Below, piece by piece: positions 1 through 48,805 of a DNA stretch of 48,805 nucleotides. Position numbers and translations under genes: made by a program. Position 1 is the stretch's first letter, and every line of letters begins with the position of its first letter. The DNA is from Kushneria aurantia DSM 21353 (GTDB taxonomy: Bacteria; Pseudomonadota; Gammaproteobacteria; Pseudomonadales; Halomonadaceae), in the NCBI RefSeq assembly GCF_000382245.1, contig NZ_KB907889.1, positions 1 through 48,805 of the forward strand, in the 5' to 3' direction. The notes beneath the pieces are model-generated. The model saw nothing but the letters and a program-made list of their open reading frames with translations. It searched no databases and had not been told where the DNA came from.

Positions 1-282
1 TACATCAGCAGCCTGGCTCCCGATGCCGAGCGGCTGGCCAGGGCGGTACGCCAACACTGGGGCATCGAGAACCGGGTGCACTGGTGCCTGGATGTGGCCT
101 TTGCGGATGACCAGATGCGAGCACGGACTGCCCACGCGGCGCATAATCTGGCCATCCTCAAGCGCCTGACCCTCAACCTGATCCGGCTGAATCCGGTAAA
201 GCGCAAGGGCAGTTTAAAGGTCAAACGAGTCCTTGCGGCGACATTGGATGATTACCGTGCCCAGCTCCTCGGGCTTGAATGA
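1..282 (+). CDS. ISAs1-family transposase, C-terminal part (5' truncated by window)
   Basis: Reading frame 1 is open from the first base to the TGA at 280-282, giving about 93 residues. The segment QHWGIENRVHWCLDVAF, followed by an Asp-rich stretch, AHNLAILKRLTLNLIR and a KGSLKVKR basic tail, is the conserved C-terminal end of ISAs1/H-repeat DDE transposases. The Glu of GIEN fits the last acidic residue of the catalytic triad. The gene continues upstream of the window. It appears intact as far as visible, so the element may or may not be active. Confidence 0.85.
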   Translation, partial: YISSLAPDAERLARAVRQHWGIENRVHWCLDVAFADDQMRARTAHAAHNLAILKRLTLNLIRLNPVKRKGSLKVKRVLAATLDDYRAQLLGLE

Positions 283-310
283 GAATGAATCGCTACGTGC
301 GATCGCCCTG
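1..310 (+). mobile_element. ISAs1-family insertion sequence, right end
   Basis: The window opens inside an insertion sequence. It contains the C-terminus of an ISAs1-type transposase followed 28 bp later by GCGATCGCCCTG (299-310). That sequence resembles the terminal repeat (CAGGGCGATCGC when read inward) of many ISAs1 elements. The left end lies outside the window, so neither the full inverted repeat pair nor a target duplication can be checked. Confidence 0.7.
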
Positions 311-443
311 CGCCGCCGTCAGGCGGACAGACACAGCCGTGGCCTTTGGTGATAAACTGCGCCATTTTGTGCCCTCCGGCATGTCAGTGGCAGCCGGCCT
401 TACGGATACCGCGCCCGGAGCGCTCTTCGCGCACAGGAGCAAT

Positions 444-1388
444 ATGGCAGTCTTCACTCCCCTCAGCGACGAGCAGGTAGCTCACTTTCTCGAACGCTTC
501 GATGTGGGCCGACTCGAACGGCTCGAAGACGTGGCGGGCGGTACTGAAAACTCGACCTTTTTCGTCACCACCGAACGCCACTCGCTGGTGCTGACCCTGT
601 TTGAACAGGGGGAGCAGGAAGAGCTGCCCTTCTTCGTCGATCTGCTCGCCAGCCTCGACAGCCACGGCCTGCCGGTACCCGGCCCCCTGTTCGACCGCGA
701 AGGGGTAGCGCTGCAGCATCTTGCCGGGCGTCCGGCGCTGCTTTTCCCGCGCCTGCCCGGGCGCCACCCGGAGCAGCCGGGGCTTGCCCAGTGTGCGGCG
801 ATCGGCACCGTCCTGGGGCAGATGCACAGGGTATCAAGCGGCTTTCAGGGCAGCCGCCCCAACCCCCGCGACCTGCGCTGGATACACGCCGTGCACAGCC
901 GCGTGATGAGCTATCTCGACGCCACCGGTCAGCAACTGATGCGCGACTGCATCGACGCCCTCGACGCCGGACTGGCGCCGGAAACGCTGCCGCAGGGGGC
1001 GCTGCACGGCGACCTGTTTCGCGACAACACCCTGTTCGACGGCGACCGTCTCGGCGGGCTGATCGACTTCTATAACGGCTGCACCGGCGATCTGCTGTTC
1101 GACCTGGCGATCGTTATCAACGACTGGTGCAGCGACGAGCGCGGGGAGCTGCTTCCCGAACGATATCGCGCTATCATCGACGCCTACGCCCTCGAGCGCC
1201 CCTTCGATGACGCCGAACGCCGGGTCTGGCCGCTGATGCTGTCGATGACCGCGCTGCGCTACTGGCTATCGAGGCTGCTGGTGGTCTATGTCGACCCGCC
1301 GGCACACGCCCTGACGCCCAAGGACCCCGGGCAATACCGCACTATCCTGACATCGCGCATGGCGACACCGCCGCCGCCCCTGCCCTGA
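444..1388 (+). CDS. thrB: Homoserine kinase (ThrB, APH-fold type)
   Basis: This enzyme phosphorylates L-homoserine to O-phospho-L-homoserine in cytoplasmic threonine synthesis. The 314-residue protein starts MAVFTPLSDEQV, typical of the pseudomonad-type enzyme, which has an aminoglycoside-phosphotransferase fold and is unrelated to the GHMP-type E. coli ThrB. The Brenner-like motif HGDLFRDN (residues 188-195) supplies the catalytic Asp, and LIDF (206-209) the metal-binding Asp. The frame is open further upstream to 279, but the ATG at 444 has an AGGAG at 435-439 and gives the family N-terminus. It stands alone, between an insertion sequence end and the glycosyltransferase operon. Confidence 0.93.
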   Translation: MAVFTPLSDEQVAHFLERFDVGRLERLEDVAGGTENSTFFVTTERHSLVLTLFEQGEQEELPFFVDLLASLDSHGLPVPGPLFDREGVALQHLAGRPALLFPRLPGRHPEQPGLAQCAAIGTVLGQMHRVSSGFQGSRPNPRDLRWIHAVHSRVMSYLDATGQQLMRDCIDALDAGLAPETLPQGALHGDLFRDNTLFDGDRLGGLIDFYNGCTGDLLFDLAIVINDWCSDERGELLPERYRAIIDAYALERPFDDAERRVWPLMLSMTALRYWLSRLLVVYVDPPAHALTPKDPGQYRTILTSRMATPPPPLP

Positions 1389-1443
1389 CACCGCGCGGGG
1401 GAATATAAAACATTTCCTTAATTCTAATTGAATCGCGTGGCGT

Positions 1444-1449
1444 TATAAT
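1444..1449 (+). promoter_or_regulatory. Putative -10 box of the glycosyltransferase operon
   Basis: A perfect TATAAT lies 30 bp upstream of the GT2 start codon in an AT-rich gap after thrB. No good -35 hexamer is visible at 16-18 bp spacing (ATTCTA or similar), so the promoter may be weak or need an activator. Confidence 0.5.
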
Positions 1450-1478
1450 GTGTTTATTCAAACCCTAAAGCCAACGCC

Positions 1479-2282
1479 ATGTCAGACATCAGACTCTCCG
1501 TTCTTATTCCCGCCCGCAATGAAGCGGACAACCTGCCGGGACTGCTTGATGAAGTGCGCACGGCGCTGGAAAGCGCCGCCATCGCCTTTGAAATCCTGGT
1601 GGTCAACGACGGCTCCAGCGACGCCACCGGCGACGTGCTCGAGCGATACGCGCAGCATGAGCCACGCCTTCGCCCGCTGCATCACCCCACCAGTGCCGGC
1701 CAGAGCACCTCGATCTGGCAGGCCGCCTGGCGCGCGCGCGGTGACTGGCTGGCCACCCTCGACGGCGACGGTCAGAACGACCCGGCCGATCTGCCGGCAA
1801 TGGTCGAACGCTTTGAGCGTGGCGATCTGGTGCTGCTGGCCGGCCACCGGGTGACGCGCAACGACGGCGCGGTCAAACGGCTCTCTTCGCGCCTCGCCAA
1901 CGCCGTGCGCTCGCGGCTATTGCACGACGATACCCCGGATACCGGCTGCGGCATCAAGGTGATGCGCCGCGACGCAATGCTGGCGCTGCCCTACTTCAAT
2001 CATATGCATCGCTTCCTGCCGGCACTGATGCGCGCCCAGGGCGGCAATACCCTGTCGTGGCCGGTCAATCACCGCCCGCGCAGCGCCGGACGCTCCAACT
2101 ACGGCACCCTCGACCGCCTGCTGGCCGGCCTGCTCGATCTGGGTGGCGTGATGTGGCTGATCCATCGCTCGAAACTGCCGGCACCGCTGGAGATGCCCGA
2201 CAGCGCGCCCGAGCAGCGTCCGTCACTGCAGCACCCATCGACGCAGCGCGAGGCGGAGCGCCCGCAGGAGTCCACCTCATGA
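1479..2282 (+). CDS. Glycosyltransferase family 2, polyprenyl-phosphate sugar synthase type
   Basis: The 267-residue protein is a GT-A fold transferase of the DPM1/ArnC group. LSVLIPARNEADNLPGLL near the N-terminus and VVNDGSSDAT around residue 45 bind the nucleotide sugar, and TLDGDGQNDP around residue 95 carries the DxD metal site. Such enzymes move a sugar from a nucleotide donor to undecaprenyl phosphate on the inner leaflet. Only a short hydrophobic stretch (LLAGLLDLGGVMWLI) lies near the C-terminus, not the two membrane helices of ArnC. It is first in a five-gene operon and overlaps the next gene by ATGA. The donor sugar is inferred from the epimerase at the operon end, possibly UDP-galacturonate. 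Confidence 0.88.
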   Translation: MSDIRLSVLIPARNEADNLPGLLDEVRTALESAAIAFEILVVNDGSSDATGDVLERYAQHEPRLRPLHHPTSAGQSTSIWQAAWRARGDWLATLDGDGQNDPADLPAMVERFERGDLVLLAGHRVTRNDGAVKRLSSRLANAVRSRLLHDDTPDTGCGIKVMRRDAMLALPYFNHMHRFLPALMRAQGGNTLSWPVNHRPRSAGRSNYGTLDRLLAGLLDLGGVMWLIHRSKLPAPLEMPDSAPEQRPSLQHPSTQREAERPQESTS

Positions 2283-2581
2283 GTAGCGCGACCCTCTGGA
2301 TCGCCATCGGCCTGCTCGGCCAGGCACTGTTCTCGGCCCGTTTTCTGGTCCAGTGGCTGGCCAGCGAGAAGGCAAGGCGCAGCGTCATTCCTCATCTTTT
2401 CTGGTATTTGAGCATCGGCGGCGGCGGGGTGCTGCTGTGCTACGCCATCTACCGCCGCGACCCGGTCTTTATCATCGGTCAGGCCTCGGGGCTTTTCATC
2501 TATACCCGCAACCTGGTGCTGATCCAGCGTGAGCGACGCACTGCGCTGGCAAGCCGCGAGCAGGCCGAGCAGTCGTCATGA
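2279..2581 (+). CDS. Lipid A biosynthesis N-terminal (LAB_N) domain membrane protein
   Basis: This 100-residue integral membrane protein has about three helices and matches the LAB_N domain found at the N-terminus of some LpxB proteins. It shows GLLGQALFSARFLVQW, LASEKARRSVIPHLFWY and IGQASGLFIYTRN. The free-standing form commonly sits beside a GT2 enzyme and ArnT-like transferases, as here, and may help handle or flip the lipid-linked sugar; that role is not established. The ATG at 2279 has AGGAG eight bases upstream and overlaps the previous stop as ATGA. An in-frame extension upstream is out-of-frame coding of the GT2 gene. Confidence 0.88.
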   Translation: MSSATLWIAIGLLGQALFSARFLVQWLASEKARRSVIPHLFWYLSIGGGGVLLCYAIYRRDPVFIIGQASGLFIYTRNLVLIQRERRTALASREQAEQSS

Positions 2582-4326
2582 GCAGCCCGCCGCTTTACCG
2601 ACTGATCGACCGGCTGCAGCGCGCGCCGCTCCTTCCCGTGCTGCTGATCGGCCTGCTGGTGCTGGGTTTCGGCATCGGCTGGCGCTGGCCGTGGCCCGCC
2701 GACGAGCCGCGCTTTGCGCTGATCGCCCGCGAGATGATCGCCACCCATCAGTGGCTGATTCCCCACCGCGCCGGTGAGCTCTACCCCGACAAGCCGCCGA
2801 TTTTCATGTGGGCGATCGCGCTCGGCATTCTGCTTACCGGCAGCCTCAAGATCGCCTTTCTGCTGCCCTCGCTGCTGGGCGGACTGGCCACGCTGGGACT
2901 GACCACCGACCTCGCTCGGCGTCTCTACGGCCCGCGCATCGCCTGGCTTGCCGGGCTGACGCTGCTGCTGACCGTACAGTTCACCCTGCAGTCGCGCACC
3001 GCGCAGATCGATATGCTGGTCACCGGCTTCATTACCCTGGGCGCCTACGGCGCGCTGCGCCACGCCCTGCTGGGACCGGCACCGGGATGGTGGTATCTGA
3101 GCTGCGTGTCGATGGGGTTGGGGGTGATCACCAAGGGTGTCGGCTTTCTGCCACTGTTGCTGCTGCCCGCCTGGTACGGTCTTGCCGCCTGGCAGCGCCG
3201 TCATCCGGGCGACCACTGGCGCCTTGCCCCGCTGACGCTCAAACAGCTCGGCATCGGCCTGGCGCTGCTGCTGGCGGCAATCGCCAGTTGGGTGGTACCG
3301 ATGGTGCTCTACACCAGCTTCAGCGGTGATCCGGCACTGGCCGCCTATCGAAACAATATCCTCTTTCAGCAGACCGGCGAACGCTACGCCGACTCCTGGC
3401 ACCACCTCGAACCCTTCTGGTATTACCTGCTCAAGGTGCTGCCCTGGGCCTGGCTGCCGGGCATGCTGGCGCTGCCCTGGGTAGTGCCACACTGGTTCCG
3501 CCGCCTGCGCCGCGCCGACCCGCGCCTGTGGCTACCGCTCTCCTTCGTGGTGCTGATGGTGCTGTTTTTCTCGCTGAGCCCCGGCAAGCGCGGGGTTTAC
3601 ATGACACCGGGCGCGGCGCTTTTCGTACTGTCGCTGGCGCCGGCGCTGCCGGGGCTGATCCGCCGCTCCGGAGTGCGCCGGCTGTGCTGGGCACTGATAG
3701 TAGCGCTGGGCGGCACCATCGGCGTGACCGGGGCGCTGTTCGCCACCGGCCTGCTCGACCCGGCAAGCCTCGAGGACAGTTTTTCCCGCTCGCCCTGGTA
3801 CTGGTGGCTGACCCTCGGCGCCGCCACCGCCGTGATCGCCGTGGTACTGCCGCCATCGAAGGGCGTGCGCGCGCTGGCGGTGTGGTTCGTAGTGTTCTGG
3901 GCGCTGTGGTCGAGCTGGGGCTATGCAGTGATGGATGACCACCGCTCGCGCCACGGCCTGATGGCGGAAGTGGCCCGCGTGACCCACGGCGCACCGCTGG
4001 CGCTGCTCGACTTCAGCGAAGTGACCGCCCTGCAGACGCGCCAGCCGATCGTGCAGTTCGGCCATGACACCGACCTCAACGGCGCGCAGCTCGACCGTGC
4101 AGTGGCCTGGCTGCGCGAGGCGCCGGGTCAGCGCTGGGCCCAGACTACCGCACACCAGGCCCGCAAATTCGCGTGCCTCGACCAAAACCGGCTGATCCCG
4201 ATCGACAACCGCGGCGGCGGCGACAACTGGGTGGTGTTCAGCACCGACGCGGTCAAGCAGTGCCCGGCGGATGCCCACGCCACGCCGCTGTTCCATTCGC
4301 CCACCCAACTGGCGCCGTCGCCATGA
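2578..4326 (+). CDS. ArnT/PMT-family glycosyltransferase (GT83-like), first copy
   Basis: A 582-residue polytopic inner-membrane protein of the GT-C fold. The N-terminal periplasmic loop after the first helix carries PADEPRFALIAREM and YPDKPPIFMW, the acidic and YPDKPP motifs shared by ArnT and related transferases. Around eleven or twelve hydrophobic segments follow, then a soluble periplasmic tail from about residue 455. Family members transfer a sugar from undecaprenyl phosphate onto lipid A or LPS core. ATGA overlaps on both sides indicate translational coupling. The acceptor cannot be told from sequence. Confidence 0.88.
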   Translation: MSSPPLYRLIDRLQRAPLLPVLLIGLLVLGFGIGWRWPWPADEPRFALIAREMIATHQWLIPHRAGELYPDKPPIFMWAIALGILLTGSLKIAFLLPSLLGGLATLGLTTDLARRLYGPRIAWLAGLTLLLTVQFTLQSRTAQIDMLVTGFITLGAYGALRHALLGPAPGWWYLSCVSMGLGVITKGVGFLPLLLLPAWYGLAAWQRRHPGDHWRLAPLTLKQLGIGLALLLAAIASWVVPMVLYTSFSGDPALAAYRNNILFQQTGERYADSWHHLEPFWYYLLKVLPWAWLPGMLALPWVVPHWFRRLRRADPRLWLPLSFVVLMVLFFSLSPGKRGVYMTPGAALFVLSLAPALPGLIRRSGVRRLCWALIVALGGTIGVTGALFATGLLDPASLEDSFSRSPWYWWLTLGAATAVIAVVLPPSKGVRALAVWFVVFWALWSSWGYAVMDDHRSRHGLMAEVARVTHGAPLALLDFSEVTALQTRQPIVQFGHDTDLNGAQLDRAVAWLREAPGQRWAQTTAHQARKFACLDQNRLIPIDNRGGGDNWVVFSTDAVKQCPADAHATPLFHSPTQLAPSP

Positions 4327-5978
4327 CCGCAAGGCATCTCCTGCTGCCGGCAAGGCTGTGGCAGCGCGGCGCGGCCATGCTGGAAAAGGAGCGCGCCGCC
4401 ACGTTCGCCAGCCTGGTCGCCTGGCTGGCCTGCACGCTCGCCTTTCAGCTCAGGCCGCTAATACCGATCGACGAAACCCGCTATGTTTCGATCGCCTGGG
4501 AGATGTGGCTGAGCCACCAGTGGTGGGTCGCCCACATGAACGGCGTCCCCTATGCCGACAAGCCGCCGCTGCTGTTCTGGCTGATCAACCTCGGCTGGGG
4601 CGTGTTCGGCGTCAACGACTGGTGGCCGCGTCTGATCATGCCGCTGGCATCGCTGCTCGGTCTGCTTAAGCTCTACCGCATCGCCCTGCACCTGGGCTAT
4701 TCACGCCGCGCCGCCGGACTGGCACCGGCCTTGCTGATGTCGATGCTGATGTGGTGGCTCTACAGCGGCACGCTGATGTTCGATGTGCTGCTCAGCGCCT
4801 GCCTGCTGGGCGCGGTAGCCGCGCTGGTGGACAACACCTCGCCGCGCCAGCGGGCGCTGCGAATCGCTTTGTGGCTGTCGCTGGCGCTGCTCGCCAAGGG
4901 GCCGGCAGTGCTGTTGAGCTGGCTGCCGATTCTCGCCGCTCTACCACTCTATCGCGAGCGCTGGCCCGGACGGCGTGGCTACCTGTTGCTGTGGACAGCC
5001 AGTCTGGCCGCGCTGCTGGTACTGCTGGGCTGGGCGTTGAGCTCCGCCTGGCTGGGGGGCGGGGCCTATGCCCAGGATCTGCTGTGGCATCAAAGCGTCG
5101 GCCGACTGCAACAGGGGGCGGACCACGCGCGACCCTTCTGGTGGTATCTGCCGCTGCTACCGCTGCTGATGTTGCCCTGGTCACTGTGGCCACCGGCCTG
5201 GCCGCTGCGGCAGCCTATGCCGGCCGCCGCAACCGGCGTGCCGCCTGGCGCGCGTCGCCTGCTATGGGTCTGGTTGCTGATACCACTGGCCCTGTTCTCA
5301 CTGGTCAGCGGCAAGCAGATTCACTACCTGATGCCGCTGTTGCCGGCCCTCGCACTGCTGATCGCCGACGCCCTGACGCGCGCCGACGACAGCCGTCGGC
5401 GGCTGTGGCTACCCGCCCTGCTGCCGCTGGCACTGGGAGGATGCGGGCTGGCACTGGCGACATTCGGCAACGCCGAGCTGCACGCGATAGTCGCTCCCGT
5501 CGGCGCGCTGGCGGTGCTGCTGCCGGGTATCGCGCTGACGATCCTGCACCTGACACCCCGGGCGGCCAGCGTGGCAGTAACGATGCTCGTCCCGCTCGCC
5601 CTTGCCGCTACCCTGGGCGCGATGCTGAGTCCACTCTGGCCGCGGCTGGACGCCACCCGCCCGGCGGCAGCACTGGCGCAGGTCGAAAAGACCGGCGCAG
5701 CGCTCGCCTGGTACGGCAGCGACTACCAGGCCAGCTTTCAGTTCGCCGGCCGGCTGCGCAGACCGCTGATCGAGACCGGTAGTGGCCTGATGGCGCTGTG
5801 CCGCTGGCGGCAGAACCACCCGAACGGCTGGGTGATCGGCGATGCGCGCGACCTGCCCACTCCTCCTGCCGGTCTCTCCGTCAGGCGCTTTAACTGGCGC
5901 GGCCATGCACTGCTTTTTCTGTCGCCGCCAGCGCTTCGAACCGTCACCTCGACCTCTCTCTGTACGGAAGCCCCATGA
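4323..5978 (+). CDS. ArnT/PMT-family glycosyltransferase (GT83-like), second copy
   Basis: A 551-residue GT-C membrane transferase homologous to the preceding gene but clearly diverged from it. PIDETRYVSIAWEMW and YADKPPLLFWLI are the counterparts of the first copy's loop motifs. The start at 4323 overlaps the upstream stop as ATGA. An open frame extends back to 4173, but that stretch lies in coding DNA of the first copy. Two tandem transferases fed by one lipid-linked donor would let two positions or two acceptors be modified, as in the rhizobial Rgt enzymes; this is an inference. Confidence 0.87.
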   Translation: MTARHLLLPARLWQRGAAMLEKERAATFASLVAWLACTLAFQLRPLIPIDETRYVSIAWEMWLSHQWWVAHMNGVPYADKPPLLFWLINLGWGVFGVNDWWPRLIMPLASLLGLLKLYRIALHLGYSRRAAGLAPALLMSMLMWWLYSGTLMFDVLLSACLLGAVAALVDNTSPRQRALRIALWLSLALLAKGPAVLLSWLPILAALPLYRERWPGRRGYLLLWTASLAALLVLLGWALSSAWLGGGAYAQDLLWHQSVGRLQQGADHARPFWWYLPLLPLLMLPWSLWPPAWPLRQPMPAAATGVPPGARRLLWVWLLIPLALFSLVSGKQIHYLMPLLPALALLIADALTRADDSRRRLWLPALLPLALGGCGLALATFGNAELHAIVAPVGALAVLLPGIALTILHLTPRAASVAVTMLVPLALAATLGAMLSPLWPRLDATRPAAALAQVEKTGAALAWYGSDYQASFQFAGRLRRPLIETGSGLMALCRWRQNHPNGWVIGDARDLPTPPAGLSVRRFNWRGHALLFLSPPALRTVTSTSLCTEAP

Positions 5979-6949
5979 AAGTACTGGTTACCGGCGCGGC
6001 CGGTTTTATCGGCGCTCATCTGCTGGCCCATTTACGCGCCCGGGGAATCGATGCCATAGGTATCGATAACCTGTCGAACTACTACAGCGTCGACTACAAG
6101 CGCGCCCGCGTGGCAGCGCTCGGTCTCGACGACGTGCGCATCCTCGACATCGAGCAGCGCGATGCCCTCAACGCCCTGTTCGACGCCGAAGACTTCACTC
6201 ATGTGGTGCACCTGGCCGCCCAGGCAGGGGTGCGCTATAGCGTCGATAATCCGCATATCTACGCCTCGACCAACCTGGTCGGCTTCGTCAACGTGCTGGA
6301 GGCATGCCGCCACCACGACATTCGTCATCTGCTCTACGCCTCCTCCAGCTCCGTCTACGGCCGCAGCGACCGCAGCGTTTTCGACGAAACCGACCGGGTG
6401 GACAGCCCCATATCGCTCTATGCCGCCACCAAGCGGGCCAACGAGCTGATGGCGCACAGCTACGCCGATCTGTACGGCATGGCGATCAGCGGTATGCGCT
6501 TTTTTACCGTCTACGGCCCCTGGGGGCGACCCGACATGGCTCCCATGCTGTTCGCTCGAGCGCTGCTGCGCGGCGAGCCGATCGAAGTGTTCAACCACGG
6601 TCGCATGGCGCGCGACTTCACCTGGATCGGCGATATCGTGGAGGCCGTCACGCGGCTGATCGATCTGCCGCCCGCTGGCGGATCGTCGGCACCGCATATC
6701 CTCTACAATCTGGGGCGCGGCGCGCCCACCGAACTGATGACCTTCATCGAACTGCTGGAGCGTGCGCTGGGCCGGCATTCGCCGCGGCGGTGGCGGGAAA
6801 TGCAAACGGGCGACGTGCCCCGCACCCATGCCAATACCCGGCGCCTTCAGGAGGCGACCGGCTTTGCGCCGCAAACCTCTCTCGAAGAGGGCGTCAGCCG
6901 CTTTGCCGGCTGGTATTCGGCGTGCGCCAAACACTGCGAACTGCCATGA
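5975..6949 (+). CDS. NAD-dependent epimerase, UDP-glucuronate 4-epimerase-like
   Basis: A 324-residue extended short-chain dehydrogenase. The Rossmann motif GAAGFIG is at residues 7-13, Ser residues at YASSSSVYG (121-129), and the catalytic Tyr149 and Lys153 in YAATK. The run LAAQAGVRYSVDNPHIY around 80-96, with LVGFVNVLEACRH after it, is characteristic of the LpsL/CapI-type UDP-glucuronate 4-epimerases that make UDP-galacturonate. It closes the operon with an ATGA overlap. It would supply the activated sugar for the GT2 enzyme. UDP-glucose or UDP-GlcNAc epimerase activity is less likely but not excluded. Confidence 0.87.
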   Translation: MKVLVTGAAGFIGAHLLAHLRARGIDAIGIDNLSNYYSVDYKRARVAALGLDDVRILDIEQRDALNALFDAEDFTHVVHLAAQAGVRYSVDNPHIYASTNLVGFVNVLEACRHHDIRHLLYASSSSVYGRSDRSVFDETDRVDSPISLYAATKRANELMAHSYADLYGMAISGMRFFTVYGPWGRPDMAPMLFARALLRGEPIEVFNHGRMARDFTWIGDIVEAVTRLIDLPPAGGSSAPHILYNLGRGAPTELMTFIELLERALGRHSPRRWREMQTGDVPRTHANTRRLQEATGFAPQTSLEEGVSRFAGWYSACAKHCELP

Positions 6950-7039
6950 CGGTTGTGCCCATCGCGCACGACACGTCGACGCCTTCGCAAGCTATCGCCA
7001 TAATATGCCCCTCTGCGAGTTTCCCGGTCGGAGTCCTTC

Positions 7040-8974
7040 ATGACTGAACCCACCTCAGCCACCGCTCAACTGCGTACCCAGTCGGAGGCGCGCCGCACCT
7101 ACAATATCGACCAGTGGGGCAGCGGCTACTTCGATGTCGACGTCCAAGGCCACGCCGTGGTGCGGCCTTTCGGCAGCGCCGACGATCCGCACAGCCCCGC
7201 CCTGCCCCTGACCGGGCTGGTCGATGAACTCCAGGCCGCCGGCCTGCGCCTGCCGACCCTGGTGCGCTTTACCGATATTCTGCACGACCGTGTCGAACAG
7301 CTCTGCCAGGCCTTCGACACGGCGATCGACGAGCTCGATTATGGCGGCCATTACACCGCCGTCTATCCCATCAAGGTCAATCAGCAGCGGCGCGTGGTCG
7401 AGGAGCTGCTCGCCACCCCGGAGCGCGGCCGCGGCCGGGTGGGACTGGAGGCCGGCAGCAAGCCGGAGCTGCTGGCAGTGCTGGCCCTCTCCTCGGAGAG
7501 TACCTCGACCATCGTCTGCAACGGCTACAAGGACCGCGAGTACGTGCGCCTGGCGCTGATGGGCGAAAAGCTCGGCCACCGCGTGTTTCTGGTAGTCGAA
7601 AAGCACGCCGAGGTAGAGCTGATTCTGGAGGAGTCCGACCGCCTCGGCGTGGCGCCGCGCATCGGCGTACGCGCCCGCCTCGCCTCGGTGGGGCGCGGCA
7701 ACTGGGAGAGCAGCGGCGGCGACAAGTCCAAGTTCGGCCTTACCGCGCGCCAGATCCAGCAGCTGGTCAATCAGCTGCATCAGCGCGACCGCCTCGATAC
7801 CCTGCAGCTGGTGCACTTCCATCTCGGTTCACAGATCGCCAACATCCGCGATATTCAGCGCGGTTTGCGCGAGTGCACCCAGTTCTACCGCAGCCTGCGC
7901 GAAGTCGGCGTACCGATCAGCGTGGTGGATGTCGGCGGCGGCCTGGGGGTCGACTACGAGGGCACCCGTTCGCGCAGCTACTGCTCGGCCAACTACTCGA
8001 TGGACGAGTACGCCAACAACGTGGTGGGTGCCTTCGCCCAGCTCTGTCAGGCGCGCGACCTGCCCCATCCGGATATCATCTCCGAATCCGGCCGGGCGCT
8101 GACCGCCCACCATGCGGTACTGATCACCAACGTGATCGACGAAGAGCGCCACGAAGTGGAAGTGCCGCAGCGCAGCGCCGAGGCGGACCCCAACCTCGAC
8201 ACCCTGTGGCAGACCTGGCAGTGGCTCAACGAGCCCGCCGAACCGCGCCTGCTGGTGGAGTACTACCACGACCTCTACCAGGCGATGAGTGATATCCAGG
8301 AGCACTTCGTGCTGGGCAGTGCCAGCCTCGCCGTGCGCGCCGAGGGTGAGGCGGTCTATATCGCCGCCTGCCGCCGCCTGCGGGCACGGCTTGATGGCCG
8401 CAACCGCGCCCACCGTGAAATCCTCGATGAAATGGACGAGAAGCTTGCCGACAAGCTGTTCGTCAACTTCTCGCTGTTCCAGTCGCTGCCCGACGTCTGG
8501 GGCATCGACCAGATCTTCCCGGTGCTGCCGCTCTCCAACCTCGACCAGCCGCCGGTGCGTCGCGCCGTGGTGCAGGACATCACCTGCGACAGCGACGGCC
8601 GCATCGAGCGCTACGTCGACGGCCAGGGGGTCGAGAGCACCCTGCCGCTGCCGGAGTGGAAAGAGGGCGAAGAGAAGCTTTTGGGGCTTTTCCTGGTCGG
8701 CGCCTATCAGGAGATTCTGGGCGATCTGCACAACCTCTTCGGCGACACCGACTCCATCGACGTCAGCCTCACCGAGGAGGGCGAGTGGCGCCTCGGCACG
8801 CCGATCGTCGGCGACAGCGTCTCCAACGTGCTGCGCTATGTGAACTTCGACCCCGACCAGCTGCGCAGCCGCTTCCAGCGCCAGCTGATCAGAAGCGAGG
8901 TCTCGAGCGAGGAGCGCGAAATGTTCCTCGAGGAGCTGGAAGCGGGGCTGGAGGGCTATACCTATCTGGAGTAG
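7040..8974 (+). CDS. speA: Biosynthetic arginine decarboxylase
   Basis: Converts L-arginine to agmatine and CO2, the first step of the agmatine route to putrescine. The 644-residue length is normal for SpeA. PLP-binding Lys112 lies in TAVYPIKVNQQ; LQLVHFHLGSQIAN and VDVGGGLGVDYEG are the conserved barrel motifs, and DITCDSDGR contributes the C-terminal active-site Cys/Asp region. A GGAG sits eight bases before the ATG, and an AT-rich ATAATATG at about 7000 may be its -10 region. It is monocistronic, with short gaps on either side. The agmatine-processing enzymes are not in the window. Confidence 0.96.
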   Translation: MTEPTSATAQLRTQSEARRTYNIDQWGSGYFDVDVQGHAVVRPFGSADDPHSPALPLTGLVDELQAAGLRLPTLVRFTDILHDRVEQLCQAFDTAIDELDYGGHYTAVYPIKVNQQRRVVEELLATPERGRGRVGLEAGSKPELLAVLALSSESTSTIVCNGYKDREYVRLALMGEKLGHRVFLVVEKHAEVELILEESDRLGVAPRIGVRARLASVGRGNWESSGGDKSKFGLTARQIQQLVNQLHQRDRLDTLQLVHFHLGSQIANIRDIQRGLRECTQFYRSLREVGVPISVVDVGGGLGVDYEGTRSRSYCSANYSMDEYANNVVGAFAQLCQARDLPHPDIISESGRALTAHHAVLITNVIDEERHEVEVPQRSAEADPNLDTLWQTWQWLNEPAEPRLLVEYYHDLYQAMSDIQEHFVLGSASLAVRAEGEAVYIAACRRLRARLDGRNRAHREILDEMDEKLADKLFVNFSLFQSLPDVWGIDQIFPVLPLSNLDQPPVRRAVVQDITCDSDGRIERYVDGQGVESTLPLPEWKEGEEKLLGLFLVGAYQEILGDLHNLFGDTDSIDVSLTEEGEWRLGTPIVGDSVSNVLRYVNFDPDQLRSRFQRQLIRSEVSSEEREMFLEELEAGLEGYTYLE

Positions 8975-9072
8975 GGGGCAAGGTGGAAAGTAAAGACAGC
9001 CGCCAGCGACGCTGGTGTGGCCGGTTCGAGCGTCATTTGCGATGACGGGGCCGTATCGCCGCCTGGGCCAGA

Positions 9073-9645
9073 TTGAAGCTCGACACCCGGGGCTGGCGTC
9101 ACCGTAGCCGGTTTCTGCTGATCGGTGTGGCCATGGGGGTGCCCATTGCAATACTGGTGGTGGCCATCGACGCGCTCACCTTCGGGAGCGAGATTCTGGA
9201 AAGGCACAACCTCTTGCATACGTTCGGCAATGTTCTGCTGATCTGTATCGTGCTGGCAGGTCTATTGCCCTTGCTGGTGTGGCGCGATACACGCCCTGCC
9301 TGCACAACACAGGAGGACGGCGCAAGGACTTTCGTGCCCGAGTTACTGCAGCGCTTGCCGCCGGACAAGCGCGGTGAGCTGGTGTCGATCTCGGCATGCG
9401 ACCATTATGTTCGCGTGGTGACGACCCGCGGCCATTCAATGTTATTGATGCGCCTGCGAGACGCGATCGGGGAAACAAACCCGCTTCCCGGCATCCAGAC
9501 GCATCGCTCCCACTGGGTGGCACTCGAGGCGATTCAATCACTGAAGTGCCACCGGGGGCGCTATCAGATCACCACGACCGCCAACGATACACTGGCGGTC
9601 AGTCGCACCAGTTTACCCCGGCTGCGCAAAGCGGGGCTTTTATAG
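9073..9645 (+). CDS. LytTR-domain membrane-anchored transcriptional regulator
   Basis: A 190-residue protein with two N-terminal membrane helices (about residues 14-35 and 48-66) and a C-terminal LytTR DNA-binding domain. The latter is marked by LVSISACDHYVRVVTTRG, MRLRDAI and the conserved THRSHWVAL, followed by a closing SRTSLPRLR. There is no receiver domain, so it is a one-component membrane LytTR protein. TTG at 9073 is the only in-frame start that keeps the first helix; an in-frame TGA lies at 9043. The alternative ATG at 9133 would cut that helix. Target genes are unknown; no obvious direct-repeat operator was found nearby. Confidence 0.8.
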   Translation: MKLDTRGWRHRSRFLLIGVAMGVPIAILVVAIDALTFGSEILERHNLLHTFGNVLLICIVLAGLLPLLVWRDTRPACTTQEDGARTFVPELLQRLPPDKRGELVSISACDHYVRVVTTRGHSMLLMRLRDAIGETNPLPGIQTHRSHWVALEAIQSLKCHRGRYQITTTANDTLAVSRTSLPRLRKAGLL

Positions 9646-9808
9646 GCTCTCGGCCACCACGGAACTCGGTCAGCGCGTCATGGATCATCCCGGCGGCGCT
9701 GCGTCGGCTCGCAGCGCCACCTTGCAATGACCAACCTGCATGACACTCTCCCACCTGCCACTGTGGACATGATCGGTCGAAGCCACAGGGATAAGTGGAC
9801 GCGGCAGG

Positions 9809-10180
9809 CTACGCCTCCTCAACGTGATAGACCCGCAGCCAGTGGCCGTCCGGGTCGACGGCCACGAAACTGCGGCCAAAATCAAGATCGGCGGGGGCCA
9901 GCAGAATGCGCGCACCCGCTGCCGACCATTGCCGGTGGCATGCGTCCACCTCCGCCGAGTTTTCCAGCCGAAAACCGAGTTCGCTGCTACCGCTTGTCGC
10001 GCCAGCAGCCGGCACGACGCCGGCGCACTGCCAGAGCCCCAGTGCCAACCCGGTGGGCAGCACGAAAAGCGCAAAGGTCGGGCTCGATTCGACCGGCGGC
10101 GAAGTCATCAGGCGGGTATAGAAATCAACGCTGGCGGCCATATCTTCGACGTGCAGAAGAAGAGAGTTTCGATAGTTCAT
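9809..10180 (-). CDS. VOC (glyoxalase/bleomycin-resistance) superfamily protein
   Basis: A 123-residue single VOC module: MNYRNSLLLHVEDMAASVDFY at the start, GFRLENSAEVDACH in the middle and FVAVDPDGHWLRVYHVEE at the end. The paired beta-alpha-beta-beta-beta units form a metal-dependent or ligand-binding barrel. Substrate cannot be assigned; similar small proteins include lactoylglutathione lyase-like enzymes and antibiotic-binding proteins. AGGAG lies seven bases before the ATG. It follows the WYL regulator on the same strand by 66 bp and may be co-transcribed with it. Confidence 0.85.
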   Translation of the reverse strand: MNYRNSLLLHVEDMAASVDFYTRLMTSPPVESSPTFALFVLPTGLALGLWQCAGVVPAAGATSGSSELGFRLENSAEVDACHRQWSAAGARILLAPADLDFGRSFVAVDPDGHWLRVYHVEEA

Positions 10181-10246
10181 GACGGGCTCCTGTCATTGGA
10201 TAGACAGCAGCATCCTGCGCCCGGCATGCGTCAGTTTCCGTCAGCA

Positions 10247-10948
10247 TCATGAGCCGTCAATCGGCGGAGCGATTCCCTGCGCCTTGCGCCATTGACGCAG
10301 CAGCGCCTGGCGCCGTCCAGGATAGCGCGCTTCCAGCATCTCGGCGTGATCCAGACGGTCGGTGCGAAAATGGCGGAAGTCGCCGCGCAGCTCGCACCAG
10401 GCCACCAGCACCCGGGCCCGATCGAAAAACCCCAGCGCAAAGGGCCATACCGTGCGGTGGCTGGAGATGCCACTGCCATCTCGATAGTCCAGCAGCAGTT
10501 TACGTTCGAGGCGGATGGCGCAACGCAGCAGGGCCGGGTCGATGCGCTCCGGGTCGGGACGCTCACCGGGGCCGACCAGCAGTGCAGAGGCTTCCAGCTC
10601 CTCGCGCAGCTCGGCGGGCAGCACCGCGGCGATACGCGCCAGGGCGTCGGCGGCGGCAGCCGCCAGCGGCGCATCGGCGCGTGCCGCTAGCCAGCGCGCG
10701 CCCAGCACCAGTGCCTCGACCTCCTCGACTGAAAACATCAGCGGCGGCAACACAAAACCGGGTTTGAGCACATAGCCCACACCCGCCTCGCCTTCGATCG
10801 GCGCTCCCTGGGCGCGAAGGCTGTCAATATCGCGATAGAGGGTGCGCACGCTGACGCCGGTCTTCTCGGCCAGTACTTTGGCGCTTACCGGGCGGCGGTG
10901 GCGGCGCAGCACCTGCAGCAGTTCGAAAAGGCGTTCGGAACGGGACAT
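10247..10948 (-). CDS. YafY/DeoR-type transcriptional regulator with HTH-11 and WYL domains
   Basis: A 233-residue cytoplasmic regulator. The N-terminus MSRSERLFELLQVLRRHRRPVSAKVLAE with TGVSVRTLYRDIDSLRAQG is an HTH-11 winged helix. The region from about residue 135 (RKLLLDYRDGSGISSHRTVWPFALGFF) is a WYL-type ligand-sensing domain, with the second part FRTDRL. Proteins of this YafY subfamily often sit beside VOC-family genes, as here. The ligand is unknown. Confidence 0.9.
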   Translation of the reverse strand: MSRSERLFELLQVLRRHRRPVSAKVLAEKTGVSVRTLYRDIDSLRAQGAPIEGEAGVGYVLKPGFVLPPLMFSVEEVEALVLGARWLAARADAPLAAAAADALARIAAVLPAELREELEASALLVGPGERPDPERIDPALLRCAIRLERKLLLDYRDGSGISSHRTVWPFALGFFDRARVLVAWCELRGDFRHFRTDRLDHAEMLEARYPGRRQALLRQWRKAQGIAPPIDGS

Positions 10949-11191
10949 GCTTCATATTGCTCGGTTTGACAGCGCCTTCCGGTGGGCGCCGGGCATTCAG
11001 CTTATTATCTGACGATTCCGCCCTGATAGTGTATCGTTTGTGATGTTGTGTGACGCGTGCGGCCCCGCCGGCCCGCGCAAGGTTACCGGCAGCGCCGTGA
11101 TTGCACCGCGAGACCTGTACCGGTGACACCTACATACGTCGATCAGTCAAACAGACGGGACGGGAACAGCGCGTTCCCCCATGGTGCCAGG

Positions 11192-11941
11192 ATGACACAA
11201 TCGCTTTTTTCGCATACGTCTTCCAGGACTGCCTTGTACAAGGCATGGAGCGTGCATATTCTTACCGCCAGCGGCGTGGTGTTCGGGACGATGGCGCTGC
11301 TGGCGCTGATCGATAACAACCCGGTCGCCTGCCTGCTGTGGCTGGGTACGGCCATGATGGTCGACAGCCTCGACGGCACCCTGGCGCGCCGATACGCGGT
11401 CAAGACCACCCTGCCCCATATCGATGGCTCCACGCTCGACATGGTCATCGACTATCTCACCTGGGCCTTCATTCCCGCCCTGTTCATCTACTTCTTTATC
11501 GAACTGCCGCCCTATCTCTCGCTGCTGTCCGTTTTCATCATCGTGCTGTCATCGATGTTCTGCTTCTGCAACGTCAACATGAAAAGCCAGGACAACTACT
11601 TTGTCGGTTTTCCCGCCGCCTGGAACATTGCCGCTGCGTACTTCTATATCCTCGATCTACCGCCTTTTATCGTCTTTGTCGCCATCCTGGTGCTCGCCGC
11701 GCTCACCGTGACCCGGGTGAAATTTCTCCATCCGTTTCGCGTGCGCTTTCTGATGCCGCTGAACATCGCAGTCACGCTGGCGTGGTGCGTCTGCACCACC
11801 GCGCTGCTGCTGTCGAACTCGGGACACGCAGTTTGGGCGCTGTGGGGGCTGGGCCTGACCTCTTTCTACTTCACCGGCATGTGCCTGTGGCGCACGGGCC
11901 GGGAGTGGTTGGCTACTCAGCCCTCTGATACGCGCCACTGA
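11192..11941 (+). CDS. pcs: Phosphatidylcholine synthase
   Basis: An inner-membrane CDP-alcohol phosphotransferase that condenses CDP-diacylglycerol with choline to phosphatidylcholine. The 249-residue protein has about eight helices. The signature spans residues 58-87: D58, D61-G62, A65-R66, then a long spacer to G79, D83 and D87. This stretched spacing, with ARRYAVKTTLPHIDG, is the Pcs variant of the family motif. The ATG at 11192 matches family length, although its Shine-Dalgarno is weak; the frame is open upstream to 11057. It is monocistronic. Confidence 0.86.
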   Translation: MTQSLFSHTSSRTALYKAWSVHILTASGVVFGTMALLALIDNNPVACLLWLGTAMMVDSLDGTLARRYAVKTTLPHIDGSTLDMVIDYLTWAFIPALFIYFFIELPPYLSLLSVFIIVLSSMFCFCNVNMKSQDNYFVGFPAAWNIAAAYFYILDLPPFIVFVAILVLAALTVTRVKFLHPFRVRFLMPLNIAVTLAWCVCTTALLLSNSGHAVWALWGLGLTSFYFTGMCLWRTGREWLATQPSDTRH

Positions 11942-12023
11942 TGGGCAGAGGGCAGGCTTGTGTTGTATGACGGCGCCGGTCTTCCCCCCCGGCCGCCTGT
12001 ATGATATTGCCGGGCCTGAAGGA

Positions 12024-13739
12024 TCAAACAGACGAGGATGGCGTCCGCCGCAACTTGCTCACCGCCGCCTCGATGGAGCGCTCATAGCCCACCAGCGGCG
12101 GTCGCACACCGTTGGCGAACAGCACGCGACGCATATCGTGGTTGGTACCTGTCAACGCTACTTCGACACCGCTGTGGCGCGCGGCACCCAGCACGCCCTC
12201 CAGCGCGCGGGCGGCGCTGGCATCGATAAAGGGCACTGCGGCGAAGTCGAGAACCAGCCCCCGATGACCGTCCGCCACCCGTGCCAGAATCGACTCGATC
12301 GAGGTGGCGGCACCGAAAAACCAGGCGCCCGATAGCCGGTAGACCACCAGTTCCGGATCAGCCGGCGACAGCCCGGAGTCATGGTAGTCGAGACTGTCGT
12401 CGGGCACGTCTTCCGGCACCAGGGGCGTCTGCGCTACGCCGACGGTGCGCGACATGCGTTGAATAAAGAGCAGCGCGCCGAGCAGCGTACCGGCCAGAAT
12501 GCCCTCGATCAGGTCACGGAAGACAGTCAGCCCAAGGGTGACCAGCAGCACCGCGGCATCGCCTCTCGAGGCCCGCAGCAGGCTGGCGAAGGCGTGCTTC
12601 TCGATCATGTTCCAGGCCACCACTGCCAGCACCCCGGCCAGGCTTGCCAGCGGGATATAGTCCAGCAGCGGCGCCGCCACCAGAATGAACAGCATCAGAA
12701 AGAGCGAGTGCAACATGCCGGAGATCGGGCTTACCGCCCCGGCGCGCACATTGGTGGCGGTACGGGCGATGGTGCCGGTCACGCAGATACCGCCAAACAG
12801 CGCCGAGGCGACGTTGGCCGCTCCCTGCGCCACCAGCTCGCAGTTGGCACGATGGCGGCGCCCGGTCATGCCATCCGCCACCACCGCCGACAGCAGCGAT
12901 TCGATCGCCCCCAGCAGGGTGAAGGCAACCGCGCTGGGCAGCACATCAATCAACAGCCCCCACGACATCTCGGGCAGCGACGGCATCGGCAGCGTCTCCG
13001 GGATGCCACCAAAGGCAGAACCGATGGTGGCCACCGGCAGGCCAAACAGCGTTGCCGCAGCCGCCGTGACCGCTATCGCCACCAGCATGCCCGGCAGGCG
13101 AGGCGTAAAACGGCGTAGCGCGAGGATAATCAGAATGGTCGCCAGCGACAGCGCGATGGTGATCGGGCTGGCTGTCGGCAGCGCCTGCCAGATGGCCGGC
13201 AGCTTCTCCAGCAGCGGCCCCGGCTCCTTGCCGTCGAAGGTCAGCCCCAGCAGCGACTTGAGCTGGCTGGAAAAGATGATCAGGGCGATACCGGCCGTAA
13301 AACCGACCGTCACCGGATAGGGAATCAGCCGGATCAGGCTGCCCAGGCGCAGCCAGCCGATCACCGCCAGCATCACGCCCGACAGTAGCGTGGCCAGCAG
13401 CAGACCGGCCATGCCGTGCGCCTGCGCGGTAGCTGCCACCAGCACGATAAAGGCTCCCGCCGGCCCGCCGATCTGAAAACGGCTACCGCCCAGCGCCGAG
13501 ACCAGAAACCCGCCGAAGATGGCGGTGTAGAGCCCCTGAGCAGGAGAGGCGCCGGAGGCCACCGCAATCGCCATCGACAGCGGCAACGCCACCACCGCGA
13601 CCGTCAGGCCGGCAACAGCGTCGGCGCGCAGCCTGGTGAGCCCATAGCCTTCCCGCAATACGGTAATCAGCTTGGGCGTGAACAGCGCCGCGAAACTCGG
13701 TGACGCCGACGAATGGGAGGAGTTGCTTGCATCCTGCAT
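12024..13739 (-). CDS. SulP-family anion permease with C-terminal STAS domain
   Basis: A 571-residue SLC26/SulP transporter. The membrane part (about residues 35-420) opens with DAVAGLTVAVVALPLSMAIAVASG, the family hallmark, and includes GGPAGAF and GCICVTGTIARTATN-like segments. The STAS domain follows, with LVVYRLSGAWFFGAA and LDFAAVPFIDASAARALEG, where the Ser/Asp position is conserved. Substrates in the family include sulfate, bicarbonate and dicarboxylates; specificity cannot be read here. It lies 44 bp downstream of an XRE regulator gene on the same strand and is probably co-transcribed with it. Confidence 0.92.
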   Translation of the reverse strand: MQDASNSSHSSASPSFAALFTPKLITVLREGYGLTRLRADAVAGLTVAVVALPLSMAIAVASGASPAQGLYTAIFGGFLVSALGGSRFQIGGPAGAFIVLVAATAQAHGMAGLLLATLLSGVMLAVIGWLRLGSLIRLIPYPVTVGFTAGIALIIFSSQLKSLLGLTFDGKEPGPLLEKLPAIWQALPTASPITIALSLATILIILALRRFTPRLPGMLVAIAVTAAAATLFGLPVATIGSAFGGIPETLPMPSLPEMSWGLLIDVLPSAVAFTLLGAIESLLSAVVADGMTGRRHRANCELVAQGAANVASALFGGICVTGTIARTATNVRAGAVSPISGMLHSLFLMLFILVAAPLLDYIPLASLAGVLAVVAWNMIEKHAFASLLRASRGDAAVLLVTLGLTVFRDLIEGILAGTLLGALLFIQRMSRTVGVAQTPLVPEDVPDDSLDYHDSGLSPADPELVVYRLSGAWFFGAATSIESILARVADGHRGLVLDFAAVPFIDASAARALEGVLGAARHSGVEVALTGTNHDMRRVLFANGVRPPLVGYERSIEAAVSKLRRTPSSSV

Positions 13740-13783
13740 GGGGCGAAGGCTCTATTGGCGTGTGTGGCGTGACGTTGGGGGGT

Positions 13784-14047
13784 TCAGCGCTCGTCATCGG
13801 GCGGGGCTTTCAGCCGCACGCCGCGCCCGCTGGCGTAGCTGGTGGCCTGCTCGCCGATCAGCTCAATACCGGCGCGATCCAGCGCCTCCACTACGCGAGT
13901 CAGGCTCTCGACCACGCCACGCACATTGCCGGGGCTCGACTCCATGCGCTGAATAGTAGGCACGGAGACACCCGCCAGCGCCGCCAGGCCACGCTGGTCG
14001 AGGCCCAGCAGGGCGCGGGCGGCGCGCATCTGGGGTCCGGTGATCAT
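13784..14047 (-). CDS. Small XRE-family helix-turn-helix regulator
   Basis: An 87-residue protein that is mostly one HTH_3 domain: MRAARALLGLDQRGLAALAGVS, then VPTIQRMESS as the recognition region. The ATG at 14047 is preceded by GGAG at good distance. A longer frame up to 14080 exists but has no ribosome site. The C-terminal part (VVEALDRAGIELIGEQ...GRGVRLK) is the conserved tail of regulators that often precede SulP genes. It probably regulates its own unit and the permease downstream. Confidence 0.85.
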   Translation of the reverse strand: MITGPQMRAARALLGLDQRGLAALAGVSVPTIQRMESSPGNVRGVVESLTRVVEALDRAGIELIGEQATSYASGRGVRLKAPPDDER

Positions 14048-14080
14048 GGGGTTCTCCACGATTTTCAAAAAACAGCTCAT

Positions 14081-14539
14081 GATGCTGAAGCTTCATATAT
14101 GATAATAAAACAAATTTATTGATATTTTAAACATCATATCAGCAAGATTTTATCCCATTGCCCGCCTCGGTTCCGTGAGGATGCCGACATGCCTCGACCG
14201 CTGCGATCTGCCGCTACTCGATCGACTCCGGTATTCTCAACGCCTCTGAATTGGCCCGCATTCTTATAGGCACGGTGAACAGTGTGGATTTCGGCTCGCC
14301 GAAGACCGAGACGGGGCGCCACGCACTGCACGCCATCGACGCCTAAAAGCATTCACCTGCAGGCATTCGCTATCTCTGGCGGTGCTGCTGACCGTCGGCT
14401 CCGAGGACAGCCGGGTGCCAACTGGCAGTCGGCAAGGTTTGCCGCCTGACTACAGGAGATAGCCTACGGGACGGCCCCTGACCGATTCTGCTCAACTTTA
14501 GCGCCGTGTTATCAGGCGCATGCCTCTTTAAACACCCTG
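14081..14539. other. Gene-poor junction with an ORF remnant
   Basis: This 459-bp stretch separates the GC-rich SulP unit from the AT-rich nitrile block. 14090-14150 is strongly AT-rich and may hold the XRE promoter. From 14179 to the TAA at 14344-14346 a plus-strand frame is open without a start codon; it reads plausibly like the C-terminus of a protein (ILNASELARILIGTVNSV, then a short tail). I do not recognise the family. The rest shows no gene. It looks like a decayed locus at an insertion boundary. Confidence 0.4.
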
Positions 14540-15490
14540 TTATGGTATCGAGCGCTGCTTCAATTGTTCGATAAAAATGGAAGCAGCGCGGGATAATTCT
14601 CGCCCGCGTCGCACACAGAGCAAAGTTCCTCCAGGCGGAAACTCCTCGTTATTCATGTCTATAACAACCATCTCATTACAGCTGGCTTCTCTGGCAACTG
14701 CGTAGTCAGGAAGAATAGTTATCCCGCCGGTCGACACTACCTGACTTTTAATCAGCTCGATATGCTCCAACTCAAAGCCTACACGAATTTTTATTCCGGA
14801 TCGCTGCTGGGCGGCATTGAGAACACGTCGTGTCTGAAATTGCGCACTCAGCATTGTCAGATCGAAAGGTTTTAAATCGGCCAATCCGATCACCTCTTCT
14901 CCTGCTAGCGGATGATCATTCCGCATGGCAGCACGAAAGGATGTAGAAAAACGTCTGACGACCTCGATGTCATGCCGAGGATCACCCTCCATGGCAATAC
15001 CAAAATCGACATTATCGTTTTCTACAGCCTCATAGACCGCTTCCGTTCCCATAATATGGCCGCTGAATACGACTCCCGGATAAGTTTCGCGAAAGTCATC
15101 AATGGTAGGAAAGAGCCATGCGCGTGCGACACCTTCTATTGTCGCATACCGCAGAGTACCAGCCAGAAGATCGTGGAGCTCATTGATTCGCGCCTTCGCC
15201 AGCTCCATTTCACGAATAGTACGGCGCATGTGCAGCGCCAGTATGCCTCCCTCCTCAGTCAGATACATTCCGGAAGGCCGTCTCTCGAACAGCGCTGACT
15301 GAAAGCCATGCTCAAGGTTCTGAATCTGGCGACTTATCGCCGAAGCGCTGACATGCAGATCCAATGCGGCCTGACGAATCGAGCCCGTTTCGGCCACTGC
15401 AAGGAAATATTTGAAAGTAGAAATTTGGATGTCGCACCCCAAAAATTCTTTTAATACAGGAAGATAGGTTGCCCGTTGAACTTTCGGCAA
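14540..15490 (-). CDS. LysR-family transcriptional regulator of the aldoxime/nitrile operon
   Basis: A roughly 316-residue LTTR. The winged HTH is at about residues 22-80: ISTFKYFLAVAETGSIRQAA, then ASAISRQIQNLE. The substrate-binding domain follows. It is transcribed divergently from the DUF3311-SSS-nitrilase-aldoxime dehydratase operon across a 200-bp gap, the usual arrangement of an LTTR and its target. The start is uncertain: TTG at 15490 is used here, while a TTG about 15 codons downstream would also give a family-like N-terminus. Codon use is AT-richer than the surrounding genome, like the operon it faces. Confidence 0.88.
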   Translation of the reverse strand: MPKVQRATYLPVLKEFLGCDIQISTFKYFLAVAETGSIRQAALDLHVSASAISRQIQNLEHGFQSALFERRPSGMYLTEEGGILALHMRRTIREMELAKARINELHDLLAGTLRYATIEGVARAWLFPTIDDFRETYPGVVFSGHIMGTEAVYEAVENDNVDFGIAMEGDPRHDIEVVRRFSTSFRAAMRNDHPLAGEEVIGLADLKPFDLTMLSAQFQTRRVLNAAQQRSGIKIRVGFELEHIELIKSQVVSTGGITILPDYAVAREASCNEMVVIDMNNEEFPPGGTLLCVRRGRELSRAASIFIEQLKQRSIP

Positions 15491-15690
15491 CAGACCGTAC
15501 CAACAATTTTGATTCCCGTCGAACGAAAGCTATACATACCATAGCCAGAGGCCTTGAGGCGATGGAGAGCCGATGCAACCTCTTCAGAAAAGAGTGTTGT
15601 GACCCAAAGCAACGCACTAACAATATTAAAAAACACCAACAACGTAAACATATCCACTCCACATACCACATAACAGCAAGAGGGAAAACA

Positions 15691-15927
15691 ATGTCTCTCC
15701 AAACAAAGAGAAAACTACTATGGGGCACAGTACTATTGGCTATCGCTGCCAGCTGGTTGCCCTACTTTGACATCGCCAACTCCCTTGTATGGGTGGGTCC
15801 GCTACCGCAACCGCTGGCATTAGTACTTGCATCCAATGTAATACTGACAGCATGCGCGATTGCACTTTACCCTCTCTATTTCAAGCCATTATCTAGAAAG
15901 CTGGACAAGAACAAGGGTGAATTATGA
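15691..15927 (+). CDS. DUF3311 small membrane protein, symporter partner
   Basis: A 78-residue protein with two membrane helices (residues about 10-25 and 38-62). GTVLLAIAASWLPYFDIANS and VGPLPQPLALVL fit DUF3311, a small subunit normally encoded directly before a sodium:solute symporter, as here. It probably assembles with or stabilises the transporter. AGAGGG precedes the ATG by eight bases, and the stop overlaps the next start as ATGA. The frame extends upstream to 15469, but that stretch lies in the intergenic regulatory region. Confidence 0.85.
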   Translation: MSLQTKRKLLWGTVLLAIAASWLPYFDIANSLVWVGPLPQPLALVLASNVILTACAIALYPLYFKPLSRKLDKNKGEL

Positions 15928-17429
15928 ACAGTTCTCTTGTAACCATCATTACCCTGGCTGTCTTCATTCTTATTTTCTGTGCGCTTTCGCTACTTGCGGG
16001 AAGAAAAAACAAGGCATCCGCTGACGACTATGTAGTGGCCGGCAGACGCATGAACACCCCGCTTCTACTGATGTCGATGGGAGCAACCTATTTTTCCACA
16101 TGGACGCTGCTGGGATCTTTCGGCGTTTACTATCGAGAGGGCATCTGGTTTGCCGGATTCACGACCTGGGCTATTATTCAGGGTAGCGTCTTTATCTGGT
16201 TGTTTGGCACTCGTCTTTGGTATATTGGAAAGAAATTTGGCTTTATCACTCCAGGACAAATGGTAGAGCACTACTACGCCAGTCCGACATTGAGACTGCT
16301 ATTTTCATGCGTCGGCATTGTTGCTCTTGTTCCGGTCATGTTGATTCAGGTTACTGGAAGCGCTACCGCTCTGGCGAGCCTTACCGATAATGCCATCCCC
16401 TATACAGTCGGTGTCATAGTATCCTCGGTCGTCGTCGGCTTTATCGTTCTGTGGTCAGGTTTTCGAGGCACGGCCTGGGCAGATGCTTTTATGGGTGTCT
16501 TTTTTGCAACTATTCTTGTTTTCACAGCCATCTTTGTCGTTGGCAAAGCTGGCGGTTTATCGTTTCTGAATAATGTTGCAGATCACAAACCCCAGTTGTT
16601 GACCAATAAAGGCAACCCCATGGCCATGCTTGAGCTATGGCTCGGTCTGAGCTTCGGTGCCTGGGCACTACCCCACATGTGGCAAAAATTTTATTCCGCG
16701 AGTTCAGCAGAAGTCCTTGGCAAGGTCGCCATGTTCGCTCCTTTCTGGAATTCATGGATGATGGCTTGTGTTCCCCTTGCCATAGGGCTTTCTGCCAATA
16801 TTCCGGGACTCATACCGGGCGCTGCCGATAACAGTGACGCTATTCTGCCACTTATTTTTTCCGAGTATGCGCCTATTCTCGGCTCGTTTGTAGTTGCCGG
16901 CATTCTGGCAGCCGCCATTTCAACCATAAACAGTCAGCTACTCTCATCTTCAAGCCTGGTTGCCGAAGATATATGGCGTCGCTTTTTTAACAAGAATATG
17001 GGTGACCGAAGCCTTAGGCTTGTTAATAGAATCGTTGTTCTGGTCATAACGACTATCGTACTTGTGCTGGCGCTGGCTCCCTCCGGCGCAGGATACCTTA
17101 TTCCAATTGCATCCCTCGGGTTCAGCCTTGGCCTGCAGCTCGTTCCAACGGCTCTAGGGATGCTCTATATACCCGTAATAACTCCCAAAGGGGCACTGGC
17201 GGGTCTGGCTTCAGGTGTAGTGATTTTGGCAGCCACTGCCGCAACCGGGTTTGACTATTTCTTCGGCCCGGGAATCAATGGCATTATTGTTAACATACTG
17301 TTCACGACTGTGGTAAGTCTTGTAACCATGCCGGCGCCACGCAATTCGGAGAACGACTACCATAAGATATTTGCTTCGGCTTTCGGACAAAACAATATCG
17401 AAGAGGGGAAAAACAGTGTCTACAGTTAA
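15924..17429 (+). CDS. Sodium:solute symporter (SSS family)
   Basis: A 501-residue transporter of the LeuT fold with about thirteen helices. DDYVVAGRRMNTPLLLMSMGA near the N-terminus, FSTWTLLGSFG, and LAAAISTINSQLLSSSSLVAEDIW around residue 330 are typical SSS motifs. It follows a DUF3311 partner and leads into nitrilase and aldoxime dehydratase genes with overlapping frames. It therefore most likely imports the operon's substrate or a related nitrile, aldoxime or carboxylate using the Na+ gradient. The specific substrate is an inference. Confidence 0.92.
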   Translation: MNSSLVTIITLAVFILIFCALSLLAGRKNKASADDYVVAGRRMNTPLLLMSMGATYFSTWTLLGSFGVYYREGIWFAGFTTWAIIQGSVFIWLFGTRLWYIGKKFGFITPGQMVEHYYASPTLRLLFSCVGIVALVPVMLIQVTGSATALASLTDNAIPYTVGVIVSSVVVGFIVLWSGFRGTAWADAFMGVFFATILVFTAIFVVGKAGGLSFLNNVADHKPQLLTNKGNPMAMLELWLGLSFGAWALPHMWQKFYSASSAEVLGKVAMFAPFWNSWMMACVPLAIGLSANIPGLIPGAADNSDAILPLIFSEYAPILGSFVVAGILAAAISTINSQLLSSSSLVAEDIWRRFFNKNMGDRSLRLVNRIVVLVITTIVLVLALAPSGAGYLIPIASLGFSLGLQLVPTALGMLYIPVITPKGALAGLASGVVILAATAATGFDYFFGPGINGIIVNILFTTVVSLVTMPAPRNSENDYHKIFASAFGQNNIEEGKNSVYS

Positions 17430-18417
17430 AGCAGCCGTTGTTCAGGCCGGCTCCATTCCCTTTTCACCAGGGCGCACTATAAGCAAAGGGATAGAGTTCA
17501 TTGTCGAGGCTGCTCAAAACGGTGCCGAGCTGGTTGTCTTTCCGGAAGCATTCCTCGGCGGATATCCCAAGGGGGCAAGTTTTGGTAGCCCGGTAGGAAA
17601 GCGAACTGATGAAGGGCGCAATGCCTTCCTTGAGTATTTCAAGGGCTCCATAGAAATCGACGGCCCCGAGATCGAAAAGCTTGTCAGAGCTGCCAATGAG
17701 CATTCGATTTTCATTGTCATGGGCATCATTGAAAAAAGCCTTTTCACGCTATATTGCACTGTAGTTTATATCGACCCCGTCTATGGCCTGGTTGGAAAGC
17801 ATCGCAAATTGATGCCTACAGGAGGAGAGCGTCTGATCTGGGGGTTCGGGGACGGCTCAACGCTCCCTGTATTTGAAACACCCGTTGGCAAAGCAGGTGC
17901 GGTTATTTGCTGGGAGAACTATATGCCTCTCATGCGTGCCAAGATGTATGCAGAAGGCATCACAATCTACTGTGCGCCTACGGCTGATGACCGGGACAGC
18001 TGGTTAGCCAGTATGCGGCATATCGCGCTCGAAGGGCGTTGTTATGTATTAAGCGCATGTCAATTTATGACACGCGGTGACTTCCCGAACGACTATGACT
18101 GTCTACTCGCTTCTGCCAAAGAACCGGATAAAGTGCTGATGCGTGGTGCCAGTGCGATTTTCGCTCCGAACGGAGACCTTATCGCAGGCCCCGTATTTGA
18201 CTGTGAAAATATAATTTACGCTGATATTTCGCAGAATGACGTTATCCGCAGCAAACTTGATTTTGACCCAGTAGGTCATTATGCCCGGCCGGATATATTC
18301 CAACTCCATGTTGATATAGGTGCTAAAGAACCGGTGACAAGTTTTGATTCTTTTGCCGCTACCGGTTCGATTTCGAAGAAAGAAAATTTTTGTCCTGATA
18401 TCGAGGATGATTCATGA
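17416..18417 (+). CDS. Nitrilase (nitrile aminohydrolase)
   Basis: Hydrolyses a nitrile to the carboxylic acid and ammonia. The 333-residue protein has the complete carbon-nitrogen hydrolase triad: Glu44 in VVFPEAFLGGYPKG, Lys131 in GKHRKLMPTGGERLIWG, and nucleophile Cys165 in AGAVICWENYMPLMR. The CWENYMP form is that of true nitrilases, not amidases or carbamoylases. A GTG start at 17416 with GAGGGGA seven bases upstream overlaps the symporter gene by 14 bp. Its end overlaps the aldoxime dehydratase by ATGA. The product of the next enzyme would be its substrate. Confidence 0.93.
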   Translation: MSTVKAAVVQAGSIPFSPGRTISKGIEFIVEAAQNGAELVVFPEAFLGGYPKGASFGSPVGKRTDEGRNAFLEYFKGSIEIDGPEIEKLVRAANEHSIFIVMGIIEKSLFTLYCTVVYIDPVYGLVGKHRKLMPTGGERLIWGFGDGSTLPVFETPVGKAGAVICWENYMPLMRAKMYAEGITIYCAPTADDRDSWLASMRHIALEGRCYVLSACQFMTRGDFPNDYDCLLASAKEPDKVLMRGASAIFAPNGDLIAGPVFDCENIIYADISQNDVIRSKLDFDPVGHYARPDIFQLHVDIGAKEPVTSFDSFAATGSISKKENFCPDIEDDS

Positions 18418-19472
18418 AATTTCACATCGAGTACCCTCGAATTTTACCGGAACGTCGCCCGGAAGGACACGAACCTGGGGCACCACGCTATACACTGCGC
18501 TGGAGAAAACCGGTCAACCGCATCATTTCTGCTTACTACGGCATTCAGGGCTCACCTCTTTCCGAGAATGAGCAAAAATCTTTCTTTGACCGCTTTGCGC
18601 GTTTTTTTGAATCAAATTGCGGTCCAGAAACTTATGAAACCATGCGCTGTATAGACGAGGAGGGATATACAAATGCTATTATAGTGGCTTATTGGACTGA
18701 TCAAAATCAATATACCGAATGGGAACAATGCAGCGATTTTGCAGACTGGTGGGAATCTACGGAACGTTTACAAGAGTCTTTTGGTTACTGGCGAGAAATA
18801 ATTGCGATTCATTACGATCGTCATGAGACCATTTACTCTGCGAGCGACTATCGTATTGGTTTGGCTCTCTGTTCTGATTCAGAGCTCGTACCGATGAATA
18901 CTAATGGGTATTTCGGAGCGGCCCGTGACCGCCTTCCGATCTCATCTGTAGACTCCTTGCCGGGCTTTATGTCTGTCATAGAACATCCTTCCGGAAGAAT
19001 TGATACACATAACAGGCGTCTGTTTGCAGAGACGCCGCACAACATGACGGCAATACGTTCTGGTCAATATTGGGCAGAGGCTGATAGCGCCCAATCGGAA
19101 GATTATCAGCTATCAATGCAGCCAAAGCTTATGGATGGCATGCGTTATCTACTGGAGAACCGAAAAGAAACTGGTACGCTATCGCTACGAATCATGACAA
19201 ACCTTGATCGCCATGGTAGAGAGCGCGATGAAACTTCAGTATATGCATGTTTTGTGGATATGGCTGGCATGGAAGAATGGGCAAGCTCTCATACCAGCCA
19301 TTTACGAATATACAATCATGCTATCGAAAAGAAACGACAGTATGGGGAAAACCGTAGCGTTGTGACGTGGCATGAAGTATTCATACTCACATCCGGACTT
19401 CCCTTCGAGTATATAAACTGCCATCCTGGGACAGGTCTACTTCCTTTCTGCACGTTATATGAGCGCCTTTGA
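18414..19472 (+). CDS. oxd: Aldoxime dehydratase, haem-containing (Oxd family)
   Basis: Dehydrates aldoximes to nitriles using a ferrous haem that binds the substrate directly. The 352-residue length equals that of characterised OxdA/OxdRE enzymes. GYFGAARDR, IRSGQYWA with Ser216 and TWHEVFIL with His320 align with the family's catalytic Arg, Ser and distal His; His296 in SHLRIYNH is the likely haem ligand, with His302 as alternative. Last in the operon, after nitrilase with an ATGA overlap, which gives a complete aldoxime to nitrile to acid route. Arylacetaldoximes such as phenyl- or indole-3-acetaldoxime are typical substrates; the actual one is unknown. Confidence 0.9.
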   Translation: MKFHIEYPRILPERRPEGHEPGAPRYTLRWRKPVNRIISAYYGIQGSPLSENEQKSFFDRFARFFESNCGPETYETMRCIDEEGYTNAIIVAYWTDQNQYTEWEQCSDFADWWESTERLQESFGYWREIIAIHYDRHETIYSASDYRIGLALCSDSELVPMNTNGYFGAARDRLPISSVDSLPGFMSVIEHPSGRIDTHNRRLFAETPHNMTAIRSGQYWAEADSAQSEDYQLSMQPKLMDGMRYLLENRKETGTLSLRIMTNLDRHGRERDETSVYACFVDMAGMEEWASSHTSHLRIYNHAIEKKRQYGENRSVVTWHEVFILTSGLPFEYINCHPGTGLLPFCTLYERL

Positions 19473-19484
19473 AATAGCTTGCTT

Positions 19485-19505
19485 GCCGGCCTTTTAAAGG
19501 CCGGC
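19485..19505. terminator. Bidirectional terminator-like hairpin
   Basis: GCCGGCC, loop TTTTAAA, GGCCGGC: a perfect 7-bp GC stem between the convergent aldoxime dehydratase and SDR genes. No long T run follows, so termination efficiency is uncertain. Confidence 0.55.
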
Positions 19506-19545
19506 TGAGTCGCCGGCATGTTTGCAACATTTCGATTATTTCCTC

Positions 19546-20370
<825 letters not shown>

Positions 20371-20595
20371 TCAGTGGCTCTCGCCGCGGCCGGTTTTATC
20401 CTGTAGCTCATCGATTCTGCGCGACGCTTCTGCCTTGGTAAGACTGTCGTCAAAATCGACGCCCGCTTCCTCACAAAGGGTGCGCAGATAGGAAGCCTGA
20501 GCACCGGTCATGCTCTCCTCTCCGGTCGTCCAGTCGCCGGGGTCCTTCTCGAGATTGCTGCCCTGCTGCTCGTTTTCCTGCGATTTATCGACCAT
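20371..20595 (-). CDS. DUF3072 domain protein
   Basis: A 74-residue acidic protein. The segment EKDPGDWTTGEESMTGAQASY, continuing LRTLCEEAGVDFDDSLTKAEASRRIDELQ, is the full DUF3072 motif. The helix-rich C-terminal part resembles a small SAP-like or DNA-associated fold, but the function is unknown. It lies just upstream of the SDR gene on the same strand with a 63-bp gap. Confidence 0.85.
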   Translation of the reverse strand: MVDKSQENEQQGSNLEKDPGDWTTGEESMTGAQASYLRTLCEEAGVDFDDSLTKAEASRRIDELQDKTGRGESH

Positions 20596-20800
20596 GCGAT
20601 GTCTCCTCGAGTGACATTAACTACTGTATAAAAATATAGACGTTGTCCCCCATAACGCCAATCTTCTACGATATTTGTACGAGGCAAAAAGAAGCGCCAC
20701 CAGAGTTTTACGCAGACTATGGTAGCGCCGCTTTTCGGTCACGCCATCACCGCCATGGAAAGGCGGTGCATCCATTCCCGGATCGATTCGGAGCAGTACC

Positions 20801-21067
20801 ATGGAAGGTATGTCACAGAGCTATCGCGAATTTATACGCGCCAATGGCTACACCCTGACCAGTGAAAGGATGCCACCGCGCGATACGCCGCTCGAGTGCG
20901 TCTACATCGAAAACGCCAGCCAGTCGATACGCACGACCAGCGCGACCCTGGGGTTGGCCAACAGCGCCACCCGGTGCAGCGAATGCGGCGTTACCGAGGC
21001 ACTGATCAGCGGCTCATCCGCCTTCATTTCCTCTCTTGCCTGGCGCGTCGATCAGCCCATTCAATGA
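20801..21067 (+). CDS. Hypothetical small protein
   Basis: An 88-residue frame with a GGAG seven bases before its ATG and a strong hairpin directly after it, which together argue that it is real. It contains one CSECG pair of cysteines around residues 59-62 and no membrane helix or signal peptide. I do not recognise the family. It stands alone between the divergent DUF3072 gene and the cytochrome b gene. Confidence 0.45.
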   Translation: MEGMSQSYREFIRANGYTLTSERMPPRDTPLECVYIENASQSIRTTSATLGLANSATRCSECGVTEALISGSSAFISSLAWRVDQPIQ

Positions 21068-21081
21068 GGGCACCATCGCCT

Positions 21082-21107
21082 TCTGCCCGCCATGAAAGGC
21101 GGGCAGA
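21082..21107 (+). terminator. Strong hairpin after the small hypothetical gene
   Basis: TCTGCCCGCC, loop ATGAAA, GGCGGGCAGA form a perfect 10-bp stem 14 bp after the stop codon. The downstream DNA has TTT and TTTT tracts but no immediate U run, so it is a probable rather than certain rho-independent terminator. Confidence 0.6.
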
Positions 21108-21235
21108 GATATCACGCCTTTACTTTTAAAGTGCGCTGATCCCACAGCGAAACGCTTCTGTGGCATAAAAATCGTGCGCTACCGTTATCGGTTGCTCATA
21201 CTGCAGGCGAGGCTCATATTCGGCGAGACGTCTGC

Positions 21236-22108
21236 ATGAGTGATAAAAACTCTCCACAAGCCCCTTCTCAAAATCCGCACGTCAGGGCAGGCCCGCGGCA
21301 CCGGCTACCGGTGCGCCTGTGGCACTGGTTCAACCTGTGGTGTCTGATCGTGCTGCTGATGAGCGGCCTGCAGATTTTCAACGCCCACCCGGCACTCTAC
21401 TGGGGCAGTGTGTCCACTTTTGATGATCCCTGGCTTGAGATGTATGCCATCCGCACGCCTGCGGGTGACATCGAGGGCATTACTGCTCTCGGCTCATGGC
21501 AGTTCGAAACCACCGGCGTACTGGGTTACTCCAGGGTAGCGGGCCAGCCAGCGGTTCGCGGATTTCCCGAATGGTCGACCCTCCCGGGCTATCAGCACCT
21601 GTCGATGGGGCGGCTCTGGCACTTTTTCTTCGCCTGGCTGTTCGCCATCAGCGGTGCGCTGTTCGTGATCTACGCCCTGTTCAGCGGCCACCTGAAACGC
21701 GATCTCTGGCCCGCCGGGCGTGAGTGGCGCGGACTGGGGCGCGATATTCTCAACCATCTGAAATGTCGCTTTCACGACCACGCCGGCAAATACAACAGCC
21801 TGCAAAAGCTCAGCTATGCCGGTGTGATCTTCGTCGCCCTGCCGCTGATGATACTGACCGGGCTTTGCATGTCGCCCACTTTCAACGCCGTCGCTCCCTG
21901 GCTTCTGGACCTGTTCGGCGGTCGCCAGAGCGCTCGTTCGCTGCACTTTATTGTCGCCACTTTGCTGGTGCTGTTCGTCATCGTTCACGTGCTGCTGGTG
22001 CTTTTGACCCATCCGCTGCGTCAGCTGCGCGGCATGATTACCGGCCGCGCGCCGGTGGGCAGTGACGCGCGTCGACGCCACCAGGATTCGGAGCCCTCCC
22101 ATGAGTGA
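21236..22108 (+). CDS. Cytochrome b561-type membrane subunit of a molybdoenzyme
   Basis: A 290-residue inner-membrane protein with four principal helices. The His residues in RLPVRLWHWFNLWCL, MGRLWHFFFAW, YNSLQKLSYAG and ARSLHFIVATLLVLFVIVHVLL fit diheme b-type cytochromes that link a periplasmic molybdoenzyme to the quinone pool. An insert of about 60 residues between helices 1 and 2 probably lies on the periplasmic face. Its stop lies just past the start of the molybdopterin subunit gene, an 8-bp overlap, which supports a two-subunit complex. Confidence 0.88.
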   Translation: MSDKNSPQAPSQNPHVRAGPRHRLPVRLWHWFNLWCLIVLLMSGLQIFNAHPALYWGSVSTFDDPWLEMYAIRTPAGDIEGITALGSWQFETTGVLGYSRVAGQPAVRGFPEWSTLPGYQHLSMGRLWHFFFAWLFAISGALFVIYALFSGHLKRDLWPAGREWRGLGRDILNHLKCRFHDHAGKYNSLQKLSYAGVIFVALPLMILTGLCMSPTFNAVAPWLLDLFGGRQSARSLHFIVATLLVLFVIVHVLLVLLTHPLRQLRGMITGRAPVGSDARRRHQDSEPSHE

Positions 22109-22874
22109 ACGCAACGAAGACGGCCTGAGCCGCCGAGCGCTTTTGCAGCGCGCCGCGCTGGGGGCGGCGGCACTCGGGCTTTCCGGCTGCGATCGGCTAT
22201 CGCAAAACGATGCGCTGCTCAATCTGCTGGGGGGTGCCCAGGCGCTCAATATGACAGCCCAGCGGCTGCTGGCGGGCGACGCACTGGCGATCGAGTATCC
22301 GGCCTCGATGATCTCACCGGTCTTTCGTCCCAACGGCTCCACCGACCCGCAGACCGATCTCTACCGCGGTTATCTGGCCAACGACTTCACCGATTGGCGC
22401 CTCGAAATCGGCGGGCTGGTCGATAATCCGCTGAGTCTGTCACTGGCGGAAATACGGGCGATGCCGGCACGCACCCAGATTACCCGCCATGACTGCGTCG
22501 AGGGCTGGAGTGTGATCGGCCAATGGACAGGGCCAGTGCTCGGCGATGTGCTGGCGCGCGCCGGCGTGCAGCCGCAGGCACGCTATGTAGTGTTTCACTG
22601 CATGGATCAGCTCAACGGTCGCAATTTCTATTACGAAAGTATCGACATGGTCGCCGCCCGGCACCCCCAGACGCTTCTAGCCCACTCCCTTAACGGTGAG
22701 GCGGTGCCGGTCGCCAACGGTGCGCCACTGCGCCTGCGAGTGGAGCGCCAGTTGGGCTACAAGATGGCCAAGTATCTGCACGGCATTACGCTTGTCGAGC
22801 ACTTCGACGATATCCAGGGCGGAAAAGGCGGCTACTGGGAGGACCGTGGCTATACCTGGTATGCGGGCATCTGA
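22101..22874 (+). CDS. Sulfite-oxidase-fold molybdopterin oxidoreductase, Tat lipoprotein
   Basis: A 257-residue periplasmic enzyme of the SUOX fold. The N-terminus has a twin-arginine motif (SRRALLQ) and then LSGC with Cys30 in a lipobox, suggesting Tat export followed by lipid anchoring. Cys132 in RHDCVEGWSVIGQWTGP is the Mo-ligating cysteine. The pattern resembles MsrP (YedY) but the partner is a b561-type cytochrome rather than MsrQ. The substrate is unknown. A GGAG lies seven bases before the ATG, inside the upstream gene; an earlier in-frame ATG at 22062 is less likely. Confidence 0.87.
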   Translation: MSERNEDGLSRRALLQRAALGAAALGLSGCDRLSQNDALLNLLGGAQALNMTAQRLLAGDALAIEYPASMISPVFRPNGSTDPQTDLYRGYLANDFTDWRLEIGGLVDNPLSLSLAEIRAMPARTQITRHDCVEGWSVIGQWTGPVLGDVLARAGVQPQARYVVFHCMDQLNGRNFYYESIDMVAARHPQTLLAHSLNGEAVPVANGAPLRLRVERQLGYKMAKYLHGITLVEHFDDIQGGKGGYWEDRGYTWYAGI

Positions 22875-23023
22875 GTTTTCTGCCAAACCTGATAGCGTGC
22901 AAATATTAATCGCGCAATCTTTTTAAACGATCCAATATCGATGCATGCGACGTTCCTGCCAAAGTCGTCATCGTGGGTCTGGAAGGTACTGAACCGCCGA
23001 TGCAAGACAGCCCCCGAGACCTA

Positions 23024-23049
23024 CCGAGCCCCGCATCTGCGGGGCTCGG
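23024..23049. terminator. Perfect 11-bp hairpin
   Basis: CCGAGCCCCGC, loop ATCT, GCGGGGCTCGG. It lies 150 bp downstream of the molybdoenzyme gene and is a likely terminator for that unit, although only a weak T-containing tail follows. Confidence 0.55.
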
Positions 23050-23126
23050 ATTGATGGCAAAGCCCGTAAAAGCCCTGTGAAGACCTTGCGGAGAGGGTCG
23101 AAAACAGCCTGCAACGAGGATTATTC

Positions 23127-23169
23127 GCCAGGGATGGCGAATTTAGCGTCCATGGAAGGGTTTATAGCG
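23127..23169 (+). repeat. Imperfect tandem repeat of an intergenic element
   Basis: Two adjacent units share the pattern CCA-GGATGG/TGGAAGG-TTTA-AGCG: GCCAGGGATGGCGAATTTAG then CG, followed by TCCATGGAAGGGTTTATAGC then G. Similar CAGGGATGG...TTTAGCG tandem elements recur between genes in pseudomonads and relatives. It is noncoding. Confidence 0.5.
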
Positions 23170-23237
23170 CCCTCGTGAAAGGCTTTTCCGATCCGACAGC
23201 AACTTTGTCAGTAGCCTCAGGGCGTTTTCATGTGGCG

Positions 23238-23756
23238 CTACCGTGGCGCATCATCAAGCAGGTATACCGTCGCGCAGCACAGTCGCTCCGGCCGGGCCAG
23301 CAGCCTCGCGGCGGTAATCGGCAGGCGAAAGCGGCGCCTGCCGGCGGCGCCGGGATTGAACCACAGCTGTCGACCGCCCTCCTTCTTTTCGTGCCACTGG
23401 CAAAGCGGCTTGTGCGAGTGGCCGAATAAAAAGGCATCGAAGGCCGCCGTCGCCTCCACATCGGCGCGGTCGTGCACCAGTTGAAACCGCCAGCCGTTGA
23501 TGGTGATATCGCGGCGCAGCGGCAGCGCCTCGCACCAGCTGTCACGATCGATATTGCCGCGTATGGCAATCAGCGGCGCCAACTCGGCGAGCCGTTCGAG
23601 AATTCTTTCATCGCCGACATCGCCCAGATGCAGGATCAAACCGCAGCCGCGCATCAGCGCCAGCGCCTCGTCGCGCAGCAGGCCGTGGGTATCGCTGATC
23701 ACGCCTACCGGCGAGGAAAGCTCGAAGTGGTTCTGCTCACTCAAACCGCCGCTCAT
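23238..23756 (-). CDS. Metallophosphoesterase, YfcE/MJ0936 type
   Basis: A 172-residue calcineurin-like phosphodiesterase. Metal ligands appear in order: VGVISDTHG (Asp and His), HLGDV, IRGNID, LVHD and FLFGHSHKP. Small enzymes of this type cleave phosphodiesters; the physiological substrate is often unknown. The ATG at 23756 (MSGGLSEQN) is preceded by a purine-rich AGGAGAGGG; the longer frame to 23828 adds a Ser/Arg-rich stretch with no ribosome site. It is divergent from the aminopeptidase gene. Confidence 0.87.
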   Translation of the reverse strand: MSGGLSEQNHFELSSPVGVISDTHGLLRDEALALMRGCGLILHLGDVGDERILERLAELAPLIAIRGNIDRDSWCEALPLRRDITINGWRFQLVHDRADVEATAAFDAFLFGHSHKPLCQWHEKKEGGRQLWFNPGAAGRRRFRLPITAARLLARPERLCCATVYLLDDAPR

Positions 23757-23858
23757 ACCGCCCTCTCCTCTTCCCGACCTCACCGTCGGACTGGCAGCCA
23801 CCGGCCGCGCCGTGCTAATGCTGTTCACTTTTCCCCACTACCAACCGGAGCCCCGACC

Positions 23859-25658
23859 ATGAACGACACCCCTGCCCAGCGTCTGAAGGCCCTGCGTGAG
23901 GCGATGCGTGAACAGGCCATCGACGCCTGGCTGCTGCCCTCCTCCGACCCGCACATCTCCGAGTATCTGCCCGCGCACTGGCAGGGTCGCCAGTGGCTCT
24001 CCGGCTTTACCGGCTCGGTCGGCACCCTGCTGGTGAGCGCCGATTTCGCCGGCCTGTGGGTCGACAGCCGCTACTTCGTGCAGGCCGAGCAGGAGCTGGC
24101 CGGCAGCGGTATTACCATGATGAAGGTCGTTCAGGGGCAGCAGGTGGTCGCTCCCGTCGAGTGGCTCGCCGCACAGCACGACGAGCCCCTGACACTGGGC
24201 TTCGACGCCGCCGTGGTGCCGCTGGCCGCCGTGCGCCGCTTCAGCGAACTGCTGGGCGAGCGGGTCACTCTGGCCACCGACAGCGATCTGCTGGACGTCG
24301 TCTGGCATCACCGTCCGGCACTGCCCACCGCACCGGTGGCCGCCCATGACACGGCGCTTGCCGACGGCGACCGCAGCGACAAACTGGCCGCACTGCGCCG
24401 TGCCATGAGCGAGCAAAGTGCCGATGCCCATCTCATCTCATCGCTTGACGATATCGCCTGGCTGTTCAATCTGCGCGGCAGCGACGTCGGTTACAACCCG
24501 GTGTTCCTCGCCCACGCCCTGATCGAGCCCGACAGCGCCCGGCTTTTCATCGACCGCCGCAAGGTGGCCCCGGAACTGGAAACCCTACTACAGACGGATG
24601 GTGTCACTCTTGACGACTACGCCGCCGTCGGCGACGCCCTGGCCGCGCTGCCGGCACCGCGCCGGCTGCTGCTCGACCCCGCCCGGGTCACGCTGGCCCT
24701 CACCCGGCGTCTGCCCGAGGGCATCACGCTGATCGAAAACATCCAGCCCACCAGCCTGGCCAAGGCGTGCAAGCCCGAAGCCGCCATCGCCCATGTGCGC
24801 GAGGCGATGAAGCGCGACGGCGCTGCGCTGTGCCGCTTTCTGTGCCGCTTCGAGGCGGCGCTTGCCAACGGCGAAACCCTCACCGAGCTGACCGTCGACG
24901 AGTGGCTGACCGCCGAGCGCGAGAAGGGCGAGCGCTTCGTATCGCGCAGCTTTTCCACCATTGCCGGCTTCAACGACAACGGCGCCCTGCCCCACTACCA
25001 GGCGAGCCGTGATGCCCACGCCACCATCCAGGGCAACGGCCTGCTGCTGATCGACTCCGGCGGCCAGTACGAGGATGGCACCACCGATATTACCCGCATG
25101 GTGCCGGTGGGCCGTCTCGACGACGCCCAGCGTCGCGACTGTACCCTGGTGCTCAAGGGGCTGATCGCCCTGTCGCGCAGCCGCTTTCCCGAAGGCATCG
25201 AGGCGCCGCGGCTGGACGCTATCGCGCGCGCGCCGCTGTGGCAGGCGGGGCTCGACTACGGCCACGGCACCGGCCACGGCGTGGGCTACTATCTCAACGT
25301 CCATGAAGGCCCCCAGGTGATCTCCAACGGCGCCGCCCCGGCACCGCGCAACGCCATGCGTGCGGGCATGATCACCTCGATTGAGCCGGGCCAGTACCGC
25401 CCCGGCCAGTGGGGCGTACGCATCGAGAACCTGGTGGCCAACCGCACACTCGCGGCGCATCCGGGTTTTCTCGAATTCGAGACCCTGACGCTGTGCCCCA
25501 TCGACACCCGCTGCCTCGAACCGGCACTGCTCAACGCCGAGGAGATCGACTGGCTGGACGCTTACCATGCCCGCGTGCGTGAGACGCTGGCACCGCAACT
25601 GGATGGGGAGACCCGGGAGTGGCTGGAGGCGCGCACGCGGCCGCTGTTATCGGTCTGA
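23859..25658 (+). CDS. Xaa-Pro aminopeptidase (aminopeptidase P, M24B, three-domain type)
   Basis: A cytoplasmic metallopeptidase that removes the N-terminal residue when proline is second. At 599 residues it is the long eukaryote-like form (XPNPEP1 type), with two creatinase N-domains and the pita-bread domain from about residue 310. Metal ligands can be seen: Asp near 399 (LLIDSGGQY) and 410 (GTTDITR), His near 473 (GHGTGHGVGYY), Glu near 508 (SIEPGQY) and 522 (VRIENL). The ATG at 23859 has GGAG upstream and begins MNDTPAQRLKALREAM; the longer frame overlaps the divergent gene. Confidence 0.93.
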   Translation: MNDTPAQRLKALREAMREQAIDAWLLPSSDPHISEYLPAHWQGRQWLSGFTGSVGTLLVSADFAGLWVDSRYFVQAEQELAGSGITMMKVVQGQQVVAPVEWLAAQHDEPLTLGFDAAVVPLAAVRRFSELLGERVTLATDSDLLDVVWHHRPALPTAPVAAHDTALADGDRSDKLAALRRAMSEQSADAHLISSLDDIAWLFNLRGSDVGYNPVFLAHALIEPDSARLFIDRRKVAPELETLLQTDGVTLDDYAAVGDALAALPAPRRLLLDPARVTLALTRRLPEGITLIENIQPTSLAKACKPEAAIAHVREAMKRDGAALCRFLCRFEAALANGETLTELTVDEWLTAEREKGERFVSRSFSTIAGFNDNGALPHYQASRDAHATIQGNGLLLIDSGGQYEDGTTDITRMVPVGRLDDAQRRDCTLVLKGLIALSRSRFPEGIEAPRLDAIARAPLWQAGLDYGHGTGHGVGYYLNVHEGPQVISNGAAPAPRNAMRAGMITSIEPGQYRPGQWGVRIENLVANRTLAAHPGFLEFETLTLCPIDTRCLEPALLNAEEIDWLDAYHARVRETLAPQLDGETREWLEARTRPLLSV

Positions 25659-25778
25659 AGGCTTTTGATGCCGTGCGCTGCTCGCCATGGAGCCCGATGA
25701 TCACGGCATACAGGGCACCAGCACGGCGTTGCCGGAGATCAGAGGGCTGCCCCCGGAGCGGCTGGCGCCCTGAACGCC

Positions 25779-27464
25779 TCATTCACCATCGGCGATCAGC
25801 CGCTCGATGCGGCTGGCGGCGTCGCTTGACTGGGCGGAGAGCGACCTGACCTCGCTGGCCACCACGCCGAAGCTCTTGCCCTCCTCGCCGGCGCGGGCAG
25901 CTTCGATGGTGGCGTTGAACGACACCATGTGGGTACGTCGGGTGATGTTGTTGATGTCACCGAGAATGTCTTTCACCTGGGCGGTAATGCGGCGGCGCTC
26001 GGTAATGTCCTCGGCGTACATGGCGACGCGGGTCAGGGCGCCCTCGGCGTTGAAGGCCGGATTGAAAGTGGCGTTCAAAAAGCCCTCGTGGCCGCCGCTG
26101 CAGGTAAAAACCAGCACTCGCCCGACAATACTGTTGCCATCACGTAGTTCGGCAAGATCGTTTTCTGTCAGATTATCGCTGTAAAGGCGCTCCAGCTCCG
26201 TCGCCGCCGCCTCGCGATCTTCTACCCCCAACGCCTCGCGCAGCAGGGGACTCACATCGAGCAGCTCGCCCCGGGCATCCCAGTCGGCGGCCACGAAAGC
26301 GTCGCGGATCGCACTGAGGCGAAGGGCGTCCTCGTCGGCGCGCATGCGGGTCTCGGTAATATCGGCCTGCACCGAAATGAAGCGCTCGAGCTCGCCATGG
26401 GCGTCAAAAATGGGATTGATCTGCAGCGAGATCCAGCGCGGCGTGCCATCCTTGCGATAGTTGAGAATCTCGACCTCGACCGGGCGTTGTGCCTTCAACT
26501 GGCGGCCGATGTCGGCCACGGTCTCGGGGTTGGTATTGCGGCCCTGCAGAAACTCGCCCGGGGCGCGCCCGAGCACCTCCGACTGCGTAAACCCCATCGA
26601 CTCGACAAACCCCTGGTTGGCGTACTCGCAAAGCCCGCGAGCATCGGTAATCAGCATGCCGACATTGCTGCGGTTGGCCACCAGCGACAGCAGCTCGGCC
26701 TCCTTGCGCAGCCGCACCTGCTCGGTAATATCGAGGCCGAACTTGACCACCTTGCAGGGCACGCCATTGAGATCGGGAACAGGGCTGTAGTTCCCCTGGA
26801 TCCAGACCTCGCTGCCATCCCTGGCATGGCGAAGAAATTCGCCAGCCTGATAGATGCCATTGTTCAGATCGCGCCAGAACCTGTCATAGGCCGGCCCCAG
26901 CTCCGAGCGAGGAACGAAAATCCGGTGGTGCTGACCGACAATCTCGTCGCGCTCATAGCCCATCAGCCGGCAGAAGTTGTCATTGGCTTCCAGAATCGTG
27001 CCCTGCGTATCGAATTCGATAATCGCCTGAGCCCTGTCCAGCGCGCCCAGCTCGCTTTGACTTTTCTCCCGGGCCAGCTTCTCTTCGGTATTGTTCCGGG
27101 CGATCTTGATCACCCGGTCGGTCCTGCCGCTGGCGCCGGGCACCGGATGATAGGTGGCCTGCAGCCATACGGGCGCGCCGTCCTTTTTGCGACGCAAAAA
27201 CTCGGCGCTCTGCGGCGTGCCCCGGGCCAGCTCACGCCAGAAATCCTGATAGTCGCCGCTGGCGGCGTAATCGCTGTCGACAAATATACTGTGGTGCCGG
27301 CCCACCACCTCGTCGCGCTGATACCCCATCAGTTGCAGAAATTTCTCGCTGGCATCGACGATTTTACCGTCCGGTTCGAACTCGATGGAGGCTTCGTTGT
27401 GCAAAATGGCCTGCAGCGATCGCGCGGCGCGGGAGGTCATCAGTCGGGGCATGGGGCGTCTCAT
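25779..27464 (-). CDS. Multi-PAS soluble chemoreceptor-like protein
   Basis: A 561-residue cytoplasmic protein with no membrane helix. Four PAS modules follow one another (about residues 15-130, 140-255, 265-375 and 385-495), each ending in an ITE-type PAC motif such as VVKFGLDITEQ and ISVQADITETR. The C-terminus has only the tip of a methyl-accepting domain: VSFNATIEAARAGEEGKSFGV followed by VASEVRSLSAQSS, ending soon after. It could dock to the chemosensory array, but it lacks the long coiled coil and methylation helices of a full receptor. The missing part is a common subfamily trait, not a window truncation. Confidence 0.85.
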   Translation of the reverse strand: MRRPMPRLMTSRAARSLQAILHNEASIEFEPDGKIVDASEKFLQLMGYQRDEVVGRHHSIFVDSDYAASGDYQDFWRELARGTPQSAEFLRRKKDGAPVWLQATYHPVPGASGRTDRVIKIARNNTEEKLAREKSQSELGALDRAQAIIEFDTQGTILEANDNFCRLMGYERDEIVGQHHRIFVPRSELGPAYDRFWRDLNNGIYQAGEFLRHARDGSEVWIQGNYSPVPDLNGVPCKVVKFGLDITEQVRLRKEAELLSLVANRSNVGMLITDARGLCEYANQGFVESMGFTQSEVLGRAPGEFLQGRNTNPETVADIGRQLKAQRPVEVEILNYRKDGTPRWISLQINPIFDAHGELERFISVQADITETRMRADEDALRLSAIRDAFVAADWDARGELLDVSPLLREALGVEDREAAATELERLYSDNLTENDLAELRDGNSIVGRVLVFTCSGGHEGFLNATFNPAFNAEGALTRVAMYAEDITERRRITAQVKDILGDINNITRRTHMVSFNATIEAARAGEEGKSFGVVASEVRSLSAQSSDAASRIERLIADGE

Positions 27465-27535
27465 CCTTGAGGATCAAAAGCCCCTATCGGCTCCCGGCTG
27501 AGCGATCTTTACACACTAACTGAAAGGGGTCTGAA

Positions 27536-27557
27536 GACCCGGCCGGACGGCCGGGTC
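27536..27557 (-). terminator. Hairpin downstream of ilvD
   Basis: GACCCGGCC, loop GGAC, GGCCGGGTC: a perfect 9-bp stem located 18 bp after the ilvD stop. The T-rich tail on the minus strand is interrupted by cytosines, so this is a probable terminator of moderate strength. Confidence 0.6.
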
Positions 27558-27574
27558 GATCGGCAGGAGAGGAT

Positions 27575-29317
27575 TCAGATACTGTCGTCGGTGGCCGCCG
27601 GCAGGTCGGTGATCGCCCCCAGCGAGGCGGAGCTGACGGTACGTGCGTATTTGGCCAGCGCGCCGCGGGTGTAACGCGGCTGCGGCCGCTGCCAGGCGGC
27701 GCGGCGGCGCGCCATCTCGGCGTCATCGATGTGCAGGGTCATGACATCGTTTTCAGCGTCGATAGTGATCTCGTCACCGTCCTCGACCAGCGCAATGGGG
27801 CCGCCGTTGAACGCCTCCGGGGTGACGTGGCCGACCACGAAACCGTGGCTGCCGCCGGAGAAGCGTCCATCGGTCAGCAGCGCCACGCTGTCGCCCAGCC
27901 CGCGCCCCATGATCGCCGAGGTGGGGGTGAGCATCTCGCGCATGCCGGGGCCACCCTTCGGCCCCTCGTAGCGAATCACCACCACATCGCCGGCGCTGAC
28001 GGTCAGGTCGTTGATGCGCGCCTGGGCCTCCTCCTCGGAGTCGAATACCCGCGCGGTACCGGTGAAGCGGGTGCCCTCCTTGCCGGTGATCTTGGCCACC
28101 GCGCCCTCGGGCGCCAGGTTGCCGTAGAGCACGCGCAGATGGCTGGAGGCTTTAACCGGCCGGTCCAGCGGCGCAATGATGTTCTGATCGTCGGCATAGG
28201 GCGCCACAGCGGCGAGGTTCTCGGCAAGCGTTTTGCCGGTCACGGTCAGGCAGTCGCCGTGCAACAGGCCGGCGTCGAGCAGGTTTTTCATCAGCGGCTG
28301 GATACCGCCGATCGCCACCAGCTCGCTCATCATGTAGTGGCCGCTGGGGCGCAGGTCGGCCACCACCGGCACCCGCTTGCCGATCTCGGTGAAGTCATCA
28401 AGCGACAGCGGCACGCCAATGGTGTTGGCGATCGCCAGCAGGTGCAGCACCGCATTGGTCGAGCCCCCCAGGGCAATGACCACCGTGATGGCGTTCTCGA
28501 ACGCCTGGCGGGTCATGATAGCGGAGGGCTTGAGGTCGAGCTTCAGCAGTTCGAGCACGGCGACGCCGGCAGCGCGGCTGTCGTCAAGCTTGTTCTGCGA
28601 CACGGCGTTCTGCGCCGAGGAGTTGGGCAGACTCATGCCCAGCGCCTCGATCGCCGAGGCCATGGTATTGGCGGTATACATACCGCCGCAGGAGCCGGGC
28701 CCGGGGATCGCAGTCTCCTCGATGCGCTTGACGTCGATCAGCTCCATGTTGCCCTGGGAGTGAGCGCCCATCGCCTCGAACACCGAGACGATGTCGGTGT
28801 GGCCCTCGCCGGGCAGAATGGTGCCGCCGTAAACGAAGATCGACGGCCGATCGAGGCGCGCCAGGCCGATCAGACAGCCCGGCATGTTCTTGTCGCAGCC
28901 GCCGATGGCGACCACGCCGTCGAAACCCTCGCAGCCGCTGACCGCCTCGATGGAGTCGGCGATGATCTCGCGCGACACCATCGAGTACTTCATGCCCTCG
29001 GTGCCGTTGGCGATCCCGTCGGAAATGGTGATGGTGTTGAACACCACGCCCTTGCCGCCGGCCTCGTCGGCACCGTCGCTGGCGGCGTCGGCCAGCTCGT
29101 TGATATGGCTGTTGCACGGCGTAACGCGGCTCCAGGTGGAAGCAATTCCCACCTGGGGTTTGGTGAAATCCTCATCGGTGAAGCCCACCGCGCGCAGCAT
29201 GGCGCGGCTGGCCGCCTTGCCGGGGCCGTCCACTACCTGCGCCGAGTGTCGGCGCGTGCTGTCCTGTGAGGCATTATGGGACGTCGAAGGGCTATCCGGC
29301 CGATCCTGTTGACTCAT
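27575..29317 (-). CDS. ilvD: Dihydroxy-acid dehydratase, [2Fe-2S]-type
   Basis: Dehydrates 2,3-dihydroxy-isovalerate and -3-methylvalerate to the keto acids of valine and isoleucine synthesis. The 580-residue protein carries the three cluster cysteines Cys68 (RVTPCNSH), Cys141 ([11 protein letters not shown]) and Cys210 ([12 protein letters not shown]). The length and the TPCNSH motif place it with the shorter [2Fe-2S] enzymes rather than the 616-residue E. coli [4Fe-4S] form. It stands alone with a long leader of nearly 200 nt; no leader peptide rich in Ile, Val or Leu codons was found there. The first 25 residues are a family-atypical polar extension. Confidence 0.95.
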
Positions 29318-29515
29318 GTGTGGCTCGCTTTCGATGCATAAGGGAAATAGAGGGCAAACAGTGACAGCGCTGCTCCGGGGCAGCGGCAGTCACTGCCGGG
29401 ACTGCCGGGCGGCGACCGGCAGGGCGAGGTGAGCCCACCTGCGGATCGTCACAGGGGGCCGGCGCTCGCTGCGCGGATAGCGCGAACCGAGTATCAGGCT
29501 CGGTTCAGAAAAATG

Positions 29516-29521
29516 ATTATA
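29516..29521 (-). promoter_or_regulatory. Putative -10 box of ilvD
   Basis: TATAAT on the minus strand, about 199 bp before the ilvD ATG. A predicted start just downstream would place an 8-bp hairpin (29484-29506, GAACCGAG/CTCGGTTC) at the very 5' end of the mRNA. The -35 region is GC-rich and poor. Confidence 0.45.
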
Positions 29522-29584
29522 CGCCCGCCCGGGCCTCGACGCGAAACCTCCGGGCGGCAGACGTCGCCGGCCCTCGCTTACACT

Positions 29585-30247
29585 TCAGCTGCGCGTGGCG
29601 ATGGTCATATGATCGCTCAGTTCGAGTTCAAGCCGTGCCTTCTCAGGCAGCGGCCCTACCCCTTCCGGGGTACCGGTCAGGACCACATCGCCCGGCTCGA
29701 GCGTAAAGGACTTCGACATCTCGCACAGCAGCTCCGCCACGCCGAAAATCATGTTGGCGCTGTGACCGCTCTGGCGCCGCTCACCGTTGATAGAGAGCGA
29801 AAAATGCAGATCAGCGTAGTCGATCTCGCGCCCCTCGAGCGCGACGAAACGGCTCAGCGGACAGGCGCCGTCGAAAGCCTTGGCGCGCTCCCAGGGGTGG
29901 CCCTTCGCCTTGAGCTCGGCCTGCACGTCGCGCAGGGTCAGATCGAGCGCCAGGCCGATGCCGGCGATGGCCGCCAGCGCCTGCTCGGGGCGCACGCGCC
30001 TGAGCGGCCGGCCGATCAGCAGCGCCAGCTCGGTCTCGAAGTGCACCTCACCAAGGTGACGCGGCACGCGAATCGGCTCCTCCAGGCGCGCGGCGCTGGT
30101 CGCCGGCTTGATGAACAAAAGCGGCGCATCGGGCACGTCGTTGCCCAGTTCGCGGGCGTGGGCAGCGTAGTTGCGCCCCACGCAGACGATTTTGCCCAGC
30201 GGCTGCGCGGCAGGCTGGCCATCGCTAAACATGGGCTGAAAGACCAT
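29585..30247 (-). CDS. Fumarylacetoacetate hydrolase family protein (YcgM-like)
   Basis: A 220-residue FAH-fold enzyme, likely an acylpyruvate hydrolase or oxaloacetate decarboxylase-like protein. KIVCVGRNYAAHARELGN, PLLFIKPATS, the metal-binding HFETELALLIGRP, ALDLTLRDVQ and VVLTGTPEGVGPL are the successive family motifs. The ATG at 30247 has a perfect AAAGGAG six bases upstream; the frame extends to 30385 without a ribosome site. It is monocistronic. The precise substrate cannot be told from sequence. Confidence 0.9.
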   Translation of the reverse strand: MVFQPMFSDGQPAAQPLGKIVCVGRNYAAHARELGNDVPDAPLLFIKPATSAARLEEPIRVPRHLGEVHFETELALLIGRPLRRVRPEQALAAIAGIGLALDLTLRDVQAELKAKGHPWERAKAFDGACPLSRFVALEGREIDYADLHFSLSINGERRQSGHSANMIFGVAELLCEMSKSFTLEPGDVVLTGTPEGVGPLPEKARLELELSDHMTIATRS

Positions 30248-30548
30248 GAGAACTCCTTTTGTAACGACGCAATATGTCCTGCCGCCAGGGTGCCGCAAAA
30301 GCGCGGCGAAAGCCACCCGGCTTTCGTCGCCGGTAGTTGATCCGCGACCTGATTGCCATGCCTTGAAAAGACGCACTTTTTGCATCCATCAGGCGCTATC
30401 CTCGACATCAATAAAACGTCACGCTGACCGTTAACACAATCGGATAGCAAGTAGCGCGCCGTGCCGGCGGGGGAATCTCCACCAGCACGGCGCGAACACT
30501 TTATCAGCTTCCGCTTTTTAAGTTTCAGTAAAGATAAAGGGGAATTCA
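30248..30548. other. Divergent intergenic region with long hairpin
   Basis: This 301-bp gap lies between the divergent FAH-family and zinc-ribbon genes and must hold both promoters. No coding frame is convincing. CGCGCCGTGC (30455-30464) and GCACGGCGCG (30485-30494) form a 10-bp inverted repeat around a 20-nt loop, followed by a TTTTT tract at 30514-30518. It could be a 5'-leader structure of the zinc-ribbon gene or a terminator of an unseen short transcript. Confidence 0.45.
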
Positions 30549-30830
30549 ATGCGCCCGAGCGAGCTCAACATTCGTTGTTTTCAGTGTGGCAGTCGTTCGC
30601 TGCACATCCACAGCGTGGCTCGGCACGGCGCTGATGATCCGATCTACTGTCGCCACTGCGGCACCTATCTGGGACTGCGCAGCGATATCGGCTGGGAACG
30701 CCGCCGCCTGCTCACCGGCGCCGCCAACGACGATCGTTACGGCATTGAGGCCTCCTCTTTTCGTCAGCCGGCGGTGGGCGATGCGCTTCCCCCCGCAGAA
30801 CATCCGCCAGGCCCTGTCGCAACCGAATAG
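30549..30830 (+). CDS. Small zinc-ribbon protein
   Basis: A 93-residue protein whose first half is a treble-clef/zinc-ribbon: Cys10 and Cys13 in RCFQCGS, then Cys34 and Cys37 in YCRHCGTYL. Four such cysteines normally bind structural zinc and may mediate nucleic acid or protein contacts. The second half is low-complexity and Pro/Ala-rich. AAAGGGGAATTC just before the ATG provides the ribosome site. The family is not recognised beyond the ribbon. Confidence 0.7.
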   Translation: MRPSELNIRCFQCGSRSLHIHSVARHGADDPIYCRHCGTYLGLRSDIGWERRRLLTGAANDDRYGIEASSFRQPAVGDALPPAEHPPGPVATE

Positions 30831-30946
30831 CCCGAACCCTGCCGCTCCCGAGTACGACGTGCAAAGCGCGCTTTTCTTGATCGCGGGGGCGGGTTAGGCT
30901 AACGCCTCAACTGGCAATACCGGCGGTTTCAAGCCCGCCCGACCCG

Positions 30947-31369
30947 ATGCCCCGTCTGAACGCCTCTTTCGCCGCCCGCCTGGCGCTGGCTGCTCTGCTG
31001 ATCATTTTCATCGCCCCGGTGGTGTCGCAATCCCTTGCGGCGCTGAACACCAGCGCGCCCCACGCCGGCGCGATGTCTCACGGTCATCATCATCAAAGCG
31101 CCAGTGACCACGGCCATCACCATCACACTGCGGCGGCCGATGACGATGGCAGCACCGGTGGCGTGCATGCGAACTTCGACAGCTGCGGCTACTGCTCACT
31201 GCTGTCGCACTTTCCGCTCGCCGCCCAGCGCGATTTCTTCCTGCCGCCCGAGCGTGCCGGCCCTCACGCCGCGCCGATCATGGCCATTCGCGTCGGCCAT
31301 GGCCGCAGCGCCGTCTTCCCCAATGCGCTGTCACGCGCGCCACCTCCGAACGGCCCTCTCTCCGCCTGA
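30947..31369 (+). CDS. DUF2946 family protein with histidine-rich segment
   Basis: A 140-residue probably exported protein. A hydrophobic N-terminal helix (residues 9-32) is followed by SHGHHHQS and HGHHHH clusters (about residues 44-60), and then by the DUF2946 core CGYCSLLSHFPL (residues 83-94). The His clusters and CxxC are likely metal-binding; DUF2946 genes often lie near copper or iron uptake functions. It is followed after about 70 bp by a PepSY membrane protein gene, consistent with a metal-related unit. The start has only a weak ribosome site. Confidence 0.8.
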   Translation: MPRLNASFAARLALAALLIIFIAPVVSQSLAALNTSAPHAGAMSHGHHHQSASDHGHHHHTAAADDDGSTGGVHANFDSCGYCSLLSHFPLAAQRDFFLPPERAGPHAAPIMAIRVGHGRSAVFPNALSRAPPPNGPLSA

Positions 31370-31439
31370 ACCCTTGGTTAAAATTCGCCGCGCCGCGGGT
31401 ATTGCAATACCTCGTGCGCGACACACTGGAGATGGTACA

Positions 31440-32816
31440 TTGTCCCGTTCCTCAAACGACGTCCGCGCGCCCTGGCTGTGGCCGCTGGTCGGGCGTCTGC
31501 ACTTCTATATCGGCCTGCTGGTCGGCCCCTTCCTGCTGATCGCCGCACTGAGCGGCATCCTCTACGCGCTGACGCCGCAGATCGAGCAGGCGCTCTATCA
31601 TCATGAATTTTATACCGACGACGCCGAAGGCACGCCGCTGTCGCTGGCCGCCCAGGTGCGACTGGCCCGCGACGCCCATGGCGGTAACGCCGCACCGGTG
31701 GCGGTACGTCCGGCCTCCGAGCCGGGCCAGACCACCCGCGTGATGTTCGCTGACGACAGCCTCGGCCAGTGGGAGAACATGGCAGTATTCATCGACCCGG
31801 TCAGCGGCGAGGTGCGCGGCCAGCTGCCGGTCTACGGCACCAGCGGCATCTCGGCGTTTCGTATCGTCATCGACAAGTTCCACAGAGGCCTGCTGCTGGG
31901 CGATGTCGGACGTCTCTACAGCGAGCTGGCCGCCTCCTGGCTGTGGATCGCCGCGCTGGGCGGGCTGGCGCTGTGGTTCAAACGCCGCGCCAGCACTGCG
32001 CGCCGGCTGCCGGCGCCAAACGCCAGCCGCTGGCACCGCCGCCTCGGCCCCTGGGCCCTGATCGGCTTTCTGTTCTTCTCCGCCACCGGGCTGACCTGGT
32101 CGCAGTACGCCGGCGGCAACATCGGCGAGCTGCGCGCGCTTTACGGCTGGCAGACCCCCAGCGTCTCGACTCGCCTTGACCGCCCCGAGCCGGGAGCGGC
32201 GGGCATTCATGCCGGCCATGGCGGCAGTTCAGCGCCAGTGACGGCCGACCCGGCAGTATTCGACCGGGTGCTGTCCGCCGCCCGCGCCGAAGGGCTGAGC
32301 GCCAACAAAATCGAGATCATTCCGGCAAGCGATGCGGGCAGTGCCTGGCGGGTACGCGAGATCGGCCGCGAATGGCCTACCGAAGTGGATCAGGCCGCCA
32401 TCGACCCCGTCAGCCTGGCGGTGATCGACCGCACCCGCTTCGAGGATTTCCCGCTCGCCGCCAAACTGACCCGCTGGGGCATCGATCTGCACATGGGGGT
32501 ACTGTTCGGGCTGATCAATCAGTTGGTACTGGTGGTGTTCGCCAGTGCGCTGGTGGCGATGCTGGTGATGGGTTATGTGATGTGGTGGCGCCGTCGTCCG
32601 ACCCGTACAAGCGCCGCGCTCACACCGCTGACGCTGTGGCAGGCGCTGGCGCGGGCGCCGCTGGCGGCGCGCCTCGGCGTGATCGTTATCGCCGCGCTGA
32701 TCGGCTGGGCACTGCCGGTACTGGGTGGCAGCCTGATCCTGCTGATGGCGATCGACGCCGGGGTGGGGCTCTATCAGCGCCGACAGGGAAGCGCTCAGCG
32801 CCAGCCGGCGCTCTAA
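31440..32816 (+). CDS. PepSY-domain membrane protein (PepSY_TM family)
   Basis: A 458-residue inner-membrane protein of the type annotated as iron-regulated membrane protein. GRLHFYIGLLVGPFLLIAALSG is the first helix motif; RVVIDKFHRGLLLGDVGRLY-like sequence and LHMGVLFGLINQLVLVVFAS are the conserved His-bearing segments, with PepSY regions between. Such proteins probably act in metal (ferric or cupric) reduction or siderophore handling. TTG at 31440 is the best start, with GGAG nine bases upstream; an open frame reaches back to 31104, but it overlaps the DUF2946 gene. Confidence 0.87.
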   Translation: MSRSSNDVRAPWLWPLVGRLHFYIGLLVGPFLLIAALSGILYALTPQIEQALYHHEFYTDDAEGTPLSLAAQVRLARDAHGGNAAPVAVRPASEPGQTTRVMFADDSLGQWENMAVFIDPVSGEVRGQLPVYGTSGISAFRIVIDKFHRGLLLGDVGRLYSELAASWLWIAALGGLALWFKRRASTARRLPAPNASRWHRRLGPWALIGFLFFSATGLTWSQYAGGNIGELRALYGWQTPSVSTRLDRPEPGAAGIHAGHGGSSAPVTADPAVFDRVLSAARAEGLSANKIEIIPASDAGSAWRVREIGREWPTEVDQAAIDPVSLAVIDRTRFEDFPLAAKLTRWGIDLHMGVLFGLINQLVLVVFASALVAMLVMGYVMWWRRRPTRTSAALTPLTLWQALARAPLAARLGVIVIAALIGWALPVLGGSLILLMAIDAGVGLYQRRQGSAQRQPAL

Positions 32817-32997
32817 GGGTGGTTGATCGCCTCGAGCAGCCTGTCGCCGCACTGCGCGAGGTCATCGCGATACGCCATTCAGCCGGTTCTGTCGAGTGCC
32901 GCTCATGCCGGCGGATATTGCCACAATACTTTCTTCCATTAAGCTGCTTCCTCATTATGAGGTAATCAACTGTCGCACTATGGGGAGCGCTATCGTC

Positions 32998-34437
32998 ATG
33001 ATCGCCTCGTCCGATGCCATTGTCAGCGAGACGGCGTTCTATCGCCTTCTCGATGAGCTCAACGAAGGCATCATCATACTCGACCACCATCAGCACCTGC
33101 GGCTGGCCAACCGTGCGGCCCTGCACATGTATGGCGTAACCGCGATCGCCGAGCCGGGCGACAGCTGGGACGAATGGCGCCAGCGCTTTTCGCTGCGCCG
33201 CCGGGACAGCGCCTGCCAGGATACACCGCTGCCCATCGAGGCACTGGTGGCCGGCACCCCTTTCGACCATCTGGAAGTCGAACTTACCGTCACCGACGAG
33301 ACCCGCGTGCAGCGCCTGCGCGGCCGGGTACTGGACAGCGGCGCCCGGCCCGCACGGGTGGCACTGTTCATCGAGGATATTACCCGGTTGGTCAGCGCCG
33401 AAGCGCGCTTCGAAAGCGCCTTCAACGCCAATCCGGCCCCGGCAGTCATCTGCCGGCTCGACGACCTGCGCTTCGTGCGGGTCAACGACGGCTTCCTCGG
33501 GCTCGTCGATCTGCCGCGTCATGAGGTGCTGAACCGCTCGATCTACGAGCTTGACGTTTTCGCCGGCGCCGACAATCGCCAACAGTCGATTCGCCTGCTG
33601 GCCCGGGGCGAGGCGATCCCCCTCACCCGCTCGGCATTACCCACCGCCGATGGCGGTACCCGCCGCGTCGAGGTCGCCGGCCAGCCGATCGACATGAACG
33701 GCACTGACTGCATGCTGCTCACTTTCGATGACCTCGAACCGACCCAGCGCGCCCGTGACGCACAGCGCCGCAGCGAAGCGCAATTCGCCGCCGCCTTTGA
33801 CCTCTCGCCGATACCCACCGCACTGCTGGATCGCCACAGCCTGACACTGGTCGAGGCCAACAGCGCCTATGCTGAAGTGTTCTGCGGCGATGACGACACC
33901 CGCTGCGGCGATCCGCCGCTGAGCGATACCGTGCGCCGGCGCCTTTTGCGCGCACTCGAAAGCGAGATCCGGCTACGGGCGATGGAAGCGACGCTCACGC
34001 CGGCGGGCGGCGAGGCGCTGACCTTTCTGATCTCGGCGGCGGTGGTCAAATTCGAACAGGGCGAGCGGATTCTGCTGACGCTGATGGACATCAGCCGGCG
34101 CAAACGCTCGGAAACCGAGCTCTACCAGGCGATCGAATCCGTCATGCAGGACGCCTCCTGGTTCACCCAAAGCCTCAACGAGCGCCTCGCCGGTGTGCGC
34201 GACAGTGCCGCCGTGACCGAGACCGAGCGGCAGGCGCTGGAGGAACTGAGCACGCGCGAGCGCAACGTGCTGGCGCTGCTGTGCCGTGGACTCTCCGACA
34301 AGCGCATCGCCTCACAGCTCGAGCTGGCCCACAGCACGGTGCGCAATTACGTCGCCTCGATCTATCGCAAGCTCGAGGTACACAGCCGCAGTGAGGCGAT
34401 TATCAAGGCGAGCCAGTGCGGCTTTACCCAGGAGTGA
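32998..34437 (+). CDS. PAS-domain LuxR-type transcriptional regulator
   Basis: A 479-residue cytoplasmic regulator: three PAS domains (about residues 12-125, 135-255 and 262-375), then a GerE/LuxR HTH at the C-terminus, marked by LEELSTRERNVLALLCRGLSD and STVRNYVASIYRKLEV. No kinase or receiver domain, so it is a one-component sensor regulator. The frame is open to 32896. ATG 32998, with GGGGAG eleven bases upstream, seems the best start, and 32980 is possible. It lies immediately upstream of the CsrB-like RNA gene, whose transcription it could influence; that link is speculative. Confidence 0.85.
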   Translation: MIASSDAIVSETAFYRLLDELNEGIIILDHHQHLRLANRAALHMYGVTAIAEPGDSWDEWRQRFSLRRRDSACQDTPLPIEALVAGTPFDHLEVELTVTDETRVQRLRGRVLDSGARPARVALFIEDITRLVSAEARFESAFNANPAPAVICRLDDLRFVRVNDGFLGLVDLPRHEVLNRSIYELDVFAGADNRQQSIRLLARGEAIPLTRSALPTADGGTRRVEVAGQPIDMNGTDCMLLTFDDLEPTQRARDAQRRSEAQFAAAFDLSPIPTALLDRHSLTLVEANSAYAEVFCGDDDTRCGDPPLSDTVRRRLLRALESEIRLRAMEATLTPAGGEALTFLISAAVVKFEQGERILLTLMDISRRKRSETELYQAIESVMQDASWFTQSLNERLAGVRDSAAVTETERQALEELSTRERNVLALLCRGLSDKRIASQLELAHSTVRNYVASIYRKLEVHSRSEAIIKASQCGFTQE

Positions 34438-34525
34438 TCACGCCCTCGTCTGACCGGACGCCGGCGACGCAAATGCACCCTCTGGCGCAGTACATCTGTA
34501 TCTATGGCGGCAGGGATATTGCGCC

Positions 34526-34531
34526 TATATT
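34526..34531 (+). promoter_or_regulatory. Putative -10 box of the CsrB-like RNA
   Basis: TATATT, about 8 bp before the predicted RNA start. No consensus -35 is present at 17 bp (TATGGC), as expected for a promoter that depends on a response regulator of the GacA/UvrY type. No clear TGTAAG-N6-CTTACA box could be identified. Confidence 0.45.
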
Positions 34532-34537
34532 GACCCT

Positions 34538-34732
34538 GCTTCGGGAGCGCGCAGGAAAGCGCCGGGGAGAAGGATCTCCCCCACCGCAGGACGCGGAAGC
34601 GCTCGGAGCCGGATTCAACCCCCTGCACAGGGGTTGGATACCGCAGGGAAGCGGATGCCAGGGAGGGCGTCCATGTTCAGCGCGCGATAGCCGTCACTTC
34701 GGTGGACGGTTACCGCGCGCCGAACGCTTTTT
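34538..34732 (+). ncRNA. CsrB/RsmZ-family small RNA (CsrA/RsmA-sequestering)
   Basis: About 195 nt without coding potential, built of small hairpins exposing GGA in the loop. GCGC-AGGAAA-GCGC (34549-34562), GGGGAGA-AGGA-TCTCCCC (34564-34581), CCGC-AGGAC-GCGG (34584-34596), CCGC-AGGGAA-GCGG (34641-34654) and GGATGCC-AGGGAG-GGCGTCC-type stem (34653-34672, sharing two bases with the previous one). Additional GGA motifs lie in single-stranded linkers at 34611 and 34636, flanking a CAACCCC/GGGGTTG stem (34616-34636). A strong terminator closes it. Multiple AGGA loops are the defining feature of RNAs that titrate the translational regulator CsrA/RsmA. The 5' end is inferred from the -10 box. CsrA itself is not in the window. 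Confidence 0.82.
34676..34732 (+). terminator. Rho-independent terminator of the CsrB-like RNA
   Basis: Outer stem GCGCGCG (34680-34686) with CGCGCGC (34714-34720), extended by TTC/GAA. The inner stem CCGTCAC/GTGGACGG is capped by a TTCG tetraloop (34698-34701). It is followed by CGCTTTTT (34725-34732). Confidence 0.8.
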
Positions 34733-34735
34733 GTG

Positions 34736-34933
34736 CTATATCAGCCGGCTCTCGGCATAAAGCGTGTCGACCAGCGCCGCCGCCGGCATGGGGCGGGTCA
34801 GCGCCGCGCCCTGGCCCGCCCAGCAGGCGTCGAACTCATGATCCCCGCATGCCACCGCCGCCGCGGCCAGTTCCGGGGTCGAAACCCCTGCCATCGGCGC
34901 CTGAATAATGGCGGGCAGGCGGGTAGTGTTCAT
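34736..34933 (-). pseudogene. Nitronate monooxygenase gene with internal deletion
   Basis: A 65-codon frame fusing both ends of a nitronate monooxygenase. Residues 1-28 (MNTTRLPAIIQAPMAGVSTP and on) are the N-terminal FMN-binding strand of the family. Residues from about 33 (EFDACWAGQGAALTRPMPAAAL) are the family's extreme C-terminus. The intervening roughly 270-300 residues of the TIM barrel are missing, in frame. A good ribosome site (GAGGAGATCCC) still precedes the ATG. The product cannot be an active flavoenzyme; whether it is expressed is unknown. Confidence 0.8.
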
Positions 34934-34989
34934 GGGATCTCCTCGACGAAATCGGTCAGATGGCAACCTGTACGTCAGCGCCTATCGCA

Positions 34990-35895
34990 TTACCGGGCAT
35001 CCTGCGTCGCGCCGACGGCATCGCCAAGGCGTGGACGCGGTGCGCTGGAGAGGGTGGTACCCGCCGAGGCGATGATCACCGTCATGATCGCCAGCCACTG
35101 CCACAGGCTCAGTTGCTCACCGAGCACCAGCAGCCCGAAGAGCGCCCCGATGGCAGGCTCGAGACTCATCAGGGTACCGAAGAGGTAGGTCGGCATGCGC
35201 GGCAGTGAAATCATCTCGAGCGTATAGGGCAGCGCCGTGGAGAGCACCGCCACGCCCAGTGCCAGCGGCAGCACCTGTAACGAAAAGAGCGCCGTGCCGG
35301 CCTCGTAAACGCCTATCGGCGCCATCAGCACGGCGGCGATGGTCACGCCCAGCGCCGCACTCTGGGTGCCGTTGCCGCTGCCGGCGCGGCGGCCGAACAG
35401 AATGTAGAGCGCCCAGCAGACACCGGCGCCGAGGGCGCACAGCACGCCGTAGAGGTTGAGCGGCTCGCCGCCGGCGTCGCGCGGCCACAACAGGATCGCA
35501 AGGCCGATCATCGCCAGCGCGATCCAGCCCAGATCGCGCCGCCGACGCGAGGTGAAAACCGCCACCGCCAGCGGCCCGGTGAACTCCAGCGCCACGGCAA
35601 TGCCCAGCGGAATGCTGACCAGCGCCTGATAGAGCAGAAAGTTCATCAGCCCCATGGCCACACCGTAGACGACGATCGCTTTCCACGCCTTGCGGGTGAC
35701 CGGTCGCCGCCAGGGGCGCAGCAGGGCCAGCAGCAGGACCGCCGCCAGCATCAGACGCAGCGACGTCGCGCCGGTGGCGCCGATGAGCGGAAACAGCTGC
35801 TTGGCCAGCGAGGCGCCGCCCTGAATCGAACACATCGCGACCAGCAGGATCAGTACCGGCCATAGCCGATGCCATGAAGAACCACCGGCCATCAT
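34990..35895 (-). CDS. EamA-family exporter, RhtA-like
   Basis: A 301-residue DMT-superfamily transporter with ten helices in two EamA repeats (about residues 10-145 and 150-285). LILLVAMCSIQGGASLAKQLFP, VSIPLGIAVALEFTGPLAVAV and LMSLEPAIGALFGLLVLGEQLS are typical of RhtA, the threonine/homoserine exporter, and relatives. The divergent neighbouring gene encodes an XRE-cupin regulator, a pairing often seen with amino acid exporters. Substrate is inferred only. Confidence 0.9.
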   Translation of the reverse strand: MMAGGSSWHRLWPVLILLVAMCSIQGGASLAKQLFPLIGATGATSLRLMLAAVLLLALLRPWRRPVTRKAWKAIVVYGVAMGLMNFLLYQALVSIPLGIAVALEFTGPLAVAVFTSRRRRDLGWIALAMIGLAILLWPRDAGGEPLNLYGVLCALGAGVCWALYILFGRRAGSGNGTQSAALGVTIAAVLMAPIGVYEAGTALFSLQVLPLALGVAVLSTALPYTLEMISLPRMPTYLFGTLMSLEPAIGALFGLLVLGEQLSLWQWLAIMTVIIASAGTTLSSAPRPRLGDAVGATQDAR

Positions 35896-35971
35896 TGCCT
35901 CCGCCAGCCGAATCGGTGAAAGTGTTGCAACATCTTAACTTTAATTATCATTATTGCAGATAGGCGATATA

Positions 35972-36544
35972 GTGCACACAAACGGCAATAGCCACGCCGA
36001 ACGCCCCAGCGTGCTGGTGCACGTGGCCACCAATCTGCGTAAGTTGCGCCAGCGCGCCAGCCTGAGCCAACAGGCGCTGGCCGAGAGCGCCGACGTCAGC
36101 CGCCGCATGCTGGTCAACATCGAGAGCGGCGATGTCAACGTCAGTCTCAACGTGCTCGACCGTCTTGCCGAAGTGCTCGGCGTACAGCTCTACGCGCTGG
36201 TGCAGCCGCCGGAGAGCGAGGATTCGGCGCGCATCGAGCAGCTGGTGTGGGCGGGGCGACACGCCGACAGCCGAGGCATTCTGCTGGCCAGCAAGCCGGC
36301 CCATCAGGAGGTCGAGCTGTCATCATGGTGGATGGCCAGCGGGGACCGCTACGATTCCGAACCCAATCCGCCGGGCTGGCACGACATGGTAGTAGTCATC
36401 GCCGGCGAACTGACGCTGATGATCGACGGCGAAGCGCGCCGGGTCGTGGCCGGTGACTTTCACGTCGTCGCCAGCGACCAGCCGATCAGCTACTGCAACG
36501 AGGGCGCCGCGCCGCTGCACTTCGTCCGCAACGTGCTGCATTAG
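35972..36544 (+). CDS. XRE-family regulator with C-terminal cupin domain
   Basis: A 190-residue protein: HTH_3 at about residues 12-66 (LVHVATNLRKLRQRASLSQQ, then SRRMLVNIESGDVNVSLNVLDRLAE), and a cupin_2 sensor from about residue 115 (HDMVVVIAGELTLMIDGEARR and VASDQPISYCN). It probably senses a small metabolite and controls the divergent EamA exporter gene across a 76-bp AT-rich gap. GTG at 35972 is chosen for its AGG-containing upstream sequence; TTG at 35954 is in frame as well. Confidence 0.88.
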   Translation: MHTNGNSHAERPSVLVHVATNLRKLRQRASLSQQALAESADVSRRMLVNIESGDVNVSLNVLDRLAEVLGVQLYALVQPPESEDSARIEQLVWAGRHADSRGILLASKPAHQEVELSSWWMASGDRYDSEPNPPGWHDMVVVIAGELTLMIDGEARRVVAGDFHVVASDQPISYCNEGAAPLHFVRNVLH

Positions 36545-36625
36545 ACCCTTTTGCGCCGGATGACGGCTTTCAGCGCTGCCGGCGCCTGTTAAGCTACCCG
36601 CCCTTTCTGTTTTGGATGGCCCGGC

Positions 36626-38023
36626 ATGGACGACACCTCCCCGCGCCCGGCCTGGCGTCAGACACTATCCCTGATCGCCGTGGCCGCGACCCTGGCTCTG
36701 CTCCTCTATCTGCCCGACGCGAGCCTGACCCAGGCCGGTACGGTGGTGGTGCTCTGCATCGGCCTGTGGGCCACCGGCTGGCTGCCGCCCTGGCTGACCG
36801 CGCTGATCTTTTTCACTCTGTGCATGGTGGGCGGCGTGGCACCCGCCTCGGTGGCTTTCGCCGGTTTCGCCTCGGCCGCGACCTGGCTGGTGTTTTCGGG
36901 ACTGGTGATCGGCACCGCCATCAACCACACCGGGCTGGGCAAGCGGGTGGCCGCCGCCGTCGCGCCGATGCTCGCTTCGGGCTACGCCAGCGCGGTGCTC
37001 GGCGCCGGACTACTGGGGCTGGCGGCCTCCTTTTTCATGCCCTCGGCGATGGGCCGCATCGTGCTGCTGGTGCCGATCATGCTGACACTGGTGGCGCGGC
37101 TGGGCTACGCCGAAGACAACCCGGGCCGTCACGGCATTCTGCTCAGCGCCATCATGTCGACCTTTCTGCCTACCTTCACCATTCTGCCCGCCAACGTCCC
37201 CAACAACGTGCTGATGGGCGCCAGCGAGGCGGTACTGGGGGTATCGCTGCACTATGGCGACTATCTGCTGCTGCACTTCCCGATTCTCGGCCTTTTGAAG
37301 TGGCTGGCGCTGATGGGGTTGATCCTTTGGCAATTTCGCGCCACACCGGCGGCGCCCGCCACTTTCGAGGAGCAGAGACCACCGGCCGGGCGCGCCAGCA
37401 TGATGATTGGCGCGCTGCTGAGCCTGGCCGTGCTGCTGAGCCTGGCCGTGCTGCTGTGGATGAGTGACGGCTGGCACGGCATCTCGCCCGCCTGGGTAGG
37501 TATGCTGGTGGCGCTGGCATGCCTCTTCCCGGGCAGCGGCCTGCTGCCCGCTCGGCCGCTGACGCAGATCAACCTGGAGCCGCTGATCTACGTTGCCGGT
37601 ATCGTCAGCCTTGGCGCGCTGGCTCATGAAAGCGGGTTGGGCGAGGCAATCGCCGAGCGGCTTTTGGCGCTGCTACCGCTGGCCCACGGCGCCGATGCCG
37701 GCAACTTCGCCTGGCTGGCGCTGATCGCCACGGCACTCGGCATGGTGGTCACGCTACCCGGCGTGCCGGCGGTGCTGACGCCGATGGCACCGCAGCTCGC
37801 CGAGGTGACCGGCTGGTCACCCTATGCGGTCGTGATGTCGCAGGTGCTGGGGTTCTCGACCGTCATCCTGCCGTATCAGTCACCGCCGCTGATCGTCGGC
37901 CTGCTGACCGCGGGCCTGACGCTTCGTCAGGCCACGCGCATCACCCTGCCACTGGCGGTCATCACCCTGCTGCTGCTGTGGCCGCTGGACTATTTTTGGT
38001 GGCAGTGGCTGGGGGTGATATAG
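36626..38023 (+). CDS. SLC13/DASS-family permease
   Basis: A 465-residue transporter with about twelve helices. WATGWLPPWLTALIFFTLCM, FSGLVIGTAINHTGLGKR, MPSAMGRIVLLVPI and ILPANVPNNVLMGAS are typical of the divalent anion:Na+ symporter group, which carries dicarboxylates, citrate or sulfate. The second half repeats the topology (EPLIYVAGIVSLGALAHESGLGEA, FSTVILPYQSPPL). Within residues 265-276 a six-residue unit, LSLAVL, is duplicated by an exact 18-bp tandem repeat. Monocistronic and convergent with the peptidase gene. Confidence 0.88.
   Translation: MDDTSPRPAWRQTLSLIAVAATLALLLYLPDASLTQAGTVVVLCIGLWATGWLPPWLTALIFFTLCMVGGVAPASVAFAGFASAATWLVFSGLVIGTAINHTGLGKRVAAAVAPMLASGYASAVLGAGLLGLAASFFMPSAMGRIVLLVPIMLTLVARLGYAEDNPGRHGILLSAIMSTFLPTFTILPANVPNNVLMGASEAVLGVSLHYGDYLLLHFPILGLLKWLALMGLILWQFRATPAAPATFEEQRPPAGRASMMIGALLSLAVLLSLAVLLWMSDGWHGISPAWVGMLVALACLFPGSGLLPARPLTQINLEPLIYVAGIVSLGALAHESGLGEAIAERLLALLPLAHGADAGNFAWLALIATALGMVVTLPGVPAVLTPMAPQLAEVTGWSPYAVVMSQVLGFSTVILPYQSPPLIVGLLTAGLTLRQATRITLPLAVITLLLLWPLDYFWWQWLGVI
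37418..37453 (+). repeat. Exact 18-bp in-frame tandem duplication
   Basis: CTGAGCCTGGCCGTGCTG occurs twice head to tail inside a membrane helix of the SLC13 permease, adding six hydrophobic residues. It is probably a slippage product. Confidence 0.85.
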
Positions 38024-38041
38024 CCCCCGCCGGGGCAACCA

Positions 38042-39007
38042 TCACCGCCCCTGGGCGCCGCGCCGCAGCCAGTCGTGCACGAAGGCGAGCTTACGATGGG
38101 TCGCCTCGGCCAGCAGGAAGGGATAGAGATCGGAAAGCCCCATCGAGCGGTTAATGTGGTTGACGCCCACCGCGATCGCCGCGGCGGTGTAGATCAAACG
38201 CTCGGAATCCGTTTCGGTATAGGGGTCCCAGTGGGCACTCGGCAGCTCCGGCGACGAGAGTCCGGCGGCCACGAAACTGTCGGTGATGTCGGTCAGGTGC
38301 AGCAGATGCGCCGTGGTTTCGGCCCAGTCCTCGTGCGGGTGCGCGGAGGCGTAGGTGGAGAGAAAGCGCTGCTCCCAGCCAACCGGCGGTCCATTGTCAT
38401 AGTGCTGCCTGAGCGCTGCGGTGTAATCCTCACGCTCGTCGCCGAAGACCTCGCGAAAGGCCGCGAGGAAATCCTCGCGCAGGCTGAGACGCCACCACAG
38501 CATATGGGCGATCTCATGGCGCATATGGCCGATCATGGTGCGATACGGCTCGCCCAGCGCCTGGCGACGCTGAATGCGCACCACCGGGTCGGCCTCCGCC
38601 ACGCTTATCGTCACCACACCGTCGGCGTGGCCCATCGGCGCCGGGCCGTCGTACTCGCCCAGCATGTGAAAGGTCGGCCGCGTGCCGGGGTCCTCGGGGC
38701 GAAACCAGTGCCAGCGCCCGAGGTTGTCCAGCACCCAGCGCTTGGCGGCTTCGGTCTCTGCCCAGTTGGCCATGACGTTGGGAATCGTCGGGTCCGGCGC
38801 CAGCGCCGTCATCGCGCAGGCACGGCAGAAGGCGCCCGGCTCGGGGGCAATCCAGTTGCAGCCGATGCGCTCGCGGTTGGCACAGAACGGCGGCATGGGC
38901 AGAAAGGCGCGCGCCTGGGGGTCGTAGGCGACCGGCGTGCCGTCGGCGGTGGCCAGGTTACCGAACCACAGCGAACCGGAGCCGACGGGATTGCTGAATA
39001 CATGCAT
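38042..39007 (-). CDS. Putative zinc-binding metallopeptidase (COG4307/Peptidase_Mx type)
   Basis: A 321-residue cytoplasmic protein. A zinc-ribbon-like N-terminus with Cys42, Cys50, Cys61 and Cys64 (FCANRERIGCNW, FCRACAM) precedes the catalytic motif MRHEIAHMLWW (HExxH) around residue 163. ASAHPHEDWAETTAHLLH about 55 residues later holds the likely third ligand and the family-specific Trp-Ala-Glu. Function is not established for the family. Only a short gap separates it from the convergent permease gene. Confidence 0.85.
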   Translation of the reverse strand: MHVFSNPVGSGSLWFGNLATADGTPVAYDPQARAFLPMPPFCANRERIGCNWIAPEPGAFCRACAMTALAPDPTIPNVMANWAETEAAKRWVLDNLGRWHWFRPEDPGTRPTFHMLGEYDGPAPMGHADGVVTISVAEADPVVRIQRRQALGEPYRTMIGHMRHEIAHMLWWRLSLREDFLAAFREVFGDEREDYTAALRQHYDNGPPVGWEQRFLSTYASAHPHEDWAETTAHLLHLTDITDSFVAAGLSSPELPSAHWDPYTETDSERLIYTAAAIAVGVNHINRSMGLSDLYPFLLAEATHRKLAFVHDWLRRGAQGR

Positions 39008-39072
39008 GAACGGGGCTCCCGAAAAGAGATCAAATCGTTTTTCAGGTTTCAGGGTAGTTCACTCTCGTCCAC

Positions 39073-39110
39073 GAGACGGTGATCTCTTCGAGAGACGGTG
39101 ATCTCTTCGA
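39073..39110. repeat. Exact 19-bp tandem duplication
   Basis: GAGACGGTGATCTCTTCGA is present twice without spacer in the gap between the peptidase and GNAT genes. Each unit contains GAGA...TCTC, so it may fold into short hairpins. Confidence 0.85.
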
Positions 39111-39138
39111 CAGGAGGCGATTGATTACAGGGCGGCGC

Positions 39139-39654
39139 TCAATCGCCGCTCACTTCTTCGTGGTAGACCGTCATGCCGCGCGAGCGGTAATTGGCCAGCG
39201 CCGCCGGATGATCCAACGAGCAGGTATGCACCCAGACCCGCTCGCAGCCCGGCCAGGCCCAGGCGCAGGCGAGGGCATGGCTCAAAAGCGGCCCGCCGAA
39301 GCCCATGCCGATAAATCCGGGAGCAAGCCCGAAGTAGAGAATCTCGACGTTGCGACCGTCCGGGCGGTAGAGCTCGAAGTAGCCGGCAACCGCGCCGCGG
39401 TGCCAGGCCACGAAGGTGCGATGGGCGTCGCTTTCGACCAGCGCGCGCCACGTCTGCTGATCCCCCTCGAGTTTATCGGTCCACTGCCACTGCGCCCCCA
39501 CCAGCTGATAGAGAAAGCGATTGAGTTCGAACTGCGGTATCTCGCATTCGGCGACGGCGAGCGTCGGTGGCAGCGGCCGGGCATCGAGCGCAGCGGGATC
39601 GCGCATCTCCAGATACCAGGTCGTCAGAAGGGGCTCGGCATCGGGCAGGGTCAT
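39139..39654 (-). CDS. GNAT-family N-acetyltransferase
   Basis: A 171-residue acetyltransferase. The acetyl-CoA pyrophosphate loop is seen in VEILYFGLAPGFIGMGFGGPLL (Q/RxxGxG/A variant), preceded by AVAGYFELY and followed by WVHTCSLDHPAALANYRSRGM, the C-terminal motif B. The acceptor is unknown. A GAGGAA lies just before the ATG at 39654. A much longer open frame continues upstream to 40386, but that part is antisense to the symporter gene. Confidence 0.87.
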   Translation of the reverse strand: MTLPDAEPLLTTWYLEMRDPAALDARPLPPTLAVAECEIPQFELNRFLYQLVGAQWQWTDKLEGDQQTWRALVESDAHRTFVAWHRGAVAGYFELYRPDGRNVEILYFGLAPGFIGMGFGGPLLSHALACAWAWPGCERVWVHTCSLDHPAALANYRSRGMTVYHEEVSGD

Positions 39655-39768
39655 GTGTTCCTCGGCGGCCGGTGGTGGCAAACAGGGTATCGAAACCGGG
39701 CGGAAAGTGGATACTACTACCCAACAGTGCCAGAGTAGAGCGCACACAATGACAAAGATCGGGATGCC

Positions 39769-41328
39769 ATGAGCTCGCTGACTATCTGGGATTTCATCGT
39801 TATCGCCGCCTATTTCACCGTTACCGCCCTGATCGGCTGGTACGCGGCACGTGGGCGCACCACCTCGGAAGACCTCTTTCTCGCCGGGCGCACACTCGGC
39901 CCGGTGGCTATCGGCTTTTCGCTGTTCGCCTCCAATATCTCCTCGGATACCCTGGTGGGACTGCCGGGCGCGGCCTACTCGACCGGCATTTCGGCAGCCA
40001 ACTACGAGTGGATGGCGGGCATCGTGCTGATGTTTACGGCGCTTTTTGTGCTGCCGGTGCTGATGCGTGCCAAAGTGACCACCATGCCGGAGTTGATGGA
40101 GCGACGCTTCGACGCCCGGCTGCGCAAGTATCTGTCGGTGATCACCCTGCTGCTGGCGATTCTGCTCGACACCGCCGGCACCCTCTACGCCGGCGGCCTG
40201 ATCGTCACCACCTTCATACCGGGGCTGAATCTGTGGCTGGTGTGCGCAGTGCTGGCACTGTTCACCGCGGTCTATACCGCCCTGGGCGGGCTGCGTGCGG
40301 TGGTGTGGACCGACGTCATGCAGGCGATCGTACTGCTGACCGGCTCGGCGCTGATGACGTGGATCATCTTCGGCCATTTCGACCACAGCTGGAGCAACGT
40401 GCGCGAGCAGCTCAGCCCCGAGCGGCTGTCACTGATCCGCCCGCTGGATGACCCCGGCGTGCCCTGGCTGGGGCTGTTGACCGGGCTGCCGATCGTCGGC
40501 TTCTACTACTGGACCATGAATCAGTACGTTGTGCAGCGCATTCTGGGTGCGCGCAATCTCCAGGCCGCCGGCCGCGCCTCGGTGTTCGCCGCCCTGCTCA
40601 AGCTGCTGCCGATCTTTATCATGACCCTGCCGGGGGCGATGGCGGTGCCGCTGCTGCCGCATCTGGACCACCCGGATCAGGTCTTTCCCACCATGGTGAA
40701 GACCTTTACGCCCACCGGCCTGACCGGGCTGATTCTGGCCGGACTGATCGCGGCGCTGATGTCGACGCTATCGGCCACCCTCAACTCCTCGGCAACGCTT
40801 TTGACGCTCGACTTCGTCAAGCCGGCGCGCCCGCATCTTGACGACTACCAACTGGCCCGCTGGGGGCGCATCTTTACCTTCGTGGTGGCGCTGATCGCCG
40901 CCCTGTGGGGGCCGATGATCCAGTACTTCTCGGGGCTGTGGACCTACCTGCAGCAGGTATTCGCCTTCGTCGCCTCGCCGCTGGTCGCCACCTTCCTGAT
41001 GGGGCTGTGGGTCAAACAGCTGGGCTCCTCGGCGGCGCTGCGCGGGCTGGCCTGCGGCCATGCGTTGAGTGCGCTGCTGTTCGTGCTGATCGAGACCGGC
41101 CTTCTGGGGCTGCACTTCACTATCGCCGGCGGTGTGATCTGCGCCGCCACGGCGCTGTTTACCTGGGGCTGGATGAAGCAGCTGGGCAGCGCCGACCGGC
41201 CCGGCAAGGATGACCAGCGCATCACCCTGATCGCCAAACAGGGGCTGGAGCGGGTGCCGCGTGATGTGCTGGTCGGCATTGTGGTGGTACTCATCCTGAC
41301 CGGCGTGATTGTCTGGTTCCTGCGCTGA
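39769..41328 (+). CDS. Sodium:solute symporter, sugar-type (SGLT-like)
   Basis: A 519-residue SSS transporter with about fourteen helices. SEDLFLAGRTLGPVAIGFSLFASNISSDTLVG, LGGLRAVVWTDVMQA and LIAALMSTLSATLNSSATLL match the Na+/glucose-galactose branch, including the long GLPIVGFYYWTMNQYVVQR segment typical of sugar symporters. The substrate is likely a hexose, polyol or similar compound. It is unrelated in detail to the SSS gene of the nitrile operon, which falls in another branch. Monocistronic; divergent from the GNAT gene. Confidence 0.9.
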   Translation: MSSLTIWDFIVIAAYFTVTALIGWYAARGRTTSEDLFLAGRTLGPVAIGFSLFASNISSDTLVGLPGAAYSTGISAANYEWMAGIVLMFTALFVLPVLMRAKVTTMPELMERRFDARLRKYLSVITLLLAILLDTAGTLYAGGLIVTTFIPGLNLWLVCAVLALFTAVYTALGGLRAVVWTDVMQAIVLLTGSALMTWIIFGHFDHSWSNVREQLSPERLSLIRPLDDPGVPWLGLLTGLPIVGFYYWTMNQYVVQRILGARNLQAAGRASVFAALLKLLPIFIMTLPGAMAVPLLPHLDHPDQVFPTMVKTFTPTGLTGLILAGLIAALMSTLSATLNSSATLLTLDFVKPARPHLDDYQLARWGRIFTFVVALIAALWGPMIQYFSGLWTYLQQVFAFVASPLVATFLMGLWVKQLGSSAALRGLACGHALSALLFVLIETGLLGLHFTIAGGVICAATALFTWGWMKQLGSADRPGKDDQRITLIAKQGLERVPRDVLVGIVVVLILTGVIVWFLR

Positions 41329-41435
41329 CGCCTGTCTGTGCCATACGCGTGTCGTATGACGGTACTGCCGCTCGGCGCCTCACGGCGTCGAGCGGCTACA
41401 CTGGGTGGCTCTCCTATCCAACCCGAGCTGGCACC

Positions 41436-42119
41436 ATGATCAACGAGCGCCCCATACCCTTTCACGCCTTCGCACTGCTGTTCGTGATCGCCGGCGCCAC
41501 CGATGCCCTGATCTATCTACACAGTCGCGAGTTGCTGGCGGTCTATATGACCGGCAACAGCAGCCACATCGGCCGCGCTATCGGTCAGGGCCATTGGGCA
41601 ACGATCGCGCCGCTGGCGGCGGTGATCGGTACCTTTTTCGTGGCGACCACCCTTGCCGCCTGGCTGGGTCAGCGGGCAGGGCGCTGGCGCGCCACGCTGA
41701 TCCTGCTGCTCAGCGGCACGCTGATGGCGCTGGCCGTGCCCTTTACTACTGCCGGCAGCTATTCACTGATGACAGTGGCCATGATCGCCGCCGCCATGGG
41801 CAGCCTCAATCAGGTGAGCAGTCGCGTCATCGGCGTGACCTTTCTGACCGGCATGATCGTCCAGACCGGCCGTTCGCTGGCACAGGGAGAGTGGCTGGCA
41901 GGGCTGGATGGCCTCGCCCGCTGGGCGGCACTGATCGGCGGCGCCGTACTGGCCACGCTGCTCGACAGCCGCTACGGGGAACTCGCACTGCTGTTTGTGG
42001 CCGGCGCCCTGGCAGCAGGCGCCCCCTTTACCGCCTGGAACGCGCATCTGGCGGGAGCCGGCGATCCGCAGCGCGAGCAAGCGGACCGCCGCGAGTCACG
42101 TTCCGGCAGCGGCTACTGA
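41436..42119 (+). CDS. DUF1275 (YoaK family) membrane protein
   Basis: A 227-residue protein with six helices. AGATDALIYLHSRELLAVYMTGNSSHIG is the family signature, and VTFLTGMIVQTGRSLAQGEW and ALIGGAVLATLLDSRYG follow. Function is unknown; YoaK-type proteins are sometimes called putative transporters. The ATG at 41436 fits the family N-terminus. Its last codons are directly followed by a truncated dioxygenase on the opposite strand, whose frame overlaps its 3' end. Confidence 0.87.
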   Translation: MINERPIPFHAFALLFVIAGATDALIYLHSRELLAVYMTGNSSHIGRAIGQGHWATIAPLAAVIGTFFVATTLAAWLGQRAGRWRATLILLLSGTLMALAVPFTTAGSYSLMTVAMIAAAMGSLNQVSSRVIGVTFLTGMIVQTGRSLAQGEWLAGLDGLARWAALIGGAVLATLLDSRYGELALLFVAGALAAGAPFTAWNAHLAGAGDPQREQADRRESRSGSGY

Positions 42120-42263
42120 GTCAGAGTTGACCGTCTGCTTGACCAGCCGCAGCCCCAGCACATCACGATAGAAGCGCAGGTTATCGCGCGGGTCGCCGCA
42201 GATCGCGGTGATATGGTGCAACCCGGCTCGGTGCGGCCTCGTGCGTGGCATCATCCATGGCAT
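42096..42263 (-). pseudogene. Ring-cleaving dioxygenase (VOC) N-terminal remnant
   Basis: A 55-codon frame beginning with a short basic leader and then AGLHHITAICGDPRDNLRFY, followed by RDVLGLRLVKQTVN. This is the unmistakable N-terminus of the roughly 310-residue MhqO/PcpA-like glyoxalase-fold dioxygenases. Similarity stops at about residue 47, and the rest of the gene is absent, replaced by the end of the DUF1275 gene. In related bacteria this gene follows wrbA in a quinone-stress unit, which matches its place here. A deletion has removed about 250 codons. Confidence 0.8.
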
Positions 42264-42288
42264 CTCTCCTGCCGGTGAGCCCGTCCGC

Positions 42289-42891
42289 TTACAGCGACAG
42301 GGCAGCGGTGAGTTTCGCCACCTTTTCACCCTGATAGCGGGCCAGTGACAGCTCCTTGTCGGAGGGCTGACGCGAGCCGTCACCGCCGGCCAGCGTCGAG
42401 GCGCCATAGGGCGAACCACCGCGGGTTTCGGAAATATCGAACAGCGCCTGGCCACCGGCGTAGTCGATCGGCACGATCACCATGCCGTGGTGGGCCAGAG
42501 TGTTCCAGAACGAGGTGATGGTGGTCTCGTTGCCGGCGCCGGTCGCGCTGGAGGTAAAGACGCTGCCCAGCTTGTTGACCAGCTTGCCGCCGGCCCACAG
42601 CCCGCCGGTCTGGTCGAGGAAGGTACGCATCTGGCCGGCCATATTGCCAAAGCGGGTGGGCGAACCAAAGATGATGGCATCGTAATCGGCCAGTTCATCC
42701 GGCCTGGCCTCCGGCGCGTCGTGCTCGAGCTTCGCGCCGGCCTTCTCCAGCGCCTCACGGCTCATGGTGTCGGGCACCCGCTTGAGCGTGACTTCCACAC
42801 CATCGACCGAACGCGCACCCTCGACCACGGCGTTGGCCAGCGTCTCGATATGACCGTACATGGAGTAGTAGAGCACCAGTATCTTTTTCAT
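42289..42891 (-). CDS. wrbA: NAD(P)H:quinone oxidoreductase, WrbA type
   Basis: A 200-residue flavodoxin-like FMN protein catalysing two-electron reduction of quinones. The FMN phosphate loop is [12 protein letters not shown] (residues 8-19), then [25 protein letters not shown] (about 74-98) and [13 protein letters not shown] near 111. A GGGAG precedes the ATG at 42891; a longer frame to 42927 is less likely. It is divergent from a LysR regulator and sits upstream of the dioxygenase remnant, suggesting a quinone or catechol response unit. Confidence 0.95.
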
Positions 42892-43045
42892 TGTCACACT
42901 CCCTTGAGCAGGTTTGTGGTTGACCATTTTGCGACCCGGCGAACCGAGCCGATCATTACGGTGTCAACAGTAGTTCTCCCACAGGAGGTCGAAAAGCGAA
43001 CTCTTCTGGCATACTCATTCAAATTATTTGATCAACGAGACGAGG

Positions 43046-43930
43046 ATGCGCGATACCCTGCGACTCGAAGCGCTGGAAGTGCTCGACGCCATCGACCGCC
43101 ACGGCAGCTTCGCCGCGGCGGCGGCGGCGCTCTACCGGGTTCCCTCGGCGATCTCCTACACCGTCAACCAGCTGGAGACAGAGGTTGGCGTGCAGGTTTT
43201 CGATCGCAGCGGCCATCGCGCCCGACTGACCCCCGCCGGCCGCCTGCTGCTGGAGGAGGGGCGCCGTATTCTGGCCGCCACCAGCGAATTGAGCGCGGCG
43301 GCGAAACGGCTGGCCAACAACTGGGAGCCGGAGCTGCGTATCGCCCTCAACGGCCTGGTGCCGCCCGCCCTGCTGTGGCCGACGATAGACCGCTTCACCG
43401 CCGAGCACCCCTCGATCAACCTGCACCTGCAGGAAGAGGTGCTGACCGGCAGCTGGGAGGCGCTGGTCGACCAGCGCGCCGAACTGGCGGTAGGCGTCAC
43501 CGAAATGCCTGCCATCACCGGTATCGAGCGTGAACCCTTCATCGACATCGACTTCGTCTTCTGCTGCGCGCCGAATCATCCACTGGCGCAGGCGCACACA
43601 CCGCTTGACGAGGCGCAGCTGCGCGCTCATCGCGGCATTATCGTCGCCGACAGCGCCCGCAGCTTCCCGCGCCGCAACGCCGCCGGGCTGCTCGACAGCC
43701 GTCACTGGCTGACGGTCGCCAACATGCAGAGCAAGGTTACCGCGCTGGAGGCCGGGCTGGGCGTGGGATACTGCCCGCGGCTATGGGTCAGGGAAATGCT
43801 GGCTGAAGGGCGTCTGGCCGCCCCGCCACTGGCCGAACAGCGACCGCCCGTCACCACCTGGCTGGTGTGGCGCAGCGGCGAATCGGGGCGCGGGGTGAAG
43901 TGGTTCGTGGACGCGCTGCGGCAGTGGTGA
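43046..43930 (+). CDS. LysR-family regulator divergent from wrbA
   Basis: A 294-residue LTTR. The HTH is at about residues 7-60: RLEALEVLDAIDRHGSFAAAAA, then PSAISYTVNQLETEVGVQVFD. The effector domain follows, with an inducer-binding ALNGLVPPALLWPTIDRF strand. It faces wrbA across 154 bp and probably activates it in response to quinone-type compounds. ATG 43046 is preferred, though only AGACGAGG precedes it; TTG 43028 is in frame. Confidence 0.9.
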   Translation: MRDTLRLEALEVLDAIDRHGSFAAAAAALYRVPSAISYTVNQLETEVGVQVFDRSGHRARLTPAGRLLLEEGRRILAATSELSAAAKRLANNWEPELRIALNGLVPPALLWPTIDRFTAEHPSINLHLQEEVLTGSWEALVDQRAELAVGVTEMPAITGIEREPFIDIDFVFCCAPNHPLAQAHTPLDEAQLRAHRGIIVADSARSFPRRNAAGLLDSRHWLTVANMQSKVTALEAGLGVGYCPRLWVREMLAEGRLAAPPLAEQRPPVTTWLVWRSGESGRGVKWFVDALRQW

Positions 43931-43950
43931 GACGACTCCGGGCGGGTTGA

Positions 43951-44502
43951 TCAACCTTCACGGCGCAGAAAGTCCTTCAACCAGGCGACCCGCTGCTGCA
44001 GCTCATCGTCGGCATCCGCCTGATCCCGCTCGCTGTGGCCGGCGAGATAGAGGTCCATGATCCAGCCGCGCCGATTCTCCTTGACCAGGTTCGCGCGCTG
44101 AATTTCCAGCATCGGCGGCGTCGCCTGTGCCGCCATCAGCGGGTGATAGAGCATCTCGTCGAGCAGTCGGCCGGCCAGCAGCAGGCACTGCGTCTGCTGG
44201 GTAAAAAGCGCACGGTTGCGGAAATAAAAGCCCAGCGCGCAGCAGCTGACGAAACCCTCGCCCTGGTCGCGCCAGGTGAGCACGCGGGCCGTCTCGAACG
44301 CCGCATTCGGCCGATTGATATCCAGAAGGGCGCTGCGTATCGCGGGAAATGCCTCGACCTCGGGGATAAGGTCGATCTGCTCCGGGGCCTCGACCAGGCT
44401 GCGGTAGGGAAATATACGGCCATGGTCGCTCTCACCGGCGCCGTAGGGGATGTCAATGGCGCCATCGTCGAGGCTGATGCGCAGCTCGGTTCTATTTTGC
44501 AT
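43951..44502 (-). CDS. Hypothetical protein
   Basis: A 183-residue cytoplasmic protein with an excellent GGAGGT six bases before its ATG. It is rich in charged residues, with no membrane helix and no recognised motif. A central CCALGFYFRNRALFTQQTQC segment and a helical C-terminus (DADDELQQRVAWLKDFLRREG) can be seen. It is convergent with the LysR gene and not clearly linked to neighbours. I cannot assign a function. Confidence 0.7.
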   Translation of the reverse strand: MQNRTELRISLDDGAIDIPYGAGESDHGRIFPYRSLVEAPEQIDLIPEVEAFPAIRSALLDINRPNAAFETARVLTWRDQGEGFVSCCALGFYFRNRALFTQQTQCLLLAGRLLDEMLYHPLMAAQATPPMLEIQRANLVKENRRGWIMDLYLAGHSERDQADADDELQQRVAWLKDFLRREG

Positions 44503-44669
44503 GGGACCTCCGCAGCAGGTGGTCCCACCACCCTATCAGCCCTGGCGGGTTACGACAGCGCCTCGATCGAACTGTTGCTCCGGCGGCGCGGTTCATCCCC
44601 ACGGGCGAGGGGAACGCAAGGCCAACCGGAATCTCACGACCCACAGATCTCGAATAACCCTTCCGAAAA

Positions 44670-45344
44670 TCACCCCTGGAGGTTGCGCGCACCCGCGAGG
44701 ATCAGGTCCAGGCCTGCCAGGAACGCTTCCCGTTCGTCGTGGGAGCGCAGCTCGTCGGCAAGCAGGTGAACATAGGGATAGTCTGCCGGCTCACCTTGCG
44801 TCCAGCGGGCGACGAGTGTGGTGAGCACCTCCGTTCGATCCTGCGATTGGAAGTCGTGACGGGCGGCTGCGGCGGCCTGAGCGGCGAAGCCGAGGAGGTA
44901 TTGAACGAGCGCCGACCCGCAGTAAAACAGCGCGCTGCGCGGAACACCCATGGCGTCGAACCCCGCGCTGATCTTCTCGAATAGCGTCGTCATGGCGGGC
45001 TGCCAGGGTTCCCGCGCGAGTTCGGTCCCCACCCAGGGATGCGCCTCTATCACGTCGAACACGCCAAGCGCGACATCGCGAACGGCGTCTGCTGGATGGG
45101 TACCACGTCCTGATTGGGCGATCGCTTCTGACAGGACATGCTCCGTCGCGGCCGCCAGAAGCGTCCTCTTGTCGGCGACGTGCCAATAGATGGCGCCGCT
45201 TCCGGTCGAGAGGCTTTTCGCAAGAGCGCGGAATGTCAGCGCGTTCTCACCCTCGCCGTCGAGGATCGCGATGGCGGCGGCAACGACTCGCTCCCTGGAG
45301 AGCGAAGGTTTCTGCTGTTTGGGCTGATGGTCGTTTGAACTCAT
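44670..45344 (-). CDS. TetR-family transcriptional repressor
   Basis: A 224-residue repressor. HTH at about residues 15-60: SRERVVAAAIAILDGEGENAL, then TFRALAKSLSTGSGAIYWHVADKRTLL. The C-terminal ligand domain is of the TetR_C type. It is divergent from an FAD monooxygenase gene, and the gap contains two matching palindromes. The ATG at 45344 is preferred because starts at 45350 or 45359 would run into the TTGACA at 45353-45358. Codon use differs somewhat from the flanking genome, like the monooxygenase. Confidence 0.9.
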   Translation of the reverse strand: MSSNDHQPKQQKPSLSRERVVAAAIAILDGEGENALTFRALAKSLSTGSGAIYWHVADKRTLLAAATEHVLSEAIAQSGRGTHPADAVRDVALGVFDVIEAHPWVGTELAREPWQPAMTTLFEKISAGFDAMGVPRSALFYCGSALVQYLLGFAAQAAAAARHDFQSQDRTEVLTTLVARWTQGEPADYPYVHLLADELRSHDEREAFLAGLDLILAGARNLQG

Positions 45345-45352
45345 ACCCATTC

Positions 45353-45358
45353 TTGACA
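45353..45358 (+). promoter_or_regulatory. -35 box of the monooxygenase gene
   Basis: A perfect TTGACA; the -10 region (about 45376-45381, CAATCT) is weak and overlaps the end of the first palindrome, so a bound repressor would block polymerase. Confidence 0.5.
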
Positions 45359-45362
45359 TGAC

Positions 45363-45377
45363 TGGAACAGTGTTCCA
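45363..45377. promoter_or_regulatory. TetR operator candidate 1
   Basis: TGGAACAGTGTTCCA is a perfect 7-1-7 palindrome placed between the -35 and -10 of the monooxygenase promoter. Confidence 0.75.
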
Positions 45378-45389
45378 ATCTCCTGACTG

Positions 45390-45404
45390 TGGAATGCCGT
45401 TCCA
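45390..45404. promoter_or_regulatory. TetR operator candidate 2
   Basis: TGGAATGCCGTTCCA repeats the half-sites TGGAA/TTCCA of operator 1 with the same 15-bp length, 27 bp further downstream and 15 bp before the monooxygenase ATG. Confidence 0.72.
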
Positions 45405-45418
45405 GAAAGGATAAAGCC

Positions 45419-46528
45419 ATGCAGACTACAGTAACCATCGTCGGTGCGGGCCTCGGAGGACTGGTGCTCGCCCGCATTCTCCACGTCCACGGGATCGAAG
45501 CGATCGTCTTCGAGGCGGAGCCGAGTGCCGACAGCCGCTCCCAGGGCGGTCAGCTCGATATTCACGAACATAACGGCCAGCGCGCCATCGCAGCCGCCGA
45601 CCTGACCGACCGATTCCGCTCGATCGTTCATAAGGGGGCGGAGGCCACGCGCCTCCTGGACAAGGACGGCACCGTGCTGCTCGACGAACCCGATGACGGG
45701 CAGGGTCAGCGTCCGGAAGTGCTTCGCGGCGACCTGCGCCATCTCCTTCTCGAGTCCCTGCCGAAGGACACGGTTCGCTGGGGCAGGAAGGTCGAAAAGG
45801 TGACCGCCATCGGTGGCGGGCGGCACGAAATCGCGTTCACGGACGGATCGCTCGCTCGGACCGATCTTCTCGTCGGCGCAGATGGGGCATGGTCGCGGGT
45901 GCGCCCGCCTCTGTCCGATGCGCGGCCCGTCTATACGGGCGTCAGCTTCGTCGAGACCTATCTGCACGATGTCGACCGCCGTCATCCGGCATCGGCCGAA
46001 TTGGTCGGCGCGGGCACGATGTTCGCCTTGGCGCCGGGCCAGGGGATTACGGCCCACCGCGAGGCGGGCGATATTCTGCATAGCTATATCCAACTGAAAC
46101 GACCGGCCGAATGGTTCGCCCCGATCGACTTCGATGATCCTTCGGCGCGCGATGTCATCGCGGCTGAATTCGACGGTTGGGCACCGGCGCTGACCGCGCT
46201 CGTCACCGACAGCGATACCAGGCTGGTGCTGCGGCCGATCCATGCCCTCCCCGATGGGCATCGCTGGGATCGCAAGCCGGGCGTGACGCTCGTGGGAGAC
46301 GCCGCGCACCTCACGGCGCCGTCAGGCGAAGGCGCGAACCTGGCCATGCTCGATGGCGCGGAACTGGCCGAGGCGATCGTCCGGCATCCCGACAATATCG
46401 AGGCAGCCCTTGCGGCCTACGAGGAACCCATGTTCGCGCGTGCCGCCTCGGAGGCGGGAAAGGCAAACGAACTGCTCGATCGATGTCTTGGCGATCAGGC
46501 GCCGACGGTCTTCCTCGAGATGAGATGA
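45419..46528 (+). CDS. FAD-dependent monooxygenase, TetX/PHBH-like
   Basis: A 369-residue group A flavin monooxygenase. The N-terminal GXGXXG is VTIVGAGLGGLVLARIL (residues 5-21), the DG motif is LLVGADGAWSRVR (about 152-164), and GD is VTLVGDAAHLTAPSGEGANLA (about 289-309). The family hydroxylates aromatic or polycyclic compounds and includes the tetracycline-inactivating TetX; this particular substrate is unknown. Length and motifs are complete. It is controlled by the divergent TetR gene through the two palindromes; AAAGGATAAAG precedes its ATG. The pair resembles units common in alphaproteobacteria and may be acquired. Confidence 0.9.
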   Translation: MQTTVTIVGAGLGGLVLARILHVHGIEAIVFEAEPSADSRSQGGQLDIHEHNGQRAIAAADLTDRFRSIVHKGAEATRLLDKDGTVLLDEPDDGQGQRPEVLRGDLRHLLLESLPKDTVRWGRKVEKVTAIGGGRHEIAFTDGSLARTDLLVGADGAWSRVRPPLSDARPVYTGVSFVETYLHDVDRRHPASAELVGAGTMFALAPGQGITAHREAGDILHSYIQLKRPAEWFAPIDFDDPSARDVIAAEFDGWAPALTALVTDSDTRLVLRPIHALPDGHRWDRKPGVTLVGDAAHLTAPSGEGANLAMLDGAELAEAIVRHPDNIEAALAAYEEPMFARAASEAGKANELLDRCLGDQAPTVFLEMR

Positions 46529-46792
46529 TGTCGCGGGCGTCCGATTGAACGCATCGGGCCCAAGCATCCGCAATCATGCCGTCGGATGAGGTGTCATTCG
46601 CCGGCTGATGTGACTCGACGCCTGGCCGGTTCCGGGTACCGAAATCCCGAAGCGCGTCGAGCCGCATCTGGCCGATGGTGCGCCGATCGGAGTTGACGAT
46701 GTCGGCCAGCTTATCGTCGATCTGGCCCTATAGTATAGCGTCTATCGCTGCCTCTTCAACGACCAGCAGGCCGGCCGCTACGCGGCGGCACG
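46529..46792. other. Degraded sequence between monooxygenase and AraC remnant
   Basis: No intact gene is supported. On the minus strand 46600-46740 reads like protein in one frame (IDDKLADIVNSDRRTIGQMR and on), with no recognisable family, and the frames are broken by stops. This is probably decayed gene DNA. Confidence 0.35.
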
Positions 46793-46875
46793 CTACCCGG
46801 CCCCGGCCGGCCCGATTGCCTGTAATCGGGCATACCGCCCCGGCGTCGCGCCCATGGTGCGGCGGAACATCGCGA
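46793..46875 (-). pseudogene. AraC-family regulator, C-terminal fragment
   Basis: About 27 codons on the minus strand read IAMFRRTMGATPGRYARLQA, then a short tail and stop. FRRxxGxTPxxYR is the second helix-turn-helix end of AraC/XylS regulators. The fragment begins right at the IS481 left repeat (46877), so the insertion cut off the rest, which is no longer present on the other side of the element. Confidence 0.6.
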
Positions 46876-46876
46876 T

Positions 46877-47791
46877 GTGTCGGGTCCCTGATGATCGAAT
46901 CGCCTATAGGAGTTATCCTCTGCTAGCCGCCAGAGAGCTTCTTCAGCAATTCATTCGGGAGCAGGTCCATGGACATCAAGCTGCATCATGGCCCGCCAAT
47001 ATGGCGTCGCCACCGCGACCATCCGGCGCTGGCGGTACCGTGACGATGTCCAGGACCGATCGCACACGCGGCACAACCTGCTGGCCACGCTTACGCCCGA
47101 GCAAGAGGAGGTGCTGATCGCCGCTCGCGAATTCCTTCACCTCGGCCTGGATGATCTCCTGGTCGTGGCACGTGAATTCCTGAATCCTCGCTTGTCCCGC
47201 TCCGGGCTGCATCGCATGCTCAAGCGACGCGAGGCGCCGACATTATCAAGCACCTGCCCCAAATGCCCGACGAGGAGCAGAAACGCTATCTGTATGTCGC
47301 CATCGATCGCGCCACGCGCTGGGTCCATCTGGAGGTGAGACGCAGCCAGTCCGCGAAGGATGCGCGGGCGTTCATGAAGCAGGTGGCGGTGAAGGCTCCC
47401 TTCAAGGTCCAGACGGTACTGACCGACAACGGCAAGTCATTCTCCGATCGCTTCACGCGGGCGGGTGAGCGCAAGCCCAGCGGGAACCACCCGTTTGACC
47501 AAGAGTGCCAGGCCTTTGGTATCGAGCACCGTCTGATCAAGCCGGGAAGGCCGCAGACAAACGGCATGGTGGAGCGCTTCAACGGCCGTATCAGCGATGT
47601 GCTGGCGACTCGGCGCTATACCTCAGGCGAGGACCTGGAGCAGACGCTCAAACGCTACACCTGGCTGTACAATCACCACATCCCGCAAAAGGCGCTGCAT
47701 CATCAATCACCGATTACGGTGATGAAGGAATGGCAGACCAGGCGTCCTGAGCTATTTACCAAGCGGGTAGTCAATCACACGGGACCCGACA
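46877..47791 (+). mobile_element. IS481-family insertion sequence, degenerate
   Basis: Terminal inverted repeats TGTCGGGTCCC (46877-46887) and GGGACCCGACA (47781-47791) enclose an IS481-type transposase pseudogene. The 915-bp length is shorter than the typical 1 kb or more because of internal deletions. No target duplication is visible (left flank GCGATG, right flank TCTAAA). Confidence 0.8.
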
Positions 47792-47796
47792 TCTAA
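46969..47796 (+). pseudogene. IS481-family transposase, doubly deleted
   Basis: Three blocks of a normal IS481 transposase remain. MDIKLH is the usual N-terminus; then, after a loss of roughly 25 codons and a shift of frame, ARQYGVATATIRRWRYRDD, with DRSHTRHNLLATLTPEQ and FLNPRLSRSGLHRMLKR following. After a second loss of about 45-55 codons and another frame change, IIKHLPQMPDEEQKRYLYVA, the catalytic LTDNGKSFSDRF, and KPGRPQTNGMVERFNGRISD up to the stop at 47794. The first catalytic Asp region is present near the junction. It cannot yield an active enzyme. Confidence 0.85.
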
Positions 47797-47826
47797 AGGA
47801 GAAAACTACTCGCCATCTTCGTTTTT

Positions 47827-47853
47827 ATCCCGCCCTCGTGAATAAGGCGGGAT
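47827..47853. terminator. Hairpin between IS481 remnant and luxR gene
   Basis: ATCCCGCC (47827-47834) and GGCGGGAT (47846-47853) form an 8-bp stem just downstream of the minus-strand luxR gene. On that strand it is followed by A-rich, not T-rich, sequence, so a role in termination is only possible. Confidence 0.4.
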
Positions 47854-47883
47854 CAAATGATCTCCATTCTTGGAGCATTCTCC

Positions 47884-48519
47884 TTATATCAGTCCCATTG
47901 ATGTGGCCTTAAACAATGCGTGCTTAACGGTATAGACCTTCATCTTTTCAACTATATTATTGGTATGGAATCTAACTGTTCGCTCAGATAAGTCCAGTAT
48001 AATGCTGATTTCGTTGTATGTTTTTCCAAACTTAAGAAGGTTAGCGACTTCTAGTTCTCGTGGAGTCAGCTCTTTATAGTCAGGTGTTTCTTGGTTCTTT
48101 TCAAAAATACTTAAAAGGTTGTATAAATGCAGTTTCGCCATATCATCAAAATTTTTATTGAATTGAGATCCGGAGTTATTAGTATAGATAGTTAAAATAG
48201 TCTTGGAGTTCCAAGTGTTTATAGGGAAAGAGATTCCGAGAGATATGTTATATTTTTTTGCCAGATAATTAATGTCTGAGCTACAGTACTCTTCTGGCGA
48301 CCACTTGAAAGGCGTCATGTAATGCTTCGCTTCTTTAACTATGTCGCTTTTAATATACATTTTCATATTTATAAATTCAGCCTTCCATTCTTCTGGAAGG
48401 CTGGTTTTTAAATCGATTTCCATCCCGTTTCGGATAGTTAATAGCGAGTATCGATCCTCACCAAAATTCATTAAATACGACTTGAGCATGAGGCCTAGCC
48501 TGCTGCAACTATCTACCAT
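47884..48519 (-). CDS. LuxR-type quorum-sensing regulator (solo)
   Basis: A 211-residue regulator with an N-terminal autoinducer-binding domain and a C-terminal GerE HTH (LTPRELEVANLLKFGKTYNE, then SERTVRFHTNNIVEKMKV). Positions aligned with TraR/LuxR acyl-homoserine-lactone contacts are Trp45, Phe49 (usually Tyr), Asp59, Ile60 (usually Pro), Trp73 and Gly95. The pocket is therefore partly altered. No luxI synthase is present in the window, so it is a solo or orphan regulator. Its base composition is strikingly AT-rich compared with all other genes here, which indicates recent transfer; it is flanked by insertion sequences on both sides. Confidence 0.88.
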   Translation of the reverse strand: MVDSCSRLGLMLKSYLMNFGEDRYSLLTIRNGMEIDLKTSLPEEWKAEFINMKMYIKSDIVKEAKHYMTPFKWSPEEYCSSDINYLAKKYNISLGISFPINTWNSKTILTIYTNNSGSQFNKNFDDMAKLHLYNLLSIFEKNQETPDYKELTPRELEVANLLKFGKTYNEISIILDLSERTVRFHTNNIVEKMKVYTVKHALFKATSMGLI

Positions 48520-48693
48520 GAGGTTTCACCATAGATGTCTTAGCTGGTTCCGGTTTAATGATACCGACTATATCTTTTGATATAAGCCTAACACAAATTA
48601 ATATACCGATAACCTATGTATTTTTCAAGGAAAGGCGGCTTGGCCGCAAATTCTGAATGCAACACCTGATCAAACCGGTAAGGTGTTGACCCT
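48520..48693. other. AT-rich luxR upstream region and IS30 left end
   Basis: The first part is AT-rich and should contain the luxR promoter. From about 48653 (TTCTGAATGCAACACC) the sequence appears to be the left end of an IS30 element, with an inverted repeat CAACACCT (48660-48667) and AGGTGTTG (48681-48688) just before the transposase start. Confidence 0.45.
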
Positions 48694-48805
48694 ATGTCAT
48701 ATTCTGAACTCTGCACCGAAGAACGTGCCACTATCCAGGTCAGCCTCGCACAAGGCTTGAGCATCAGGAAGGTAGCGGCTCTGCTTGAACGGTCTCCGGC
48801 GACGA
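48694..48805 (+). CDS. IS30-family transposase, N-terminal part (3' truncated by window)
   Basis: Thirty-seven codons are visible. MSYSELCTEERATIQVSLAQ followed by GLSIRKVAALLERSPAT is the N-terminal helix-turn-helix of IS30-type transposases (compare MSYxxLTxEER...GxSxRxIAxxLxRSPST). The gene runs off the window, so its integrity is unknown. Confidence 0.85.
   Translation, partial: MSYSELCTEERATIQVSLAQGLSIRKVAALLERSPAT

Follow-up and report, generated by a model that had tools for sequence, protein, structure and literature searches.

Positions 34538–34732 of the window, the whole 48,805-nt stretch of Kushneria aurantia DNA analysed here, probably encode a CsrA sponge that is driven by the adjoining PAS-LuxR regulator and not by Gac/BarA-UvrY. 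The product would be a small noncoding RNA working like CsrB/RsmZ, whose GGA hairpins would bind CsrA dimers and take CsrA off its target mRNAs. In the proposed mechanism the PAS domains of the regulator would sense an internal signal, and the protein would turn the promoter on by binding a 23-bp dyad whose midpoint lies some 54 bp upstream of the putative RNA start. A single adjacent one-component regulator, instead of GacA/UvrY, would in this way set CsrA activity through the RNA. Transcription, activation by PAS-LuxR, CsrA binding and sequestration are predictions, as is the direction of evolutionary change discussed below. The locus is a candidate Csr-type sRNA in the Halomonadaceae with a different, adjacent controller. 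With the patterns used here, each Kushneria genome that carries the regulator gene has one predicted operator, which would make for a short and testable path from signal to CsrA.

Predicted RNA and its fold

The candidate RNA, about 195 nt long (34538–34732, + strand), has a start inferred from the −10 box TATATT at 34526–34531. Folding gives a 5′ domain (34538–34609) in which an outer stem encloses three hairpins with GGA in the loop: hairpin 1 (34549–34562, loop AGGAAA), hairpin 2 (34564–34581, loop AGGA) and hairpin 3 (34584–34596, loop AGGAC), each also recovered by hairpin counting. Hairpin 4 (CCGC-AGGGAA-GCGG, 34641–34654) was identified by the count and shares two nucleotides (34653–34654) with hairpin 5 (34653–34672, loop AGGGAG), which was found by both routes. 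The minimum-energy fold of the full 215-nt region (z = −5.3) shows four of the five hairpins, the AGGGAA hairpin 4 being left unformed. The RNA ends in a predicted terminator (34675–34732), a long stem tipped by UUCG (34675–34725, −34.2 kcal/mol, z = −5.3) followed by T5 at 34728–34732. An earlier note on this DNA had claimed five GGA-loop hairpins within about 125 nt, a TATATT upstream and a terminator with a UUCG tetraloop and T5; the hairpins and terminator are borne out by sequence and folding and the TATATT is seen where given above. A consensus scan of 34300–34950 returned neither a promoter-like (sigma-70) nor a terminator-like site, probably because the promoter has no good −35 element and the terminator stem is mismatched.

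The content of GGA motifs is well above that of shuffled sequence. A 205-nt candidate segment contains 13 GGA (mean 4.9, largest 12, in 1000 mononucleotide shuffles) and five GGA-loop hairpins (mean 1.15 in 1000 dinucleotide shuffles, three of which reach five). The whole 48,805 nt was scanned for both features in 9720 segments of 205 nt per strand. Segments with five or six GGA-loop hairpins start exclusively between 34446 and 34551 on the + strand, the highest number elsewhere being four, at 7431–7441 (+) and 3116–3146 (−). Likewise, segments with at least nine GGA are confined to starts between 34396 and 34586 on the + strand.

A 114-aa ORF (34416–34760) overlaps the RNA, and aligned relatives differ there by indels. 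Among the ORFs of the window there is no recognisable gene close downstream of the RNA on the + strand. The proposal, also made earlier, of a CsrA-sequestering layout in a stretch where no gene is recognised is supported by the hairpins and by their conservation in relatives. A short ORF of Kushneria starting MKG within hairpin 3 was considered by eye and dropped, since the stem itself can account for the conservation there; its start was not seen in the window. On the opposite strand, a 76-aa ORF (34736–34966, −) resembles by eye a nitronate monooxygenase that lacks its central part, the beginning being fused directly to the end; the Pfam NMO model matches residues 18–37 below its cut-off (21.4 bits against 28).

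Conservation and covariation

By comparative sequence analysis, 34538–34732 is a conserved RNA in Kushneria and Salinicola. A 261-base DNA query had no match at E 0.001 in 57 other genomes and matched the source genome only, and protein, dyad and covariance routes were therefore used instead; a search of a plasmid collection also gave no match. By these routes a related RNA was found in the same place, downstream of the PAS-LuxR gene, in seven of nine other Kushneria genomes and in five Salinicola genomes. The Salinicola consensus has an outer stem around three hairpins with loops like AGGAA, AGGA/GGGA and AGGC, with more GGA hairpins following. The Kushneria consensus is arranged likewise, and the window sequence folded on its own agrees with it. 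Single-sequence folds of three Kushneria loci (KuG004, KuG005 and KuG009) depart from this layout and lack one or more of the three 5′ hairpins, and alignment between the two genera is poor past the 5′ domain.

Covariation in hairpins 1 and 2 was tested on 12 Kushneria and Salinicola rows, with the window left out. Pairing was retained in 89.5% of 143 cells, with at most 41.3% in slid versions of the structure. There were 27 double-change cells against a shuffle mean of 10.6, and the covariation score was 0.499 against 0.222; none of 500 shuffles was as high in either case. Two of the five covariation measures were unremarkable, with 72 of 500 shuffles as high for double-change pairs and 89 of 500 for further pair types. 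The GGA is retained in both hairpins while the stem sequence varies.

A covariance model built from the same 12 rows without the window, with the structure supplied to it, finds the window at 34532–34612 with 25.1 bits (E 0.0006, filters off), the next best match scoring 13.5 bits. Run over 16 sources, the model placed the window (E 0.0014) next in rank to the 12 training loci; in the family genus g16 its matches were partial and weak (E 0.09 to 6.7). Over 275 genomes of the family, where stricter filters were applied and the window was lost, its matches were the 12 training genomes alone. The earlier note had named conservation of the GGA loops in related genomes as one of the points on which its reading would stand or fall, and such conservation is what the Kushneria and Salinicola loci, the covariation and the hold-out model display.

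Terminator candidates differ between loci. Among the 13 Kushneria and Salinicola loci, a terminator is clear in the window and fair in KuG004, candidates are weaker or distant in KuG006, KuG009, SaG203 and SaG206, and none was found in the other seven. Genus g10 has a strong terminator at the end of the RNA.

Rfam families, csrA and the Gac/UvrY system

The earlier note had called the locus a CsrB/RsmZ-type RNA. The layout agrees with that description; membership as Rfam defines it, and the usual Gac/BarA-UvrY control, are not supported. Rfam searches matched no family across the whole window, no Csr/Rsm family within 34300–34950 at E up to 10, and none at gathering score in 16 related loci, so that the covariance check proposed with the earlier note came out negative. 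In particular, the RNA gives no match over the gathering score to CsrB (RF00018) or PrrB_RsmZ (RF00166). Elsewhere in the source genome RF00018 has one weak match, away from the RNA locus (26 bits, E 3.8e-5), which dropped out when 275 family genomes were searched with stricter filters; that search returned a single RF00018 match, in genome G187 and under the cut-off, and none over it. RF00166 has three weak matches elsewhere in the source genome, two of them on what appear by eye to be terminator-like stretches, and these are uninformative because at E 10 the model also gave matches in 12 of the 14 genomes used as controls.

The GacA/UvrY side was examined in the window and in the source genome (99.98% complete, 61 contigs). 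The motif TGTAAG-N6-CTTACA, which we take to be the upstream GacA/UvrY site, occurs four times in the window with three mismatches, each time away from the RNA, where chance would give 5.4 such matches. The UvrY/SirA/GacA model has 24 matches in the source genome, the best reaching 68 bits where the cut-off is 280, so that none passes; the best of these proteins scores higher on ErdR (247 bits, still under the ErdR cut-off of 390). As judged from these scores, the genome has no clear GacA/UvrY. It does encode one CsrA (90.7 bits) of the usual sequence, which has both L4 and R44, singled out as critical residues in PMC7652899. BarA-UvrY or its orthologs control CsrA-inhibiting RNAs in many Gammaproteobacteria (PMC7652899). 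GacS/GacA has been reported for Halomonas anticariensis, a member of the same family, and a table in a review lists its Gac-Csr sRNA as unknown (PMC7366521).

Compared with CsrB/CsrC of E. coli and RsmX/Y/Z of Pseudomonas, the Kushneria RNA is alike in its several GGA hairpin loops, its predicted terminator, its intergenic position and the presence of csrA in the genome. It differs in having no Rfam match, no nearby GacA/UvrY site and, in the source genome, no protein that passes the cut-off as a GacA/UvrY ortholog, and in adjoining, and co-occurring with, a PAS-LuxR gene and a dyad. Because the predicted function is like that of CsrB/RsmZ while the Rfam, Gac-site and GacA-ortholog tests are negative, we set the RNA apart from the known families. 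Other RNAs share some of these features. RsmV and RsmW of P. aeruginosa are described as Gac-independent RsmA-sequestering RNAs, seemingly specific to that species, and the cited part of their description mentions no linked dedicated regulator (PMC7366521). RsmU of Xanthomonas is an RsmA-binding RNA outside the known families, and differs in being processed from the 3′UTR of a comEA mRNA (PMC7694677). Pf2 and Pf3 of Pseudoalteromonas fuliginea were first picked out from their GGA motifs together with a promoter and a terminator, after which CsrA binding was shown; Pf1–Pf3 are Csr sRNAs of another genus with 9–25 GGA motifs, and the section cited mentions no PAS-LuxR link (PMC11882849). In the open-licence PMC literature, none of the titles and abstract beginnings among the matches listed concerned this RNA or the PAS-LuxR/csbD unit described below.

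The PAS-LuxR gene and the 23-bp dyad

The gene upstream of the RNA (32896–34437, +) encodes a PAS-PAS-LuxR(GerE) transcriptional regulator (GerE 2.8e-17, PAS_8 2.1e-16), the proposed activator of the RNA. Its true start is probably further in than that of the listed ORF, since the matches of relatives in the genus begin at residues 36–47. Protein matches were found in eight of 10 Kushneria genomes, the source genome included, and a threshold of E ≤ 1e-60 gave matches in 16 of the 275 genomes of the family (Kushneria 8, Salinicola 5, g16 2 and g10 1). The two remaining Kushneria genomes, G002 and G007, have no match to the gene, the dyad or the RNA model, as expected of one unit that is gained or lost whole.

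Between the gene and the RNA lies the 23-bp dyad ATGCAC-N11-GTACAT (34473–34495), identified by pattern comparison as the putative operator. A dyad follows the PAS-LuxR gene in all 16 of the 275 family genomes that have that gene. The dyads of the five genomes assigned to Salinicola (genus g4 of the family set) are identical to those of five Salinicola contigs. Compared with ATGCAC-N11-GTGCAT these loci carry zero to three mismatches, 15 of the 16 having two or fewer. A long dyad pattern that includes the right flank, with three mismatches allowed, found one site in each of the eight gene-bearing Kushneria genomes and none in the two without the gene, the backward control being zero; a shorter pattern with one mismatch found the same place in each genome, its extra rows being the same sites on the opposite strand. 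Over the 275 family genomes the long pattern matched 23, namely eight Kushneria, five Salinicola and 10 others. The 10 others hold 11 sites, one with two mismatches and the rest with three, and the backward control matched five genomes, so that weak dyad matches outside Kushneria and Salinicola are near chance level.

The distance from dyad to promoter is also conserved. TAT[AC]TT lies 55–56 nt from the start of an AAATG(C/T)A pattern in all 13 Kushneria and Salinicola loci, and at an offset of 55 there is CAGAAT in g16 and TAAAGT in g10, taken as −10 boxes by eye. The co-occurrence of gene and RNA, together with the dyad in between, strongly supports the suggestion of the earlier note that the PAS-LuxR gene belongs to the same regulatory circuit.

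The regulator and dyad outside the family

The PAS-LuxR gene and dyad are also found outside the Halomonadaceae. From a scan of genome contigs the best 80 of 191 PAS-LuxR loci were kept, of which 10 were from Kushneria and Salinicola; the other 70 come from Pseudomonas, Burkholderia and kin, Serratia, Lysobacter, Dyella and Luteimonas, with a few unassigned. A dyad lies within 450 nt in 59 of these 70 (from the best 80 of 191) at two or fewer mismatches and in 63 at three or fewer. Reversed controls gave 0 and 3 over the same loci, and shuffled controls about 1 and 10. In 42 of the 70, again from the best 80 of 191, a csbD-type gene lies no more than 900 nt away in the same orientation. This PAS-LuxR/dyad/csbD unit, seen in Pseudomonas, Burkholderia and kin, Serratia, Lysobacter and Dyella, resembles the window in its regulator (39–44% identity over the best segment) and in the 23-bp dyad of like form that follows the gene. 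It differs in output, which in those 42 of 70 loci (best 80 of 191) is a csbD-type gene and not a GGA RNA.

The number of GGA hairpins in the 260 nt after the dyad is five in the window, two to four in other Kushneria, seven to eight in Salinicola and four in g16 and g10. In the 70 outside loci it is zero to three, which overlaps the range of the other Kushneria, and plain GGA counts overlap more (0–11 outside the family against 5–13). In the two g16 loci (L131 and L132) four GGA hairpins make up a leader between the dyad and a csbD-type gene, which starts about 350 nt after the regulator match; CsbD is confirmed for L131 (PF05532, 1.1e-12). On this arrangement, g16 may possibly have CsrA control of csbD, or represent an intermediate form.

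These comparisons suggest a switch that kept its operator while its output, once a protein gene, became an RNA that traps a protein. The Halomonadaceae circuit would then have arisen when an older PAS-LuxR/dyad switch, which in other bacteria stands before csbD, acquired a new output. The fuller proposal, in which a PAS-LuxR regulator with its own sponge RNA replaces Gac/BarA-UvrY in Kushneria and Salinicola, the output having been swapped from the csbD unit with g16 as a living intermediate, is put forward tentatively, and we rate its chances at somewhat under even. Two Pseudomonas loci, L086 and L071, have the dyad without csbD within 900 nt and another small ORF next (in L086, MLTVSQLRNCIEEG...); judging from this gene order, the PAS-LuxR/dyad switch may have acquired a new output on more than one occasion.

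Alternative explanations

The RNA might be derived from the 3′ end of the mRNA of the upstream PAS-LuxR gene, given that it starts about 100 nt past the stop codon and that a 3′UTR-derived RsmA-binding RNA has been reported from Xanthomonas (PMC7694677). We consider this unlikely, as the dyad and the −10 box, at their spacing of 55–56 nt, separate the gene from the RNA in all 13 Kushneria and Salinicola loci.

The sequence could also be a CsrA-controlled 5′ leader, or its relic, from which csbD was lost in the window. The g16 loci L131 and L132, with a dyad, four GGA hairpins and then csbD, speak for this reading. The window RNA, however, ends in a terminator, with no recognisable + strand gene close after it, and the two stems covary in genera without csbD here, which makes a leader quite improbable.

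A structured RNA with another job, either a base-pairing sRNA or a protein-binding RNA unrelated to CsrA, is a further alternative, the function having been deduced solely from the GGA loops. The retention of GGA in hairpins 1 and 2 as their stems change, and the presence of csrA, speak for the CsrA sponge, and we regard a different job as very improbable. Chance GC-rich hairpins in a gap that encodes no RNA, an idea to which a GC-rich genome and the lack of an Rfam match lend some colour, are contradicted by the shuffles, the covariation and the hold-out model and are scarcely credible.

A second GGA-rich stretch in the source genome

The site of the weak RF00018 match in the source genome is a second stretch rich in GGA hairpins (L002, contig C1, about 83640–83845, − strand). 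It contains about seven AGGA/AGGGA motifs, with 11 GGA in 189 nt, and lies directly 5′ of a small ORF that by eye is zinc-ribbon-like. It is preceded by the near-perfect palindrome ATGTACAAAGCTTGTACAT, and is possibly another CsrA-binding leader or sponge.
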